Shown: positions 1 to 64,000, counted from the first letter of the stretch. The stretch: 64,000 nt of DNA from Methanococcoides sp. AM1 (GCF_900774055.1 NZ_CAAGSW010000002.1:1-64000); one strand, 5' to 3'. Notes: generated by a model not told the origin, from the letters alone. Translations and numbers: made by a program.

Positions 1-100
1 CTGATTCAGCATCCTGACCTCTTGAGCAAAGCTCAAAGGTCGCGCGCTGCAGAAGCGCTGATCTGGATTCGGACCTTGGCTTTCATCCATTAATATGAGT
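1..100 (+). other. rRNA operon spacer upstream of 5S, with strong hairpin
   Basis: This is the stretch immediately before the 5S gene. It contains a near-perfect hairpin: GACCT (16-20) pairs with AGGTC (37-41), and TTGAGC (22-27) with GCTCAA (31-36), leaving an AAA loop. A second small hairpin, GCGCT/AGCGC, follows at about 45-59. I read it as the 23S-5S spacer, with the hairpins as likely processing or folding elements. It could include the last bases of 23S rRNA, which I cannot place with confidence. Confidence 0.5.
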
Positions 101-231
101 TAGAGTACGGCGGCCATAGCGGCAGGGCAACTCCTGTTCCCTTTCCGAACACAGAAGATAAGCCTGCCCACGTTGCTTACTGTACTGAGGTACGAGAGTC
201 CTCGGGAAATCTGCGTCGCTGCTGTGCTCAC
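101..231 (+). rRNA. 5S ribosomal RNA
   Basis: The sequence has the conserved archaeal 5S core around GTTCCCTTTCCGAACACAG (about 138-156), followed by GAAGATAAGCC. The ends form the expected terminal helix: GAGTACGGCGGC near 103-114 pairs with GCTGCTGTGCTC near 218-229. The length of about 130 nt fits archaeal 5S rRNA. The ends are estimated from the helix and may be off by a few bases. It is the last gene of an rRNA operon whose larger genes lie to the left of the window. Confidence 0.93.
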
Positions 232-240
232 TCTATTACC

Positions 241-250
241 CTTTTTCTTT
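241..250 (+). terminator. T-rich terminator after 5S rRNA
   Basis: A run of T residues (TTTTT at 242-246, then TTT at 248-250) begins about 10 nt after the 5S end, with further T clusters downstream to about 300. Archaeal RNA polymerase terminates at such U-tracts without needing a hairpin. The assignment is by position and composition only. Confidence 0.4.
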
Positions 251-401
251 AGTTAATTTTGATCTGCTAGTTTTGACTTTGTTTTTCTGATATGTTTTTA
301 TCCATGATCACAATTTGCAGAGTCAAATCTATACACATTGAAATAAAGTTATATCCGATTGAGTCCTAAATTCTTAATGCTAGGGATATCCGGGGGTTTC
401 T

Positions 402-776
402 ATGAGTAAAGTTTCAATCGTTTTTGTATACAATGCAGACAGTGGTCTGTTCAATGAAATGAAAGATTATGTTCATAAAATGGTGTCACCATCGAGTTAT
501 GGATGTAATCTCTGTGCCATCACCTATGGTAATGCAGGCATGAAAAGTGAATGGAGGTCCTTTGTGGATGATCTTCCCATTCCTGTGGTCTTTCTTCACA
601 AGGATGAGTTCGATAAAGAATATAATTATCCCGGAGCTTCATTCCCATGTGTATATCTTGAAAAAGATCACCGGCTTGATCTGCTGATAACACCTGATGA
701 AATAAATGGTTGCAATGACATTGGAGATCTGAAAGCTCTTGTCAATGACAAATTGAAGTTCATTGCTGGGAATTGA
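402..776 (+). CDS. Conserved small protein of unknown function with CxxC motif
   Basis: This predicted protein of 124 residues has no signal peptide or membrane segment. It contains a CNLC motif near residue 36 and alternating short beta-strand-like and helix-like stretches, suggesting a small alpha/beta, possibly thioredoxin-like, fold. I do not recognise a biochemical function. Its ATG at 402 follows a GGGGG-rich ribosome binding site. It sits just after the 5S terminator and immediately before a UbiA-type prenyltransferase, with only 4 bases between its stop and the preferred start of that gene, so the two are probably co-transcribed. Confidence 0.75.
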   Translation: MSKVSIVFVYNADSGLFNEMKDYVHKMVSPSSYGCNLCAITYGNAGMKSEWRSFVDDLPIPVVFLHKDEFDKEYNYPGASFPCVYLEKDHRLDLLITPDEINGCNDIGDLKALVNDKLKFIAGN

Positions 777-780
777 TCCC

Positions 781-1656
781 ATGGTCTCTTTTACTGAGAA
801 ACTTCAGGCTTTCTTAGCCTTGACGAGATTCGGAAACTCCGTTTTTGGTATGTTCTCCGTTATCCTTTCAGGCATTCTCTCAATGGAATTTTTTGGAAAT
901 GGAACTGAATATGTGACAGCAGCAGTGGTCTCCATCTTCCTGTTCATGGGTTCTTTTTCCATAAACGATTACTTCGATCATCTGGTAGACATTGCGAATA
1001 ACAGGACGGATCGACCAATTGTTACAGGTGCAATATCACGTGACACTGCACTTCACGTAGCTGTTGGCTGTCTGCTTCTGGCATTTTTAATATCGTTGAA
1101 GCTGGGTGAATTTGTTTCCTTGTTCATAGGCTTCAATATCCTACTGTCGATATTCTACAGCAGCCATCTGAAAAAAGTTCTTCTGCTGAAGAACATATCC
1201 ATTGCCTATTGTTTCACAGCAACTATTATTTTCGGCACCATTATCGTGGATATTGTAGCAGAGCCATTGGTGCAGTTCTACATCTTAATGGCATTTCTGG
1301 TAGGTCTTGCCTTTGAGATAATGGCAGATATCTCTGATATGGAAGGAGATATGCAGCACCGTGTCCAGACAATAGCATGGCGCATCTCTCCACGTTCTGC
1401 AGCCATCATCTCTTCTATTATCTTCTCAGTGGTCTGTATTCTTGATCCTCTTCCATATTTTGTGGACCTGCATCCTAATCTTGTTCATGACACGTTATTC
1501 CTTTTGTTGATAGTGCCAGTAGCAGTTGCTTATCTATTAATTTCCAGGTCTTTGATAAGTGATCAATCGAAGACCAACGTATTGAAATTGAGATCGAGAA
1601 CGATAGTACTGATGCAAATAGGTTCGCTGGTTTACCTGATAGGTTTCCTTGTCTAA
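781..1656 (+). CDS. UbiA-family membrane prenyltransferase
   Basis: The product transfers a prenyl chain to an acceptor within the membrane. It has about eight hydrophobic segments and both Asp-rich UbiA signatures: NDYFDHLVDIANNRTDRP around residues 62-79 and DISDMEGD around residues 184-191, which bind Mg-pyrophosphate. Archaeal members include digeranylgeranylglyceryl phosphate synthase (ether lipid synthesis) and quinone or haem prenyltransferases; the acceptor here is not determined. I prefer the ATG at 781. A TTG at 763 would also be in frame but overlaps the upstream gene. Length (291 residues) is normal for the family. Confidence 0.85.
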   Translation: MVSFTEKLQAFLALTRFGNSVFGMFSVILSGILSMEFFGNGTEYVTAAVVSIFLFMGSFSINDYFDHLVDIANNRTDRPIVTGAISRDTALHVAVGCLLLAFLISLKLGEFVSLFIGFNILLSIFYSSHLKKVLLLKNISIAYCFTATIIFGTIIVDIVAEPLVQFYILMAFLVGLAFEIMADISDMEGDMQHRVQTIAWRISPRSAAIISSIIFSVVCILDPLPYFVDLHPNLVHDTLFLLLIVPVAVAYLLISRSLISDQSKTNVLKLRSRTIVLMQIGSLVYLIGFLV

Positions 1657-1719
1657 ACAGCACTATATATAACAATGAAACAGATATAATATTTCTTATA
1701 CGTAATTTTGGGTGTGCAA

Positions 1720-3147
1720 ATGAAAGAATATGATCTTATAGTGATAGGTACCGGTTCCGGGATGAACTATGTTGGTTTGATTATGCAGGATAACCCGGAG
1801 ATGAAAGTAGCTGTCATAGATAAGGATGATCCCGGTGGCATCTGTCTTACAAGGGGTTGCATCCCCTCCAAGATGTTGCTCTATCCTGCAGAACTTGTAA
1901 GGGAAATTGGAAGATCTCAAGAATTTGGAATTGATGCTGAGATCAAGAACATCGATTTCAATTTTATTATGGAAAGGATGCGTTCTACCATAGGTAAGGA
2001 TATTGAGATGATCCACAGCGGACTTTCATCCAGTCCAAAAATGGACTACTACCAGGACACTGTAGAATTCATTGAACCATATGTGCTTAAAGTTGGGGAT
2101 GAAACGATCACTTCAAAGATGATATACCTGAGCATAGGTTCAAAACCTATGATCCCTCCGGTCAAAGGTCTGGATGATGTCGGTTATCTCACAAGTGACA
2201 ACGTTTTGGATCTAACTTTATTGCCGGAAAGTCTTGCTATCATAGGGGGTGGCTATATTGCTGCCGAATACGGTCATTTTTTCTCTGCCATGGGTTCTGA
2301 TGTAACTATAATAGGTCGCAGTCCCAGAATTATCACTCAGGAAGAACCCGAGATCAGTGAGCTTGCACGAAGAAAAATGGGGGGTCATATTTCTATACTC
2401 ACCAATCACGAAGTTGCTGAAGTTAAAACATCAGGAAATCAGAAGAAGATCATTGCAAAGGACAGGCAGACAGGCGATGAGATCGAGATATTTGCCGATG
2501 AGATCCTTGTAGCCACAGGAAGAAGTCCGAATACTGATATCCTCCATCCTGAAAAAGGAAACATTGAGATTGATGATAGAGGCTGGATAAAGGTCAATAA
2601 ACATCTGGAGACAAGCTGTCCCAATGTGTGGGCCTTTGGTGATGCCAATGGTAAATATCTTTTCAAGCACGTTGGCAATTATGAGTCTACTGTTGTCTAC
2701 CAAAACTCTGTTCTCAATGGTGATATGGAAGTTGATTATCATGCAGTACCCCATGCTATTTTCTCATATCCGGAGATCGCTGGTGTAGGAATGGGGGAGG
2801 CAGAGGCGGTTGAACATTATGGGGAAGATAACATTTCCATCGGTTTCCAGAGGTTCGAAGATACCGGTAAAGGAGTGGCTATGGGCCTTGAAGATTATTT
2901 TGTCAAGGTCATACTGGATAACTCTACTAGTATTCTGGTTGGTGCCCACATAATCGGACCACAGGCATCTGTTCTTATCCATCAGGTGATAACTCTCATG
3001 AACACTCCTGGAGCTAATGTAGGTCCAATAGTCCACGGAATGGACATCCACCCGTCCCTGAGCGAGGTTGTCAAACGTGCATTTTACTCAAGGATGCCTG
3101 TTGGTGAATATCACTCAGTATTGAAGTCCCTTGAGCTTGAATACTGA
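1720..3147 (+). CDS. Dihydrolipoamide dehydrogenase-like flavoprotein disulfide oxidoreductase
   Basis: This is a class I pyridine nucleotide-disulfide oxidoreductase. It has an N-terminal FAD site (GTGSG), the redox-active CLTRGC pair (CxxxxC) near residue 42, a second dinucleotide-binding site GGGYIAAEYG near residue 173, the FAD-ribose motif AFGDANG, and a C-terminal dimerisation domain with the catalytic HPSLSE motif. Length (475 residues) is full. The family includes dihydrolipoyl dehydrogenase and mercuric reductase. Methanogens generally lack the classical lipoyl 2-oxoacid dehydrogenases, so the real disulfide substrate is uncertain. The ATG at 1720 is chosen over an in-frame TTG at 1708. 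A terminal overlap zone separates it from the convergent transporter. Confidence 0.85.
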   Translation: MKEYDLIVIGTGSGMNYVGLIMQDNPEMKVAVIDKDDPGGICLTRGCIPSKMLLYPAELVREIGRSQEFGIDAEIKNIDFNFIMERMRSTIGKDIEMIHSGLSSSPKMDYYQDTVEFIEPYVLKVGDETITSKMIYLSIGSKPMIPPVKGLDDVGYLTSDNVLDLTLLPESLAIIGGGYIAAEYGHFFSAMGSDVTIIGRSPRIITQEEPEISELARRKMGGHISILTNHEVAEVKTSGNQKKIIAKDRQTGDEIEIFADEILVATGRSPNTDILHPEKGNIEIDDRGWIKVNKHLETSCPNVWAFGDANGKYLFKHVGNYESTVVYQNSVLNGDMEVDYHAVPHAIFSYPEIAGVGMGEAEAVEHYGEDNISIGFQRFEDTGKGVAMGLEDYFVKVILDNSTSILVGAHIIGPQASVLIHQVITLMNTPGANVGPIVHGMDIHPSLSEVVKRAFYSRMPVGEYHSVLKSLELEY

Positions 3148-3160
3148 TCTCTTTTCTCTT

Positions 3161-4537
3161 TTATGATAGTGTTCCTATCCATCCTCTGACAAGTATAAAA
3201 ACTATGATGAGTGGTAGAATATATTTTATATATGCTCTTGCCTGGCCCGGGAACTTCAGTCCCTTTCCGGAATCAGTTTCCCGAATGAAATTGTTCCATC
3301 CCCATCCGAAACTATAACTGCAGAACAGCACCAGTGTAAGTGCACCTATTGGAAGGATATTGTTAGTAAATATGAAATCTTCCAGATCAAGGATAGATGT
3401 TCCTTCACCAAAAGGCTGGTACCAGCTCAATGGTCCGAATCCAAGGCAACATGGTATGGATAAAATGAAGATCGCAACTCCGCTTATGAGCGACGCCTTC
3501 TTTCTTTTCCATCCCCATTCGTCCATTGAAAAAGCTATTACATTCTCCGAGATGCCCATTACAGTTGACATTGAAGCAAAGGCAAGGAACAGGAAGAAGA
3601 GAGTTCCCCACAATATGCCTGCAGGCATTTGATTGAAAACGTTCGGTAATGTTACAAAGAGAAGCCCAAGACCTGATCCTACATCAATCCCGAAAGCAGA
3701 ACATGCCGGAAATATCATAAGGCCTGCCATGAGTGCTATGGAGGTATCCAGGAATGTGATCCTTAGAGATTCTCCTGTAAGTGAATGATCTTTGTTGATG
3801 TAGCTTCCGAAGATGGTCATACCCCCGACTCCCACGCTCAAAGTGAAGAATGCCTGGGTCATGGCTGCATATATGCCTGTCCATGTTAAGCCCGAAAAAT
3901 CCGGTTCAAGATAAAAGCTGATCCCTTCAGCAGCACCAGGAAGAGTCACAGAACGAAGTACAAGCACGATCAAAATAAAGAATAGCCCTGACATCATGAA
4001 CTTGCCGGTTCTTTCAACCCCTTTTTGCAATCCTGCTGAACATATAAGGATCCCAAGACCCACTACCAACGCCATCCACGCTATCATTTCCATGGTCCGA
4101 CCCATGAACAGGTCAAAGAAAACCCCTACTTCTGAGGGGTCGAGATAAATGAAACTACCTTTGACCATGTAATAGAAATATGCAAGCCCCCATCCTGCAA
4201 CGGTAGTGTAGAACATAAGCAGGATAACATTTCCTATGATAGCGATATATCCAAAAAGGTGCCATCTTTTCCCCTCTGGTTGCAGTTTACGCAAGGATCC
4301 TGCAATATTCTGCCTTCCCGCCCTTCCGGTAGCAAATTCCATTATTAATATCGGTAATCCGAGGATTAGGAGAAATGCAAGATAGACGATAACAAAGGCA
4401 GCACCTCCGTATTTTCCTGCAATAAAAGGGAAACGCCAGATGTTTCCAAGACCTATGGCACATCCCGCAGAAACAAGCAAGAACCCGACTCTTGTAGCCA
4501 ATTGCTCACGGGTGGTATCCGCTATATCATCTTTCAT
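3161..4537 (-). CDS. Sodium-dependent neurotransmitter/amino-acid symporter (NSS/SNF family)
   Basis: This is a polytopic membrane protein of 458 residues with about 11 hydrophobic segments, typical of prokaryotic NSS transporters such as LeuT/MhsT. The first segment carries the signature GLGNIWRFPF (residues 30-39), where the unwound helix binds sodium and substrate. It probably imports an amino acid with sodium, but the substrate cannot be read from sequence. It is monocistronic, convergent with the preceding oxidoreductase, with an AT-rich promoter region upstream containing the dyad described at 4580-4594. Confidence 0.9.
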   Translation of the reverse strand: MKDDIADTTREQLATRVGFLLVSAGCAIGLGNIWRFPFIAGKYGGAAFVIVYLAFLLILGLPILIMEFATGRAGRQNIAGSLRKLQPEGKRWHLFGYIAIIGNVILLMFYTTVAGWGLAYFYYMVKGSFIYLDPSEVGVFFDLFMGRTMEMIAWMALVVGLGILICSAGLQKGVERTGKFMMSGLFFILIVLVLRSVTLPGAAEGISFYLEPDFSGLTWTGIYAAMTQAFFTLSVGVGGMTIFGSYINKDHSLTGESLRITFLDTSIALMAGLMIFPACSAFGIDVGSGLGLLFVTLPNVFNQMPAGILWGTLFFLFLAFASMSTVMGISENVIAFSMDEWGWKRKKASLISGVAIFILSIPCCLGFGPLSWYQPFGEGTSILDLEDFIFTNNILPIGALTLVLFCSYSFGWGWNNFIRETDSGKGLKFPGQARAYIKYILPLIIVFILVRGWIGTLS

Positions 4538-4579
4538 CTTTATCCCTTTTCATATGAATGTTAATGGGATAACTATACA

Positions 4580-4594
4580 TTATACACTGTATAA
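4580..4594. promoter_or_regulatory. 15-nt dyad in the NSS transporter promoter
   Basis: TTATACA-C-TGTATAA is a perfect inverted repeat about 43 bases upstream of the transporter start codon, overlapping AT-rich TATA-like sequence. It is placed where an archaeal repressor could block TBP/TFB binding. The symmetry is visible directly; an operator role is inference, and AT-rich dyads can occur by chance. Confidence 0.35.
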
Positions 4595-4666
4595 ATATAA
4601 TACTACAAAGTCTCTAAATATTATCTAATCTGAAAACAATAAAAAAAGAAGGAACCCGTTAAGGGT

Positions 4667-5017
4667 TCATGAGGAAAGGGCAAGAATAGCTTCCGCAAGG
4701 TCTCCGTTAGCACTTTTAAGAGCTTCAAGAGCAGCGTCTTCGCTTGCACCGGTCTGCTCTGCTACAAGCCTGACATCATCTTCAGGTATTGTGACTTCAC
4801 GTGGAACATCTACGGGAGTACCTGTTATCTGATAGGTGTCAACTCCCTGTGCATTCATTATGCTGACACTTGCGTCACTAAATACTATATCCTTATCTGC
4901 GGTTCTTATGATGACCTGTTCCACATCTTCTATCTCATCGATGTTGATGCCCATCTGTTTCATCATCTGTTTGACTTTTTTCGGGTTCATGCCCCGTCCG
5001 CCCATACCTGGAATCAT
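4667..5017 (-). CDS. nac: Nascent polypeptide-associated complex protein (archaeal alphaNAC)
   Basis: The product binds ribosomes near the exit tunnel and contacts nascent chains. The 116-residue protein starts with the Gly/Met-rich stretch and NPKKVKQMMKQMG (residues 11-23) characteristic of archaeal NAC, followed by the NAC beta-barrel dimerisation domain (about 30-80) and a C-terminal UBA domain (about 80-116, GASEDAALEAL). Archaeal NAC is a homodimer. The CDS is followed on the minus strand by a short gap and the IscA-like gene lies upstream in the same direction. Confidence 0.95.
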   Translation of the reverse strand: MIPGMGGRGMNPKKVKQMMKQMGINIDEIEDVEQVIIRTADKDIVFSDASVSIMNAQGVDTYQITGTPVDVPREVTIPEDDVRLVAEQTGASEDAALEALKSANGDLAEAILALSS

Positions 5018-5076
5018 TTGATCACCTTTTAATTATTACCGCGTAGGATGGTATTACTCAATTAAATACCTTGTTC

Positions 5077-5400
5077 TTAATGGCAACTGCCACCGCAGCT
5101 GCTGCATCCGCCTGCAGCCATTGGGTTGTCGATGATGAAACCTTTGCCACCATCTGTGTCAATGTAATCGATGGTTGCTTTGTCCAGCTGTTCGCTGATG
5201 TCCGGTCCCATAACGATCTTGATCTCCTTGTTTTCGACTGTGACATCTTCATCACTGATCTCGTTGTCGAGTGCCATTCCATACTGGATGCCGCTGCATC
5301 CCATACCTGCAACAAATACTCTCAATGCATGGTCCTGTTTGTCCTCAGCTTCGAGCAATGCTTTCAATTCTGTTGCAGCAACGTCTGTAATTTCGATCAT
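5077..5400 (-). CDS. IscA/HesB-like iron-sulfur carrier protein
   Basis: This predicted 107-residue protein has the A-type carrier layout: MIEITDVAATELKALL at the N-terminus, GMGCSG near residue 33, and a Cys-rich end GCSSCGGSCH. The family binds and transfers Fe-S clusters or iron. The C-terminal cysteines are spaced CxxCxxxC and not the strict CGC pair of bacterial IscA, so exact function may differ. The start has a GGAGTG ribosome binding site. It has its own promoter region with TATA-like repeats flanked by an inverted repeat (see 5446-5494). Confidence 0.85.
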   Translation of the reverse strand: MIEITDVAATELKALLEAEDKQDHALRVFVAGMGCSGIQYGMALDNEISDEDVTVENKEIKIVMGPDISEQLDKATIDYIDTDGGKGFIIDNPMAAGGCSSCGGSCH

Positions 5401-5445
5401 TCTTTGTCACTCCATTTTTTGGTAACTTTTTAAAGTCAATAAATG

Positions 5446-5494
5446 CGTTGGTCTCTATATACAGTTTTCGTATATATATGTTCGGGTACCAACG
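5446..5494. promoter_or_regulatory. Inverted repeat flanking the TATA region of the IscA-like gene
   Basis: CGTTGGT (5446-5452) and ACCAACG (5488-5494) are perfect 7-bp inverted arms enclosing a TA-rich core with TATATATA around 5470-5478 and CTATATAC around 5455-5462. The layout resembles two operator half-sites bracketing a promoter for the minus-strand IscA-like gene. The repeat is seen directly; regulation, for instance by iron or redox, is a guess. Confidence 0.35.
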
Positions 5495-5503
5495 AACAAA
5501 TAT

Positions 5504-6718
5504 TCACATGAACTCTACATCATCATCTACAGGATTGGTCAGTATTTCCTGTGTATATGCGTTGATCTCCACAGAGTTCCTTGCACCTTTAACTTCCCAT
5601 ATAGGCACATAGACAAGGTCGATCTTGAATCTGATATCATCCATTGATGGTTTGAACATCTTGTGTTCGGATATCATTGCCTCTCCAACGACATTGTTGA
5701 AACGCACATCCTTTGTATATTCTTCTATAATGTTTGATATTAGCGTGCTTTCCGCTTCCTTTTGGTCGATCATCTTGCTCTTGATCTCATAGTTATCATC
5801 AGGAAGTATCACATGGTCATTTACCTGATGCAGTTCCATTTCTTCCTTATTACCGTTGAGGGCATTAAGACAACCCTGACCCTGGCCGGAAATATCAATT
5901 ACTTTGTTCTTGAACCTGTGTTCTGCTTTGACAGCATAGGCATAATTCCAGAAAGGTACTAACTTGAGAATAACATCCTCGGGGATACCTATCTCGGACT
6001 TTGCCATTGCTGCAGCCCTTTCTTTTTCCAATTTTATAGGTGCAGTGTGAAGGTCAAGGGTTGATGGAACTGGTTGTGGCGCTTGCCATAATGCCTGCTG
6101 GGGCTCTGGTGCAGTTGTCACAGGTGCTTCCATATATGATCGTTCCGGCTCCTGATAGTTTCCAACTGTGTCTGCCTGTTGCATCTCAGGGGAAGTTGCC
6201 CAGATGTTGAAACCTTCCTGTTCTTCCTGTGCTGGCATCTGCGGGACAGATGGTGTGGGAGGCTCCACCGAAGGAGCTGATATTCCAGAGCTTACTTCAA
6301 AGCTTCCTGAGAAACCAGTAGATGTGGGTGCAGTCTGATCTGCCGCCATAGCATTGTTGTCTACATCGTAAGCCACAAGCTGAAGATCGGTGGCATTGCC
6401 TTCAAGGTCGGCGATGACAGCTTTTCCTATCTGGAGGGATAGTTCGTCACGGTCCCATATGATAAGACCCACATGAGTTGCATAATCGTGAAGTTCCGGC
6501 TCCATTTTCTGCATGGTGACATATAGTCCTACGCCGTCCCTGATCTGGTCTGCAAAGTTCCTGATCTGTGCAGGATCTGGCTTCCCGGTGAGTAAAATAT
6601 AGGTTCGGTGGTCGTTTTTCTCTACGATCAGGTCCACAGTGTCAGATTCTGAAACAATGTGTCCGGAAGTTGTGAATATGTTTGTCAGGAGTTCTGCAAG
6701 TTTTTCTTTCATTCTCAT
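5504..6718 (-). CDS. Conserved archaeal protein, inactive endonuclease-like N-domain, partner of RecA-fold protein
   Basis: I do not recognise a characterised homolog. Residues about 1-105 resemble the nuclease-fold domain found in archaeal REase-like proteins (vELIVEK-type strand, then a helix and GLIIWDRDEL), but a full catalytic D-E-K set is not evident. Residues about 130-235 are a low-complexity Pro/Gln-rich linker. The C-terminal part (about 240-404) is a conserved globular domain rich in charged residues. The upstream gene, 46 nt away on the same strand, encodes a RecA/KaiC-fold protein with a degenerate P-loop, so the two likely work together. Start ATG 6718 is chosen; a TTG at 6721 and an ATG at 6712 are alternatives. 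Confidence 0.7.
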   Translation of the reverse strand: MRMKEKLAELLTNIFTTSGHIVSESDTVDLIVEKNDHRTYILLTGKPDPAQIRNFADQIRDGVGLYVTMQKMEPELHDYATHVGLIIWDRDELSLQIGKAVIADLEGNATDLQLVAYDVDNNAMAADQTAPTSTGFSGSFEVSSGISAPSVEPPTPSVPQMPAQEEQEGFNIWATSPEMQQADTVGNYQEPERSYMEAPVTTAPEPQQALWQAPQPVPSTLDLHTAPIKLEKERAAAMAKSEIGIPEDVILKLVPFWNYAYAVKAEHRFKNKVIDISGQGQGCLNALNGNKEEMELHQVNDHVILPDDNYEIKSKMIDQKEAESTLISNIIEEYTKDVRFNNVVGEAMISEHKMFKPSMDDIRFKIDLVYVPIWEVKGARNSVEINAYTQEILTNPVDDDVEFM

Positions 6719-6764
6719 CAACCATTTGTTATTGCATTATCTGAATATCTCCACCACAAGACGA

Positions 6765-7529
6765 TCAGAGAACTCTGGTCGTAGTTTCCAGTTCAATGCC
6801 TTTGTGAGTGATATTATATGATATGGTCTTGTCAGGAGGGATCATTCCTCTCATCTTACGTATCAATATCGTTCTCTCGATCTCGCTTCCACGTTCTTTC
6901 ATGCGGAATTCAATAACCCCGTCACAAATGCTCTTGAGTCCATTTTCCACTTGTGGGTCATGTGTACCACCGGTCATAAGGATGAGCTGTACAGCATTGG
7001 TGAGTTTTCCGATAGACGAGATAACTTCGATAGCTTCTGTAACAGATTTCATATCATAGGATCTCAGGAAATATGATATGGAATCGATAACCCCTCTGTA
7101 CTGCCCTCCCCTTTCTTTAGAGGTAGCAGTCTTAAGCTGGTTCATCGTATCAGTATTCTGTTTCAGGAAATCCTTGGCCGAGAGATTGCATGTAATACTT
7201 TTGGGTAGAATATTGCAGAACCTTAAGGTATAAGCATCAACAAATTCCATTTTCCCGTTCTCGACATATTGTTCAATATCCCATCCGAAGGTTCTCATAT
7301 CCTCGATTATTTCCTGAACCGGATGTTCGGCAGAAAAGTAGTAAACTTCCTCGTTGTTCGTCAGACCACCATATATAAACTGTTGTGCAAATAGCTCTGA
7401 GCTTGCACCGGGTTCTGCAAGTATCAATATAGTTGTTCCCGGAGGAACTCCTCCTCCAAGCTGAACATCAAGTCCTAGCAACCCAGTCGGTACCCTGTAG
7501 CCCCCTCTTCCATCGAAACTATAATCCAT
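6765..7529 (-). CDS. RecA/KaiC-fold protein with degenerate Walker A (HTR-like)
   Basis: The 254-residue product begins like a KaiC-family ATPase (PTGLLGLDVQLGGGVPPGT, residues 14-32), but the P-loop reads AEPGASSELF (38-47). The GKT/GKS lysine and threonine are absent, so it probably binds nucleotide weakly or not at all. The following FIYGGL and YFSAEHP segments match the KaiC fold. Archaeal proteins of this type are sometimes annotated as HTR-like signal-transduction ATPases. The ATG at 7529 has an AAGGTG ribosome binding site 6 bases upstream, so I use it and not the longer frame to 7583. It is first gene of a pair with the gene at 5504-6718. Confidence 0.8.
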   Translation of the reverse strand: MDYSFDGRGGYRVPTGLLGLDVQLGGGVPPGTTILILAEPGASSELFAQQFIYGGLTNNEEVYYFSAEHPVQEIIEDMRTFGWDIEQYVENGKMEFVDAYTLRFCNILPKSITCNLSAKDFLKQNTDTMNQLKTATSKERGGQYRGVIDSISYFLRSYDMKSVTEAIEVISSIGKLTNAVQLILMTGGTHDPQVENGLKSICDGVIEFRMKERGSEIERTILIRKMRGMIPPDKTISYNITHKGIELETTTRVL

Positions 7530-7653
7530 TCTTTCACCTTGATATCTTATGTAAAAAAATATTCTAATGAAGTTTCTATACACTATATTACTATCATTAC
7601 ATATTGATTCCTCTTAGTTTTTATAGTTATAGTATATTTATTAACTGATTACT

Positions 7654-8019
7654 ATGATGGATCTTGACAATCTCAAATATGATGACAATGGTCTTATCGC
7701 GGCCATTGCACAGGACAATAAAACTGGTGAAGTTCTCATGGTTGCCTACATGAACGAGGAGGCTCTTAAACTTACCATTGAGACGGGGATAGCTCACTAC
7801 TGGAGTCGTAGCAGGCAAAAGCTGTGGAAAAAAGGCGAGAGCTCCGGTCACATGCAGACAGTACATGAGATGCTGATAGATTGCGATATGGATGCCATTG
7901 TAATGAAGATCGAACAGGAAGGCGGCGCATGCCACACTGGCTATCGTTCATGCTTCTACCGCAACATCGAAGGCGATGTCGTTGGCGAGAAGGTCTTTAA
8001 CCCCGATGAGGTCTACTAA
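7654..8019 (+). CDS. hisI: Phosphoribosyl-AMP cyclohydrolase
   Basis: This enzyme opens the adenine ring of phosphoribosyl-AMP in the third step of histidine synthesis. The 121-residue stand-alone form shows the family motifs [19 protein letters not shown] (about residues 49-67), the metal-binding DCDMDA (about 77-82) and the CHTGYRSCF cysteines (about 97-105). It lacks the HisE domain fused in some bacteria. It is divergently transcribed from the RecA-fold gene, with AT-rich promoters in the 125-bp gap. The other his genes here (hisH, hisF) are far away, so his genes are scattered. Confidence 0.96.
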
Positions 8020-8135
8020 TTTTTTTGAGACTGAGGTCATAAGGAACTATCTTTTGTTCCTTTTTCCTATCCTTTTTCTGCTCACATTGCTTTTCTGTCA
8101 TTTGTGTTAAATAGTTTTGAACGGTAGTTCTGTTT

Positions 8136-9992
8136 ATGGAAAATAAAGAGATTACAAGGATCGTTCCGGATACAAGTGTTATTATTGATGGTCTTGTATC
8201 CGAAATGATCGTTGCAGGGGATTATGAGGGAGCAGAGATATTCATTCCTGAGGCCATGGTGGCAGAACTGGAATCCCAGGCAAATCGTGGTCTTGAGATC
8301 GGCAATAAAGGTCTGGATGAGCTAAAACAGCTTCAGGAACTGGCAAGAGAGGGCTTGATCGATGTATCTTTTACAGGTGAACGCCCGACCATTGAAGAGA
8401 GGAAGTATGCTAAAGAGGGCGCATTGGACGCGATTATTCGTTCATGTGCTGAAGAGCTGGACGCTACTTTTGTGACCGGTGACAGGGTGCAGTACGACGT
8501 TGCAGTGGCAAAGGGAATGGACGTTGAATACCTTCCTCCGAAAAAAGCCGAGTTCATTACCCTGCATATTGAGGATTTCTTCACTGATGATACAATGTCT
8601 GTGCATCTGAAGAACAAGGTCATTCCAATGGGCAAACGTGGTTCCATCAGGAATGTGGAATTTGTGGAAATAAGGGATACTCCATGCACTTCAAGTGAGC
8701 TGAAAGAGATAACTCGTGAGCTTCTTGAGCGAGCACGAGCTGATCCGGAATCCTTCATTGAAATGTCTCTAAACGGTGCTACCGTACTGCAGATACGCGA
8801 TATGCGAATAGCTATCTCAAACCCTCCATTTTCAGATGATGTAGAAATAACGGCAGTACGTCCTGTGGCCTCGGTAAAGCTGGATGAGTACCGTCTGGGC
8901 GACAAGCTCAAGGAGAGGATACTTGGACAGCGTGGAATTCTGGTATCAGGTCCTCCGGGAGCGGGTAAATCCACATTTGGAGCAGGAGTTGCCACTTTCC
9001 TGCATGAGCACAACTATGTTGTAAAGACAATGGAATCCCCAAGGGACCTGCAGGTTCCCAGGGAGATCACACAATATGCTCCTCTTGAAGGAAGCATGGA
9101 AAAGACCGCAGATGTGCTGTTGCTTGTAAGGCCTGATTACACTATCTATGATGAAGTGCGAAAGACCCGCGATTTCGAGATATTTGCAGACATGAGGCTT
9201 GCAGGTGTCGGCATGATCGGTGTTGTGCATGCCAACCGTGCCATCGATGCTGTGCAGAGGCTCATCGGCAGGGTTGAACTTGGTGTTATTCCTCAGGTTG
9301 TTGATACTGTCATCTTTATTGACAAAGGAGAGGTCGCCCAGGTCCAGACCCTTGAGTTCACCGTAAAAGTGCCATCAGGAATGATGGAAGCTGATCTTGC
9401 AAGACCTGTTATCGTTGTTTCTGACTTTGAGACCTCAACCCCCGAATTTGAGATATATACCTTCGGAGAGCAGATCGTTGTCATGCCAGTATCAACTTCA
9501 ACAGGCGGCAGGAAAGCTGTCTGGTCTCTTGCGGAAGGTGAGATCAAGGACGTTGTCCAGCGTTATACCAGCGGTCCTGTTGAAGTTGAGATGACCTCCG
9601 ACACAAATGCTGTAGTGAAGGTCTTTGAGAAGGAGATCTCCAAGGTGATCGGCAAAAGCGGTGCGGTCATCGATGAGATCGAAAAGATCGTAGGGGTTCA
9701 CATTGATGTGCGTGAGCTTAAAGAGCAAAGCAGCAAGGGCAAGGGTCGGGATAAAGATCGTTTCTCAGGGAGCTCTTATCGTCCTACTGTTGAGCACACA
9801 AAGAAGCATGTGATCCTGAACGTTCCTGAAATCGCTTCACAGGATGTCGAGATCTATGCAGGTGAAAGTTACCTCTTCACTGCAACAGTTGGTCGCCATG
9901 GCGATGTAAAGGTCCGGAGTAATTCTGCCATCGCTCACAGCATAATGGATGCTGTGGATGACGGGGAGCCGATCCTTGTAAAAGTCTTGTGA
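8136..9992 (+). CDS. PIN domain - RecA-type ATPase - KH domain protein
   Basis: This 618-residue archaeal protein combines three parts. An N-terminal PIN-type nuclease fold starts with PDTSVIIDGL (residues 11-20) and has VTGDRVQYD near residue 112. A central ATPase related to the GspE/PilT family carries GPPGAGKST near residues 271-279 and a Walker B-like region after it. A KH-like RNA-binding motif, VIGKSGAVIDEIE, lies near residue 503. The architecture is widespread in archaea and suggests an RNA-processing or RNA-degrading ATPase; the substrate is unknown. It is probably monocistronic, followed by a hairpin (AGAGG/CCTCT at about 10011-10030) and T-rich sequence. Confidence 0.9.
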   Translation: MENKEITRIVPDTSVIIDGLVSEMIVAGDYEGAEIFIPEAMVAELESQANRGLEIGNKGLDELKQLQELAREGLIDVSFTGERPTIEERKYAKEGALDAIIRSCAEELDATFVTGDRVQYDVAVAKGMDVEYLPPKKAEFITLHIEDFFTDDTMSVHLKNKVIPMGKRGSIRNVEFVEIRDTPCTSSELKEITRELLERARADPESFIEMSLNGATVLQIRDMRIAISNPPFSDDVEITAVRPVASVKLDEYRLGDKLKERILGQRGILVSGPPGAGKSTFGAGVATFLHEHNYVVKTMESPRDLQVPREITQYAPLEGSMEKTADVLLLVRPDYTIYDEVRKTRDFEIFADMRLAGVGMIGVVHANRAIDAVQRLIGRVELGVIPQVVDTVIFIDKGEVAQVQTLEFTVKVPSGMMEADLARPVIVVSDFETSTPEFEIYTFGEQIVVMPVSTSTGGRKAVWSLAEGEIKDVVQRYTSGPVEVEMTSDTNAVVKVFEKEISKVIGKSGAVIDEIEKIVGVHIDVRELKEQSSKGKGRDKDRFSGSSYRPTVEHTKKHVILNVPEIASQDVEIYAGESYLFTATVGRHGDVKVRSNSAIAHSIMDAVDDGEPILVKVL

Positions 9993-10277
9993 ACTTTAGG
10001 GGAAAGTTGTAGAGGGTTTTCATTTCCTCTGCAAACATCAATTTTTTATTTTATTTCATTCTATATTTTAGAACCTTCAAGTATTACCTTTCCATGGTTA
10101 ATGGATTATACTGAAGTATGAGCGAATGTGCTATAGTTCTTGAATATATGTGTCTATATCTATGAGTTAATTTCCCATCCCGCACATATTTTGGCCAAAC
10201 AATCACAACTTATTTAAAGTTCGTGTTACTTAATGCATATGAATTTCACAGTATTCTTACTGCAAAGAGGATAAAAC
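9993..10277. other. Intergenic region: terminator and promoter of nickel transport locus
   Basis: The left part holds a small hairpin (AGAGG ... CCTCT, about 10011-10030) followed by T-rich sequence, the likely terminator of the PIN-ATPase gene. The right part contains a TATA-like TTATTTAAAG near 10208-10218 and an AT-rich leader. I saw no tRNA and no convincing NikR-type dyad. Confidence 0.4.
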
Positions 10278-11237
10278 ATGAAGAAAACAATAATTATCGG
10301 ATCAATTATTGCACTGATCTGCCTCACCGGCCTTTCAAGTGCACACTTTACAATGATTTTCCCAAGTGATGATGAAGGCAGTGTATGGGATGTCACTCCG
10401 GAAGATTATATTGCAGAACTTGGAGACACAAAGACCATCTACACAATGTGGGGACATCCTTATGAGCACATATCATTTGACATGTCAAGCGTACCGGAGA
10501 TCAGTGTAACAAAACCCGATGGTACAATTGAAGTCCTCACTCCCGAAGAGGTTATGGTGGACAGTATGGATGAAGAAGGTAACATGGGTACTTTCCTTTC
10601 ATACAAAGCCTCTTTCACAGTCGACCAGTATGGCGACACTGTTGTAGCGGTCAAGTATGAAGATGCGGACGAAGACATGATCGATTACACCAAAGCAGTC
10701 ATCCACTGTGGAGAAGAGATGTGGTTCGGCTGGGATTCAATGGTCGGCCAGCAGACAGAGATCATCCCATACATGCGCCCATATGGCATGGAAGAAGGAT
10801 TCGTCTTTGCAGGAAAAGCTCTTTACAATGGCGAACCACTTGCAGACGCCGATGTTGAGGTTGAGATATACCACGACCTTGAAGCAGGAATTGAGATCGT
10901 AGAACAAGCAGAAGAACTTTACCCATATGATGCACCAATGGTATTCACAAGGCTCACAAGATCCAATGCTGACGGTGAGTTCGTGTACACTCTCGATGAA
11001 CCGGGCATCTGGTTCGTTGGTGCTACCATGGAACCTGAAGAGGGGCAGCCTGTAAGAGGCGTGTTCATAATTCCGGTAATTGAAGAGTTCCCTGTAGAAG
11101 AGACAGAAGCTCCAGCTAGTCAAGAAACTGAAGTGGAACCAGAATCAGATGCCACACAATCTACTCCCGGATTTGAATCTGTGTTCGCAGTTGCCGGACT
11201 TCTTGCAGCATTGTTCATCGCAGGAAGAAAATTGTAA
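10278..11237 (+). CDS. NikK-like DUF4198 extracytoplasmic protein with PGF-CTERM tail
   Basis: The protein has a signal peptide (residues 1-22, ending in SSAH), a beta-rich DUF4198-type body and an acidic, Thr/Glu-rich linker. The C-terminus STPGFESVFAVAGLL followed by GRKL is a typical PGF-CTERM sorting signal, so an archaeosortase probably cleaves it and fixes it to the membrane. DUF4198 proteins (NikK) accompany ECF-type nickel importers, and the next genes are the core of such a system. It probably assists metal capture outside the cell. A hairpin-T-run terminator follows, so it may be transcribed partly on its own. Confidence 0.8.
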   Translation: MKKTIIIGSIIALICLTGLSSAHFTMIFPSDDEGSVWDVTPEDYIAELGDTKTIYTMWGHPYEHISFDMSSVPEISVTKPDGTIEVLTPEEVMVDSMDEEGNMGTFLSYKASFTVDQYGDTVVAVKYEDADEDMIDYTKAVIHCGEEMWFGWDSMVGQQTEIIPYMRPYGMEEGFVFAGKALYNGEPLADADVEVEIYHDLEAGIEIVEQAEELYPYDAPMVFTRLTRSNADGEFVYTLDEPGIWFVGATMEPEEGQPVRGVFIIPVIEEFPVEETEAPASQETEVEPESDATQSTPGFESVFAVAGLLAALFIAGRKL

Positions 11238-11245
11238 AATATGTC

Positions 11246-11276
11246 ATGGGGACAGCTTCCCCATCAATCTTTTTTT
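11246..11276 (+). terminator. Hairpin plus T-run between NikK-like gene and cbiM
   Basis: ATGGGGA (11246-11252) and TCCCCAT (11258-11264) form a perfect 7-bp stem with loop CAGCT, followed by seven T residues (11270-11276). It resembles a bacterial intrinsic terminator and probably separates or attenuates transcription between the extracytoplasmic component and the transporter core. Confidence 0.6.
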
Positions 11277-11358
11277 ATACTTGATTATCAGTAATCCACA
11301 TTAAATTAGATAAAACGCAAAACTCGTTATAATAAATATTACAAAGGAGAAAACAAGT

Positions 11359-11979
11359 ATGCACATATCTGACGGCGTACTATCCCCTGCAGTGATAACT
11401 GCAGGTTGGGCAATAACGATACTTCTGCTCCTTGCAACCCTCTGGTGGGGCAAAAAGGATGTAGACATCGCCGAGGAGATACCAAAGATCTCTGTCATGA
11501 CAGGAGCTTTCTTTGTGGCATCCCTGATACATGTGTCAATTGGGCCTACCAGTGTACACCTTGTGCTCAACGGACTTCTTGGAGTGGTTCTTGGAACCCT
11601 CGCATACCCTGCGATCTTCATTGGCCTTGTCCTTCAAGCACTATTGTTCCAGCATGGTGGCATAACAAGTATTGGCGTCAACGTCATCAATATGGGCATA
11701 CCTGCACTGATCGTCTATGGGATATTCAAAAAAGGCTATTCAGCGGGTTTCAATCCCTCCATACTTGGAATAATTTGCGGTTCAATGGCAACAATGCTCT
11801 CTGCAATAATGCTTGCTATCGTGCTCATATCCACAGGAGAGGAATTCACAGAGGTTGCCTACATAGCTGCTGCTGCCAACATACCGATAATGATAATCGA
11901 AGGAATATTGACAGGATCTGTGGTCACATTCCTTCTGAAGGTCAGGCCTGAACTGCTCCCCATCAACAAGGAGAAATAA
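11359..11979 (+). CDS. cbiM: ECF nickel/cobalt transporter substrate-binding membrane subunit (CbiM/NikM)
   Basis: The product is the S component that binds the metal ion. It starts MHISDGVLS, where the N-terminal Met-His backbone and His2 form the metal site in CbiM/NikM proteins. About six hydrophobic helices follow over 206 residues, including the conserved HVSIGPTSVHLVLNGLLG stretch (about 60-77). It has an AAAGGAG ribosome binding site. The gene leads an operon with the NikL-like, CbiQ and CbiO subunits. The DUF4198 and NikL-type partners argue for nickel rather than cobalt. Confidence 0.93.
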   Translation: MHISDGVLSPAVITAGWAITILLLLATLWWGKKDVDIAEEIPKISVMTGAFFVASLIHVSIGPTSVHLVLNGLLGVVLGTLAYPAIFIGLVLQALLFQHGGITSIGVNVINMGIPALIVYGIFKKGYSAGFNPSILGIICGSMATMLSAIMLAIVLISTGEEFTEVAYIAAAANIPIMIIEGILTGSVVTFLLKVRPELLPINKEK

Positions 11980-11982
11980 AAA

Positions 11983-12429
11983 ATGGTCAATTATAAGATG
12001 ATATGGACACTGGCATTTGCCTGTGTTCTTTTAACAGCAATTGCACCTGCTGCATCCGCACACCGCGTTTATGCACAGGAGCAGGTCACTGAGGTACAAA
12101 TAAGATCATGGTATGGAGGAGGAGACCCCATGCCAAATGCCGACATCAACATTTATGCCATAAAGGACGGAAAGGAAGAGCTTTATATCACAGATGTGAC
12201 CGATGAGGAGGGGATATACTACTTCGAACCAAAACTTGGTGTTGTAGAATATAGAGTAGTAGTCTCCCAAAGCGGGCACCAGAAAGAGATCACATTCAAC
12301 GTTGCAGGTTCTGAAGGCTCCAGCGAAGAAGCTGAACTCCCACTCTCAGCAAGAATTGTAGCAGGATTTGGGTACCTTGTCGGGCTTGCTGGTTTTGGAA
12401 TGTACCTGTCAGCGCGCAAAACAAAATAA
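11983..12429 (+). CDS. NikL-like auxiliary component of nickel ECF transporter
   Basis: This 148-residue protein has a signal-anchor or signal peptide (about residues 1-27, ending APAASAH), a small transthyretin-like beta domain (about 40-110; VTDEEGIYYFEPKLG) and a C-terminal membrane helix. It lies 3 bases after cbiM and 38 bases before the cbiQ-type gene. The arrangement matches the NikL components of NikMLQO nickel importers, which replace CbiN/NikN. The mature N-terminus AHRV places a histidine close to the start, which could take part in metal delivery. The name rests mainly on context. Confidence 0.75.
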   Translation: MVNYKMIWTLAFACVLLTAIAPAASAHRVYAQEQVTEVQIRSWYGGGDPMPNADINIYAIKDGKEELYITDVTDEEGIYYFEPKLGVVEYRVVVSQSGHQKEITFNVAGSEGSSEEAELPLSARIVAGFGYLVGLAGFGMYLSARKTK

Positions 12430-12467
12430 AGAACAACTACTAAAAAACGATACAGGAGAATAACACA

Positions 12468-13229
12468 TTGGACTATCCCGAAATAGACAGGTATGCTTCA
12501 ATTGATTCACCCATACATAATTTCGACCCGCGTGCTAAGATCATTACGTTCATGGTAATGATATTCTCCTTTGTTTTTTTGGACAGCATTACAAAAGCCC
12601 TTGTTGGCCTGGGGATAGCCAGCCTGATATACATTATAGCAAAACTTCCAAAAGCATTTATAATGCACCGCTTGAAAGTTGTGTTCCTGTTCCTGGCCCC
12701 ACTGCTTATTATCATGCCGCTTACCGTTGACGGACAGGCCATCACACAGTATCATGGCATAACGGTTACACAGGAGGGACTGCAATACTCCTCCCTTGTT
12801 ATAATAAGAGCGCTTTCAGCTGTCACCCTTGTGCTTATAATGCTTGGTACCACACGTTTTGACATCACGATCAAGGCACTCTACATGCTCAGGGTGCCCG
12901 GAACGCTTATACAGATGTTGATGTTCACTTACAGATACATATTCGTGATAATGGACGAGTTCCAGAGGATGTGGAAAGCCATGGAATCAAAAGGATTCAG
13001 GCTTAAAGCGAACAGGTACGGACTATCCGTTCTCGGGAACATAATCGGGATGCTGATAATAAAAAGCTATGACAGGGCACAGCGTGTTTACTACTCAATG
13101 ATATCCAAAGGCTACACCGGTAACCCTAGGACAATAGTGAACTTCGAACTACAGGCAAAGGACTATGCAATAGCTCTGCCCATGATATTCATTGCACTCT
13201 TTATGCATACCTATCACCTGGTGTTATAA
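12468..13229 (+). CDS. cbiQ: ECF transporter transmembrane subunit (CbiQ/NikQ)
   Basis: This is the T component that couples ATPase movement to the S component. It begins with the family pattern IDRYASIDSPIHNFDPRAKI (residues 5-24), contains about five to six membrane helices, and has the coupling-helix motif MWKAMESKGFR near residue 166 with a second SKGYTG motif near 211. The start is a TTG with GGAG upstream; no closer ATG exists. It overlaps the ATPase gene by one base. Confidence 0.93.
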   Translation: MDYPEIDRYASIDSPIHNFDPRAKIITFMVMIFSFVFLDSITKALVGLGIASLIYIIAKLPKAFIMHRLKVVFLFLAPLLIIMPLTVDGQAITQYHGITVTQEGLQYSSLVIIRALSAVTLVLIMLGTTRFDITIKALYMLRVPGTLIQMLMFTYRYIFVIMDEFQRMWKAMESKGFRLKANRYGLSVLGNIIGMLIIKSYDRAQRVYYSMISKGYTGNPRTIVNFELQAKDYAIALPMIFIALFMHTYHLVL

Positions 13230-14137
13230 TGAAAGAAGCAATTCGTGTAAAAGGACTTACATATTCATACCCTGATGGGACCCCTGCACTGGAAAACATT
13301 GACATCACCATCAATGAAGGAGAAAAGATAGTTATTATCGGACCCAATGGTGCCGGAAAAACCACCCTTTTCCTTCACCTCAACGGTACTCTCAAGAGCC
13401 AGGATAACACGGTCATGATCTTTGGAAAGAATCTAGGCGATATGAAAGTCGAAGAGAGGATTAAAGAAGTGGGAATTGTATTCCAGGACCCTGACGACCA
13501 GCTGTTCATGCCCACCATCTTCGATGATGTGGCATTCGGTCCCATCAACATGGGATTGGGCAAAGAGGATGTGGAGAATCGAGTGAAAAAAGCTCTGTCC
13601 CGTGTCGGACTTGAGGGATTTGAGGACAGGGTTCCGCATAACCTGAGCTATGGGCAGAAGAAAAGAGCAGCACTAGCAGCTGTACTGTCCATGGAACCAC
13701 GGATACTGATTCTGGACGAACCAACGGCCAACCTAGATCCGAAGAGCAGGGCAGACCTGATACAGGTGATCAATAACTTGAACGAGGACGGGATCACCAC
13801 TGTGATCGCCATGCATGATGTGAACGCTCTCCCGGCCCTCTCAGACCGCGTCTATGTGCTGAACAGAAAGATTGTCGGCGAGGGAAGCCCGCGGGAGATA
13901 TTCTCCAATTCAGAACTTCTGAAAATAAATCATCTAGAAGCACCAGACGTGTTCAAGCTATTCAAGGTATTGGCATGTTTCGGGTACGACTGCGATACCC
14001 TGCCCATGTCGATCGATGAGGCTGTACAGTTTCTCACAAGGACGATAGAAAGCGGCAGTGGACACATCCATCTCCATATCCACGAGCATACACATGAAGA
14101 GGTCCGGAAGTTCCTGTACAGCTACGACCATCATTAA
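13229..14137 (+). CDS. cbiO: ECF transporter ATP-binding subunit with histidine-rich tail (CbiO/NikO)
   Basis: This ABC ATPase energises the importer. It has Walker A GPNGAGKTT (residues 38-46), a Q-loop at VFQDPDDQLF, the signature NLSYGQKKR (about 138-146) and Walker B ILILDEPTANLDP. After the ATPase domain (about residue 225) there is an extension ending in GHIHLHIHEHTHEE, plus a terminal DHH. The tail has eight histidines in about 28 residues, so it is a probable metal-binding segment. Length (302 residues) is longer than the usual 270. It is co-translated with cbiQ. Confidence 0.93.
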   Translation: MKEAIRVKGLTYSYPDGTPALENIDITINEGEKIVIIGPNGAGKTTLFLHLNGTLKSQDNTVMIFGKNLGDMKVEERIKEVGIVFQDPDDQLFMPTIFDDVAFGPINMGLGKEDVENRVKKALSRVGLEGFEDRVPHNLSYGQKKRAALAAVLSMEPRILILDEPTANLDPKSRADLIQVINNLNEDGITTVIAMHDVNALPALSDRVYVLNRKIVGEGSPREIFSNSELLKINHLEAPDVFKLFKVLACFGYDCDTLPMSIDEAVQFLTRTIESGSGHIHLHIHEHTHEEVRKFLYSYDHH

Positions 14138-14173
14138 AACGTTATATCGTACATAACATATTCGAATATAGAG

Positions 14174-14533
14174 GTGTGTAGTACTACAGCACATTCATCA
14201 GAATCAATAATAGAAGAGATATTACAGGATACTTCGGATCATCTTAAAAAAGTTTATCGGAGATTGGATGACCTAATCACACTACCCATGGATGATGAAG
14301 CTGCAGAAGCCATCCTCAATGGACATGGGTTCGATCAGGTACTTGATGCTATTACCATGTTCAGATGTCTTTATACCATAAAACTTGAAACCGAACATGC
14401 AAATACCATACTCGCCAGCAATGAACCATGGGAAATGCTGAAAAATTATTCATTTTATCCGAATTATTGTCAGCTGGTACGAACTGCTCCTGTGGTCCCA
14501 GTAGACAGCAATGATCTCCTTTGTATTCATTAA
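14174..14533 (+). CDS. Hypothetical protein downstream of nickel transporter
   Basis: I do not recognise this 119-residue protein. It is soluble and acidic, with a helical N-terminal half (SESIIEEILQDTSDHL, residues 9-24) and a conserved-looking C-terminal part with several aromatic residues. It begins with GTG at 14174 in weak ribosome-binding context, so the start is uncertain. It lies 36 bases after cbiO and may be in that operon, or have its own TATA-like TTATATCG at about 14143. A regulatory or metal-handling role is only a guess from position. Confidence 0.6.
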   Translation: MCSTTAHSSESIIEEILQDTSDHLKKVYRRLDDLITLPMDDEAAEAILNGHGFDQVLDAITMFRCLYTIKLETEHANTILASNEPWEMLKNYSFYPNYCQLVRTAPVVPVDSNDLLCIH

Positions 14534-14880
14534 ATTCCCTATTCCCCATTAGTTATATTAATATTACCATTCTTCATACTAAGTGAGAATAATTAACTTT
14601 TCATTAACACATAACCGGTTAACTAAATTTACTAACTCGATGTAAGAGAAACTATACTCTATCTGATAGAGATTGTCAAATTACCACATATTAGGTTACT
14701 TCAAATAAAGACTAAATAGCTATGAAACAATGCTTTAGACAAACAATTATACCACATAATGTTATTGTGTAATATGACTTCTAATATCGGGGTTTAGAAG
14801 ATTATGTGATATTGGGGTTTGAAGAAGGGGTTTTCTACAGGCCCCATCCTTTACAACTTTATTAAACAGGAGTGATTTTT
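14534..14880. promoter_or_regulatory. 347-nt AT-rich non-coding region with near-repeats before UDP-sugar dehydrogenase
   Basis: No convincing gene is seen. The region holds an AACCGGTT palindrome near 14609-14618, an imperfect dyad CACATAATGTTATTGTG near 14754-14770, and two near-identical direct repeats, ATATCGGGGTTTAGAAG at about 14785 and ATATTGGGGTTTGAAG at about 14809, roughly 24 bases apart. AGGAG lies just before the ATG at 14881. It is probably a long regulated promoter/leader for the dehydrogenase gene. Confidence 0.4.
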
Positions 14881-16176
14881 ATGAAGGTATCTATTATTGG
14901 ATCAGGTTATGTTGGTTCAGTTACAGCTGCGTGCTTTGCAGAACTTGGGCATGAGGTCATATGCATCGATATTGACGAAAAAAAGGTGCAAATGATCAAT
15001 GATGGTATTCCTCCGATCTGGGAAGAAGGTCTTGGGGAGCTGATGGCAAAACATGCGGAGAAGAACCTCATAGCAACATCTGATTATGATTATGCTATAC
15101 AGAATTCGGATGTGTCCTTTATCTGCGTTGGAACTCCATCTAATGAGCATGGTAATATCGACCTGTCAATTGTGGGTGCGGCCTGCAAGAGCCTTGGCAT
15201 GGCAATGGCAAAAAAGGATGGTTTCCACATTGTGGTCGTAAAAAGTACAGTGGTTCCACAGACAACTGAAAATACAGTTCTTCCTTTACTTGAAGAACAT
15301 TCGGGCAAGGTTGCAGGCAAGGACTTCGGTGTTGCCATGAACCCTGAGTTCCTGAGAGAAGGCAAGGCCGTGTATGATTTCATGCATCCCGATAAGATCG
15401 TCATTGGCAGCATTGATGAAAGAACAGGTGCTCTTGTTTCAGAGCTATATCGGGATCTGGACTGTGAGGTTACAAGGACCATACCAAGTACTGCTGAGAT
15501 GATCAAGTATGTGAACAATTCTTTCCTTGCAACAAAGATCTCGTTCTCCAATGAGATCGGTAATATCTGCAAGCGTCTGGGAATTGATACGTATGAGGTA
15601 ATGAACGCGGTGGGTGCGGATTTCCGTATATCCGAGTATTTCCTGAACTCCGGTGCCGGGTTTGGTGGTTCGTGCTTCCCAAAAGATGTGCGTGCACTTA
15701 TCGGTAAAGCAAAGGAGATCGATTATTATCCTTCTCTTCTTGAATCCGTTATCGAAGTGAACGAGCTGCAGCCGATGCAGATGACAGAGCTTCTTGAAAA
15801 GCACGCAGGAGATGTTAAAGGTAAAAGAGTGGCTGTCCTGGGCCTGGCTTTCAAGAACGAAACGGATGACATTCGTGAGTCCCGTTCTATTCCTGTCATA
15901 AAAAGACTTCTTGAGCTTGGGGCCGATGTGAACGCATATGACCCGATGGCAACGGACAACATGAAGGCATTGATCGAAAATATATGGTACTACGATAGTG
16001 CTGCCGAGGCACTGGAAGGTGCGATCGCATGTCTGATAATGACCGAATGGGATGAGTTCAGGAAACTCGATTCTGAATTTGCCGGTATGAATAACAAGTT
16101 AGTGATCGATGGCAGGAAGATGATCGATCCTGAAAAGCTCGAAGAGGATATTGTTTACGAAGGTCTTTGCTGGTGA
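14881..16176 (+). CDS. UDP-glucose/GDP-mannose 6-dehydrogenase family enzyme
   Basis: The enzyme oxidises a nucleotide-sugar to its uronic acid with NAD. It has an N-terminal Rossmann motif GSGYVG (residues 7-12), ELGHEVICIDID (about 22-33), the CVGTPSNEHG segment, and the catalytic Cys in GAGFGGSCFPKD (about 257-268). The C-terminal domain starts with VAVLGLAFKNETDDIRES. Length (431 residues) is typical. In archaea such enzymes supply hexuronic acids for surface glycans, such as N-glycans of the S-layer. I use the ATG at 14881, with AGGAGTG upstream, over a GTG at 14872. Confidence 0.93.
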   Translation: MKVSIIGSGYVGSVTAACFAELGHEVICIDIDEKKVQMINDGIPPIWEEGLGELMAKHAEKNLIATSDYDYAIQNSDVSFICVGTPSNEHGNIDLSIVGAACKSLGMAMAKKDGFHIVVVKSTVVPQTTENTVLPLLEEHSGKVAGKDFGVAMNPEFLREGKAVYDFMHPDKIVIGSIDERTGALVSELYRDLDCEVTRTIPSTAEMIKYVNNSFLATKISFSNEIGNICKRLGIDTYEVMNAVGADFRISEYFLNSGAGFGGSCFPKDVRALIGKAKEIDYYPSLLESVIEVNELQPMQMTELLEKHAGDVKGKRVAVLGLAFKNETDDIRESRSIPVIKRLLELGADVNAYDPMATDNMKALIENIWYYDSAAEALEGAIACLIMTEWDEFRKLDSEFAGMNNKLVIDGRKMIDPEKLEEDIVYEGLCW

Positions 16177-16181
16177 GTTAT

Positions 16182-16724
16182 ATGAGTGGGGGTACTGAAA
16201 AAGAGGACATCCGTGGGAGGATCGAGTCCTTTGACCAGAGTGTAAGGAGCCTTGAGAAGCGTCTTCGTGCGGTTGAAAGACGTCTGTCTGTCGAAGTTCC
16301 TGCTGAAGATGTTGCAGGTACTGTATTCGAAGCGCAACAACCACAGACATCCGAAGATGTTCGCGGCGCTATCGAGAGCATTGACAAATTAAAAGCGGAG
16401 CTAGAAGAACTAAGGTCACTGGTGGAAGGCTCACTTCGTGTGGACATCGATAAGCTGTCCGACAAGCTTGAGACAGCACTTGCATCGCAGGATGAGAAAC
16501 TCATGCGCATCGAGGACCGCAACAGGATAACCATCGGCTCTGTCAAGATGCCTGTGGAGCTTTCAGGTATCATGGGGGCAGCGCTCCTGCTTCTGACAGG
16601 AGGCTTGATCTTTGCAGGCCGGTGGGATATTCTCCGCTCCCCGTACTTTTCGCTGGGATTGGGATTAGCACTTGCTGTCGCTGTTCTCGCCAAGTTCTAT
16701 GTGGTCAACAAAAAGGCTGATTGA
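16182..16724 (+). CDS. Coiled-coil membrane protein of unknown function
   Basis: The 180-residue product has a long charged N-terminal region (about 1-115) with heptad-like Leu/Ile spacing, predicted to form coiled coils, followed by two hydrophobic helices (about 128-148 and 155-172) and a short basic end. I do not recognise a family. The ATG at 16182 has GGTGAG upstream and lies 5 bases after the dehydrogenase stop, so they are probably one operon. A tetranucleotide repeat begins 6 bases after its stop codon. Confidence 0.75.
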   Translation: MSGGTEKEDIRGRIESFDQSVRSLEKRLRAVERRLSVEVPAEDVAGTVFEAQQPQTSEDVRGAIESIDKLKAELEELRSLVEGSLRVDIDKLSDKLETALASQDEKLMRIEDRNRITIGSVKMPVELSGIMGAALLLLTGGLIFAGRWDILRSPYFSLGLGLALAVAVLAKFYVVNKKAD

Positions 16725-16729
16725 GCGAC

Positions 16730-16765
<36 letters not shown>

Positions 16766-16806
16766 CGAAGTGCAATTGCTGTATTGTTAGAGCGATCGGG
16801 TACTGT

Positions 16807-17253
16807 TCATCCGCGGATGACTTTCACAAAGTGATTGTCAGTATGTGCAAGATACCCGTCGGCCATTGCTTTGATAGTTATGTACCCCTCATGTTTTCCT
16901 ATCGGAAGCGAGATGTTGTTAAGCTGCATCCGCACCTGACCAGAACTGTCTGTGAGGCCCCCGGCAGCAATTGTTCCTGAGGGATCTCTCAATACAACAT
17001 TGCATCCTCCGACGGGATCTCCGTCAAAATTGGATATGGTGACCTCAAGCAGACCTGTATCGCCGGTCTCTCCTGAAAACGTTATGCTCGTAACGTTAGA
17101 AGTTGCATACATTGGTCTGGGTGCAGTGGGTGCGTTGACTATGGCCGATACGATCACTGCAAAGCCGATCATCCCTATTATCGTCAGGACCACCATGCGT
17201 ATAGGCAAACCTATGGCTGCTCTTTCGTCCTGAATAATGTTCTTGTGTGCCAT
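16807..17253 (-). CDS. Archaeal type IV pilin-like protein with carboxypeptidase-regulatory-like domain (1)
   Basis: The N-terminus is a short charged leader followed by DERAAIGLPIRMVV and a hydrophobic helix (about residues 9-40), resembling a class III prepilin signal. The rest (about 50-148) is a beta-rich transthyretin/carboxypeptidase-regulatory-like domain with GGCNVVLRDPSG. The usual archaeal pilin start DERAVSPVIG is changed here to an LPI version shared with the next gene. It is probably a surface pilin or pilin-like adhesin. It lies downstream of the second pilin-like gene, after a hairpin and T-run. Confidence 0.75.
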   Translation of the reverse strand: MAHKNIIQDERAAIGLPIRMVVLTIIGMIGFAVIVSAIVNAPTAPRPMYATSNVTSITFSGETGDTGLLEVTISNFDGDPVGGCNVVLRDPSGTIAAGGLTDSSGQVRMQLNNISLPIGKHEGYITIKAMADGYLAHTDNHFVKVIRG

Positions 17254-17256
17254 ATT

Positions 17257-17281
17257 AAAAAAAGGAAAGTGAGATCACTTT
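17257..17281 (-). terminator. Hairpin plus T7 between the two pilin-like genes
   Basis: On the minus strand, AAAGTGA/TCACTTT arms overlap the stop codon of the upstream pilin-like gene (17275-17277) and are followed by CC and seven T residues just before the next ATG. This could terminate most transcripts and make the second pilin less abundant. Structure and T-run are visible; attenuation is inference. Confidence 0.45.
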
Positions 17282-17757
17282 GTCTTGATGACCATCACTG
17301 CATCTTTCTTCTCGTAATCGTAGAAACCATCGGCTGCAATGGTAAGGTCCATTGTACCTTCGTTCTGGTTAGCTCCCATCTCCACCTGTGCAGCGGTTGT
17401 GATCAGCGTGGTCTCTCCGTTGATGTCGGTGGTATTGCTTGCCACACCGCCAAGACCTCGCAGGACAGCGTTTGCATTACGGACAGGGTTTCCGTCAGGG
17501 TCTGTGGCCGTGATCTTGACCACGATAGTCAGCGGGTTCTGTGCGGTAACAGCATCCACAACGATGGTATTTCCTGCACTGGGGGCAGTTCCCTGAAGGC
17601 CTGCTTCATCGATATTTACTGCCATGTTCTTTGTGGGTGGTGGGATTATGGCGATAAGTGCAGCCAGTGCTACCATTCCTACAACGAGCATAACCACGAT
17701 ATTGATGGGTAGCTCAATCGCTCTTTCATCATTAAAGATTGTTCTTACGTTTTTCAT
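17275..17757 (-). CDS. Archaeal type IV pilin-like protein with carboxypeptidase-regulatory-like domain (2)
   Basis: This 160-residue paralog-like protein has the N-terminal pattern NDERAIELPINIVVMLVVGM (residues 9-28), a hydrophobic helix, and a beta-rich domain with DPDGNPVRNANAVLRGLGG (about 88-106) like its neighbour. It has an AGGTGT ribosome binding site. Both likely need a prepilin peptidase for processing, which is not in the window. They sit next to a nucleotide-sugar dehydrogenase and may be part of a glycosylated surface structure. Confidence 0.75.
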   Translation of the reverse strand: MKNVRTIFNDERAIELPINIVVMLVVGMVALAALIAIIPPPTKNMAVNIDEAGLQGTAPSAGNTIVVDAVTAQNPLTIVVKITATDPDGNPVRNANAVLRGLGGVASNTTDINGETTLITTAAQVEMGANQNEGTMDLTIAADGFYDYEKKDAVMVIKTK

Positions 17758-17910
17758 TCAAACACCTATGTACTCTGTACCTCTTCAGGCGTTTTCCTAA
17801 AGGCAAAAATGGGTTATAAATAATACCATTTTTCATAATCAAGCCAATAATTATATACTGTACTTCAACATCTCGTTAGATTGATGTACCAAAACCGTAC
17901 TGTACTTCCC

Positions 17911-18519
17911 ATGAAAAAGATAGTGATAATTGACTATGGTCTTGGCAACCTCCGTAGTGTCCAGAAAGGGCTGGAACACGCAGGTGCGGAAGTGATCATA
18001 TCAAAGGACCCTGCAGACCTTGAAAGTGCAGATGGTGTCATTCTTCCGGGCGTCGGGGCTTTTTCTGATGCGATGAAGAACATCGTTCCTTTCCTTGATG
18101 GCATACACAAATATGTGGAATCCGGAAAGCCGGTCCTTGGTATTTGCCTGGGCCAGCAGATGCTCATGAGCCATTCAGAAGAAGGCGGGTTTACAGATGG
18201 TCTTGATCTTGTTCCCGGAAAGGTTCTCCGTTTCCCGCACAGTGAACTAAAGGTCCCGCACATGGGTTGGAATTCACTTTCCATCGACCAGGACCATCCT
18301 TTCTATGAGGGAATAGAAGATGGTGCATTCGTTTATTTCGTACATTCATATTATGTGGACACTGATGCTTCCCACACTCTCGCTTCATGTGATTATGGTG
18401 TGAATTTTGCTGCATCGGTTGTCAATTCCGCAGGCAATGTTATAGGAACACAGTTCCATCCTGAAAAAAGTGGTGATATCGGCCTGAAGATGCTTGAGAA
18501 TTTTGTAGGCATGTGCTGA
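17911..18519 (+). CDS. hisH: Imidazole glycerol phosphate synthase, glutaminase subunit
   Basis: This class I glutamine amidotransferase supplies ammonia to HisF in histidine synthesis. The sequence shows DYGLGNLRSV at the start, the nucleophile Cys in GICLGQQM (about residue 79), and the catalytic His and Glu in GTQFHPEKSG (about 184-193). Length from the ATG at 17911 (202 residues) matches the family. In-frame starts at 17881/17884 would add an unconserved leader; a TATA box near 17850 could put the transcript start close to them, so the start is not certain. hisF is over 30 kb away. Confidence 0.95.
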   Translation: MKKIVIIDYGLGNLRSVQKGLEHAGAEVIISKDPADLESADGVILPGVGAFSDAMKNIVPFLDGIHKYVESGKPVLGICLGQQMLMSHSEEGGFTDGLDLVPGKVLRFPHSELKVPHMGWNSLSIDQDHPFYEGIEDGAFVYFVHSYYVDTDASHTLASCDYGVNFAASVVNSAGNVIGTQFHPEKSGDIGLKMLENFVGMC

Positions 18520-18536
18520 TACTCCGGAGTGATCGA

Positions 18537-19859
18537 ATGGATATAGAAGGCTATGCAAGAAAAGGACTTCGAAAGAATGATCCTGAACTTGAGGACAAAC
18601 TGACAGAACGCATACTTGAGATAAAGGAAACAACCTCCGAACACGCCAGGTCACTTGCAAAAGCAGCTATTGTAGAAGCAAAGGCCACACTTAATGTCGA
18701 AGGCGAGGTACTGACATCCACTATCTCCGGCGTGACAATGGGTGAATTTGGTGTAGGTTCCCGTGGACTGGGTGATTTCTACGCACATGAGAAGCTTGCT
18801 GAGGTCATCGGAAAGACCAGTGCAGCGGTCGATACATCCCATCTTGACGACTCAGGTGCTATACTGAACGAGACCGGGGATGGATACATAATTATTACAA
18901 TTGATGGGATCCATTCCCGTCTTAGCGATTTTCCTTTCCTTGCAGGTTTCCACGTAGCCCGTGCATCCCTGCGTGATGTGTACGTGATGGGTTCCCGCCC
19001 GGTGGGGCTCCTGTCTGATATCCATGTTGCTGATGACGGCGATGTTGCCAAGATATTTGACCATATTGCGGGAATTACCACGGTATCCGAACTTACAGGC
19101 ATTCCTCTTGTTACAGGAAGCACTCTCCGTATCGGCGGCGATATGGATATTGGTGAACGTATGACCGGTGGTGTCGGTGCAGTGGGTACAGCTACGGATC
19201 TTACAGCCCGCATTCAGACACAGGTTGGAGATGTCATTCTTATGAGCGAGGGTGCAGGCGGAGGGACAGTTTCCACTGCAGCTCTTTACTACGAGATGCA
19301 CGATGTTGTGGATGAGACCATTAACATCAAGTTCCTCGAAGCATGCGAAGCCCTGATCGCATCCGGCCTGACAAAGCATGTTCATGCAATGACCGATGTG
19401 ACCAATGGTGGTATCCGTGGTGATGCAAAAGAGATCTCACGAACTGCCGGTGTCAAGCTTGTTTTTGATGAGTCCAAGATGCGTCCGCTTGTCAATCCGA
19501 AAGTTCTCGATATGCTGGAAAAGCTGGAGATCGACTACCTTGGTGTATCACTTGATGCATTGCTCGTTATCGCCCCGAGGGAATATGCAGATGCTATCAT
19601 GCAGACTGTCAGGGGCGCAGGTGTTGATATCGACATCATCGGAGAGGTTGTCGAAGGCAGCGGTGCAGAGATAAACATCGATGGAAAGATGTGTGATTTC
19701 ACTCCGCGCTTCAGGGAATCGGCTTACACTCCTATCAAAAAGATGATCGGGGATAAAGAGCCAAGGGACTTTGAAGAGATGAAACGTGCAGTAGATAATG
19801 CTGCAAATGAAGCCATTGAAAAGAAAAGAAAGGTAATAGAAATGATAAAAGGGAAGTAA
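18537..19859 (+). CDS. AIR synthase-related ATP-binding protein (PurM/HypE/ThiL/SelD fold)
   Basis: The 440-residue product carries the PurM-superfamily two-domain fold. The first domain has the Gly-rich and acidic motifs around HLDDSGA and ASLRDVYVMGSRPVG (about 135-155), and the second contains HAMTDVTNGG (about 288-297). Compared with HypE or ThiL it has an extra helical N-terminus of about 65 residues. Archaeal homologs are annotated as hydrogenase-maturation HypE-like or selenophosphate-synthetase-like, but substrate is unknown. GGAGTG precedes the ATG at 18537. It begins 17 bases after hisH and may be co-transcribed. Confidence 0.8.
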   Translation: MDIEGYARKGLRKNDPELEDKLTERILEIKETTSEHARSLAKAAIVEAKATLNVEGEVLTSTISGVTMGEFGVGSRGLGDFYAHEKLAEVIGKTSAAVDTSHLDDSGAILNETGDGYIIITIDGIHSRLSDFPFLAGFHVARASLRDVYVMGSRPVGLLSDIHVADDGDVAKIFDHIAGITTVSELTGIPLVTGSTLRIGGDMDIGERMTGGVGAVGTATDLTARIQTQVGDVILMSEGAGGGTVSTAALYYEMHDVVDETINIKFLEACEALIASGLTKHVHAMTDVTNGGIRGDAKEISRTAGVKLVFDESKMRPLVNPKVLDMLEKLEIDYLGVSLDALLVIAPREYADAIMQTVRGAGVDIDIIGEVVEGSGAEINIDGKMCDFTPRFRESAYTPIKKMIGDKEPRDFEEMKRAVDNAANEAIEKKRKVIEMIKGK

Positions 19860-19889
19860 TGCTTCACTTCCCTCAAATACTTCCTTTTA

Positions 19890-21191
19890 TTACTCACTCT
19901 TTTTCACAAAGAGGAGCGGTCCTTTTTTGTCGGTGATCACAACGCTGTCACCTTCTTCCAGATCATCTTCTGATCTTGCTTTCCAGTATTCTCCCTTGTA
20001 TCTTACAAATCCTTCTGAACCAGCATCGATCTTATCGATGGCTTCGGCAAGGTCGCCGGCAAAGTCTTCACCGATAACCGGTTTGCGATGCCTGACCTCC
20101 AGTACTTTGTAAAATACAAATACGAACAGCAATCCCATTACTATCGTAGGCGTGACGATCGCAATGATCATTGTCTGCTGAACGTCTGCAGGTGTATACC
20201 AGCGCGGGAAATCCGTGGGTACCAGGAAAATACTTCCTGCTATCAAACATATAAGTCCCGATATTCCAAATATGCCAACACCCGGCGCCTGCAATTCGAG
20301 AACGAACAGTATAACCCCCAGTAGTATCAGGAATATAGCTGCGATATTCACATCAAAGCCTGTTCCTATAAGTCCCAGTGAAATAGCTACGACACCAAAT
20401 ATCTCTGCTCCTGCTCCCGGGTTTGAAATTCCGATAACGATTCCGTATATTCCGAGCATTATCAGTAGCGATGAGATCACAGGGTCTGAGATTATATCCA
20501 TGAGGCTCAGCCTGAGGGATGGGGTATACGTATCAATAGTAGCACCGCTGGTGGTCAGTTGCTTACCCTTTATTGTGTCCCCGTCCACCTGTTCAAGGAG
20601 GTCTTCAACATCTGTAGCCACATATTCGATGACCCCTGCTTCCAGTGCTTCCTCAGCATTGAGGTTGAGGTTCTCGGTGATGAACTTCTCTGCTGCGGTC
20701 TCATTACGTCCGTGCTGGTTTGCTTTTTCTTTTGCAAGAGCCACAAGTGCGTTCACGATCTTGTCATCCTCAACAGGTTCGACACCTCCTGTGGAAATAG
20801 TTACCGGCTGTGCAGACCCAATGACCGTAAAGGGTGCCATTGCAGCAACATCAGTTCCAAGAAGGATCAATGTTCCTGCAGACCATGCTTTTGTTCCGCC
20901 GGGGTAGACATACCCTATCACCGGAACTTCTGACTGGTCAATAGCTTCAATGATCCTGAGGGTTTCAGCAACCCCGCCTCCCGGGGTGTTGAGGGTTATA
21001 ACAAGTGCTTCATATTCTTCCTGTTGTGCTACCAAAAGTGCATCAACCACAAGGTCATCAGAAACCGGTGTGATCGAATCGGATATCTCAAGAACCAGAA
21101 CTTTCTCTTCCGCGGAAGCGCAGGCAGGGCTCAGCAACAATATCAATGCTAAAAAAAGAAAAGGAATAAGAGGTGATGGTTTGTTTGGCAT
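19890..21191 (-). CDS. NfeD-family membrane serine protease (long form)
   Basis: This 433-residue membrane protein has a signal peptide (about 1-27), a ClpP-like protease domain with NTPGGGVAETLRI (about 67-79) and the candidate nucleophile Ser in TKAWSAGTLI (about 99-108), then four or five membrane helices and a C-terminal NfeD OB-fold (about 375-433). Long NfeD proteins cleave stomatin C-termini in Pyrococcus, and here the stomatin-like gene lies just upstream with 20 bases between. The pair probably works in membrane quality control. The GGTGAT site fixes the start. Confidence 0.93.
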   Translation of the reverse strand: MPNKPSPLIPFLFLALILLLSPACASAEEKVLVLEISDSITPVSDDLVVDALLVAQQEEYEALVITLNTPGGGVAETLRIIEAIDQSEVPVIGYVYPGGTKAWSAGTLILLGTDVAAMAPFTVIGSAQPVTISTGGVEPVEDDKIVNALVALAKEKANQHGRNETAAEKFITENLNLNAEEALEAGVIEYVATDVEDLLEQVDGDTIKGKQLTTSGATIDTYTPSLRLSLMDIISDPVISSLLIMLGIYGIVIGISNPGAGAEIFGVVAISLGLIGTGFDVNIAAIFLILLGVILFVLELQAPGVGIFGISGLICLIAGSIFLVPTDFPRWYTPADVQQTMIIAIVTPTIVMGLLFVFVFYKVLEVRHRKPVIGEDFAGDLAEAIDKIDAGSEGFVRYKGEYWKARSEDDLEEGDSVVITDKKGPLLFVKKSE

Positions 21192-21211
21192 CTGATCACC
21201 TTCTTAAGTGT

Positions 21212-21970
21212 TTATTTCTTACCGAATGCACTGGAAAGTGCCGCGATTTCTCCGATATCCGTTGAACTTGTTACTACTATGAGGTTCTTTTCACGTGCAA
21301 CTTCGGCAATGGTCTGCAGTTCCCTTAGTTTGAGAGCTACAGGTATATCCTGATAGAGCTGTGCAGCATCTTTCATCTTTTGTGCAGCTAGGAACTCACC
21401 TTCTGCAAGAATTATGCGTGAACGCTTTTCCCTTTCGGCTTCTGCCTGCTTTGCAATTGCACGAAGCATGGTGTCATCGATGCTCACATCCCTTAGAGTG
21501 ACGCCTGTGACCTTTATTCCCCATGGGTCTGTGGAAATGTCGAGCAACTCCTGGATATCCTTATTGATGGTCTCACGTTCTGAGAGGAGTTGGTCAAGTT
21601 CGATTTGTCCGATAACATCCCTGAGGGTTGTCTGGGATAGCATGGCCGTTGCGAACTTGAAGTTCTCAACCTCTGTGATTGCAGCATCAGGCTTGAGGAC
21701 CTTATAGTAAATAACAGCATCAACAGCAACAGTAACGTTATCTTTTGTGATGACTGCCTGTTTTGGAACGTCAATAGTTACAACTCGCAGATCAACCTTC
21801 ATCACTGTATCGATGATAGGGATGATAAGGAAAAGTCCCGGTCCTTTTACTCCGCTAAGTCGTCCCAATCTGAAAATAACGACTCGCTCGTATTCTTTCA
21901 CCATCTTGAGCGCTTGAGATAAGATGATAACTCCAATTACAAGTATAGGTATTATGTATTCTTCTATCAT
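21212..21970 (-). CDS. Stomatin/slipin-like SPFH membrane protein
   Basis: The 252-residue protein has one N-terminal membrane helix (about residues 5-22) and an SPFH domain beginning VKEYERVVIFRLGRL (about 27-41), followed by a coiled-coil with EAEREKRSRIILAEGE. The ATG at 21970 is preceded by GGAGGT, so I prefer it over the frame extending to 21985. It forms an operon with the nfeD-type protease, its usual partner. Such proteins oligomerise in membrane microdomains. Confidence 0.93.
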   Translation of the reverse strand: MIEEYIIPILVIGVIILSQALKMVKEYERVVIFRLGRLSGVKGPGLFLIIPIIDTVMKVDLRVVTIDVPKQAVITKDNVTVAVDAVIYYKVLKPDAAITEVENFKFATAMLSQTTLRDVIGQIELDQLLSERETINKDIQELLDISTDPWGIKVTGVTLRDVSIDDTMLRAIAKQAEAEREKRSRIILAEGEFLAAQKMKDAAQLYQDIPVALKLRELQTIAEVAREKNLIVVTSSTDIGEIAALSSAFGKK

Positions 21971-22083
21971 GGTAACCTCCCCCAATTTATATGGAAGAAG
22001 TTATCATAAAAAACTATTGCTTGTGGCAGTCTTCGTATAAGCAAAGACATTAAATCTAACATAAACAATTAAGGCTTGATACA

Positions 22084-24207
22084 ATGAGAGAAGAGTGTAC
22101 AGAATGTGGAGGAAAAGGATATGAAGTTCTCTCCACTGAGAAATGTCCTGAATGTAAAGGCGCGGGAAAATCAAAGTCTGTTAACCTCATGAGCCTTTCC
22201 CAAAAGGACGTGAACAGTTTTTTGAAAGATGGTTCAGTTTGCCCGAAATGTGGTGGAAGCGGGGAAGTTGAAGTAAGAAAAACATGCATGGCATGCAATG
22301 GCAAAGGTGCCTTCTATAAATGTGATATTTGCGGAAAATCCATCGATGGTCCTATCAATGGAAAGGAAGCTTGCAGTACCTGTGGTAAGGTAGATATCGT
22401 TCATGTGCTGGATAATTCCTGCAATCAGGATGAGCTTGAGGTCGGGAAGATGTACCGTGCTACTGTGAACAACCTTGCAAACTTCGGTGTTTTCGTAGAT
22501 CTGAATTCCAATCTTCGCGGTCTGATACACTCGAGCAATCTTAGTACTCCTCTTGAGGCAGGAGCTACTGTTGTCGTTGAAGTTAAGGAAGTTCGTCGTG
22601 ATGGTAAGATGGACCTGATCCCAAGGCAGGTCAAGGATTTCAACATCGTGGAAGTTGAAAAGGAAATACCTATCAGGAAGTCCATAGAGCTCGATAAGTT
22701 CATTGGTAAACTTATCAAGGTCGAGGGAGAGGTCATACAGGTCAAACAGACCGGCGGTCCTACTATATTTACGATATCTGATGAAGAAGGTCTTATTTCC
22801 TGTGCCGCCTTTGAGCGAGCGGGAGAGCGTGCCTATCCGGAGATCGATGCCGATATGATCATAACCGGTACAGGCGAAGTAACATCCCGTGCTGACAGGC
22901 TTCAGGTAGAGGTCAAGAGCATGAAACGTCTCACCGGTGCAAAGGAGGAAGCTGTCAAAAAGCGGATCGATGAAGTGCTTGACAAAAGAGCTGAACCTTC
23001 AGAGATCGAATTCCTTGTGGAAAGCGAGATCCTTGAAAAGCTCAGGCCTGCAATGCGCCAGGTGACCAAGGAGATCAAGAAGGCTATAATGAGGTCAAAG
23101 CCGATCCTTCTGCGCCATCATGCAGATGCTGATGGAATGACCGCAGCAGTAGCCATCGAGAGGGCTATTCTTCCGATGATCAGGGAGATAAACGGACCTG
23201 ATGCGGAATATCATTATTACAAACGTGCACCATCCAAAGCACCATTCTACGAAATGCCGGATGTTACCAAGGATATATCCTATGCACTCGAAGATGCTGC
23301 CAGGCATGGGCAGAAGCTTCCACTGGTTGTTATGGTGGACAATGGTTCCACAGAAGAGGATGTACCAGCCATGAGGCAGGCACAGGTCTATGGCATAGAC
23401 ATGGTTGTCGTGGACCATCACCATCCGGATGAGATCGTTGACCAGTACCTGCTCGGTCATGTCAACCCTGCACATGTTGGCGGGGATTTCGGAATGACCG
23501 CCGGAATGCTTGCAACAGAAGTTGCACGTATGATAAATCCTGATGTTACGGATGAGATCAAGCACCTGCCGGCAATTGCTGCAGTTGGTGACCGCTCCGA
23601 GGCTGAAGAAGCGGAAGCCTATAAACAACTGGTTGCTGACAAGTATTCGCTTCAGGACCTCAAGGACATTGCACTTGCACTTGACTTTGAAGCATACTGG
23701 CTCAAGTTCAGTAGTGGTAAAGGTATTGTGGATGACCTCATGGACCTTGGTGATAAGACCAGGCATAAGAAGATCGTGAATTTGCTCTGTGAACAGGCAA
23801 ATGCCATGATCGATGAGCAGTTGACCGCATGCATGCCGAACGTCAAATCCCAGGACCTGCCAAACGGTGCAGTCCTGAATGTTCTGGACGTTGAGAACTA
23901 TGCACATAAGTTCACTTTCCCTGCACCGGGTAAGACCTCAGGCGAAGTTCATGATCGCATGTGCCAGAAACTTGAAGGGCGTCCGGTCATCACTATCGGT
24001 TACGGTCCTGATTTTGCTGTGATCCGTTCAAAAGGAGTTCTTATGAACATCCCGCAGATGGTCCGCGAGCTTCATGAGGAGATTGTAGGTGCCGGTGTTA
24101 ACGGTGGTGGGCACCTTGTGGTTGGAAGTATCAAATTCGTAGAAGGAATGCGTTCTGAGGTACTCTCCAAACTGGTGGAAAAGATCGGTTCTGTGGGAGT
24201 GGAGTGA
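22084..24207 (+). CDS. RecJ-like DHH phosphoesterase with DnaJ-type zinc finger, S1 and OB domains
   Basis: The 707-residue protein begins with four CxxCxGxG-type repeats as in DnaJ (CTECGGKG, CPECKGAG, CPKCGGSG, CMACNGKG; residues 5-85) and two further CxxC pairs. An S1 RNA-binding domain (about 120-195) and an OB-fold (about 205-290) follow. The nuclease part contains HHADADG (about 344-350), the VVVDHHHPDE motif (about 441) and a C-terminal DHHA1 region with GVNGGGHLV. It is probably a single-strand nucleic-acid exonuclease related to archaeal RecJ/GAN, although the S1 domain leaves RNA as a substrate open. It is divergent from the stomatin gene. Confidence 0.88.
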   Translation: MREECTECGGKGYEVLSTEKCPECKGAGKSKSVNLMSLSQKDVNSFLKDGSVCPKCGGSGEVEVRKTCMACNGKGAFYKCDICGKSIDGPINGKEACSTCGKVDIVHVLDNSCNQDELEVGKMYRATVNNLANFGVFVDLNSNLRGLIHSSNLSTPLEAGATVVVEVKEVRRDGKMDLIPRQVKDFNIVEVEKEIPIRKSIELDKFIGKLIKVEGEVIQVKQTGGPTIFTISDEEGLISCAAFERAGERAYPEIDADMIITGTGEVTSRADRLQVEVKSMKRLTGAKEEAVKKRIDEVLDKRAEPSEIEFLVESEILEKLRPAMRQVTKEIKKAIMRSKPILLRHHADADGMTAAVAIERAILPMIREINGPDAEYHYYKRAPSKAPFYEMPDVTKDISYALEDAARHGQKLPLVVMVDNGSTEEDVPAMRQAQVYGIDMVVVDHHHPDEIVDQYLLGHVNPAHVGGDFGMTAGMLATEVARMINPDVTDEIKHLPAIAAVGDRSEAEEAEAYKQLVADKYSLQDLKDIALALDFEAYWLKFSSGKGIVDDLMDLGDKTRHKKIVNLLCEQANAMIDEQLTACMPNVKSQDLPNGAVLNVLDVENYAHKFTFPAPGKTSGEVHDRMCQKLEGRPVITIGYGPDFAVIRSKGVLMNIPQMVRELHEEIVGAGVNGGGHLVVGSIKFVEGMRSEVLSKLVEKIGSVGVE

Positions 24208-24281
24208 AACCTCTCCCTCATTAATTATTTAAAAAAAATCTAAAATACGTTTTTTAAAGATCAAAAGGGGATCTTCCCCTT

Positions 24282-24893
24282 TCAGTCTACACGTGTGATC
24301 CGTACCAGTGAACTCATGGGAACATTGGCGATCAAATCTGAATTCATCTTATCCAGAATTACAGCTATGGCAACAGGATTCGCACCTACATCGCGAAGCT
24401 GTTCCACCACGTCTGTGATAGTAGCACCGGATGAGACTACATCATCCACGATAATGCAATTCTTTCCCCTGACATCGGCGAAGTTCCTGCTAAAGATACC
24501 TCTCTGACGACTCTTTTCTTTCTGGTCATCATAATCATGGAAAATAGCGAACTCAAGTCCGAGCTCATCTGCCATTATTGTAGCGATAGGTATTCCACTA
24601 AGTCCGATCCCTATCACGAGGTCAGCTATCTCATCTGTCTTCTCCAGTGACTCTGCAACCATATCACAGAGTGCCTGGGATACACACTTGAGTCTGAAAG
24701 AACTCTGCCCGATATTGCTCCAGTTCACAGAGATATCCTTTGGTGCAGGAGCAACGACGTCCTTCTTTGAACGTGTCAAAAGCCATGTGACGGTTTCCCG
24801 GGATACGTTGAGCTCGTTTGCTATCTGACCTGTGACAAGGCCGTTAGCTTGCAATTCAACTGCTTTCTGGATCATTTCTTCTATATTATTCAT
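24282..24893 (-). CDS. GfcR-like transcriptional regulator: HTH plus orotate phosphoribosyltransferase-like domain
   Basis: The 203-residue protein joins an N-terminal helix-turn-helix (about 15-45, [17 protein letters not shown]) to a PRTase domain with the PRPP-binding motif [13 protein letters not shown] (about 145-157). This architecture matches the archaeal PyrE-like regulator GfcR, which controls sugar metabolism in haloarchaea. Here it could sense a nucleotide or PRPP; the target is unknown. A true PyrE would not have the HTH. Confidence 0.88.
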
Positions 24894-24967
24894 ATTATCC
24901 CAGCTTTAATCTCAATTAGAAATATTGTATTCTCTTTCTTTCACCTTGTTATAGGTCATATCTACGG

Positions 24968-25447
24968 TTATAGTTTTCTTTTCCTGACCTTTTTCAATGG
25001 TGATCCACAAACGGGGCATTCCTCACCTTCATCGAACTTACGTCTGCATGCAGTGCACTTTTTTCCCCACACAAGGACATCACGTATCTTCTTCTGTGCA
25101 ATTGGCTTGAATTCAATACCAAGGACGGATGCAACGTTCTGTACAGCATAATCATCAGTTAATAGAACTGAGTCATCTTTATATTCAAATGCCTTTGCGA
25201 GGATATCTATGTCTGTATCTGAAAGTTCCTCGACGTCACGCGTCTCTTTCGCAAGTGAAACCACCTTTTTCCTGATGTCGGGGTCAGGCTGTTCCACTCG
25301 GGCACCTGTTTCACAGGCGATCTCAAATCGCATAAGAGCTTCCTGACTCTTCATTTCATTCCTAACAGTAGGTACTGTTATGAATTGTGAAGGATTGCCA
25401 TCATAACCATAGATAAAAACTGCGGAGTCCGTAATATAGAATGTCAT
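24968..25447 (-). CDS. nob1: Endoribonuclease Nob1 (PIN domain plus zinc ribbon)
   Basis: This endonuclease matures the 3' end of 16S rRNA. The 159-residue protein starts with a PIN domain (YITDSAVFIYG, residues 4-14; SDTDIDILA near 78; LLTDDYAVQN near 98) with the acidic active-site residues, followed by a zinc ribbon CTACRRKF...CPVCG (about 131-150) and a basic tail. This is the standard archaeal Nob1 layout. It lies downstream of the double-KaiC gene and upstream of the GfcR-like gene on the same strand. Confidence 0.95.
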   Translation of the reverse strand: MTFYITDSAVFIYGYDGNPSQFITVPTVRNEMKSQEALMRFEIACETGARVEQPDPDIRKKVVSLAKETRDVEELSDTDIDILAKAFEYKDDSVLLTDDYAVQNVASVLGIEFKPIAQKKIRDVLVWGKKCTACRRKFDEGEECPVCGSPLKKVRKRKL

Positions 25448-25519
25448 ATTTGTTTAGTCCAGCCTGTGTTCATATTTTGATATTTCTCATCAGGCTTATA
25501 ACTATGCATCCTCCCCACT

Positions 25520-26884
25520 TCACTGGGAGGATGGCAATATGATGTCAACTCCGGAACTTCTGACCTCGAATTGCCGGATACCGGTATCGTGTGCACTTCC
25601 ACGCATTTTGAGTACGGAAATCGTCTTTTCGGTATGTGCTTCTTCTTCTCTCAGCGAAAGCAGGACAGAGGAATCCATTCCATAGTCATTGACATCCCGT
25701 ATCGTTTCGTTCACATCCGTTCTTTGTGCAAACATTGCTGTGATGCCGTTAGATCTGAATATATCTGCAAGGAGTTTGATATGGTCCTTCGCATCAAAAG
25801 GTGTCATCAGGTCGTTGAATACATGAATATCGTCCACAAAAATACGTTTGATTCCCATTTCCTTTATCATTGAACGGAGTTTGATAGCGTGTTCTCCAGC
25901 TTCAAGATCGTAAGGGTTGGTGTAAAGGACCTTGACGAGTCCGGATGCAATATGGGTGCTGATGTCATGCCCGATAGACCTCGCATTGTTGATCGTCTGC
26001 TTATCGGATTCGACAAAAGACACGATCATGCCTTTTTCACCGGAGCTTGCCCCTTCTGCAATGAACTGGGTTCCGATTGTGGTCTTGCCGGCACCACAGC
26101 TTCCGGATATGAGCATTGTGGAACCTTTGAAAATCCCTCCTTCTGTCATATTGTCAAGCCCGGAAACACCTGTTGAAACACGGGTGGTTGAATATGGTAT
26201 ATCAGGTTCAGGCAGTTCCTGTTTGTGGAGTATCACTCCTTCATCTGTTATTGTAAATGGATGTTTGCCGGTCCTGTACCCCTGACCTCTCAGTTTAAGT
26301 ATCTCAAGATGGCGCACCCGGCGTTTGTTGACTTCATCATCAGAAAGGTAAATGACACCATCGGAAACATGGCTCAGGTCGCTTGTCATAAGTTCTTCTT
26401 TTGTGAACTCTCCGGTGGCGATTACCAGGGCGTCCCATTTTTTCATGCGCAGGAACAGGTCATAATAGAACCTGCGTTTCGCTTCCTTATCAAGCGTGCT
26501 GCCAATAGCTGTTATAGGGTCAATGACAATTCGATCGGGCTTTATTTTCTCGATGGATTCCTCAAGGTTCCACATGAAAGAATAGATTCCTTTGTCAAGT
26601 GTTTCGGTGCCGATAGGTATGTAGTTCATATTACCGGTGGAAAGCAGGGAAATATTGTAAAAACTGAGCTTTGACATGAAGTTGTTGACCATTGCAATAG
26701 GCTCGTTCAATGAAGTAACATACATACATACTTCTTTTTTCTCGGAGGCCGTGAAGATCGACTGCATTGCAATTGTGGTCTTGCCAGAACCCGCAGGACC
26801 TGCTATCAGTATAGCAGAAGGTTTTGGGAATCCACCTTTCAGGATCTTATCAAGCCCCAATATCTCAGATCGCATCAGATTCAT
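25520..26884 (-). CDS. KaiC-like ATPase with two RecA domains
   Basis: The 454-residue protein has two KaiC-type domains. Domain 1 carries GPAGSGKTT (residues 29-37) and IDPITAIGS; domain 2 starts at STGVSGLDNMTEGG (about 235) and carries GSCGAGKTT (about 258-266). Both P-loops are intact, unlike the degenerate protein at 6765-7529. Archaeal double-KaiC proteins are signalling or DNA-associated ATPases; no clock role is implied as KaiA and KaiB are absent here. An AGGTG site lies 7 bases before the ATG. Confidence 0.88.
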   Translation of the reverse strand: MNLMRSEILGLDKILKGGFPKPSAILIAGPAGSGKTTIAMQSIFTASEKKEVCMYVTSLNEPIAMVNNFMSKLSFYNISLLSTGNMNYIPIGTETLDKGIYSFMWNLEESIEKIKPDRIVIDPITAIGSTLDKEAKRRFYYDLFLRMKKWDALVIATGEFTKEELMTSDLSHVSDGVIYLSDDEVNKRRVRHLEILKLRGQGYRTGKHPFTITDEGVILHKQELPEPDIPYSTTRVSTGVSGLDNMTEGGIFKGSTMLISGSCGAGKTTIGTQFIAEGASSGEKGMIVSFVESDKQTINNARSIGHDISTHIASGLVKVLYTNPYDLEAGEHAIKLRSMIKEMGIKRIFVDDIHVFNDLMTPFDAKDHIKLLADIFRSNGITAMFAQRTDVNETIRDVNDYGMDSSVLLSLREEEAHTEKTISVLKMRGSAHDTGIRQFEVRSSGVDIILPSSQ

Positions 26885-27038
26885 TATAGCACCTACAATA
26901 TATATTTAAAACAATTTCTGTGACCACTGTATTAAAGGTTATGTTATATACAGGGAATTGACCATGAAGTCCATCTGACTACAACCTTTCTCACTTGACC
27001 ATAAATGGTTCTGTAATAATTTTTATTTGCGAATTATT

Positions 27039-27971
27039 TCACATTACATTCTCACTTACATTAACTGTGAATGATACATCTTCTGTTGTTCTTCCATTAG
27101 ATAGTATCTCTATATTTAGAATATATTCACCTGAAGGTAGATCTGGACTTGTCTTTACAGTAATGTGTGAGGTGTAATTTTCAAAATTTTTGGCTATAAA
27201 ATTGGAAGGTTCTATATTAACGGTTAAACCTGCTGGTATTGGCAATGCGTCGCTTTTGTCTGTTGTTCTGTGGACATCGTAGGAAATATCTCTAATTCCC
27301 ATTCCTCCTGTATGGTATGTACAATAAGTTTCCCCGTTTTGTCCAGCTTCCAATGTTATTGACTCATTCTGAAGAGTCAGATATGGCTGATAAAATCCTG
27401 AAGCGCCTGGTACAGTTTCTTCACCTTCCACTAAAACTCTTACCCAATCGTTGCTTCTGCTTCGACTTTCACCTTCAAAATTCGCTTGTATATATAATGT
27501 GTATTCAGTTCCGGCACCATGGAATGCGAGTTCCGGAGTTGTATTGATTATGAGTTTTGAAGTATAATTATCATGAGGTTGTGCAATATATCCGGAAGGC
27601 TCTATACTGACGCTTAAACCATCTGCCATCCCTATATCTTCGGTTTCATACACTTTTTTTACTCGATATATATTATAGCTGACTTCTCCAGGTCCACTAT
27701 TTCTGGAATAAAGCGTATAATTGGTAACATCTAGCTCCCCGGGCTTTAGACGAATGAAATTTGTATGGAATCCTCCAATAGGAACAGTAATTAATTCTGT
27801 TGTTGAAGCCAATTCGTTTTGGAATTCCATATATGAAGTGTTATTTTGAGTTTGATCGGATGTATTTTCAGGAGTTGGCTTGAATTCTTTTGGCTGTAAG
27901 GTGTCTTCTGAAAGGTAATTCAATACAAATATTGTACTTGCACATAAAATTACAATTCCTACTATTCTCAA
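27039..27971 (-). CDS. Secreted protein with two tandem beta domains, unknown function
   Basis: The product has an N-terminal signal or anchor helix (about residues 4-19), a Thr/Asn-rich linker, and two repeats of one domain, about 65-185 and 195-308. Both contain a matching core: GLSVSIEPSGYIAQPHDNYTS in the first and GLTVNIEPSNFIAKNFENYTS in the second. Each looks like an Ig-like or NEAT-free beta-sandwich. Many NxT/NxS sites suggest glycosylation. I see no C-terminal anchor. It is single and AT-rich compared with neighbours; function is unknown, probably cell surface. Confidence 0.75.
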   Translation of the reverse strand: MRIVGIVILCASTIFVLNYLSEDTLQPKEFKPTPENTSDQTQNNTSYMEFQNELASTTELITVPIGGFHTNFIRLKPGELDVTNYTLYSRNSGPGEVSYNIYRVKKVYETEDIGMADGLSVSIEPSGYIAQPHDNYTSKLIINTTPELAFHGAGTEYTLYIQANFEGESRSRSNDWVRVLVEGEETVPGASGFYQPYLTLQNESITLEAGQNGETYCTYHTGGMGIRDISYDVHRTTDKSDALPIPAGLTVNIEPSNFIAKNFENYTSHITVKTSPDLPSGEYILNIEILSNGRTTEDVSFTVNVSENVM

Positions 27972-28141
27972 AAGATCTTTTCTTAGCGTGATAACACTCC
28001 CAACAATGCATATAAATTTAGATACATATAATATTTCTAAATATAGTCATACAATTTAATTGCTTTGTAAAAGATGAAATTATTAGATTACCTATAAGAA
28101 GTACTATTCCGAGTTGTCGTTTGACTATAAACTACATTCTT

Positions 28142-28153
28142 TGACTGCAGTCA
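28142..28153. promoter_or_regulatory. 12-bp palindrome upstream of nadE
   Basis: TGACTGCAGTCA is a perfect palindrome in the 294-nt gap between the secreted protein gene and nadE. The rest of the gap is AT-rich, with a TATA-like CTAAATATGG near 28219. It could be an operator but has no known match, so this is weak evidence. Confidence 0.25.
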
Positions 28154-28265
28154 GTCATTTTACTTTAAAGTGGGGGACTTTATGGTCAAGGCCTATATCA
28201 GTCGTATCTGAACATGAAATCTAAATATGGAGCTGTTCATAATAGTACTCCTATTAGATCATCAA

Positions 28266-29063
28266 ATGGAACTTGATAGCATGGATATGGAAAAAGCGAA
28301 GGACATTATTGTGGATTTTATCGGGAAGAAGCTGGGTGAAGCAGGAATACCCGGAGCAGTTGTTGGAATCAGCGGTGGCATTGATTCAGCACTTGTGGCA
28401 TATCTTGCTGTTGAATCTCTGGGTGCTGAGAATGTACTGGGTATCCATATGCCGGAGAATACTACTCCCAAATCCGAAGTAAATGATGCAAAAGAGGTTG
28501 CGGAGAGACTGGGTATCGACCTCAAGGTGATAAATATCTCTGATATCCTTGGTTCTTACAAGAGTATAATGCCTGACATCTCTGAAGCCACAGCTCCTGT
28601 CGACGGGAACCTGAAAGCAAGGATAAGGATGTCTGTACTTTACTACTATGCCAATATGCTTGGCAGGGCTGTGATGGGCACGGGTAACAAGACCGAGATC
28701 CTTCTGGGATACTTCACAAAATACGGTGATGGTGGTGTTGACCTTGAACCGATCGGTGACCTGTATAAGACCGAGGTCAGGGAAATGTCAAAAATGCTTG
28801 GCCTGCCTGAAAGCATACTCAACAAAGCACCTTCTGCTGGACTCTGGGAAGGTCAGACCGATGAAGATGACCTGGGTGTTCCCTATGAGACCATTGACAA
28901 GGTACTGGAACCTATACTTGCAGGTGAAGGGCAGGAACGTGTGAGTACAAGGCTTAGAGTTCCTATGGAAGACATAAGTTCACTGATGAGGCGTTTAAGG
29001 GTCAACATGCATAAAAGGGCAACTCCTCCGATAGCTGATCTCGATGAGCTTCGGGAAGACTGA
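28266..29063 (+). CDS. nadE: NH3-dependent NAD synthetase
   Basis: The enzyme amidates nicotinic acid adenine dinucleotide to NAD. It shows the PP-loop GISGGIDSAL (about residues 36-45), KARIRMSVLYYYAN, and the GTGNKTEILLGY(F)TKYGDGG region (about 140-160) of NadE. No glutaminase domain is present, so it is the ammonia-using form. The ATG at 28266 gives 265 residues, normal length; an upstream ATG at 28227 adds a hydrophobic unconserved extension and an ATG at 28281 is also possible. It converges with tiaS. Confidence 0.94.
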   Translation: MELDSMDMEKAKDIIVDFIGKKLGEAGIPGAVVGISGGIDSALVAYLAVESLGAENVLGIHMPENTTPKSEVNDAKEVAERLGIDLKVINISDILGSYKSIMPDISEATAPVDGNLKARIRMSVLYYYANMLGRAVMGTGNKTEILLGYFTKYGDGGVDLEPIGDLYKTEVREMSKMLGLPESILNKAPSAGLWEGQTDEDDLGVPYETIDKVLEPILAGEGQERVSTRLRVPMEDISSLMRRLRVNMHKRATPPIADLDELRED

Positions 29064-29074
29064 AAACTGAAAGA

Positions 29075-30370
29075 TTACCTTGACGGGAATATGTTCCCGT
29101 GTTCTTCCTCTTTTTCTTTCATACAACGCACAAGGGGCATTGCCAGATGTCTGCGTGCACATGGAGGGACCTCATATGTACCGGTCTCAAGGTCTCTTTC
29201 CACTTTCACAAGTTCAGCTGAATCTGCAGATGTTCCACACTTCTTGCAGCGATAGCCCTGTCCCTTGCCTGCGGATTTCATATTCTTTCCACATTCCGGA
29301 CATGAAGGGTTAACAGTCTCGTATTTTTCTGCAAGGGATATTATCTTTATTTTTTCGATGTTCAGCGTATTGTTCTTGACACTACCTGAGAAGATGATCC
29401 TGTCTCCTGGGATGAACTTACGGGCAAGTTCCCTGAAGTTCTTGGTAGGCTCATAAGCAGCACAGTCCATCTCATCTCCTGAGTCATCCCGGATGGAAAA
29501 AATAGTATGTCCTCCCCGGATCGTCTGTGGATCAGTTGCCACTGTCACTTCGATTGTGTAGGAATGCAGATCCCTGATATCCGCGATCTTTTCTACAGGT
29601 ATAAGATGAAGGTCTGTTCCCTGGTCTGTCCGGTAGACCATATGACGTTCTACAGGTTCGGAGCTTATCATCTGTGAGGTTCTTGTGACCACATCAATGC
29701 TGTTGCCACGGATGCCGAAAAGCACAGGGTCTCCTGCATGCGGTATGCAGACCACAAGGTCGTTAGCACAGTCCACAGTGTCCCACGTATCCGGGTATGT
29801 TTCCAGATCTGCTTTTCTTACACTTTCCTCATTGACCTCTCTTGGCGTTCCCCATGCATCCTTTTCCCTGTATGCAAGGTATTCGTAAGTGTGATCCCAG
29901 CCGGGATTGAGCATAGCACCACAGGCAGCAAGGGCACCGATAAGGCCTCTTCCATTTTTCAATCCCTTTGATGGCAGGCCAAGTTCTGAAATAAGGTTCT
30001 TTGCATCCTCGATTTCCAGTACCTCGCGTACGGCCTGCATGAAGAAGTTCCCGAGTGCTTCCTTTACTCTTCCCTGTTCACCATCGGGTATGAACACGAT
30101 TCCCGGGTTTGTCATTTCGCTTTGTAGTTCTGCCAGCTCTTCAACCCGTAAGATCACATGTTCCATGACCTTTTCCGGTTCGTTGGTATCAATTTCAAAA
30201 GCTGTAGATGCATTTCCACGAGTCTTGTAGGGTATTGTCGGATTGAGGCGTATGAGTATCGGGCTGTCTATGATATCGCCGTACTCTTTCAGCTCATCCA
30301 TTAGCATTGCACACAGGTATGTAGTGCACATTCCCTCTCTGGAATCGGTATCATCTATAGCTATGATCAT
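29075..30370 (-). CDS. tiaS: tRNA(Ile2) 2-agmatinylcytidine synthetase
   Basis: TiaS attaches agmatine to C34 of tRNA-Ile2 so that it reads AUA. The 431-residue protein starts MIIAIDDTDSREGMCTTY, contains the TCKD-type region, an OB-fold (about 285-345, IRDDSGDEMDCAAYEP) and a C-terminal zinc ribbon CPECGKNMK...CKKCG (about 363-384). This order is typical. The agmatine donor would be supplied by PdaD, encoded at 61607-62149. It is essential in most archaea. Confidence 0.95.
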   Translation of the reverse strand: MIIAIDDTDSREGMCTTYLCAMLMDELKEYGDIIDSPILIRLNPTIPYKTRGNASTAFEIDTNEPEKVMEHVILRVEELAELQSEMTNPGIVFIPDGEQGRVKEALGNFFMQAVREVLEIEDAKNLISELGLPSKGLKNGRGLIGALAACGAMLNPGWDHTYEYLAYREKDAWGTPREVNEESVRKADLETYPDTWDTVDCANDLVVCIPHAGDPVLFGIRGNSIDVVTRTSQMISSEPVERHMVYRTDQGTDLHLIPVEKIADIRDLHSYTIEVTVATDPQTIRGGHTIFSIRDDSGDEMDCAAYEPTKNFRELARKFIPGDRIIFSGSVKNNTLNIEKIKIISLAEKYETVNPSCPECGKNMKSAGKGQGYRCKKCGTSADSAELVKVERDLETGTYEVPPCARRHLAMPLVRCMKEKEEEHGNIFPSR

Positions 30371-30443
30371 GTTCTCTTGTTCCGTGTTCGTTTATATACT
30401 AACAAATACCTTTATATAGATGTGCAAACAATGATTTATCGTC

Positions 30444-31415
30444 ATGACTAAGGATATTCTGATACATCAGATCATTGAGGTATTGGAACGCGCTGATTTC
30501 ACAGTTTCAAATCGATGCAATATCAGGCCTCGGAGCTTTGATCTCGCTGCACGTCAGGATAATACGCTCCTATTCTGTAAGGTCTTATACAACATTGACG
30601 GTCTGAACGAAGAAACTGCCCGGGAAATGATAGCTCTGGCAGAGTATCTTGGTGGTTATCCGATACTGGTGGGTGCAAAGACCCGTGACCAGATGCTTGA
30701 GGATAGCGTAGTGTATATGAGATACGATATACCTGCGGTGAATGTCCAGACACTTTCTGACTATTTTGTAGAGAGTGTTCCTCCGCTTGTATCCGCAGCA
30801 CCCGGCGGGCTGTATGTGTCCATAGACGGTGATGTGCTTAAGAATGCAAGAATGGACATCTCAATGTCACTGGGAGCACTTGCATCCGAGCTTGGAGTGT
30901 CACGTCGTACTATCAGTAAATATGAAGAAGGGCAGATGGATGCTTCAATTGACATCGTATTACATCTTGAGGAAATACTTGATGTTGCGCTTGCAAAATC
31001 CATTGACATCCTGCGCAGCTTTGAGAAAGACCTGGAACCTGCAAGTACCAAGGAAGAAGAGCCAGAGAGGTCCACTCCTCCAAATGACAATATCCTGAAC
31101 TTTATCTATACACTGGGCTATGATGTCCTTTCAACGAACCAGGCACCATTTAAGGCGGTGTCCAAGGACTATTCCAGTACTTTCCTTACGGGAGTGAGCG
31201 AGTACAGCAATGCAATGCTAAAGCGAGCCCACCTCATGAGCAGTATATCGGATGTTATCCAGACACAATCTGTTTTTATTGTGGAAGGTAAGAGCAGGTA
31301 TGAGTCAGTGGAGAACACTGTGCTTATCGAGAGGGATGAACTTAATTCATTATCCGATGCAGACGACCTTGAAACCCTTATCAATGAGAGGGCAAGGCAC
31401 AGAAAGGAAAACTGA
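30444..31415 (+). CDS. Archaeal HTH (Cro/CI-type) regulatory protein
   Basis: The 323-residue protein has an N-terminal nuclease-like fold without evident catalytic residues (about 1-115), then a Cro/CI helix-turn-helix (about 130-185; SLGALASELGVSRRTISKYE) and a C-terminal domain of about 110 residues. The combination matches a widespread archaeal family of putative HTH transcriptional regulators. The regulon is unknown. It is divergently transcribed from tiaS with 73 bases between the starts, which may share regulation. Confidence 0.85.
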   Translation: MTKDILIHQIIEVLERADFTVSNRCNIRPRSFDLAARQDNTLLFCKVLYNIDGLNEETAREMIALAEYLGGYPILVGAKTRDQMLEDSVVYMRYDIPAVNVQTLSDYFVESVPPLVSAAPGGLYVSIDGDVLKNARMDISMSLGALASELGVSRRTISKYEEGQMDASIDIVLHLEEILDVALAKSIDILRSFEKDLEPASTKEEEPERSTPPNDNILNFIYTLGYDVLSTNQAPFKAVSKDYSSTFLTGVSEYSNAMLKRAHLMSSISDVIQTQSVFIVEGKSRYESVENTVLIERDELNSLSDADDLETLINERARHRKEN

Positions 31416-31537
31416 TCGGACGCACTTTTTCATCCTTAAATTGTTTTTTAGTTTTTTCTGAAAAAAACGTGATCCTGAAATTTTCTGCCTATATAATCCC
31501 AAAACTCTAATATATAGCAATCTCGTATGGGTGAGCA

Positions 31538-32146
31538 ATGACTCTCAATATTGCAGTTCTTGTCTCTGGACGCGGTTCGAACCTGCAGTCTATCATTGAT
31601 AATATTGAAAATGGCTATATTCCGGATGCTGCTATCAAAGTTGTTGTCAGTGATAAAGGGGATGCCTACGCACTTGAGAGGGCTAACGATCAAGGTATTG
31701 ATGCGGTATTCATAGATCCTTCGGCTTTTGGTGGAAAGAAGGGATATGAAAAAGAGGTTCTTAGGACGCTTGCGAAATATGATATACAGCTGGTTCTCCT
31801 TGCAGGATATATGCGTATCATTGGCAGGGATGTAATAGAAGCTTATAAGAACCGTATGATGAACATCCATCCCGCACTTTTACCATCCTTCATGGGACTG
31901 CATGCACAGAAACAGGCATTTGATTACGGCGTTAAGGTCGCCGGCTGCACAGTGCATTTCGTTGACGAAGGAATGGATACCGGACCGATCATCCTCCAGA
32001 GATGTGTTCCCGTGCTTGAGGGGGACACCGAGGACACTCTTGCAGACCGCATCCTGGAACAGGAGCATAAGATCTACCCTGAGGCTGTAAAACTGTTCGC
32101 TGAGGACAGATTGAAGGTGGAAGGTAGGATCGTATCTATCTTATAA
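31538..32146 (+). CDS. purN: Phosphoribosylglycinamide formyltransferase (folate dependent)
   Basis: The enzyme formylates GAR with 10-formyl-tetrahydrofolate in purine synthesis. It carries NIAVLVSGRGSNLQ (residues 4-17), MMNIHPALLPSF (about 107-118, with catalytic Asn and His) and the catalytic Asp region VDEGMDTGPI (about 143-152). Length (202) is normal. Use of a folate-dependent enzyme fits the neighbouring glyA, folD and metF/V genes and is unusual in methanogens that rely on methanopterin and PurP/PurT-type alternatives. Confidence 0.95.
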   Translation: MTLNIAVLVSGRGSNLQSIIDNIENGYIPDAAIKVVVSDKGDAYALERANDQGIDAVFIDPSAFGGKKGYEKEVLRTLAKYDIQLVLLAGYMRIIGRDVIEAYKNRMMNIHPALLPSFMGLHAQKQAFDYGVKVAGCTVHFVDEGMDTGPIILQRCVPVLEGDTEDTLADRILEQEHKIYPEAVKLFAEDRLKVEGRIVSIL

Positions 32147-32148
32147 TC

Positions 32149-32160
32149 AATTGATCAATT
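32149..32160. promoter_or_regulatory. 12-bp palindrome between purN and glyA
   Basis: AATTGATCAATT is a perfect palindrome 2 bases after the purN stop, followed by TTAAAA-type sequence that could serve as a TATA box for glyA. The position allows a role as operator or transcript end signal; function is unproven. Confidence 0.25.
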
Positions 32161-32192
32161 TAAAACGATAGCTATCAAAGGAACGATAAACT

Positions 32193-33437
32193 ATGTCTTA
32201 TATCTCAGATATCGACCCAGAAATTGCCAATGCATTGGAATTGGAGGCAAAGCGCCAGGATTACAAGCTGAACCTTATTGCTTCAGAGAACTACACAAGC
32301 CGTGCGGTCATGGAAGCACAGGGCTGCATTATGACCAACAAGTACGCAGAAGGTTACTCCGGAAAGCGCTACTATGGCGGCTGTGAATTCGTTGATATTG
32401 CAGAGACCCTTGCTATCGAGAGAGCAAAGGACATCTTCGGTGCAGAACATGTTAACGTCCAGCCACATTCCGGCTCAGGCGCAAATATGGCCGTTTATTT
32501 CTCCGTGCTCAAGCCAGGCGACAAGATCATGTCAATGGACCTCTCCCACGGTGGTCATCTCTCCCACGGAAGTCCTGTAAGCTTTTCCGGTCAGCTCTAT
32601 GACATCGTCCCATACGGTGTTTCTCAGGAGACCGAGATGCTTGACTACGATGCACTTATGGAGATGGCAAAGAAAGAGAAGCCACAGATGATCGTTGTAG
32701 GAGCTTCCGCATACTCCAGGACAATCGATTTCAAAGCATTCAGGGACATTGCAGACGAGGTTGGAGCATACCTGCTTGCAGATGTTGCACATATTGCAGG
32801 TCTGATCGCTGCCGGTGTTCATCCAAATCCGTTCCCATATGCTGATTTTGTAACAACCACCACACACAAGACCCTTCGGGGTCCAAGGGGCGGAATGGTA
32901 ATGTGCAAGGAAGAGTACGCAAAGGCGATTAATAAGTCCGTATTCCCGGGAATCCAGGGCGGCCCCCTTATGCACATCATCGCTGCAAAGGCAGTTGCAT
33001 TCAAGGAAGCACAGGGCGAGGCTTTCAAGAAGGACCAGGAACAGACCATAAAGAATGCAAAGGCACTTTGTGCAGCACTCCAGGAAAGAGGCTTCGATAT
33101 CGTTTCCGAAGGTACCGACAACCACCTCATGCTTTTGAACCTCAACAAGTACGACATTACCGGAAAGGATGCAGAGGTCGTCATGAGCAAGGCAGGTATT
33201 GTGATCAACAAGAACACAATTCCATTCGAGACCAGAGGTCCATTCATCACCAGCGGACTGAGGGCAGGAACCCCTGCTTCAACAACCCGTGGAATGAAGG
33301 AAGCTGAGATGGTAGAGATCGCTGACTTCTTCGAGACCATTCTCAACAACAAGGATGACGACAAGGTTCTTGAAGCAGTCAATGCGGATGCACAGGAACT
33401 CTGCAGCCGTTTCCCAATATACGAGCACTTGAAATAA
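32193..33437 (+). CDS. glyA: Serine hydroxymethyltransferase
   Basis: This PLP enzyme converts serine and tetrahydropterin to glycine and the methylene-pterin. It shows IASENYTS (about 29-36), [21 protein letters not shown] (split over about 50-70), and the PLP lysine in [14 protein letters not shown] (about 220-233). Length 414 is typical. In Methanosarcina the enzyme is reported to be tetrahydrofolate specific; the purN and folD neighbours support folate here too. AAAGGA precedes the ATG. Confidence 0.97.
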
Positions 33438-33460
33438 ACGTAATTAGAAGGTGACCTTTA

Positions 33461-34321
33461 ATGCCTGACGAGGACCAGACCAAGATCATTGATGGAAGAG
33501 CTGTCGCAAAGAAAGTGGAAGCAGAGGTTAAGACCGGAGTTGAAAAGCTCAAAAGCGAAAAAGGAATAACTCCCGGGCTGGCCACAATTCTTGTTGGCGA
33601 TGACCCTGCATCAAAGATGTATGTGAGGTTAAAACACAAAGCATGTGACCGCGTAGGCGTTTATGCAGAGGATCATCCGCTTCCTGAGTCCACGACACAG
33701 GAAGAACTTCTTGACCTTATCAGTACACTGAACGCAAGGGAGGATATCCATGGTATTCTCCTGCAGCTTCCGCTTCCCCGACATCTCAATGAGCAGGAAG
33801 CAATGAATGCCATTGATCCTGCAAAGGATGCGGATGGTTTCCACCCCTTCAACATGGGCCAGCTTCTCATTGGCATCGAGGAACTTGTGCCATGCACTCC
33901 AAAGGGTGTCATTCGTGCACTTGAGGAATACAACATTGACATACAGGGCAAGCATGCGGTGATCGTTGGTCACAGCAACGTCGTGGGAAAGCCCATGGCA
34001 GCAATGCTTGTGAACAGGAACGCTACTGTTTCTGTGTGCCATGTGTTCACTGAGGATACCTCAAAGTTCACGAAAGAAGCAGACATCCTTGTGGTTGCCA
34101 CAGGTGTGAAACATCTCATCAAGGAAGACATGGTAAAGGAAGGCGCTGTGATCTTTGATGTTGGTATCACGGAAGAGAACGGTAAGGTCTACGGAGACGT
34201 TGACTTTGAGAATGTCATCAAGAAAGCTGCTCTGGTAACTCCGGTTCCAGGCGGAGTTGGTCCTGTGACCATTTCCATACTCATGCAGCATGTCCTGATG
34301 GCAGCACAGAAGACTGCTTAA
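33461..34321 (+). CDS. folD: Bifunctional methylene-THF dehydrogenase/methenyl-THF cyclohydrolase
   Basis: The enzyme interconverts 5,10-methylene-THF and 10-formyl-THF. The 286-residue protein shows [16 protein letters not shown] (about 48-63, with catalytic Lys), the [12 protein letters not shown] motif (about 96-107), DGFHPFNMG, and the Rossmann signature [12 protein letters not shown] (about 166-177), ending with [11 protein letters not shown]. It starts 23 bases after glyA with a GAAGGTGA site, so the two are co-transcribed. Together with PurN it gives a folate-based C1 route for biosynthesis, separate from the methanopterin pathway of methanogenesis. Confidence 0.97.
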
Positions 34322-34393
34322 AGGCAGTCTGCACTTTTTCTTTTCAATCGTATTATATTTAATTAATGAAAACTCATAATCACTGGTTATACA

Positions 34394-35620
34394 ATGGTTG
34401 TTGACGTTGACATATGTGGCTTGAAAGTTGGTGATGAGCACCCTGTACGCTTAATGGGTGTTATAAACCTGAGCCGTGAATCTTTTTACAAGGGGTCTGT
34501 GGTCGACGCAGATTCCGTTCTTGATGTTGCTTACAAGATGGTTGGCGATGGAGCTACTATCATTGACCTTGGTGCCCGTTCAACCTGGCCGCTGGCCGAT
34601 CCTATCACAAAGCAGGAGGAATGCAACCGCCTTTTGCCTGCACTGGAGATCCTTAAGGACAATCTGGATGCTGTTATCTCCGTGGACACTGTGTTCTCGG
34701 ACATTGCGGAGAAGGCGCTGGAAAAAGGTGCTGACGTTGTCAACGATGTTGCAGGATTTGCAACAGATGGCGGCATGCTGGACGTGGTTGCTGACCACGG
34801 CTGTCCGGCAGTTGTGATGGCAGCGGGAAAACTGCCAGGCGATCCGTTAGGTATGGATGCCATTATGCGTTCCCTTGACGACATCCTCGTGCGTTCAGAA
34901 GAACGTGGAATTGATACTGACCAGCTTATTCTGGACCCCGCCATCGGTAAATGGGTGCCGGAAAAACTTCCTATGTATGACCTTGAGACCATCGACCAGT
35001 TCGAGCGTCTGAAAGTATTCGAAAAACCGCTCCTTGCAGCCATCTCCCGCAAGTCGTTCATCGGTGACCTGCTCAATAAACCCGCAACTGAGCGCCTGTA
35101 CGGCAGTCTGGCAGCAGCAGCGATCGTTGTCCAGAAGGGTGCACACATAATCCGCACTCACGACGTGGCAGAGACACTCGATGTGGTGCAGATCGCAGGC
35201 GCCATACGCAGCAGGCAGCCGGTGGTTGAGGAAAACGGCTTCGAGGTCAGTGTGCTGGACATCGCAAATCCCGACGATGCAGCTCTTGCAATGCGAAACA
35301 TCGGTGTTACCGGTACGGGTTCCATTATCATGAAAGGCAAGACCGTGAATCGTGTACTGCGCATCAGTAACATCACCACAACCGAGGCCCTAATCATAAA
35401 GCAGGAGATCCTGGCACGCGGCGGGGATGCAGCGCTTGAACGTGATGCTGTCTCCCATGAGACCGAGAAGACCGATGTCATTGTAATGGGTACATTGCTC
35501 CAGGTCAGGAAACTTGCCGATAAGCTCGAATGCCAGGCAAGGAACCTTCCGTTGATATCAAAGATGATCAAAGACGCACTGAAACAGGAATCTGATGTGG
35601 AATACTGCTATCTGAGGTAA
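34394..35620 (+). CDS. Dihydropteroate synthase-like protein with C-terminal extension
   Basis: Residues about 1-275 form a pterin-binding TIM barrel: MGVINLSRESFYKGS (about 22-36), DLGARSTWP (about 58-66), VISVDTVFSDIAEKALEKGA (split about 95-115), and SRKSFIGDLL near 218. A further 130 residues follow, with GVTGTGSIIMKGKTVNRVL and ILARGGDAALERDAV, then TDVIVMGTLLQ. In many clostridial and related bacterial DHPS proteins a similar segment precedes the barrel, so the order here appears reversed. It lies in the folate block and directly before metV (2-base gap), so a role in folate or pterin assembly is likely. Actual synthesis of pteroate is unproven. Confidence 0.85.
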   Translation: MVVDVDICGLKVGDEHPVRLMGVINLSRESFYKGSVVDADSVLDVAYKMVGDGATIIDLGARSTWPLADPITKQEECNRLLPALEILKDNLDAVISVDTVFSDIAEKALEKGADVVNDVAGFATDGGMLDVVADHGCPAVVMAAGKLPGDPLGMDAIMRSLDDILVRSEERGIDTDQLILDPAIGKWVPEKLPMYDLETIDQFERLKVFEKPLLAAISRKSFIGDLLNKPATERLYGSLAAAAIVVQKGAHIIRTHDVAETLDVVQIAGAIRSRQPVVEENGFEVSVLDIANPDDAALAMRNIGVTGTGSIIMKGKTVNRVLRISNITTTEALIIKQEILARGGDAALERDAVSHETEKTDVIVMGTLLQVRKLADKLECQARNLPLISKMIKDALKQESDVEYCYLR

Positions 35621-35622
35621 TC

Positions 35623-36237
35623 ATGATAATTTCATCTTCCAAACCCTTTAGCGAGGTCCTTGACATGCTGATGGACAAAGAGTCCGTTTTTATTGTAGGT
35701 TGCAGTGTATGCGCTGCCAAGCAGCATGTGGGTGGGGAGCCGGAGGTAGAGGAGATGAAATCCAATCTTAAGGACGCCGGAGTGAACGTGATCGGTGGAA
35801 TCGTTGCAAAAGCAGCATGTAGTGTTCGCTCACTTGAATACCTTGAGGAACTTGCACCTAAAATAAAGGATGCTGATGCAGTGCTGGTCATGGCATGTGG
35901 AAGTGGTACTTCCAACATTGCACGCTTTGTTGATGTTGATGTCTATCCTGCCAACAACACCGAATCCCTGGGTGCTATGACAGGGGATAAGGTCATACAT
36001 CATTTATGTGCCATGTGCGGGCAATGCACGATCGCCGAGTTCGGCGGTGTCTGTCCCACAGCCCAGTGTCCCAAGGAATTGCTTAATGGTCCCTGTGGTG
36101 GTTCCATGGACGGCAAGTGCGAAGTTGATCCTGAGAAGGATTGTGCCTGGGAACTTATTTACGAGCGTCTTGAGAGGATCGGCCGGCTGGATCTGCTGGA
36201 TGAGGTCCGGGATGCGAAGGATCGTTTGGTGAAGTGA
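35623..36237 (+). CDS. metV: MetV-like methylene-THF reductase partner, copy 1
   Basis: The 204-residue Cys-rich protein matches the methylenetetrahydrofolate reductase C-terminal domain family (MetV), which binds zinc or Fe-S and pairs with MetF. Cysteines lie in GCSVCAAKQ (about 26-34), KAACSVRS, MACGSGT, HHLCAMCGQC (about 127-136) and CPTAQCPKELLNGPCGG (about 144-160). Its ribosome binding site GAGGT lies inside the end of the upstream DHPS-like gene, so translation is coupled. A second copy at 37614-38228 differs at only 12 of 204 residues. metF is 5.6 kb downstream. Confidence 0.88.
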   Translation: MIISSSKPFSEVLDMLMDKESVFIVGCSVCAAKQHVGGEPEVEEMKSNLKDAGVNVIGGIVAKAACSVRSLEYLEELAPKIKDADAVLVMACGSGTSNIARFVDVDVYPANNTESLGAMTGDKVIHHLCAMCGQCTIAEFGGVCPTAQCPKELLNGPCGGSMDGKCEVDPEKDCAWELIYERLERIGRLDLLDEVRDAKDRLVK

Positions 36238-36547
36238 GTTTTTTCCCGGTCTTTCTGTAATTGAAAATGCTTTTTTGTTGGTCGGCTTCAAAGCCGGATG
36301 TCGGGCAGGTCTGCTGATTTCTACCATGTTTTCCTGTAAGAAATAAAGTCTAATTTTTGTGACCATATCGTCGAACTCAAAGAAAACAGTTTGATGGAAT
36401 GGATAGAAAACATTTATACTGCTTCTCACCTAGGACATAATAAAACATCGTAAAGATGATTCAATAGTATCGCTAAATTATTTGGCGTATGCGATTCTAA
36501 ATTTGTCGAATAATTCCAATATATTACTGATTGCCGGAGACCATGAA
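36238..36547. other. 310-nt intergenic region after metV copy 1
   Basis: It contains a perfect small hairpin CGGCTT-CA-AAGCCG (36283-36296), T-rich stretches that could end the upstream operon, the 76-nt repeat described at 36383-36458, and the GGAGA ribosome binding site of the next gene. No coding region is convincing. The DNA is AT-rich. Confidence 0.6.
36383..36458 (+). repeat. 76-nt repeat, copy 1: promoter/leader-like
   Basis: This segment matches 39642-39717 at about 65 of 76 positions without gaps (shared cores include TTTGATGGAATGGATA, ATTTATACTGCTT and TAGGACATAAT). It contains a TATA-like TTTATACT near 36412-36419 and lies about 90 bases upstream of the ATG of an exported protein. 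The second copy is similarly placed before another exported protein. It is probably a duplicated promoter with conserved leader; a small RNA or mobile element remnant is an alternative. Confidence 0.8.
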
Positions 36548-37528
36548 ATGCTAAAGAGAAAAGAAATTGGTAAAATTTTGATACTTGTATTATTAGTTTC
36601 CATGTTATCAGTAGCTTTTGCAAGTGCTGCTGCTGACAAATTAAATGATTCTGAAAATACCGGTGAGATCGCCGATTCAAACATCTCTCATTCCTATTTT
36701 GAAGAATGTAAGATTCATCCACTGTTCATAGCCAGCAGGGGAAATTTTCCCGAAACAACTGATCTGGAATGGGAAAAGTCGGTTACCAGATGCTATGATT
36801 CCATAACTAAAATGGGTCCCTCATATACAATTGACAGTTCTATAAAAGGCATCTTTTGCGCCGATGAATTGCTGGAAGTGCATCTGGGTTCTGCTTATAA
36901 GGGAAAAATGAATGAGTCAAAAATTGATGAAATCTACAGGAAAATAAATAAACAATGTGAGCAGGAAGAGGGAATCAGCGACATACCCGTGGTCTTTATG
37001 TGGGCACAGGATGAGGAAGATATGCCCCTTCCAGATTATGGTCCGGAGATCTTTGAAGAAGCTAAAAGCGGTTCATCATTTATAGCTGCCTACGGGACAA
37101 TGCCCATAATTAAGGAGAAGAGTGAAAAATTAAGATGGACGGATCTGCTTGGTCATACCAAGGATAGGGAACTTGACCCATTTTTTGCTGAATTTGGTGG
37201 TCCCGTAGTAAGTTATGGAGTCAGTATTAATGGATATCTAAGTGTGGGCATGAATTCTGATACGCCTGAAAAAGTAAATGAGTCAGTAATTAATGAAATA
37301 TATCAGACAATCAATAAACATTTTGAACAGGAAGCGAGTATGGAAGAAGTTCCGGTACTATTTGAATGGGGGAGATCCACTATTCCGACAGATGCTGTTT
37401 GTCAGCCCCCCATTCAATTTGATGAAAACCAAACTTCAAAAGACGAAAAGTCAACTCCTGGATTTGGCCTAATTCTGATGATTGTTGGTATTATAGGCGC
37501 TGCTCTCTTTGCGAAAAGACATGAATAA
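36548..37528 (+). CDS. Exported protein with tandem repeated domain and PGF-CTERM tail
   Basis: The 326-residue protein has a signal peptide (about 1-29, ending ASAAA), two copies of one domain and a C-terminal STPGFGLILMIVG...KRHE sorting tail. Repeat 1 ends with KMNESKIDEIYRKINKQCEQE...PVVFMW (about 130-165), and repeat 2 with KVNESVINEIYQTINKHFEQE...PVLFEW. I do not recognise the domain. GGAGA lies 7 bases before the ATG at 36548. It sits between the two metV copies, so it is likely cargo of a duplication event. It is more AT-rich than the C1 genes. Confidence 0.8.
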   Translation: MLKRKEIGKILILVLLVSMLSVAFASAAADKLNDSENTGEIADSNISHSYFEECKIHPLFIASRGNFPETTDLEWEKSVTRCYDSITKMGPSYTIDSSIKGIFCADELLEVHLGSAYKGKMNESKIDEIYRKINKQCEQEEGISDIPVVFMWAQDEEDMPLPDYGPEIFEEAKSGSSFIAAYGTMPIIKEKSEKLRWTDLLGHTKDRELDPFFAEFGGPVVSYGVSINGYLSVGMNSDTPEKVNESVINEIYQTINKHFEQEASMEEVPVLFEWGRSTIPTDAVCQPPIQFDENQTSKDEKSTPGFGLILMIVGIIGAALFAKRHE

Positions 37529-37613
37529 AACCCGACATTCAGTCACATATACACAAGGCCACGATTTCATGAAAAGCTCTATGCACAAAAATTACCGTTA
37601 TCAGTGATACAAA

Positions 37614-38228
37614 ATGATAATCTCATCTTCCAAACCCTTTAGCGAGATCTTTGACATGCTTGCAGACAAGGAATCCGTCTTTATCGTAGGTTGCTGCGTA
37701 TGCGCCGCCAAGCAGCATGTGGGAGGGGAGCCTGAGGTCGTGGAGATGACATCCAATCTTAAGGACGCCGGAATAAACGTGATCGGTGGAATAGTTGCAA
37801 AGGCAGCATGCAGTGTTCGCTCATGTGAAGCCCTTGAGGAGCTTGCACCGAAAATAAAGGATGCCGACGCAGTGCTTGTCATGGCATGCGGAAGCGGTAC
37901 TTCCAACATCGCACGCTTTGTGGACGTTGATGTCTATCCTGCCAACAACACCGATTCCCTGGGCGCCATGGCAGGGGATAAGGTCATCCATCATCTCTGT
38001 GCCATGTGCGGCCAATGCACCATCGCCCAGTTCGGTGGCGTGTGTCCCACAGCCCAGTGTCCCAAGGAATTGCTTAACGGTCCCTGCGGTGGTTCCATGG
38101 ACGGCAAGTGTGAAGTTGATCCTGAGAAGGATTGTGCCTGGGAGCTGATCTACGAGCGCCTTGAGAGGATCGGCCGGCTGGATCTGCTGGATGAGGTTCG
38201 GGACGCGAAGGATAGGCTGGTGAAGTGA
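37614..38228 (+). CDS. metV: MetV-like methylene-THF reductase partner, copy 2
   Basis: This is a near duplicate of 35623-36237: 192 of 204 residues are identical, and the last 65 are unchanged. Differences include GCCVCAAKQ for GCSVCAAKQ, which adds one cysteine near the N-terminal cluster, and SCEAL for SLEYL. Nucleotide similarity starts at the ATG and ends just after the TGA, so the copied unit is essentially the CDS. Unlike copy 1 it has no coupled upstream gene; its leader is weak. Both copies appear intact. One could pair with MetF while the other is redundant or changing role. Confidence 0.88.
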   Translation: MIISSSKPFSEIFDMLADKESVFIVGCCVCAAKQHVGGEPEVVEMTSNLKDAGINVIGGIVAKAACSVRSCEALEELAPKIKDADAVLVMACGSGTSNIARFVDVDVYPANNTDSLGAMAGDKVIHHLCAMCGQCTIAQFGGVCPTAQCPKELLNGPCGGSMDGKCEVDPEKDCAWELIYERLERIGRLDLLDEVRDAKDRLVK

Positions 38229-38421
38229 GTTCTGTTTTTGGCATGGCTTGTAACCTACGATTTTGATGCAAGATTACTGCTTCTCCCACACATTTTAAAT
38301 ATTATTGATCACCTCTCTAATTTGTTTCAACCAGATTATGGAGGATTCTATATCGATTATATCCTGAAAGAAGAATTGTGGCGCACAATAGCAGTGCTCT
38401 CTCTCTTTTTTGGCATTGGTG

Positions 38422-38601
38422 GTGATAGATGAAGCCGGACTTATTTCAATAAGTGCTTTATCAATCTTCATTCTGGCTTTCTTTGTTACGTTTGTCCACG
38501 TTTCATTCATGGTCTGGTACAGGAGAAAAGAAGGGCTGGCATCATCTAATATTACGTTGATACTGGACTATATGTTAAGTTCAAGGTCAAATGATAAGTG
38601 A
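38422..38601 (+). CDS. Possible small membrane protein
   Basis: A 59-residue frame starting at GTG 38422 (also GTG 38419) encodes one hydrophobic helix (about 8-30, ISISALSIFILAFFVTF), then a basic turn WYRRKEG and a polar end. I do not recognise it. It lies in an AT-rich 447-nt stretch between metV copy 2 and the next exported protein, a region with other very small membrane proteins. No strong ribosome binding site is visible, so the call is tentative. The remaining gap holds no other clear gene. Confidence 0.4.
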   Translation: MIDEAGLISISALSIFILAFFVTFVHVSFMVWYRRKEGLASSNITLILDYMLSSRSNDK

Positions 38602-38675
38602 ATTAAAATTCGGTTTAAGGTCAATCTGATCTTGCTTTTGGGGAATTTTTTAGATAAACTGCAGGTTTTGGTAAA

Positions 38676-39515
38676 ATGTATGAGCTATCTTCTAAAAAAT
38701 TAATTGCCATAACAATAGGCCTGATCATTATCTTCAGTCTGATATCTTCTTTGGTTACTTTACCTGCGGAACCTTATCACTCAAGTAATGAGTTCAAGTT
38801 TTCAGAATTGTTTAACACTTCTTTTCATAAATATCCGGTTCCTTTGAGTAGCTACTCTGCTTCAAACGGCTATATCGATTCGGTCATTGATTCCACATCT
38901 CTTCGTATTGATCCTCAAAATGTAATTGGTTTAAGCGAGTTTGAAGAAGCAAATATTATACTTATTGGATCAGGGGGAAACATCACTGAAATAATAGCTG
39001 ATGACAGAGCCAATGTTCTGGAAATAAATACCCTTGAGATGAAACCACTTGGCTCAAGAGAATTTTCGGCTACCGGAAAGCTAATGGAGAGCACAGTAAT
39101 AGAATTATATGAACTTGAAATTCCCCTGCCCGATCCAAATAATTCCTCCTCTCTCACTGTAAGTGCCCTTGAGATATCCCATGAAAGCTGGGAAGACCAG
39201 ATTGGTTGCAAAGGTGGCAAGAATAAAGATGTTCACATTGAAGGACTGTTTTTCATTGATAGTTCCGACAATGTGCTTGTTGCGGGAAATTCAGAGGTGC
39301 TTACAAATTGCACTCTGTTGTCAGTTACTGAAACTAAAGAACAGTTACAAAGTGGCAAGATTTTTGGCGAATTTTATAATTCAGTTAAGTGGGAAAGTAA
39401 AGGTCTGTTCATAAGTTCTGAATCAAGAAGGGAACCACATATTGTAGTTGATAAATTTATCACCATTACAACCTGGGTTGCAGAAGATTCATGGCTCAGT
39501 CTGGGTATATTCTGA
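38676..39515 (+). CDS. Exported or membrane-anchored protein of unknown function
   Basis: The 279-residue protein has an N-terminal hydrophobic segment (about residues 8-27, LIAITIGLIIIFSLISSLV) that is either a signal or an anchor, and an otherwise soluble Ser/Glu-rich ectodomain. Cysteines occur as GCKGGK near 182 and NCTLL near 211. There is no PGF-CTERM tail. I do not recognise a family. It is AT-rich and lies inside the metV-metF interval, probably cargo of the island. Confidence 0.65.
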   Translation: MYELSSKKLIAITIGLIIIFSLISSLVTLPAEPYHSSNEFKFSELFNTSFHKYPVPLSSYSASNGYIDSVIDSTSLRIDPQNVIGLSEFEEANIILIGSGGNITEIIADDRANVLEINTLEMKPLGSREFSATGKLMESTVIELYELEIPLPDPNNSSSLTVSALEISHESWEDQIGCKGGKNKDVHIEGLFFIDSSDNVLVAGNSEVLTNCTLLSVTETKEQLQSGKIFGEFYNSVKWESKGLFISSESRREPHIVVDKFITITTWVAEDSWLSLGIF

Positions 39516-39842
39516 ATTGCACATCTTATGGACATGTTAATGCTGTTCTTAGGATACCCCTCTTGTTTGAGCATCTTTTTTGGCTAACTAATTAAAAAGA
39601 ATGTAAAAATTGTTGATCGTGAAGTACAAAGGCACCAATAAAAAACAATTTGATGGAATGGATATAAAATATTTATACTGCTTGTCACTTAGGACATAAT
39701 GCGACATTGCAAAGACGTTGTGATATTTGGAAAATCCTGATGGAACAACCAATTCAAATGCCAGGGTATAATCTCAGATTTTATTGTTTACTCCTATAGG
39801 TACGTCTTTGTTTCCGGATCAATGGGTTCAAGAGGTTATTGC
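39516..39842. other. 327-nt intergenic region with second 76-nt repeat
   Basis: It holds T-rich sequence (TTTTTT at about 39576) that may end the upstream gene, the repeat at 39642-39717, about 110 bases of further leader, and an AGAGGTT ribosome binding site before the ATG at 39843. No additional gene is convincing. Confidence 0.6.
39642..39717 (+). repeat. 76-nt repeat, copy 2: promoter/leader-like
   Basis: It matches 36383-36458 as described there. The TATA-like TTTATACT is intact, near 39671-39678, and the preceding bases AAAATA improve the match to an archaeal promoter. It lies about 125 bases before the ATG of the exported protein at 39843. Confidence 0.8.
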
Positions 39843-40688
39843 ATGAAAATAAAGCTATTTCTGGGATTGCTGTTTGTGATCGGCATGATCGGGTCCGGAT
39901 TGGCAATTGAAGAAAATGCAGAACAAAGTTGTGTGATTATTGAAGAACAGCCTCAGGAAGGAATAGTTAGAACACCGGATGAAGTAATGGCAATTTTTGG
40001 TAATATTACGTGGGATTATCAAATACCCGATGAAGTACCGGCTGATGGGATGGTGCGTTCACATGAAGGCACAAAATATGTGTATATGGTACGTAATTTT
40101 TCAGCTTCGATTTCGCTAACAGAACTAAATGAAGCAAGAAACGATGTGATCAATAGCTATTATGCGAATACGTCGGAGAATGGAGCTTCATATTGTTCTA
40201 TAATGTATTCAGTACCTCTGGTTCCGGAAGGAGGACGCATTGTAGCGTACTGTTTTAGAATTAATGATGACGGGATAACAAGTCACTATGTGGGAATTGC
40301 CGGTGACGAATGTTCGGTATCCAGAATTCATGATAAGGCAGAAATATGGTACAACAATGAAGTTCTGGAGCTGGAAAAAGCAGAAGCAAATGCAATTGTT
40401 GAAGATGAACCCATTTCCAATAGCTCAGCTCAGGTTTCATCTGAAAGCTACACAATGTCCGAGGATAAGCTCGAGATTGCAAATAAGTTGTATGGTACTG
40501 ACATTACCTATGGCGAATACATAAAACAGGTTTTCCCTGAAGCATACAAGGAATTTCCTTCACCTTCTGAAGAAAAACTCTATAATATGGATATGCTATG
40601 GCCGATATTTCCCAGGGGGATCATATTAGTTATCTGTGTTCTTGTTTTGGCGTTTTTCATGGTGAAAATAATGGAAAAACTGGATTAA
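39843..40688 (+). CDS. Exported protein with C-terminal membrane anchor, unknown function
   Basis: The 281-residue protein starts with a signal peptide (MKIKLFLGLLFVIGMIG..., about 1-22), has an ectodomain with three to four cysteines (SYCSIMYS, AYCFRIND, DECSVSR), and ends with one membrane helix (about 253-272) and a short charged tail. I do not recognise a family. The ATG at 39843 has AGAGGTT upstream and is preferred over 39822. Its leader carries the 76-nt repeat shared with the exported protein at 36548, so the two may be co-regulated though their sequences differ. Confidence 0.75.
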   Translation: MKIKLFLGLLFVIGMIGSGLAIEENAEQSCVIIEEQPQEGIVRTPDEVMAIFGNITWDYQIPDEVPADGMVRSHEGTKYVYMVRNFSASISLTELNEARNDVINSYYANTSENGASYCSIMYSVPLVPEGGRIVAYCFRINDDGITSHYVGIAGDECSVSRIHDKAEIWYNNEVLELEKAEANAIVEDEPISNSSAQVSSESYTMSEDKLEIANKLYGTDITYGEYIKQVFPEAYKEFPSPSEEKLYNMDMLWPIFPRGIILVICVLVLAFFMVKIMEKLD

Positions 40689-40813
40689 TCAGGGTGAAAT
40701 AACAGGGTTAAATAACAGGGTTAAACAGTAAACGGAAGAGAATAAGATGATAATAACTCAGGCATTGATCATATTGGCAGAGACAAAGCTTCAATTAAGG
40801 TCTTTGTGATAGC

Positions 40814-40999
40814 ATGGAAAGAAACAAAGTAATAGCATCGCTAATTCAAGTCTCTCTTTTTTTTGTAGGAATATATATGGTGCCCCGCTATGTATTGGAT
40901 GATCTTGCCGGATCGTTAGTAGTTTCAAGTTTTGCTTTTCTGTGTGGGACACTCTACGAGTATGCAGGAATATATCGGAGAACGGGGAAAATACAATGA
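40814..40999 (+). CDS. Small two-helix membrane protein
   Basis: This 61-residue frame encodes two hydrophobic segments (about 8-24, ASLIQVSLFFVGIYMV, and 33-50) ending with YRRTGKIQ. Its stop overlaps the ATG of the next small gene in an ATGA arrangement, typical of translational coupling and a good reason to accept both. I do not recognise it. Confidence 0.6.
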   Translation: MERNKVIASLIQVSLFFVGIYMVPRYVLDDLAGSLVVSSFAFLCGTLYEYAGIYRRTGKIQ

Positions 41000-41181
41000 G
41001 TACAAAAAATCTTGGTATTTTCTTCAATTTGTTCATTATAGTAGCTCTAGCGACTGCATTTTACAATGCTTATCAGGGATGGTATTACGATAATTCCAGT
41101 CAGTTGCTGTTGTCTATTTCCTTGCTATTTTCGTTGTTAGCAGCTTCAATCAAAGAGACCATTAAAAGAAATACGGCTTAA
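40996..41181 (+). CDS. Small two-helix membrane protein, paralog of 41636-41818
   Basis: The 61-residue protein has two hydrophobic helices separated by AFYNAYQGWYYDNSSQLL (about 21-38) and ends with IKETIKRNTA. The gene at 41636-41818 shares AFYNAY..W...D..SQLL and ...E.IKR in the same order, so they are paralogs. It starts at ATG 40996, overlapping the stop of the previous gene. A membrane-associated regulatory or toxin-like role is possible, but nothing indicates which. Confidence 0.65.
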   Translation: MSTKNLGIFFNLFIIVALATAFYNAYQGWYYDNSSQLLLSISLLFSLLAASIKETIKRNTA

Positions 41182-41264
41182 TGAGGCAAATGATGGGGAT
41201 TTTGTTCAGTATTTGATTTTTTTCTTGCAAATGTAGAAATGTGATTTTAATAAAAGGTGATAAT

Positions 41265-41576
41265 ATGCTTCCTTCATACCTGCTTTTCATTATTGGATTA
41301 CTAGCTCCAATTGCAGCCATATTATGTGGCTTAGCGTTAAAGAACAAGTATTTGAGTTCTGCAGTAGGTGTCGCAGGTCCGATTGTGCTTTATTATTCCA
41401 TTTACATTTCTTCAGGAGCCTCATACAGGGTAGATGCTGTATATTATTTTGGAGTTCTGGTAATGTTAGGAGGCTTGACCGGATATCTGGCATCAATTAA
41501 AAAAGTGGAATATAACCTGATTGCAATCTGCTCATGTCTTTTCTACCTGATATTTTACTTTAGAGGATTTGCTTAA
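41265..41576 (+). CDS. Small polytopic membrane protein
   Basis: The 103-residue protein is almost entirely hydrophobic, with about four helices. AAGGTGAT lies 5 bases before the ATG at 41265, a good ribosome binding site. I do not recognise a family. It lies between the two paralogous small membrane proteins, suggesting one functional cassette. Confidence 0.65.
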   Translation: MLPSYLLFIIGLLAPIAAILCGLALKNKYLSSAVGVAGPIVLYYSIYISSGASYRVDAVYYFGVLVMLGGLTGYLASIKKVEYNLIAICSCLFYLIFYFRGFA

Positions 41577-41635
41577 TCGGACACGCTGCTAAAAAATTAA
41601 TATGATGAGTTCTGTTTGTTATACGGTGTTGTAAT

Positions 41636-41818
41636 ATGGATCTAAAAACAATGAACACCCTGTCCCGCATTATTGCCATCACTGCAGTTGTTGTAGCATT
41701 CTATAACGCTTATCTTTTATGGGCAAAAGATGAGTTCAGTCAGCTCCTTTTCTGGGCAACTATAGTTCTTCTTCTTCTCTCCTCGATCATCCTGGAATTT
41801 ATCAAAAGGAAAAGTTGA
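41636..41818 (+). CDS. Small two-helix membrane protein, paralog of 40996-41181
   Basis: The 60-residue protein has two hydrophobic helices around AFYNAYLLWAKDEFSQLL (about 21-38) and ends LEFIKRKS. It is a paralog of the protein at 40996-41181. It is the last cargo gene before metF, whose own promoter-like sequence (GCATTTAAAAACC) follows at about 41844. Confidence 0.65.
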   Translation: MDLKTMNTLSRIIAITAVVVAFYNAYLLWAKDEFSQLLFWATIVLLLLSSIILEFIKRKS

Positions 41819-41879
41819 ACCCGAACTTCCCTCACTGTCTCGATGCATTTAAAAACCAAACCTACGTATTTACCCCACG

Positions 41880-42761
41880 ATGCTATCAACTTTCAACGAT
41901 GCGCTCAATTCAGGCCGCTTCATCGTGACCGCAGAGGTGGCACCTCCGAAGGGTACTGATATCTCGGCGGTACTTGAGGATGCAGACCTTATCAGGGGAT
42001 GGGTGGATGCTATCAATATCACGGATAACCAGCGTGCTGTAATGCGCATGAGTCCGGTAGCCGTAGGCAAATTACTGATGGATGCCGGGCATGAGGTTAT
42101 AGTGCAGTTCACCTGCCGTGATCGCAATCGTCTGGCATTGCAGTCTGATGTACTGGCGGCATCTGTCCTTGGGATAAGGAATCTCTGTGTTATGACAGGG
42201 GATTATCCCACCAAAGGCGACCATGTGGGTGCAAAGCCGGTGTATGATCTTGATTCTGTGCAGCTTCTCTCAGTTATCACCAGGATGATGGGCGGACATG
42301 ACATGGTAGGCAATGAGCTTGCAGGCACTCCGTCATTTACCGTGGGTGCGGTCTCCAATACGGATGCCACACGCAGGATGCAGATGATAAAGCTTCAGAA
42401 GAAAATCGATGCAGGTGCACAGTTCATACAGACACAGGCGGTCTATGACGTAGAAGGTTTTGGTGAGTTCGTGGAATCGTTCTCCCATCCTGATGTGCCG
42501 GTAATAGCAGGGATAATCCCGCTGCGTTCGGCAGGAATGGCACATTTTATGAATGCCAACATTCCTGGGATAAGGGTTGGGGATGAACTGATATCCCGCA
42601 TGGAAAGTGCTGAAGACCCTGTTCAGGAAGGGCTCGAGATAGCCGCAGAGAGCATCCGTGAACTCCGGAAGATGTGCAGGGGTGTCCATCTGATGCCTAT
42701 CGGGGGCAATTCCAATACACCTAAACTGCTTGAAATGGCAGGAATTTCCTCTTTACAATAA
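41880..42761 (+). CDS. metF: Methylenetetrahydrofolate reductase
   Basis: The enzyme reduces methylene-THF to methyl-THF. The 293-residue TIM-barrel protein shows VTAEVAPPKGTD (about 16-27), CRDRNRLALQSDVL (about 80-93), the NLCVMTGDYPTKGDH segment (about 102-116), and the FIQTQAVYD region (about 182-190). It lacks a C-terminal regulatory domain, and the MetV copies upstream likely supply the partner. A TATA-like TTTAAAA about 32 bases before the ATG and a very short leader suggest its own, possibly leaderless, transcript. In a simple layout it would follow metV directly. Confidence 0.93.
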   Translation: MLSTFNDALNSGRFIVTAEVAPPKGTDISAVLEDADLIRGWVDAINITDNQRAVMRMSPVAVGKLLMDAGHEVIVQFTCRDRNRLALQSDVLAASVLGIRNLCVMTGDYPTKGDHVGAKPVYDLDSVQLLSVITRMMGGHDMVGNELAGTPSFTVGAVSNTDATRRMQMIKLQKKIDAGAQFIQTQAVYDVEGFGEFVESFSHPDVPVIAGIIPLRSAGMAHFMNANIPGIRVGDELISRMESAEDPVQEGLEIAAESIRELRKMCRGVHLMPIGGNSNTPKLLEMAGISSLQ

Positions 42762-42793
42762 TTTATAAAAACGATATTTAAGAGTAGAATAAC

Positions 42794-44041
42794 ATGAGAT
42801 CCACACAGGTAGAATACGCAAAGAACGGCACGCTGACTCCGGAAATGGAACATGTGGCTAAAGTTGAGTCCCTCGATGAGGAAACTGTACTCTCACGGGT
42901 TGCTGACGGAAGTCTTGTTGTGATGGTACGTGAAGGCTGTCCTCCTGTTGCGATCGGCAAAGGCGCGACTACGAAGATCAACGTTAACCTCGGGACATCT
43001 TCTGCAAGCATTGATCCCGAAGCAGAGCTGGAAAAGGTCAAGATTGCAGAGAAATATGGTGCGGATACCATCACAGACCTCTCAATGGGTGGCGATATCT
43101 CTGCTATCAGGAAGATGGTCTTTGACAACACAACCCTGCCAATTACCACTGTACCGGTCTACCAGGCAGTGGTGGAATGCGGGATGAAAGATGTTACCGG
43201 CGATGATGTTATCTCCTACCTCAGGAAGCAGGTGGATGAAGGTGTAAGCTCTGTTGTGGTTCATTGTGTGGAAAAGCAGATGCTTGAGAAATTAAAAGGC
43301 ACAGGTCGTATCATGGGAATGGTCTCAAAGGGCGGTTCCTTTACCAGTGTACTGATGCTCAAGGATGGCTGCGAGAATCCTTATCTTGAGAATTTCGATG
43401 AAGTTCTTTCAATATTGAAAAAGAACGATGTTGTCCTCTCCCTCGGGAACACCATGCGAAGTGGCTGTGTCCATGACCTCTGTGATAGCCCGCAGATGAT
43501 GGAGATCGAGAGAAACGCAAGGCTTGCAAAGCAGGCAAATGAAGCCGGTGTGCAGGTAATTATCGAGGGCATGGGGGGGCATGTTCAGGCAAATGACATT
43601 CCTGAGCACATCAAGGCACATCGTTCCCTTTCTAACTTCCCGCTCTTTGTGGCCGGTCCGCTGCCAACGGATGTTGGTATGGGATATGACCACATCTCCG
43701 GTGCGGTTGGTGCAAGCATTGCCAGCGGAAATGGTGCTGATTATCTCTGCTACATCACTCCTGCCGAACACCTTTCCCTTCCGACACCTGAACAGGTCCG
43801 GGAAGGACTCATCGCTTTCAGGATCGCAGCACATATTGGTGATTCAATGAAATACGGTCTGGATGAGAGGGACAAGCTCCTTGCTGACAGGCGTGCAAAG
43901 TTCGACTGGGATGGGCAGATGGAACTTGCTCTTGACCCTGATAAACCAAAAGGGATGTGCCCGCAGACAGGTCCCTGTTCCATGTGCGGTGAATACTGCG
44001 CTATCAAGATAATGTCCGATTATTTATCCGGCGGTGCATGA
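42794..44041 (+). CDS. thiC: ThiC-family phosphomethylpyrimidine synthase
   Basis: This radical SAM enzyme makes the HMP-P pyrimidine of thiamine from AIR. The 415-residue protein shows YAKNGTLTPEM (about 8-18), the KINVNLGTSS segment, DLSMGGDI, and the C-terminal 4Fe-4S motif CSMCGEYC (about 396-403). It is shorter than bacterial ThiC, as typical for archaea. Methanogens may carry ThiC-related enzymes such as BzaF that make hydroxybenzimidazole for cobamides, so exact product needs care. No TPP riboswitch is visible in the 32-nt gap. It is followed at once by cofE. Confidence 0.9.
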   Translation: MRSTQVEYAKNGTLTPEMEHVAKVESLDEETVLSRVADGSLVVMVREGCPPVAIGKGATTKINVNLGTSSASIDPEAELEKVKIAEKYGADTITDLSMGGDISAIRKMVFDNTTLPITTVPVYQAVVECGMKDVTGDDVISYLRKQVDEGVSSVVVHCVEKQMLEKLKGTGRIMGMVSKGGSFTSVLMLKDGCENPYLENFDEVLSILKKNDVVLSLGNTMRSGCVHDLCDSPQMMEIERNARLAKQANEAGVQVIIEGMGGHVQANDIPEHIKAHRSLSNFPLFVAGPLPTDVGMGYDHISGAVGASIASGNGADYLCYITPAEHLSLPTPEQVREGLIAFRIAAHIGDSMKYGLDERDKLLADRRAKFDWDGQMELALDPDKPKGMCPQTGPCSMCGEYCAIKIMSDYLSGGA

Positions 44042-44042
44042 A

Positions 44043-44819
44043 TTGAGTTCTGAACTTCCTTGTATGCAGGTCATTGGTATACGCACTCCCCTGATTAAAC
44101 CGGGGGATAATATCGTAGAAGTGCTAATCTCTTCCCTCAATGAAAATGAGATATTCCTGCAGGACGGGGATGTGCTGGTGCTGGCAGAGTCTGCAGTGGC
44201 CACATCAGAAGGCAGGATGGTAGATCTTTCCACGGTCGTCCCGGGAAAAGAAGCAGAGGAACTTGCACACAAGTACTGTGTGGATTCCAGGGAAATGGAG
44301 CTTGTTCTCTGTGAATGCGATGAGATCATCGGCGGTGTACCGGGAGCAGCTCTTACGATCACAAAGGGAACCCTTTCCCCGAATGCCGGTATAGACGGTT
44401 CCAACGCACCTGAGGGTCATGTGGTCCTCCTGCCTGAGAACGCACAAAAAAGTGCAGCCAGGATCCGTGCCGGCATGGAGGAGTTCTGCTGCTGTCATCT
44501 CGGGGTAATAATCGGGGACAGCAGGACACAGCCTTTGCGCCTTGGGTGCGTGGGTGTGGCACTGGGGACATCAGGCATCGTTCCTGTGGAGGATGCAAGA
44601 GGTTCAAAGGACCTTTTCGGTAAGACCCTTCACATAACTCGCAAGGCGGTTGCGGATAATCTGGTCTCTGCTTCCCAGTTGTTGATGGGTGAAGCAGATG
44701 AATGCATCCCGTGCGTTCTGATACGTGGTGCACCTGTGAAGATGGTAAAGGGGTCGGAAGAAATGCCACTTTTCACTCCTGAGGAGTGTATGTATTACAG
44801 CAATATCAAACGTAAATAA
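44043..44819 (+). CDS. cofE: Coenzyme F420-0:L-glutamate ligase
   Basis: The enzyme adds glutamates to coenzyme F420, the hydride carrier of methanogenesis. It shows IGIRTPLIKPGDN (about 12-24), DVLVLAESAVATSEG (about 43-57), HLGVIIGDSRTQPLR (about 153-167) with the nucleotide/metal site, and LGTSGIVPVEDARGSKDLFG. Length is typical (about 250). The start is unclear: a TTG at 44043, a GTG at 44034 overlapping thiC, or ATG 44064. It is likely translated with thiC. Confidence 0.94.
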   Translation: MSSELPCMQVIGIRTPLIKPGDNIVEVLISSLNENEIFLQDGDVLVLAESAVATSEGRMVDLSTVVPGKEAEELAHKYCVDSREMELVLCECDEIIGGVPGAALTITKGTLSPNAGIDGSNAPEGHVVLLPENAQKSAARIRAGMEEFCCCHLGVIIGDSRTQPLRLGCVGVALGTSGIVPVEDARGSKDLFGKTLHITRKAVADNLVSASQLLMGEADECIPCVLIRGAPVKMVKGSEEMPLFTPEECMYYSNIKRK

Positions 44820-44969
44820 GTCGATTGATGTTATTTTTTACATCTGGAGCACTAATTGATGTTTTCTTATTTATTGCCGTAGACCAAAATTATTTATAGA
44901 ATAACGACATGGTTTTGTGTGAAGCATACAATACCCTTTTTACTTTTACAAAACCAAAGGTGATTATCA

Positions 44970-45239
44970 ATGAGCAATGTAGTAGTAATGGACTTTACCG
45001 CAACATGGTGCGGACCTTGCCAGATGCAGAAACCGATCCTTGAAGAGCTTGAAGGCGAGATGGGCGACAAGGTAGAATTCAAGATGGTGGATGTTGACCA
45101 GAACAATGCCCTTGCAGGCAAATATGGGATCAGTGCAGTTCCTACTCTTATCATTGAGAAGGACGGAGCTGAGGTCAAACGTTTCACCGGTGTGACAAGT
45201 GTCGATGTACTTCGCTCAGAGCTTGGCAAGCTCGTATGA
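44970..45239 (+). CDS. Thioredoxin-like protein
   Basis: The 89-residue protein contains the active site TATWCGPCQ (Cys14, Cys17) and the cis-proline VPT in SAVPTLII (about 62-69). It is shorter than E. coli thioredoxin, as is common in methanogens. Methanogens have several such proteins used for redox control. AGGTGAT precedes the ATG; it appears monocistronic with a TATA-like box near 44888. Confidence 0.93.
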   Translation: MSNVVVMDFTATWCGPCQMQKPILEELEGEMGDKVEFKMVDVDQNNALAGKYGISAVPTLIIEKDGAEVKRFTGVTSVDVLRSELGKLV

Positions 45240-45358
45240 GCTTTTCCTTTTCTTTCATTAATTCATTTCTCTTTTCCCTTCATTTTTATTCTTTTTAAGT
45301 TCTTCATTCTGACAACATGTAAATACCTTGATACATATCCCGTAAACTGAGGTATCAC

Positions 45359-46372
45359 TTGGATAGGTTGATAGATATGGGAGTTCTGGCGTGCCGCCAG
45401 AAGAATTCGCGAGGAACTTTTAAGCCCCATCTTGCTGTAAGGTTCAGGTCAGAAGATGGGAAGGTTTGCACGTTTTCCGTTGATTCCACACGTGTCCCGA
45501 AAAAACAACCTCAACCGGATGCCTATCTCATAACTCATGCTCATTCTGATCACCACGGCAAGTCTGCCATGCTCTCTGAGCTTTCGGTCTGTACTGATAA
45601 GACCGCAGTAGCGCTTGAGATACGCCATGATCGCAAGTTCAAAGGCAAGACCGTTGACATGTGCGGATTCATAGAGGTCAATGGCACAACTGTACGGACA
45701 TATCCCACAGGGCATACTGCAGGAGCAGTTGCATTTTACTGGGTTAATGATGTCGGGACGCGGATACTTGTCACAGGGGATGTGAAGGACCCTTCCGCAT
45801 TGCCAAAATGTGATTTGCTGATCACCGAGGCAAATTACGGAGATCATACCGATCCTTCATGTCATTTTGAGGATGATGTCGAGGGCTTCAGGGATGCCCT
45901 GCAATCCGGCTCCCGGGTTGCTTTTGGAGCATATGCTTTTGGAAAAGCGCAGCGTGCGGTGGAGCTTTTGCGTGAGATCGGGCATGATGGTCCTATTGCC
46001 ATGGAAGAAAAATCACTGATGCTTTCAAACAGGCTTCTGGATGAACCCGGGGAACTTGTGGGATTGGGCGAGTTTGATGAGGATGCTGTTTGCATCGTGC
46101 CTCCGTGGGATCTGGGGAAGCTACCTCGTAACATGGCCAAATATGTGATGACGGGCAGACAGGACTATTATTATCCATCGATTCAAATAAGTGACCATCT
46201 GGATGCGAACGGGCTTGTGGATATGGTCGAGAGGATCGATCCCGAAATGACCCTGGTGTATCATCCGGGTGGAGATCGGCCCGGTAAATTCGCTTCTTAC
46301 CTGAACAGCATTGGAAGGGGAGCTGTTTGCCTTGAGGATGTTGACAACATTCTTGGCAATGATTTCCTCTGA
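45359..46372 (+). CDS. Metallo-beta-lactamase fold hydrolase (exonuclease-like)
   Basis: The 337-residue protein has the metal motif THAHSDHHG (about 58-66), GHTAGAVAF (about 119-127) and LVTGDVKD (about 137-144), with HPGG near the end. It resembles the MBL-fold RNA/DNA exonuclease group without the beta-CASP insert being clearly visible; substrate is unknown. The TTG at 45359 has GAGGT 5 bases upstream; ATG 45377 is the alternative. Confidence 0.85.
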   Translation: MDRLIDMGVLACRQKNSRGTFKPHLAVRFRSEDGKVCTFSVDSTRVPKKQPQPDAYLITHAHSDHHGKSAMLSELSVCTDKTAVALEIRHDRKFKGKTVDMCGFIEVNGTTVRTYPTGHTAGAVAFYWVNDVGTRILVTGDVKDPSALPKCDLLITEANYGDHTDPSCHFEDDVEGFRDALQSGSRVAFGAYAFGKAQRAVELLREIGHDGPIAMEEKSLMLSNRLLDEPGELVGLGEFDEDAVCIVPPWDLGKLPRNMAKYVMTGRQDYYYPSIQISDHLDANGLVDMVERIDPEMTLVYHPGGDRPGKFASYLNSIGRGAVCLEDVDNILGNDFL

Positions 46373-46472
46373 TTTTGTAATTTTTATGATTTTTGTGCTT
46401 CAGGAATAAACGTTTATATATGTTCTGATGTTTATAACACCCAATCATATTTATCCCAGGAGAAGAAGCCAA

Positions 46473-46862
46473 TTGAAAAAAGAAAGCAAAAAGAAGTCAG
46501 GTGGCACAAAGGATAATGCAGATCAGTCTGACGCTCCTGTTGTCTCAAAGCCTACGGTGATAAAGGAAAAAACACCTGAGGAACGTAAGGCAGCTCACGT
46601 ACAGGGTATAATCAAGACCGCTATCGCTGCATTCATTGGTATGATCGCAGGATTTGGCGCCTTTTACAGGTTTGGTGCAGGTACTGAAACTCCCTGGTAT
46701 GCGGCATTGGTCATCGTTGCTGTGCTAGCATATTATGCGCAGCGTGTTATCTATCCTGCTATCAAGATAAATACGAAGGAGTTCGGTCTTAAGGATTGGT
46801 TCTACGTCGAATTCATCGTAATTGACTTCTGTCTTGTGACATGGACGCTGTTGTTGAACTGA
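46473..46862 (+). CDS. EMC6-like small membrane protein
   Basis: The 129-residue protein has a highly charged, Lys-rich N-terminus (about 1-45) and three hydrophobic helices, matching the archaeal EMC6-like family, proposed to act in membrane protein insertion. The start is a TTG with AGGAGAA upstream; no suitable ATG exists nearby except an upstream frame to 46428 that lacks a site. It lies between the MBL-fold gene and RLI, on the same strand. Confidence 0.8.
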   Translation: MKKESKKKSGGTKDNADQSDAPVVSKPTVIKEKTPEERKAAHVQGIIKTAIAAFIGMIAGFGAFYRFGAGTETPWYAALVIVAVLAYYAQRVIYPAIKINTKEFGLKDWFYVEFIVIDFCLVTWTLLLN

Positions 46863-46967
46863 CACAGCCCATGATCCTGCTTTTTTTGTATTTACACAGC
46901 CAGTTCAGCTCAGTTCAATTAGTTTGATTAATTTATACACTTTATTAAATAACTTCAGTGATGTCCC

Positions 46968-48734
46968 ATGCGAATTGCAATATTGAACAAGGATAGATGC
47001 CAGCCAAGGCGATGCAGCCACGAATGTGAAAAATACTGTCCGAGGGTCAGGACCGGCGATGAGACCATTGTCTTTGGAGAGGACGGCAAGGCCATCATCT
47101 CCGAGGAACTCTGTGTAGGTTGCGGCATCTGTATCAACAAATGTCCTTTTGATGCCATTATGATAATCGGTCTGCCTGAAGCATTGACCGAACCAACCCA
47201 CAGGTATGGTCCCAATGGATTTGCCCTCTATGGGCTCCCCACGCCTCAGGTAGGCAGGGTTACTGGTATCCTTGGACCTAACGGTATCGGTAAAAGTACT
47301 TCCGTCCAGATACTTTCAGGAGCTGTTGTTCCTAACTTCGGTGGCGATAACAACGACTGGGATAAGGTTCTGGAGCACTATTCCGGAACTGCCATGCATG
47401 ATTATTTCAAAGATGTGATCGATGGCAAGATCAAGGTATCCCAAAAACCACAATATGTGGATATGATCCCGAAAGCTTTCAATGGCAAGACCCGTGATCT
47501 TCTGGAAGGTACCGATGAGCGAGGTGTACTGGATGAGCTTGTTGAAAGGCTCGATCTGGCTCCTATAATCAACCGCAATATCGGAGACCTCAGTGGTGGT
47601 GAACTGCAGAGGGTTGCCATTGCAGCCTGTGCCGCAAGGGATGCTGACTTCTATTTCTTTGATGAGATCAGTCCATATCTGGATATCTACCAGCGTATCA
47701 ATTCCTCTAAGCTCATACAGGAGCTTTCAGCCGAAAAGGCAGTCCTTGTCGTGGAACACGATCTTGCTATACTGGATATGCTGTCAGATGTCGTTCAGGT
47801 AGCCTATGGTGTGCCTGGCGGGTACGGTGTAGTGACCCACCCCAAAGGCGTGCGTGTAGCTATCAACCAGTACCTCAAGGGTTTCCTTCCTGAAGAGAAC
47901 GTTCGTATCCGTCCGGATGCCATAACTTTCGAGGTCCATCCTCCACGCGTGGAAACGGATATTGCATCACTCGTGGATTACAGTGCATTCTCCAAGAAAT
48001 ACGGCGATACCTTCTCACTTGAGACAGATGCCGGCTCCCTTAAACAGGGAGAGGTTATCGGTATCGTAGGTCCCAATGGTATTGGTAAATCCACCTTTGT
48101 CCAGATTCTTGCAGGGGAGATCGAGCCTGATGAGGGCGAGATGGACATTGATGTTTCCATCTCCTACAAGCCACAGTATATCAAAGGTGAAGACACGATG
48201 CAGGTACAGATGTTCCTGAGGAGCATTACCCGCAGGTTCGATACAAGTTACTATCAGGCAGAAGTTGTCAAGCCACTCCAGCTTGAACCTCTCTTCGAGA
48301 AAATGCTCAGTGATCTCAGTGGTGGTGAGCTGCAGAGGGTAGCAATTGCTGCATGTCTCTCAAGGGATGCCGACCTTTACATCCTTGACGAGCCAAGTGC
48401 ACACCTTGATGTGGAACAGCGTTCCCTTGCCACAAAAGCCATCAAGAGGTTTGCTGAGAACAACGGTAAGACCGCTCTGGTGGTAGACCATGACATATAC
48501 ATGATCGATATGCTCAGCGAAAGGCTGATCGTTTTCGAAGGTACGCCTGCTGTTTATGGTAAAGCACACCGTCCATCGAGTATGCAGGATGGTATGAATA
48601 AGTTCCTTTCAGACCTTAATATCACGTTCAGAAGGGATGAGGATACAGCACGTCCAAGGGTTAACAAGCAGGGTTCCCGCCTTGACAGGGAACAGAAAGC
48701 AGAGGGTGAATATTACTACAGGCTGGATGAGTGA
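46968..48734 (+). CDS. Ribosome recycling ATPase RLI/ABCE1
   Basis: RLI splits ribosomes after termination. The 588-residue protein has an N-terminal double 4Fe-4S domain (CQPRRCSHECEKYCP about 11-25, and CVGCGICINKCP about 51-62), two ABC ATPase domains with GPNGIGKST (about 105 and about 366), two signatures LSGGELQR, and Walker B motifs DEISPYLD and DEPSAHLD. Everything is as expected for archaeal ABCE1. Confidence 0.97.
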   Translation: MRIAILNKDRCQPRRCSHECEKYCPRVRTGDETIVFGEDGKAIISEELCVGCGICINKCPFDAIMIIGLPEALTEPTHRYGPNGFALYGLPTPQVGRVTGILGPNGIGKSTSVQILSGAVVPNFGGDNNDWDKVLEHYSGTAMHDYFKDVIDGKIKVSQKPQYVDMIPKAFNGKTRDLLEGTDERGVLDELVERLDLAPIINRNIGDLSGGELQRVAIAACAARDADFYFFDEISPYLDIYQRINSSKLIQELSAEKAVLVVEHDLAILDMLSDVVQVAYGVPGGYGVVTHPKGVRVAINQYLKGFLPEENVRIRPDAITFEVHPPRVETDIASLVDYSAFSKKYGDTFSLETDAGSLKQGEVIGIVGPNGIGKSTFVQILAGEIEPDEGEMDIDVSISYKPQYIKGEDTMQVQMFLRSITRRFDTSYYQAEVVKPLQLEPLFEKMLSDLSGGELQRVAIAACLSRDADLYILDEPSAHLDVEQRSLATKAIKRFAENNGKTALVVDHDIYMIDMLSERLIVFEGTPAVYGKAHRPSSMQDGMNKFLSDLNITFRRDEDTARPRVNKQGSRLDREQKAEGEYYYRLDE

Positions 48735-48792
48735 AAGCTCATCCCTCTAATTTTTTGACCTTTTATTTCAGTCTTTTATTTTCATGAATTTC

Positions 48793-49098
48793 TTATTTTA
48801 TCGGTCGCTTGTTCTTTGAAAGGTACCACGTAAGGAACTCTGTATAGAGTATGATCCCTATGATGGTGGACCAGACGAACAGCAGCAGATGATAGTTGTT
48901 GATGGGCACAAGTCCTCCTGCAAGCCTTGCATGTTCATGTGCCAGAAATACATTTGCTGTCTCAGGTACAGCAACAATGGTTACTAAAGGAACTACGAGC
49001 AGTACAATGGCTGCCATTAAAGAAGAGTAATTGACAAGCAGATACAGCACAATAGCAGCGAACAGTGCGAATATAAATACCGCTATGCTGAGTCCCAC
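48793..49098 (-). CDS. Small membrane protein of unknown function
   Basis: The 101-residue protein has three hydrophobic helices (about 3-24, 29-46, 68-90) and a basic tail SKNKRPIK. It begins with GTG at 49098; a strong GGAGGA lies 15 bases upstream, which is far, so an unusual ATT start one codon earlier is possible. It is downstream of the surface protein gene on the same strand with 81 bases between. I do not recognise a family. Confidence 0.65.
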   Translation of the reverse strand: MGLSIAVFIFALFAAIVLYLLVNYSSLMAAIVLLVVPLVTIVAVPETANVFLAHEHARLAGGLVPINNYHLLLFVWSTIIGIILYTEFLTWYLSKNKRPIK

Positions 49099-49179
49099 AA
49101 TGTCCGTTTTAGTTCCTCCTTTTGATTTGGGTACAGATTATTTTTATTGTATGCGTTTAATGCAACCTTTTCGACTTAT

Positions 49180-50952
49180 TCAATGTGACCTGCGTATATA
49201 AAAATATGCAATAAGCGGGACGATGGAAAGTACACCTGCTATTGTGGCAAATGCTGATAACAGAAAACTTGCATGTTCTCCTCTCGGGAGTGAGGAATTT
49301 TCCATATTGATGCTCTCACTTTCGATGTTCATTTCAGCGGGTCCAAGTGAGTAAACATAGAGCTTCACAACGTTCGATCCGAATTTCCCTTGAAGTTTCT
49401 CTTCATCGGTGTATGTAACCATTGCAGGTGGCAGATCAAAGATACCTTCTTCCTGTACAAGCATCGTATATGTGATCCACTTTTGATCCCCGACCTCAAG
49501 CAAGCCTTCACAGCTTTTCTCTCCACTAACGAATTTGAATCCGGCAGGGATCTCCTCTGTTAAAGATACTTCAAGATCACTAGTGCCGATGTTCGTGATC
49601 GTTACCGTTACGTCAACCTCCTCTCCTGTGAAAACATCATTGAGGCTAACATCTTTTTCGATCTCCAGTAATGCTCCTTCAACATCGATGTTCACTGCAG
49701 CATTATCCGATACAACGCTGTAAGTTTCCCCCTGTGAGTACCAGCTTGCAATTGCCGGTCCCAGTTCATACGTTCCGGCGACTGTGGGTAATGCCTTGTA
49801 TCGTATATTCTCTGATCTTCCGGCACCAATGAATACTGTCCAGTCCGTTGCCTCCACTCCCACAGGCATGAAAGTTGAAGGTATTGGGTCATGTATGTTA
49901 ACTTCATGTCCAATACTTGCATTGTTGTAGACCACCATTTCGACGATGATCTTCCTTTTAGTTTTGTCCTCTTCTGTCAGAAGATGGGTATCAATTGTCT
50001 TTTCAATAGATATGTACGGTTCCACAATGGTCTGCGCTGTCGTTGTATTCTGGTAGTTGTTTCCCCTATAGTCATAACCGTCAACGTTCACATCGATCAT
50101 TATGTTCTCTTTTACCGGTGTTTCGGGGAATGTGAGGTTGACAGGTATCTTGTAGATCTTCAATGTATCAAGCATTGCAAGCTCGTAGCTTACCGGATCA
50201 AGCTGTCCGCTACTGGCAGATGCAGTGATGGTGATACCTCTTGCAGGTATCGTTCCTGTGTTTTTCAGGATTATCTCAAAAGAAGCAGGTATGTTCGGGG
50301 AATACTGGTCTGCAAGGCCGTTGATCTCTACTTTGAAGCCTGGTTCACCTGGTTGGTACAACTGTAAATTGATCTCCTTGTTATCCCTGTCAATGTAGGT
50401 GACTCTTAACAGTATGTCATCTGAATATTTTTGATAGGTATTTGTTTCGTATTCATTAACGTATGCTTTCCCATCGATTGTAACTTCCATAGTAGCAACG
50501 GTATCACTCACATTGAGCAATTTGATGATGGCATTGTCCACCTGCACCGTGTCTTCTACTGCAAGCTTCCGGCTCTCAGATGGTATCCAGACAAGCTCGT
50601 ATTCGTGAAGATACAGTTCGAGAGCAACCTTCGTTTCGTCAATTGAAAGCGTTCTTACCTTGAGGTCCTTTTCATGGACGAATTCATTGTTAAGCGAAGC
50701 ATCTGCAAAGAAGCTCTTCTGGAACTCTCCGTTAACATATAGAAGTAATGTAGCGGAAAAACCGTCATCATCTTCATTGATCTCATGGAGCTTGACTGTG
50801 TATTTTTCTGCGGATGCCCTGTCTCCTGTTGCAAGATCAAAGACCCCCTGATGCACCCATATCTCCTCATACTGGAATTCATCTGCAGCTGAGGATATGC
50901 CTGTTAAAAAAAGGACCATCAGGATTGCAAGAGCAATACGCTTTAAATGCAT
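49180..50952 (-). CDS. COG1361-like cell-surface protein with repeated CARDB/DUF11-type domains
   Basis: The 590-residue protein has a signal peptide (MHLKRIALAILMVLFLTG, from ATG 50952), a beta-rich ectodomain with several repeats of Ig-like type (KNTGTIPARGITITASASS about 240, ITNIGTSDLEVSL about 490), and a C-terminal membrane helix (about 560-582) with RRSH end. It is probably a membrane-anchored surface protein. A longer N-terminal frame reaches 51051 but would place the signal peptide internally, so I reject it. It is divergent from hisF. Confidence 0.75.
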   Translation of the reverse strand: MHLKRIALAILMVLFLTGISSAADEFQYEEIWVHQGVFDLATGDRASAEKYTVKLHEINEDDDGFSATLLLYVNGEFQKSFFADASLNNEFVHEKDLKVRTLSIDETKVALELYLHEYELVWIPSESRKLAVEDTVQVDNAIIKLLNVSDTVATMEVTIDGKAYVNEYETNTYQKYSDDILLRVTYIDRDNKEINLQLYQPGEPGFKVEINGLADQYSPNIPASFEIILKNTGTIPARGITITASASSGQLDPVSYELAMLDTLKIYKIPVNLTFPETPVKENIMIDVNVDGYDYRGNNYQNTTTAQTIVEPYISIEKTIDTHLLTEEDKTKRKIIVEMVVYNNASIGHEVNIHDPIPSTFMPVGVEATDWTVFIGAGRSENIRYKALPTVAGTYELGPAIASWYSQGETYSVVSDNAAVNIDVEGALLEIEKDVSLNDVFTGEEVDVTVTITNIGTSDLEVSLTEEIPAGFKFVSGEKSCEGLLEVGDQKWITYTMLVQEEGIFDLPPAMVTYTDEEKLQGKFGSNVVKLYVYSLGPAEMNIESESINMENSSLPRGEHASFLLSAFATIAGVLSIVPLIAYFYIRRSH

Positions 50953-51080
50953 TAGCCATTTTTTATGTGGCTCATAGCGTTTAAATATACCGTTCAGAGT
51001 GACGATGGGTGCACGTCCTTTTGAGCATATACTCTCATCCTTCAACAACATTTAATTAGAGGACATTCATTACCTAAACT

Positions 51081-51902
51081 ATGCTTACAAAGAGGATTAT
51101 ACCCTGTCTTGATGTTACCCTTGATTCAGAAGGTGGCACCGTGGTCAAAGGTGTTGAATTCGTAGATCTCAAAAAAGCAGGCGATCCTGTGGACCTTGCT
51201 AAACGCTACAATGAGCAGGGAGCGGATGAACTTGTTTTCTTGGATATTACAGCATCCCACGAAGGCCGCTCAACAATGATCGATGTGATAGAGCGTACTG
51301 CTAACGAGGTCTTTATCCCACTGACCGTCGGTGGAGGTATCAATTCTGTGGAGGATGTCAGGCAAATTCTGCGTGCAGGTGCAGATAAGGTATCCATCAA
51401 CACTTCTGCGGTGAAGAACCCTCAGCTGATCAAGGAGGCTTCCGATATATTCGGTTCACAGTGTATTGTGACCGCTATCGACTGCAAACGCAATACGGAT
51501 GTTGAGGATAATCAGGACAAGACAATTCTCGAGCTTGAGGACGGAACTCCTGCATGGTATGAAGTAGTGATCTATGGTGGTCGCAAACCCACAGGCCTGG
51601 ATGCTGTCCAGTGGGCGAAGAAGGTAGAAGAGCTTGGTTCCGGTGAGATCTTGCTGACGAGTATGGATCGTGACGGCACCTATGATGGTTTCGATATCCC
51701 TATCACAAGGAAACTTTCAGAAGAGCTGGAGATCCCTATCATCGCTTCTGGTGGCGTCGGGAAACCTGAGCACATGTATGGAGGTTTCATCGATGGTAAA
51801 GCTGATGCCGGACTTGCTGCCAGTATCTTCCACTTCGGCGAGTATACTGTGCGTGATGTGAAAGAAGCACTTGATAAAAAGAATATTCCTGTCAGGCTTT
51901 GA
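51081..51902 (+). CDS. hisF: Imidazole glycerol phosphate synthase, cyclase subunit
   Basis: With HisH this enzyme makes IGP and AICAR. The 273-residue TIM barrel starts with the classical [12 protein letters not shown] (2-13; catalytic Asp11-type), has [11 protein letters not shown], and [16 protein letters not shown] (about 191-206, catalytic second Asp). An insert of about 20 residues, [20 protein letters not shown], lies before [11 protein letters not shown], slightly longer than in bacteria. It heads an operon-like run with mazG, the U32 peptidase and the nucleotide hydrolase. Confidence 0.97.
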
Positions 51903-51943
51903 TCACAATTCTTTATCCTGATAACATTTAAGGAGCTGACAAT

Positions 51944-52231
51944 ATGGAGATCTCAGAATTCCAGAAACTTATGTATGACCTCTACGCACACAATGATAAA
52001 CGCAGAGGAGCTGCTGCCACCACTCTCTGGCTGGTCGAGGAGATCGGGGAGCTGGCAGAGGCAGTTCGCAGGGAGGACATGGAGAACCTGAGGGAAGAGC
52101 TTGCAGATTGTTTTGCCTGGATAGGTGCCCTGGCAAATCTCTTCGAGATCGACCTCGAGGCAGCGTTCCTGGAAAAGTATCCGCTTGTATGCCCTACCTG
52201 CGGGAAGAATCCTTGCATTTGTACTGACTGA
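51944..52231 (+). CDS. MazG-like nucleotide pyrophosphohydrolase with zinc-knuckle tail
   Basis: The 95-residue protein carries the MazG helix motif TLWLVEEIGELAEAVRRED (about 23-41, EEIxE type) and ENLREELADCFAW (about 44-56, with the EExxD metal site). After residue 75 it ends in CPTCGKNPCICTD, a probable zinc-binding tail. It may remove non-canonical NTPs. It has an AAGGAG ribosome binding site and starts 42 bases after hisF; HisE is also a MazG-fold enzyme, but the sequence reads as MazG. Confidence 0.88.
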   Translation: MEISEFQKLMYDLYAHNDKRRGAAATTLWLVEEIGELAEAVRREDMENLREELADCFAWIGALANLFEIDLEAAFLEKYPLVCPTCGKNPCICTD

Positions 52232-52233
52232 TC

Positions 52234-54672
52234 ATGAGCAAAAAACCTGAACTTCTGGCCCCGGCAGGCAATTGGGAATCTTTTATAGCTGCTGTTGAAA
52301 ATGGGGCGGATGCTGTATATCTTGGTGCTAAGACGCTGGGTGCCAGGGCATATGCCGGCAATTTTACCCTTGAAGAGATACGGGAAGCTATTGATCATGC
52401 ACATCTTCGGGGTGTCAAGGTCTTTGTTACGGTAAATACACTGGTCAAGGATTCGGAGATCGGAAAAGCTGCGAAAATGTTGTGCTCGCTGAGCGAATAC
52501 GGTGCAGATGCGGTCCTCGTCCAGGATATCGGTTTGCTTTCCCTTGCAAAAGAGATAGTTCCCGAACTTCCGATACATGCAAGCACCCAGATGACCATTC
52601 ATAATAGTGAAGGTGTACGTTTTCTTGAAGACCTTGGTGTCAAAAGGGCTGTACTTGCAAGGGAAATGTCCCTTGAAGAGATAAAGGAAGTAAAGCAGGC
52701 TACCAACGTTGAGATCGAAACTTTCGTCCATGGTGCACTTTGTATCTCCTATTCAGGTCAATGTCTCATGAGTAGTATGATCGGTGGCAGGAGTGGCAAT
52801 CGTGGGCACTGTGCCCAGCCCTGCCGGAAGATGTACGAACTGGAACTGGATGGTGAACTGATTGACACCGATGGCCCTTACCTCTTAAGCCCGAAAGATC
52901 TTAACACAACAGAAATGCTGCCACAACTGATCGAAGCAGGCGTGGATTCCTTCAAGATAGAAGGCAGGATGAAAAGGCCGGAATATGTGGCAGGTGTTGT
53001 GAGCACATACAGGCGTTTGATCGATCGCTACATGGCTGATCCGGATTCGTATTTCGTATCCTCTGAGGAATCTCTTGTACTTGAACAGCTTTTCAACAGG
53101 GAATTTACTGATGTTTATCTTGAGGGCACATCAAGAACAGACATGATGAGTCGAGAGCAACCATACAATCGTGGCGTGGTTGCAGGTACTGTTGTAGGAT
53201 ACAACAGTGATGACAGGCGTATCCTGGTAGAGCTTTCCACCGAGCTGGCGTTAGGGGACGGGATCGGTGCCGAAGGGCTGGAAAATGCAGGTGAGAATAT
53301 CACACGCATGGTCCTGAATGGTGAAGAAGTTGATTCCGGTACAAAAGGTGATATTGTTGAGATCCCGTTCTTTGAAAAGGTTCGTTCCGGGAACTTAATT
53401 TACAGAACTATGGACCGGTCCTTAATGGACTCGCTGAAAAAGACATTCACATCTCCAAAGCCGATACGAAAAGTTCATGTGAGGATCAGGGCAGATATCG
53501 CTGCAGGTTCAGTATTGCAGTTGGAAATGGTGGATGCTGATGACAATGCGGTGTCTGTGGAATCTGATTATGTTGTTGAGGTCGCCCAGAAGAAACCGAC
53601 AACGCAAGAGCAGGTCATCCAGCAGCTCTCAAAATTAGGCAATTCTGTTTTTGAGCCTATTGATGTGGATGTGACTGTTACGGGAGATATATTCATTCCC
53701 ATAAGGGCACTTAACGATATCAGGAACATGGCAGTGTCCCAACTGGAAGCTTTAAGGATCGAAAAAGCGCGACGTAACCCTAAAGACAGCTGTGAAATTC
53801 CTGATGTCGCCTGTGAGGAAGTGCATCCGGGTAAGCCCTTGCTGGTTGTAAGTGTTGATGAGTCCCGGAGGCTTGAGGGTGCTATCAGTGGCGGAGCAGA
53901 TGTCATCTATGTCGGTGGGGAAATTTTCAGGGGCAGGGAGCCTCTGGATCTGAAAGAAGCCTTCGAGAGATGTAATAAAGAGGGTCGGAAGATCTACGTG
54001 AACACTCCGAAGATCGTATCTGATGAAGATATGGGTCGCGTGCAGGAAACGCTCAGGTTTGCAAAGGGCCTTGGGTTTGATGGTGCAGTGGTCTCGAACT
54101 ATGGTACATTCAGGCTTGCAAAAGGTGTGGGTATGGATGTGGTCATTGATAGTCCGATGAATGTTTTCAATCTGCATTCCTATGTATCCATGAAGCAACT
54201 TGGTGCCGATTCAGTTGTACTGTCTCCGGAAATGTCATTGTCCCAGGTGGAAGATGTCGCACAATGCGGTGCGGTGGAGTGCATTGTCCACGGCAGGCTT
54301 GAGGTCATGGAATCACGATACTGTATGGTCGGTGACCTGTTCAGTACAGGAGCCGGATGTTCCCGCCCGTGCGAGAATGGGGAGTTCGAGTTGTTCGATG
54401 AGAAAGAGTATTGTTTCCCGGTTCTCATGGATGACGATTGCAGGATGCATGTGCTGAACTCAAAAGAGCTTTGCATGATCGAGAATATTGGCAAACTTGT
54501 CAAGGCAGGTGTGACATCGGTGAGGATCGAGGCAAGGACTATGGATGCTTCGAAGGTGAAAAAGGTCACACAACGCTATCGTGTTGCTCTGGATGGTAAA
54601 AAGAAGGCTGGAAAATGCAAGGATATTACTGATGGCTATACTTCAGGCCATTACATGAGGGGAGTTCTATGA
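52234..54672 (+). CDS. U32 peptidase-family protein, double domain
   Basis: The 812-residue protein starts PELLAPAGNWESFIAAVENG (4-23), with a Cys signature HGALCISYSGQC...CAQPC (about 167-200) of U32 proteins. These are linked to tRNA or rRNA hydroxylation (TrhP, RlhA) as well as proteolysis. The C-terminal 280 residues (from about 530) repeat the fold: VSVDESRRLEGAISGGADV and VVLSPEMSLSQVED with HGRLEVMESRYC. It is 2 bases after mazG and overlaps the next gene by ATGA. Confidence 0.9.
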   Translation: MSKKPELLAPAGNWESFIAAVENGADAVYLGAKTLGARAYAGNFTLEEIREAIDHAHLRGVKVFVTVNTLVKDSEIGKAAKMLCSLSEYGADAVLVQDIGLLSLAKEIVPELPIHASTQMTIHNSEGVRFLEDLGVKRAVLAREMSLEEIKEVKQATNVEIETFVHGALCISYSGQCLMSSMIGGRSGNRGHCAQPCRKMYELELDGELIDTDGPYLLSPKDLNTTEMLPQLIEAGVDSFKIEGRMKRPEYVAGVVSTYRRLIDRYMADPDSYFVSSEESLVLEQLFNREFTDVYLEGTSRTDMMSREQPYNRGVVAGTVVGYNSDDRRILVELSTELALGDGIGAEGLENAGENITRMVLNGEEVDSGTKGDIVEIPFFEKVRSGNLIYRTMDRSLMDSLKKTFTSPKPIRKVHVRIRADIAAGSVLQLEMVDADDNAVSVESDYVVEVAQKKPTTQEQVIQQLSKLGNSVFEPIDVDVTVTGDIFIPIRALNDIRNMAVSQLEALRIEKARRNPKDSCEIPDVACEEVHPGKPLLVVSVDESRRLEGAISGGADVIYVGGEIFRGREPLDLKEAFERCNKEGRKIYVNTPKIVSDEDMGRVQETLRFAKGLGFDGAVVSNYGTFRLAKGVGMDVVIDSPMNVFNLHSYVSMKQLGADSVVLSPEMSLSQVEDVAQCGAVECIVHGRLEVMESRYCMVGDLFSTGAGCSRPCENGEFELFDEKEYCFPVLMDDDCRMHVLNSKELCMIENIGKLVKAGVTSVRIEARTMDASKVKKVTQRYRVALDGKKKAGKCKDITDGYTSGHYMRGVL

Positions 54673-55085
54673 GGATATTCCTGTCCGGTTCCATACGGGG
54701 AGGAAGGCAGATGCTTCCCGCGTACCAGTTCATTTGTAGTTATCTTCGCAGGAACGGGCATGAGGTTTTGAGCTGGCATGTGGCTCACGATGGTGTCGAG
54801 GCGACAGAGTCACTTATGACCGAGACTCAGATATTCGAACGTGACATGGGCTTTCTAAGGACAAGTGAATGCATGATCGCAGAGGTCAGCCTTGCTTCCA
54901 CAGGCGTTGGTTATGAAGTATGTTCCGCGATAAACAAGGGCATTCCGATCCTTTGTGTCCATAGGCCGGATACGAATGTCTCTGCCATGATACTGGGAAA
55001 TACCAATGGCAACGTCACTGTGAAAGAGTATTCTGATAATGAAGACCTCGAAATGATCCTCCGGGATTTCCTTGGATTTTTTTGA
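54669..55085 (+). CDS. Nucleoside 2-deoxyribosyltransferase-like (DNPH1/Rcl type) protein
   Basis: The 138-residue protein starts with the family pattern MRIFLSGSIRGGR (1-13), contains FERDMGFLRTSECMIAEVS (split about 56-75) with the acidic active site, and STGVGYEVCSAI (about 77-88). Such enzymes cleave N-glycosidic bonds of deoxynucleotides. It overlaps the U32 gene. With MazG in the same operon, a nucleotide sanitation role is plausible. Confidence 0.85.
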   Translation: MRIFLSGSIRGGRQMLPAYQFICSYLRRNGHEVLSWHVAHDGVEATESLMTETQIFERDMGFLRTSECMIAEVSLASTGVGYEVCSAINKGIPILCVHRPDTNVSAMILGNTNGNVTVKEYSDNEDLEMILRDFLGFF

Positions 55086-55129
55086 AGGCTTTTCCTGAAT
55101 GGCGTATTTTCTATTCAGGGAACGATATT

Positions 55130-56110
55130 TTACTCCACGACAATGGTCACGTTGTTGGACTGCACTTCACCCAGCCAGTAAGGTTCTGTGATGGCTTCGC
55201 CTGTGGATGTATGATAGATGGCATTAAGAGCATATTCCCCTTTTTTCAGGTCCCAGCACTTTGAATTAAAGGTAGTATTGAGGGATTGTCCGGGACTAAG
55301 TTCAACAAGGTTTTCGTTAGTCATCTGTTCTCTCATAAGTACTCCACAAACATAGGAGGCCTTGGTGTCATTTGAATCGTAGAAACAGATGTCGTAACTG
55401 ATCTGTTCAGCCATTTCCCAAACATTAATGGTTTTTTCTCCAACGTTTGTCAATGTTAAGTAAATATCAAAATTCTCTTTCTCTGGTACCGTTGTTTTTT
55501 CGGGAATGACCGTGAATTCCAAATTTCCTTTCTGGAACTTTGGTCTCAGGTCCACCATTATCCTTGCCAGGGACAGGATCTTCCTTTTCAGATGTGATTC
55601 CCCGATCGCATCTGAGCTGTAGATGACATGAACGACCTTTCCATCATATCTTTTATTCGTCTGTTCGATATAATAGGATTCAGTTCCAGCATCAATATGC
55701 CCCAGAACAACATCATTTGCTGCTGTAAATGAAGCAGAACTTTCCGGTATTCCAGCAATTTTCCCGTGGTAAGTTTTGATGTCCGGATACATCTCCGGAT
55801 TTGTGAAGACACTCGATTCATGAACTTGCACTTCTAGATCTTCTCCCAATAGTCTCAGATTCACAGTACCATTAGCAGCGGACCTCTTGAAATTCTCAGG
55901 ATTTGCAACCGCTACTTCATAGTGACTTTGGATCCAGGAGAATCTATCTATCGTTCCTATATCATACTCGATGATCTCAAAGATCCTGTTCTCATCCGGG
56001 ATCTCAGTTGTTCTGTCAACATGGTCTGCGTATATTGCTCCTGCTGTGATCAGAATTACAAGGAATAGCAAGCCTGCTTCAGATCTTCCAATACTCATCA
56101 AATTTAACAT
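55130..56110 (-). CDS. Exported protease prodomain-like protein lacking a peptidase domain
   Basis: The 326-residue protein has a signal peptide (about 1-28), an N-terminal region like the propeptide of metallopeptidases (GTVNLRLLGEDLEVQVHESS about 81-100; YHGKIAGIPESSASFT, about 115-130; TESYYIEQT), and a C-terminal domain (about 205-326) resembling the BsuPI/CARDB type. No HExxH zinc site is present. It is possibly a secreted protease inhibitor or a decayed protease. It is convergent with the previous operon. The start may be ATG 56098. Confidence 0.7.
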   Translation of the reverse strand: MLNLMSIGRSEAGLLFLVILITAGAIYADHVDRTTEIPDENRIFEIIEYDIGTIDRFSWIQSHYEVAVANPENFKRSAANGTVNLRLLGEDLEVQVHESSVFTNPEMYPDIKTYHGKIAGIPESSASFTAANDVVLGHIDAGTESYYIEQTNKRYDGKVVHVIYSSDAIGESHLKRKILSLARIMVDLRPKFQKGNLEFTVIPEKTTVPEKENFDIYLTLTNVGEKTINVWEMAEQISYDICFYDSNDTKASYVCGVLMREQMTNENLVELSPGQSLNTTFNSKCWDLKKGEYALNAIYHTSTGEAITEPYWLGEVQSNNVTIVVE

Positions 56111-56253
56111 TCCTCACTTGTAAAATAATGTGCATTAATCGTATTAAAAAATTTGGAGCAACACCTCTTTTTTTAGATTAGGTGTTTTAATATGCAAAAC
56201 ACTTTTTGAAGTAAGGATTAAATATCTTTGACATCTATTTTTAGTAGATAAAC

Positions 56254-56499
56254 ATGGTAATGGAAATTATAGTAGTACTGGTGGCTATCATCATAGCTCT
56301 TCTTCTGTACAAGGTGCTGAAGACTGTCAAGAATATGGTAGTGAACACCGTATTGGGTGTGATTCTCCTTCTGATCGCCAACTTTGCACTGGGTCTGAAC
56401 ATTGCTTTTTCATGGGTTGTGATACTGGTCTGTGCATTCACAGGAGTTATTGGAGCAGTTCTGATAGTGCTTTTAGCATATCTCGGTATCTTCTTCTGA
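56254..56499 (+). CDS. BofA-like small membrane protein
   Basis: The 81-residue hydrophobic protein shows a glycine/asparagine pattern of the BofA family (VVNTVLGVILLLIANF about 28-43, FTGVIGAVLIVLLAYLGIFF, last 20). In Bacillus BofA regulates a membrane protease; archaeal members have no known role. Its last 27 bases overlap the end of the convergent methyltransferase gene. Confidence 0.82.
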   Translation: MVMEIIVVLVAIIIALLLYKVLKTVKNMVVNTVLGVILLLIANFALGLNIAFSWVVILVCAFTGVIGAVLIVLLAYLGIFF

Positions 56500-57138
56500 T
56501 GTCAGCTGGATAGTTCCGTTGATCATATGGCGGGTGTGTGACTCGCCCTTGAACTTTTTTTCCGTAATTACATCATTGATGTCCAGCATCCCGAAGTCCC
56601 GGAAAAGATTCTGCACTTCTTCTTTTGTAAAATAATGGTAGATTATCCCGCTCTGGCGTACAAATGTGTGGGGTTCAACGGCATCTCCTCCATATCGCAT
56701 ATCTTTAACCCCGAATACCTCCAGGAAGATCGTTCCTCCGGGTTTCAGTATCCGCTTGAATTCTGATACTGCCTTTTCACGTTCGCTTTCCAGGAGATGC
56801 TGTAATACTCCAAAACAAACGATTCCATCAAAGCTGTTGTTTGCAAAAGGAAGATCGGTTATTGAAGATACGGCATGTTGTGCTTCACGTTCACGTTTTG
56901 CAAGATATTCCCTTGAAGCTTTCAGTGCTGTGGGAGATACATCGATGCCAGTGCAATCGTAAAAATTAGATAAGGGGAGAAGGTGGCGACCTTTCCCCGA
57001 GCCTGCATCAAGGATACGGCATCCATCAGGGATGCGGGAGCGGATCGGTTCGATCGGTGCTGCACCGCCCCATCTGACATGGGAATATTCCCTGTCCCAT
57101 GCTGAAAAATGAGGGCAGGATGCCGGTCCTTGTGTCAT
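56473..57138 (-). CDS. Class I SAM-dependent methyltransferase
   Basis: The 221-residue protein has SAM-binding motif I RILDAGSGKGRHLLPL (about 41-56), motif II GIDVSPTALK, and VCFGVLQHL...FKRILKPGGTIFLEV motifs. The ATG at 57138 begins 4 bases after the lysS stop codon, so it is the second gene of an operon with lysS; the longer frame into lysS is not used. The substrate is unknown. Its 3' end overlaps the BofA-like gene. Confidence 0.85.
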   Translation of the reverse strand: MTQGPASCPHFSAWDREYSHVRWGGAAPIEPIRSRIPDGCRILDAGSGKGRHLLPLSNFYDCTGIDVSPTALKASREYLAKREREAQHAVSSITDLPFANNSFDGIVCFGVLQHLLESEREKAVSEFKRILKPGGTIFLEVFGVKDMRYGGDAVEPHTFVRQSGIIYHYFTKEEVQNLFRDFGMLDINDVITEKKFKGESHTRHMINGTIQLTSEEDTEIC

Positions 57139-57142
57139 GCTC

Positions 57143-58735
57143 TTAAGGTCTGTATGTTGATGCTTCACTGAAGCGCTTTGCAAGGAAGTCCTGGTCGATG
57201 GATGACAGGAACCATCCTGCTTTAGGTCCGGACTGCTGGCCAAGTACTGAAGTGTAGATCGCCTTGAACATTTCCTTTGGATTGATCTCCAGCTCGTCTT
57301 CGGGTACGCCAAGCTTTTCCACGATCTTAAGGTGGAGGTCAGAGCCTGCTTCCTTTGAAGAATATACAAGGTTGTGATAATCCTCACCTGTCAGTTCACC
57401 GCTGGCTTCAATGATATCAGATACTGCTCCGAGGAATGCTTTCTGCACATCAGAGAGTGTTGCGGTCTGTTCAGGCAGTTCATCCTTTACGCTGAACTTT
57501 GCAAATGGTGGTGCATACATCTCAAGCCAGTTGGAGACATTGTTTGTCAGTTCCCTGATACATTTTTCGTTGCTGGTGTCGTATCCTGCACGTTCCACGA
57601 TCTTCATGATCTTATCGAAGTCACCATGTGCTACCTGGGAGATGGTTGTCATGTGCTTGAACGGGATGTCTGTGTGGCAGATACCCTTTGCATGTGAGAG
57701 TTCCAGCACACGCTTGTTGAGACCTTCGATCTCAGTATTGGCATTGAGACGTTCGTACTCGTCCACAAGTGTCAGCAGTGGCTGTCCCGGGTCGAACTTG
57801 ATGTGTTTTTCAGGTTTTGTGCGCATGATCAGGTAGCGCAGTACCTCAGGCGGTACGACCTTGAGCATATCGGAAATTGAGACTACTACACCGGTTGATG
57901 ATGACATTGCACCTTTCTGTCCCAGCATGATCCACTCGTAGACGATAGGCTGCGGTGGCTCGTGGTCGAATATCTCGCGTACGATCCTCTTTCCTGTATC
58001 ATATGAGCCGCCTCTTGATGCATGGTCCTTTCCAAATGGTTCGACTGTTACATTCATCATCTTCCATTTTGCAGGCCAGTCCACACGCCATGTGAGCTTT
58101 CCGCCACCAGCCATTGGAACTGTGCCGGAATGACCACAGGAACATTCGTAGTCCACGGTCTCAGCATCTGCATCGAATCCGGTGACTACTGCTGTATTGA
58201 TCTTTTTACATTCCTGGCAGATAGGGTTGAACGGGCTCCATTCAGGTAACACATCCTTTCCTGATACTTCCTTGAGGATCTTTGCGATATCATCCCTTTT
58301 GATAAGTGCTGTCTTGATAGCCTCAACGAACCTGCCGCTCTTGTAAAGCTGGTCTGCACGGTAGACCTTCGGGTGGATGCCAAGTTTCTCAAGTCCTTCA
58401 AGGAAAGGTTTGAGGAAGTGCTCTGCGTAGCTTTCACATTCCCCGCATGGGCAGGGTATCTCGGAAATTGGTTTTCCGACGTGTTCTGCATAGCTTTCCG
58501 GAAGGAAAGGGTAGACCTTTCGAAGCGGGTCGAAGTTGTCGGCCATGTAGATGAAATCGGTTTCAGCACCTTTTTCCACAAGCGTCCTGTATGCTGCATC
58601 TGCGGTTACGACCTCTCTCATATTTCCAATATGGATGTGGCCGGAAGGTGTGATCCCTGTGGATATCCTGTGTTTTGTCCCATTTTCCAGAGCTTCGTCA
58701 GCAACGACTTCTGCCCAGTGTTTGATCTCTGCCAT
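57143..58735 (-). CDS. lysS: Lysyl-tRNA synthetase, class I
   Basis: The enzyme charges tRNA-Lys. The 530-residue protein is the archaeal class I type, with [12 protein letters not shown] (29-40; HIGH motif) and the KMSKS equivalent [10 protein letters not shown] (about 277-286). A cysteine cluster in CQECKK...CSCGH (about 173-200) binds zinc. A GGTGAT site and a TATATATA box (about 58827-58834) precede it. Some Methanosarcinaceae have both class I and class II forms. Confidence 0.96.
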
Positions 58736-58826
58736 TAATTATCACCATGTGTATTATCTGATCAGTATAAGTGTTGAAATCTTTAGATCTATCTTCGGAT
58801 CTGAGGAATATCTGCATGTTCTCTTT

Positions 58827-58892
58827 TATATATAACATGTTTCCTTTTGCCGAAGATCTTGCTGCCACGGTACAGCAACCTGATGTAAAAAA
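58827..58892 (-). promoter_or_regulatory. lysS promoter and upstream terminator-like hairpins
   Basis: The lysS promoter is TATATATA at 58827-58834, about 90 bases from the ATG, with a leader of about 65 bases. Just upstream lie a hairpin TTGCTG/CAGCAA (58859-58878), a T6 run on the minus strand (58887-58892) and a weak hairpin around CCAC/GTGG (58903-58914) that may end the preceding decarboxylase transcript. Confidence 0.4.
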
Positions 58893-58971
58893 GGATAGTA
58901 GACCACCGCAGTGGCCATACTTACATTCGTAAATTATCGGTCTGACCGCGGATGTGTCAGACAATTGTTCA

Positions 58972-60024
58972 TCATTCTATTATTTCCGTAGGGATCTCTT
59001 CCAGGTCACAGAAGTTCGACGTGAAATTGTAAGCTCCTGCATTGATGAACACGATCTCATCCCCGATCTTCGGATCTTCCTTAAGGTACACACGGTACCT
59101 GAAAAGGTCCATTGAGCATGGGGTGCAGCCCTTGATAACATACGGATTGCCGACATTGTTGCCAACCTCGCCTTCAACTCTCAGTTTCACAGGTACCAGT
59201 ATAGCATCCATGTCACTGTTGTAGACGGAAGCGTTCACGATGATGTTGTTGTCATAGACGCCTGTGATGTAGGTGATGAGCTTGCCTGCAGGTGCTGAGA
59301 TGAACCTTCCTGGCTCTATCATGAGCTGTATGTCCTTCTCATGAAGCCATTCCCTAAGCTCTGTAAGTCTTCTGAATATCCCACCGATGACATCGACGTT
59401 GGTGTTGGCATATTCTGAAGGCAGGCCTCCTCCGATGTTGAGGATATCGATGGCCTCAAGTGTCTCTTCTGACAGGACGTCCTCGATGTCCTGCTGGATC
59501 TTCCACTCGTTGACGTTCTGTGTCTTCCTGTGAAAGTGCACTCCGAGCTGTTCGATGTGGGAGTTGTCTTTCAGTTGTGCTACCCTTTCATTGATAACAT
59601 CGGACCTCATTCCGAAAACGAAATATCTCTCAGTCCTCAGGGAATGCTCCTTGAGCTTCAGGCGGAGCAGAAGTGTGATCTTCCAGTCGGTGAGCTCCAT
59701 TGTTGAAAGTAAAATATCGAGGTCGAACTCATTGTCAACGGCAAAGGAGCGAATGCCTCTCTTATAGAGATCTTCCACGATCTCCGAGGTCCATCCCTGT
59801 GCCAGGAAAAGCACCCTTGACATGTCCTTTACGTGCTTGAGCTCGTTGATCATATGCACGCTAAGGAAACCGTCGGTGTTCTCTTCGATCATCGGGCTGA
59901 TCCTGGGGTTCGTCTTGGAGCTAAAGGCGGGGATGTCCACGACTTCCTTTACCTTGTTGTATTGCTCAAGAACTACCTTTTTTGATAATGTGAATTTCGG
60001 GGACGGGACGGTTGAATTGGTCAT
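58972..60024 (-). CDS. PLP-dependent ornithine/arginine/diaminopimelate decarboxylase-fold enzyme
   Basis: The 350-residue protein has the alanine-racemase-type barrel of group IV decarboxylases, with PAFSSKTNPR (about 32-41, PLP Lys), the ligand-binding HFHRKTQN (about 148-155), GGGLPSEYA (about 189-197), EPGRF (about 237-241) and the active-site cysteine GCTPCSMD (about 297-304). The sequence is closest in pattern to ornithine or carboxynorspermidine decarboxylases, but substrate cannot be set. It overlaps the deoxyhypusine synthase gene by ATGA, so a polyamine role is likely. Confidence 0.85.
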   Translation of the reverse strand: MTNSTVPSPKFTLSKKVVLEQYNKVKEVVDIPAFSSKTNPRISPMIEENTDGFLSVHMINELKHVKDMSRVLFLAQGWTSEIVEDLYKRGIRSFAVDNEFDLDILLSTMELTDWKITLLLRLKLKEHSLRTERYFVFGMRSDVINERVAQLKDNSHIEQLGVHFHRKTQNVNEWKIQQDIEDVLSEETLEAIDILNIGGGLPSEYANTNVDVIGGIFRRLTELREWLHEKDIQLMIEPGRFISAPAGKLITYITGVYDNNIIVNASVYNSDMDAILVPVKLRVEGEVGNNVGNPYVIKGCTPCSMDLFRYRVYLKEDPKIGDEIVFINAGAYNFTSNFCDLEEIPTEIIE

Positions 60025-60998
60025 TTGCTCACTCCGCTGTCCTCAGTATTCTTTTTCAGGCTTTCCAGCAGACCGTCCTCTGCGAGCTCATCAAGTGCAT
60101 GTATCATGGCAAGCGGGAATGTGATACTCACGTCCCCGATGACAGTTGCAACATCGCTCTCGTCCTTGACCTTTCCCCATGACTTTGCTTCGTTGGTGTT
60201 GGCACCGGACATGCTTCCCGAGGTGCGGTGGGCAGTTGTCATATATACTGCGTATTCGGCACCTCCGTTGAGGAGTGTGCTCAGGATAGCATGGTGCTTT
60301 GATATTGATCCGCCCAGTGCGATGACACCCTTGCGGTCATCGAAGCTGCTTGCGAACAGAATGTTGCCGAAATCCTTGACAACATCTACCATGAAATCAG
60401 GATGGTCCTGCTGGAACAGGTATAAGTGGAAACCGAATGCACCGTCGGTGATGGCCGGGCAGAATATCGGTACGTTGTTCTTTGCTGCTTGGTAAAGGAT
60501 CGAGTTCTCGTCATCGAGCATTAGTCCGATCTCACGCAGCATCTCGGAAACAGCCCAGCGTTTTTGTTTTTCATAAAGTTTCTTGAGGATCCTCTCGATG
60601 AGGCTCTCGAAGTTCATGTAGCTCTCGTTCTTAATGAGCAGGTTTCCCACACGGTTAATGCCTTTTTCATGCAGTTCCACATCATCGGTCTGGAACGAGC
60701 CGATCTGGAAATCCTCTCCCGTGGCCTTCATGATATCTTCTTCAAGACCACCTACAGTGGTGACGATGACATCGGCAATTCCCAGCTCGATAAGCTGGGC
60801 AAAGAACCCTCTCAGACCGGAGGTGACCATGTTGGAGGTAAATGTCAGGAATACCTTTGCAGAATCCTTTTTCATCTTAACTATTACTTCGGATGCCCGC
60901 TGGAGCTCAACGCTCTGGAATCCGATGAATTCGTAGGAATCGACAAGCTCAGACACTCGCATATCCTGTTTCCATTTTAGGTCCTTCACTTTTACCAT
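60021..60998 (-). CDS. dys: Deoxyhypusine synthase
   Basis: This enzyme moves the aminobutyl group of spermidine to a lysine of aIF5A. The 325-residue protein shows LTFTSNMVTSGLRGF (about 52-66), IVTTVGGLEEDI (about 77-88), and GSMSGANTNEAKSWGKVK near residue 260-277, which includes the catalytic lysine region. It is translationally coupled to the decarboxylase. Polyamine supply from PdaD fits. Confidence 0.93.
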   Translation of the reverse strand: MVKVKDLKWKQDMRVSELVDSYEFIGFQSVELQRASEVIVKMKKDSAKVFLTFTSNMVTSGLRGFFAQLIELGIADVIVTTVGGLEEDIMKATGEDFQIGSFQTDDVELHEKGINRVGNLLIKNESYMNFESLIERILKKLYEKQKRWAVSEMLREIGLMLDDENSILYQAAKNNVPIFCPAITDGAFGFHLYLFQQDHPDFMVDVVKDFGNILFASSFDDRKGVIALGGSISKHHAILSTLLNGGAEYAVYMTTAHRTSGSMSGANTNEAKSWGKVKDESDVATVIGDVSITFPLAMIHALDELAEDGLLESLKKNTEDSGVSK

Positions 60999-61091
60999 TA
61001 AAGATCACCGTTAAGTATGGGGTGATGGAATTCCGAAATCATATATAAATGTTGGTCTGTTTTTTAGGAGTCCTGTATGGTGGATCAATCG

Positions 61092-61511
61092 TTACATTGA
61101 ATCGACAAGCTCGTCAATTTCTTCCAGATCAACAGGCGGATTAGTGACATCATAGTAGATTCCATCGATTTCTATAGTTTTAGGCCCTACAATAGTTATC
61201 CTTGAAATTTTATTGGAATCACTATAAAAATCGATGAAATAACGACATCCAACCAAAGATTCTTGATTATCCTTTTTTTCCAGTGAATATCTATCAAGTT
61301 GGTCGATCAAATCTTCTATTTTGAGGCTATCATTTGTTGTGGTCAGTTCTCCACTCATTCCGTTCCTGATAGAGACTTTTGTAATTGTATATTGATCGAT
61401 GTCTGTCAATTCAAGTCTTTTGTCCCGAGGTTGTTCTGATATGCAACCAGAATATACTACTGCACTGCACAGGATTATACACAAAATTAAATTGCTCGCG
61501 ATTTTTCTCAT
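61092..61511 (-). CDS. Small lipoprotein of unknown function
   Basis: The 139-residue protein has a lipobox VVYSGC (Cys23) after an N-terminal hydrophobic signal, so it is probably attached to the membrane outer face. The mature part is acidic, with one further cysteine (GCRYF). I do not recognise a family. It is divergent from pdaD. Confidence 0.75.
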   Translation of the reverse strand: MRKIASNLILCIILCSAVVYSGCISEQPRDKRLELTDIDQYTITKVSIRNGMSGELTTTNDSLKIEDLIDQLDRYSLEKKDNQESLVGCRYFIDFYSDSNKISRITIVGPKTIEIDGIYYDVTNPPVDLEEIDELVDSM

Positions 61512-61606
61512 TGCACTCTATGAAATAATAGCTATAATTTATAAATAAATTTTATCATCCTCCGTCTATCGAAACATATTTATCTTTCTCTCTAATAGGC
61601 TTCTCT

Positions 61607-62149
61607 ATGATCCCGAAAAAAGCGTTTGTGGTAAAAGGTACCGGTGTCCATAAGGACAAGCTGGCTTCATTTGAGCTTGCGTTAAGGGACGGTGGGATCG
61701 AGAAGTTCAATCTTGTGACGGTTTCAAGCATATTGCCTCCAAATTGTGATGTGGTCCCACAGGAAGAAGGTCTTGCTGATCTCAAGCCCGGGCAGATCGT
61801 TTACTGCGTCATGGCAAAGAACCAGACGGATGAACCAAGACGCCAGATCGCAGCAGCCATCGGGAATGCTGTTCCTGTCAACAGGAAGGACTATGGTTAC
61901 ATTTCCGAGCACCATTCCTTCGGGGAGGACGAGAGGACCGCAGGAGTCTATGCCGAGGACCTGGCAGCAACCATGCTTGCTACGACCCTGGGAGTTGAGT
62001 TCGATGCGGACTCTGCCTGGGAAGAGCGTGAGCAGGTCTATAAGGCAAGTGGTCACATATTTGATACCACACACTATTGCCAGTGTGCCCAGGGAGATGA
62101 AAATGGCCTGTGGACCACTGTTGTTGTTGCAATGGTCTTTGTTATCTGA
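61607..62149 (+). CDS. pdaD: Pyruvoyl-dependent arginine decarboxylase
   Basis: PdaD converts arginine to agmatine. The 180-residue proenzyme has the self-cleavage site VSSILPP (Ser40-Ser41), where the second Ser becomes the pyruvoyl group, followed by SEHHSFGED (about 101-109) and GEDERTAG, typical of the family. Agmatine feeds polyamine synthesis and is the substrate of TiaS (29075-30370). Length is slightly longer than the Methanocaldococcus enzyme. Confidence 0.95.
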   Translation: MIPKKAFVVKGTGVHKDKLASFELALRDGGIEKFNLVTVSSILPPNCDVVPQEEGLADLKPGQIVYCVMAKNQTDEPRRQIAAAIGNAVPVNRKDYGYISEHHSFGEDERTAGVYAEDLAATMLATTLGVEFDADSAWEEREQVYKASGHIFDTTHYCQCAQGDENGLWTTVVVAMVFVI

Positions 62150-62173
62150 GATGGTTGCAAAATCCGAATAATT

Positions 62174-62187
62174 TTCGGCATGCCGAA
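62174..62187. promoter_or_regulatory. DtxR-type operator-like palindrome before the iron regulator
   Basis: TTCGGCATGCCGAA is a perfect 14-bp palindrome, with an extra CCGAA half-site at 62164-62168, and a TATA-like TTTATATAT starts 6 bases later (62193-). The pattern TTnGG-N4-CCnAA matches iron-responsive DtxR/FeoR-type sites proposed in archaea. It is placed to repress the following dtxR-feoB operon. Confidence 0.65.
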
Positions 62188-62249
62188 CCAAAATTTATAT
62201 ATCCAAATCATGGATTATAGCCACTCATTACATTATTGTGTGAACGAAA

Positions 62250-62930
62250 ATGACTGCAGATCGCATTGAAGAATATCTTGAAACAATACTCTCTCTTAGT
62301 AACAACGGCGAACTTTCTGTTAAGAACAAAGATATAGCCGAGGAGCTTGGCGTATCACAGGCTGCAGTTTCCGAAATGGTCCAAAAACTTAACGACGAAG
62401 GATTTGTCGATCACCAGCCATACCATGGTGTCCGGCTGACCAATGTAGGTTTGCTGAAGGCAAAAAAGTTAAAACGCAAGCATCATGTGATCGAGAAGTT
62501 CCTCTCGGATGTCCTGGAGGTAGATCCTGAAGTCTCACACAACGAGGCGTGTGGTCTTGAACATGCGGTATCCGATATTGTTGTGGAAAGCATGTGCAGG
62601 TTCATGGGAAGCAACAATATTGACTGTACTCCGGTTGATGAGGAAGAGTGCTGTCTTTTCAAGGAGAGCTATGTTGCATTGTCCGATCTTAAGGAAGGTG
62701 ACAGCGGAACAGTGGTCATGATGACCTTGCCTGATTCTTCTAAAGAACGTCTGACATGCCTTGGCCTGATCGCCGGTGAAAGTGTGGACGTCAAGCGCAA
62801 GCAGAAGCAGGGTTCAACTTCTATACTGACACGCGGAACAGAGATAGCTCTTGGAAATGAGATCGCCAAGAAGATCTTTGTGCGCCTGGGTGCAAGAAAG
62901 AGGTATCCACGCGGAAGTGGTAGAAATTAA
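62250..62930 (+). CDS. DtxR-family metal-dependent regulator with FeoA-like C-domain
   Basis: The 226-residue protein has an N-terminal winged helix (EEYLETILSLSN, residues 6-17; ELGVSQAAVSEMV, about 33-45), the DtxR metal-binding dimerisation domain (KLKRKHHVIEKFL about 74-86; NEACGLEHAVSD about 97-108) and a FeoA/SH3-like domain (about 140-215). It is probably an Fe2+- or Mn2+-sensing repressor of feoB, which follows directly, with auto-regulation through the palindrome at 62174. Confidence 0.92.
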   Translation: MTADRIEEYLETILSLSNNGELSVKNKDIAEELGVSQAAVSEMVQKLNDEGFVDHQPYHGVRLTNVGLLKAKKLKRKHHVIEKFLSDVLEVDPEVSHNEACGLEHAVSDIVVESMCRFMGSNNIDCTPVDEEECCLFKESYVALSDLKEGDSGTVVMMTLPDSSKERLTCLGLIAGESVDVKRKQKQGSTSILTRGTEIALGNEIAKKIFVRLGARKRYPRGSGRN

Positions 62931-64000
62931 ATCCGGTTCTGACACTGTTACTGAAAGGGCTATTTCTTCCAAATATGATATGACCATGGCCTTTGTGGGC
63001 AATCCAAGTGTGGGCAAAAGTGCATTCTTTTCACGCCTTACAGGCATTGGCGTTGTTGTTGCGAACTATCCCGGTACCACAGTGGAACTGACCCATGGCA
63101 GTATCAATGCAGGCTCTAAGAAAGTGGATGTTGTGGACCTGCCGGGAATATACTCCCTTGGAGCTTCCACGGAAGATGAGAAGGTCTCAAAAAGGTACCT
63201 TCTGAGGGAATATCCCGATGTGATCATCAATGTGGTGGATGCCACCCGACTTGAAAGGAACCTCTACCTTACGTTGCAGCTTCTGGAACTGGATATCCCA
63301 ATGGTGGTGGCCCTGAACCAGATGGATTCTGCAAAAGAGATGGGTATCGAGATAGATATTGAAAAGCTTTCAGATTATCTGGGTGTGCCTGTAATTCCAA
63401 CGGTTGCTACCAAAGGACTTGGGCTTGATGATGTTGTTCTTTCAGCGCTTGAAGAGGAACTTTCAACTGAGAAAAGACGCAGGGTACATTATGACAATCA
63501 TATTCGTCGTGCTATTGAAAGGCTTGATGCAGATTTCCCGGAGATCGGGTATGGGATCAAGGTCAGGGCACTTGAAAGGGATGAAGAGTTCGTTAAATTG
63601 AGCTGCCGTCCCCACGATGCCGACCTTTTGCTTGCGACTTCCGAATCCATCACCGAAGATATCGAAAAAGCCCACGAGATGCAGATCTCGGATACCATTG
63701 CACGCGATCTTTATGGGGAAGCAGGATACATTGTTGACCGGGTGAGGACCCAGTCCGAGCACAAGATAACGTTCAAGGAAAAGATCGATTCCCTGCTAAC
63801 CTCTGAATATGTGGGAATAACTGGTCTTATCGTTGCTATTTTACTAACATTCTTTGTTGTTTTTACACTGGGTGGTTTCCTTGAAGAGGGAATAGTCTCT
63901 CTGTTCGAAACCTACCTTATCTTCCCTGTGGAGGAGATGCTGGCAGACTCATCTCCTATCTTCAGGAACGTTATTATCTATTCCCTTCTGGGAATTGAGG
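62917..64000 (+). CDS. feoB: Ferrous iron transport protein FeoB (partial, truncated by window end)
   Basis: FeoB imports Fe2+. The visible part (about 361 residues) has a G-domain with G1 GNPSVGKS (about 28-35), G3 DLPGIYSLG, and G4 NQMD, a cytosolic helical region, and the first membrane helices (TGLIVAILLTFFVVFTLGG). The frame reads through to the end of the window without stop. The start is a GTG at 62917 overlapping the regulator, or ATG 62980 or 62986 as alternatives. Confidence 0.95.
   Translation, partial: MVEIKSGSDTVTERAISSKYDMTMAFVGNPSVGKSAFFSRLTGIGVVVANYPGTTVELTHGSINAGSKKVDVVDLPGIYSLGASTEDEKVSKRYLLREYPDVIINVVDATRLERNLYLTLQLLELDIPMVVALNQMDSAKEMGIEIDIEKLSDYLGVPVIPTVATKGLGLDDVVLSALEEELSTEKRRRVHYDNHIRRAIERLDADFPEIGYGIKVRALERDEEFVKLSCRPHDADLLLATSESITEDIEKAHEMQISDTIARDLYGEAGYIVDRVRTQSEHKITFKEKIDSLLTSEYVGITGLIVAILLTFFVVFTLGGFLEEGIVSLFETYLIFPVEEMLADSSPIFRNVIIYSLLGIE

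Follow-up and report, generated by a model that had tools for sequence, protein, structure and literature searches.

Two genes for exported proteins in Methanococcoides sp. AM1 are preceded by nearly the same 76 nt of DNA, raising the question of how much of this repeat is promoter, how much is transcribed and what it controls. Pairwise comparison of segments 36383-36458 and 39642-39717 of the window (the whole 64,000-nt stretch of DNA that was analysed) confirmed the 65/76 matches reported in an earlier note on this DNA, and a repeat search scores the pair at 86% over 74 nt. The edges are sharp on both sides, as identity outside the repeat drops abruptly to ~30% (25/83 positions upstream, 25/86 downstream). 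The 40-nt core occurs twice in the real window and gave 0 matches in any shuffled window. The search for further copies that the note had called for was carried out by blastn on the 2.48-Mb genome, where no third copy was found besides the window's two.

The downstream proteins, gene A and gene B, are unrelated as the note had stated: no homology is detectable between them, and both start with a hydrophobic export signal. The gene A protein matches the N-terminal pro-domain of alpha-lytic-protease-like enzymes (blastp, E 1e-14 to 1e-18); AlphaFold, run on this one sequence, gave an uninformative model (pLDDT 42.6). The results below indicate that the repeat probably controls a small regulon of exported-protein genes.

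Promoter and operator in the repeat

Read from its sequence, the repeat is made up of four parts: a putative 16-nt operator half-site (CAGTTNGATGNNNTGG), a BRE/TATA box, a predicted start-site region and the first leader hairpin. In aligned copies a constant CAGTTNGATGNNNTGG is followed by the A-rich BRE, TTTATA and then the hairpin AACATC-GTAAA-GATGTT, ~30 nt after the first T. The features in the window are as follows.

36363..36377, no strand assigned: degenerate left arm of the operator palindrome, copy 1, CCATATCGTCGAACT; 11/15 positions complementary to the right arm
36387..36402, + strand: operator half-site, copy 1, CAGTTTGATGGAATGG; PWM score 42.4, exact match to the genome-wide pattern
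36403..36412, + strand: BRE-like A-rich stretch, copy 1; immediately precedes the TATA box, conserved among 22 copies from the genus
36413..36418, + strand: TATA box TTTATA, copy 1; nearly invariant among genus copies
36440..36444, + strand: predicted transcription start region, copy 1; deduced from the distance to TATA (PMC5378194) and the leader model position
36444..36460, + strand: 5'-terminal leader hairpin H1, copy 1, AACATC-GTAAA-GATGAT; from alignment and folding, H2 and H3 not recognisable
36548..37528, + strand: gene A, exported protein with PGF-CTERM anchor; Pfam PF18204 above cut-off
39646..39661, + strand: operator half-site, copy 2, CAATTTGATGGAATGG; PWM score 40.9, 1 mismatch to the genome-wide pattern
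39662..39671, + strand: BRE-like A-rich stretch, copy 2; from alignment
39672..39677, + strand: TATA box TTTATA, copy 2; from alignment
39699..39703, + strand: predicted transcription start region, copy 2; on the same grounds as copy 1
39702..39820, + strand: leader RNA, copy 2, putative homologue of an order-wide family, structurally eroded; R1 full-length match, 21 bits
39843..40688, + strand: gene B, exported protein with C-terminal membrane anchor, no family assigned; ORF

Between the two copies, identity is 15/16 in the half-site, 6/6 in the TATA box and 20/22 from TATA to the predicted start. The TATA-like box of the earlier note is TTTATA in both copies, and together with the A-rich stretch it forms an archaeal BRE/TATA element found in nearly all relatives; the start is predicted from it. 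Scanning the window with the operator PWM yielded two sites above 10 bits, both in the repeats, and 88 kb of control sequence held no operator site of at least 15 bits besides these two. CCATATCATCCAACTG-N8-CAGTTGGATGATATGG makes a long palindrome between divergent genes in several sister species, with the half-site as one arm; there the 16-bp arm forms a perfect palindrome. Copy 2 is without the left arm (4/15 positions complementary). Both window operators look intact.

A TATA-to-start distance of about 19-22 nt is given for a related methanogen in PMC5378194, and in relatives the first T of TTTATA precedes position 1 of the leader model by 30 nt. The positions of the TATA boxes would put the starts near 36440-36444 and 39699-39703 and TAGGACATAAT mostly upstream of +1. 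This segment (36431-36441), identical in 11/11 positions between the window copies and loosely conserved among other aligned copies, had been assigned to the 5' UTR; TATA spacing moves it into the TATA-to-start interval, and it most likely precedes the transcription start.

A 96-nt query matches 6/10 same-genus genomes, with 1 to 6 copies each (E<=0.01). Most of these lie in one hot spot, between the MTHFR C-terminal gene (window 35623) and an MTHFR-like gene (window 41880), and some lie on other contigs. The copies might be the mere residue of a recent local duplication without regulatory meaning, for the neighbouring MTHFR-C gene is duplicated as well (at 35623 and 37614, with 88% identity across 300 nt) and two sister species carry tandem arrays of MTHFR-C, element and exported genes. 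Duplication accounts for the origin of the copies but not for the conservation of the 76-nt segment: repeat identity ends sharply at functional boundaries, repeat 2 does not adjoin MTHFR-C copy 2, its orthologues are 91-93% identical in three sister species, and the operator-TATA motif also stands beside regulator genes in other genera and families. We therefore consider this explanation improbable. A miniature mobile element (MITE) or transposon remnant, which several copies in a variable gene hot spot might suggest, is already contradicted and has a negligible chance of being correct. There is no third genome copy and there are no scattered copies; inverted repeats are absent from the region, and the orientation and the spacing to start codon and TATA box are always the same. 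The earlier note had held that copies mostly next to transposon remnants would count against a regulatory role, but the neighbours are regulator and exported-protein genes.

A leader RNA family upstream of signal-peptide genes

The leaders of the sister-species copies fold into three hairpins (H1-H3) over ~123 nt, and six similar ones were used to build covariance model R1. More than 100 full-length matches to R1 were found in 38/112 family genomes. R2 located the leader in 93/186 Methanosarcinales genomes, representing 18/27 genera, and in a phylum-wide sample it matched in only three genomes outside the order. Each of the six matches inspected outside the order is closely followed by an ORF that starts with a hydrophobic segment.

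In the fitted alignment of leaders 88% of cells pair, two-sided changes occur in 35/36 pairs, and the covariation score is 0.441 vs 0.05-0.08 with slid partners. Because a covariance alignment is fitted to the structure, three further checks were made. Alignment-free folding gave a mean z of -4.14 for leaders, compared with -0.22 and -0.31 for their flanks. Covariation among 39 matches left out of building R2 was 0.402 vs 0.03-0.12. When 24 diverse leaders were simply aligned with MAFFT, RNAalifold returned H2 and H3, and two-sided changes were seen in only 3 pairs. RNAalifold recovered no structure from the first, sequence-only alignment of all leaders because that alignment mis-registered H2. 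These computations show a conserved leader structure with strong covariation. A search of 19 sources against Rfam 15 gave no match at the gathering threshold, 5S rRNA aside, and nothing convincing at E<=1. As far as the databases and the largely open-access literature searched show, the family is undescribed.

Nearly every leader copy is 10-30 nt upstream of a signal-peptide gene, and most start codons are 20-27 nt past the leader end. By a crude hydropathy rule for calling signal peptides, a hydrophobic export signal begins 99/104 downstream ORFs in the first set and 37/37 in the held-out set, against a background of 20/60 window ORFs of at least 100 aa. Grouped by their mature parts, 131 downstream proteins make up 38 unrelated families. 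The leader is linked to signal-peptide genes. A Shine-Dalgarno-like motif lies outside the helices in 95/107 leaders, mostly 6-14 nt past the leader end and before the start codon, which argues against a Shine-Dalgarno-sequestering riboswitch or RNA thermometer.

An operator of at least 15 bits accompanies 53 of the 107 distinct leader copies, in 48 cases at an offset of -53 to -57; control stretches had 0 such operators. A different conserved box, with no evident TATA, stands before the leader in some Methanosarcina copies. Since about half of the leaders have no operator, operator and leader are separable modules.

Folding of the 5' leaders, proposed in the earlier note, succeeded only in part in the window. 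Hairpin 1 is recognised in copy 1, which has no covariance-model match. At E<=10, R1 matches the genome nowhere but at copy 2 (E=0.06; R1 was not trained on the window). Copy 2 scores higher with R2, whose training included it, but its fold is no better than shuffles (z -0.46). Neither window copy thus shows a stable three-hairpin fold. The poor folding of copy 2 and the presence of H1 alone in copy 1 indicate that the window preserves the promoter and operator well and the leader poorly. Of the roles that had been suggested for the repeat, a shared promoter running into a shared 5' leader is strongly supported: throughout the order the operator-BRE-TATA module is found again before genes for exported proteins, and in relatives it runs into the covarying leader. 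Nothing was found for an sRNA target. For gene B, 39843 is most likely the start codon rather than 39822, because it lies 22 nt from the leader end, within the 20-27-nt spacing rule, and is preceded by an AGAGGT Shine-Dalgarno sequence.

A putative membrane-anchored regulator

In sister species the palindrome parts an exported-protein gene from an oppositely transcribed pair encoding a small exported protein and a regulator. The regulator begins with an export signal, followed by a short outer segment, one transmembrane helix and, on the cytoplasmic side, two winged helices that both score above Pfam cut-offs (HTH_24 PF13412 / HTH_HVO_0163_N PF24266). Regulator homologues at E<=4e-38 come from six genera and two families, and 21/21 carry an operator scoring 23.7 bits or more in the locus, often in the long-palindrome form. 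Searching GTDB genomes with the regulator alignment turned up sites of at least 15 bits at 14/16 loci, which partly overlap the 21-homologue set and include two Methanoperedens records. These results show that the motif is associated with the regulator gene across taxa, and suggest that the half-site is the putative binding site of the membrane-anchored regulator.

The pattern CAGTTNGATGNNNTGGNNANAAANNNTTTATA, with up to 3 mismatches, has 4 matches in the 2.48-Mb genome vs 1 for a reversed-pattern control. Two are the window repeats, and two are on either side of an exported lipoprotein-like gene adjoining the only close regulator homologue in the genome, at G000:C4:201385-202038, outside the window. 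This homologue sits about a contig away from the window cluster.

Sister genomes have two regulator paralogues, A in the hot spot and B elsewhere; of these, only B remains in the window genome, A having been lost. A variable operator triplet is ATA or ATG near A and AAA near B (one GAA), while it is GAA at both window sites and AAA at the repeat 2 orthologues, all in small numbers. The triplet pattern, the loss of A and the retention of B fit control of the window sites by B, although the numbers are small, and we infer that the window promoters may still be controlled by this remaining paralogue.

Proposed mechanism and comparison with known systems

We consider it probable that the repeat is the operator-TATA promoter and leader of an exported-protein regulon under a membrane-anchored regulator. 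A membrane-anchored one-component regulator, in the window genome the gene at G000:C4:201385-202038, would bind the half-site directly upstream of BRE. It would respond to a signal at the cell surface and activate by recruiting TBP/TFB. Archaeal sites just upstream of BRE are typical of activators that recruit TBP or TFB. The half-site adjoins the upstream side of BRE, ~50 nt before the predicted start, and this position favours activation by the regulator. The transcript would begin at leader hairpin 1. In its full form the leader would comprise three hairpins, ending 6-14 nt before a free Shine-Dalgarno sequence with the signal-peptide gene next. Its likely role would be to stabilise or protect the 5' end and to present an open ribosome-binding site on mRNAs for exported proteins.

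Two other roles were weighed against this one. The identity of TAGGACATAAT in the two window copies, in a region that does run into the leader, could mark a 5'-UTR sRNA target or a ligand-binding regulatory leader. This is very unlikely, as the segment lies between TATA and the start predicted from the spacing in PMC5378194 and is only loosely conserved in other copies, and the placement of the Shine-Dalgarno motif outside the helices argues against a sequestering riboswitch or thermometer. Rather less unlikely is that the leader serves not as a stabiliser but as a membrane-targeting or export-coupling signal for exported-protein mRNAs. Its strict association with signal-peptide genes over ~38 protein families is consistent with such a role, as is its independence of one promoter type, ~half of the copies having no operator. 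On the other hand, there is no known receptor, and co-expression or the mRNA-stability needs of abundant surface proteins would explain the association equally well. In its broadest form, which we consider less likely than not, the leader would be an RNA export tag throughout Methanosarcinales and a few other methanogen lineages. It would link the mRNAs of unrelated exported proteins with translation at the membrane or with shared post-transcriptional regulation, atop transcription control by membrane-anchored regulators. Stabilisation of the 5' end and presentation of the ribosome-binding site remain the preferred reading.

Where numerous unrelated genes have a structured leader in common, the usual link is a metabolite or ribosomal proteins. 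A leader tied to export would represent a novel class of cis-acting RNA in archaea; this one has no Rfam entry and occurs several times per genome in half of the sampled Methanosarcinales genomes. Combined with the operator now assigned to a regulator family, it opens regulation of the methanogen cell surface to direct tests in genetically tractable Methanosarcina laboratory strains. Long 5' UTRs were proposed to control stability and translation in a dRNA-seq study of Methanolobus psychrophilus (PMC5378194), and the leader described here is likewise a long structured 5' UTR; a keyword search of the main text of that study found no shared leader family described. At the MM2441/sRNA162 locus of Methanosarcina mazei an ArsR-family regulator lies by a conserved three-stem-loop RNA and is duplicated with transposases (PMC3510493). 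The likeness is that of a regulator next to a three-hairpin RNA, and locus L084 in a related genome is similarly laid out. As described, the two RNAs differ in orientation: sRNA162, 191 nt long, runs antisense to the MM2442 leader (PMC3510493), whereas the leader here is a sense 5' leader of exported-protein genes.

The regulator shares its two winged helices with archaeal double winged-helix regulators (PF13412 / PF24266), a family for which no characterised member was found in the literature searched, and adds an N-terminal export signal, an outer segment and a transmembrane helix, along with a candidate operator. It is a membrane-anchored DNA-binding protein like the membrane-tethered one-component regulators ToxR/ToxS and CadC. 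ToxR is paired with the small partner ToxS, and in several genomes the regulator here is co-transcribed with a small exported partner (cl4) that resembles ToxS. Unlike ToxR and CadC, it has the opposite topology, with the outer part first and the DNA-binding part C-terminal, and its DNA-binding domains are ArsR/MarR-like rather than OmpR-like.

Gene A and its surroundings

A methylene-tetrahydrofolate-reductase C-terminal gene is present twice, once on either side of gene A, which encodes an exported protein. The window also holds a 5S ribosomal RNA gene.

Features of the window
106-227, 5S ribosomal RNA gene (Rfam RF00001 match)
35623-36237, methylene-tetrahydrofolate-reductase C-terminal gene (PF12225), one copy
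36548-37528, + strand, gene A
37614-38228, methylene-tetrahydrofolate-reductase C-terminal gene (PF12225), other copy

Tandem arrays of this reductase gene, the 76-nt element and exported genes occur in sister genomes. Together with the copies flanking gene A, they therefore identify the locus as a duplication hot spot.

Gene A is built from domains that secreted proteases encoded nearby carry as their N-terminal pro-domain, with a surface anchor added (loci L036, L037, L041, L043 and L083). A profile of these domains matches alpha-lytic protease (PDB 5mrr, E 7.5e-13). The product may act as an anchored inhibitor of proteases or be immunity-like, a remnant after protease loss.

Leaders in other settings

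The leader, a structured 5' RNA of Methanosarcinales, has matches in three genomes outside that order (L218-L223), where it is followed by ORFs with hydrophobic N-termini, suggesting that the RNA is older or was transferred.

A different conserved box, GAATGTTAATCAGRCTGATGAA...GTATAGGAGAAG, precedes eight Methanosarcina leaders (loci L197, L199, L203, L206, L211 and L214), and no TATA box is evident at these eight. These eight may lie within longer transcripts.

Paired regulators

At L084 (G020:C1:445000-463000), transposases lie between two copies of the regulator, a membrane-anchored double winged-helix protein. PMC3510493 describes a similar layout in Methanosarcina mazei, for MM2441/MM2446 and sRNA162/sRNA171.
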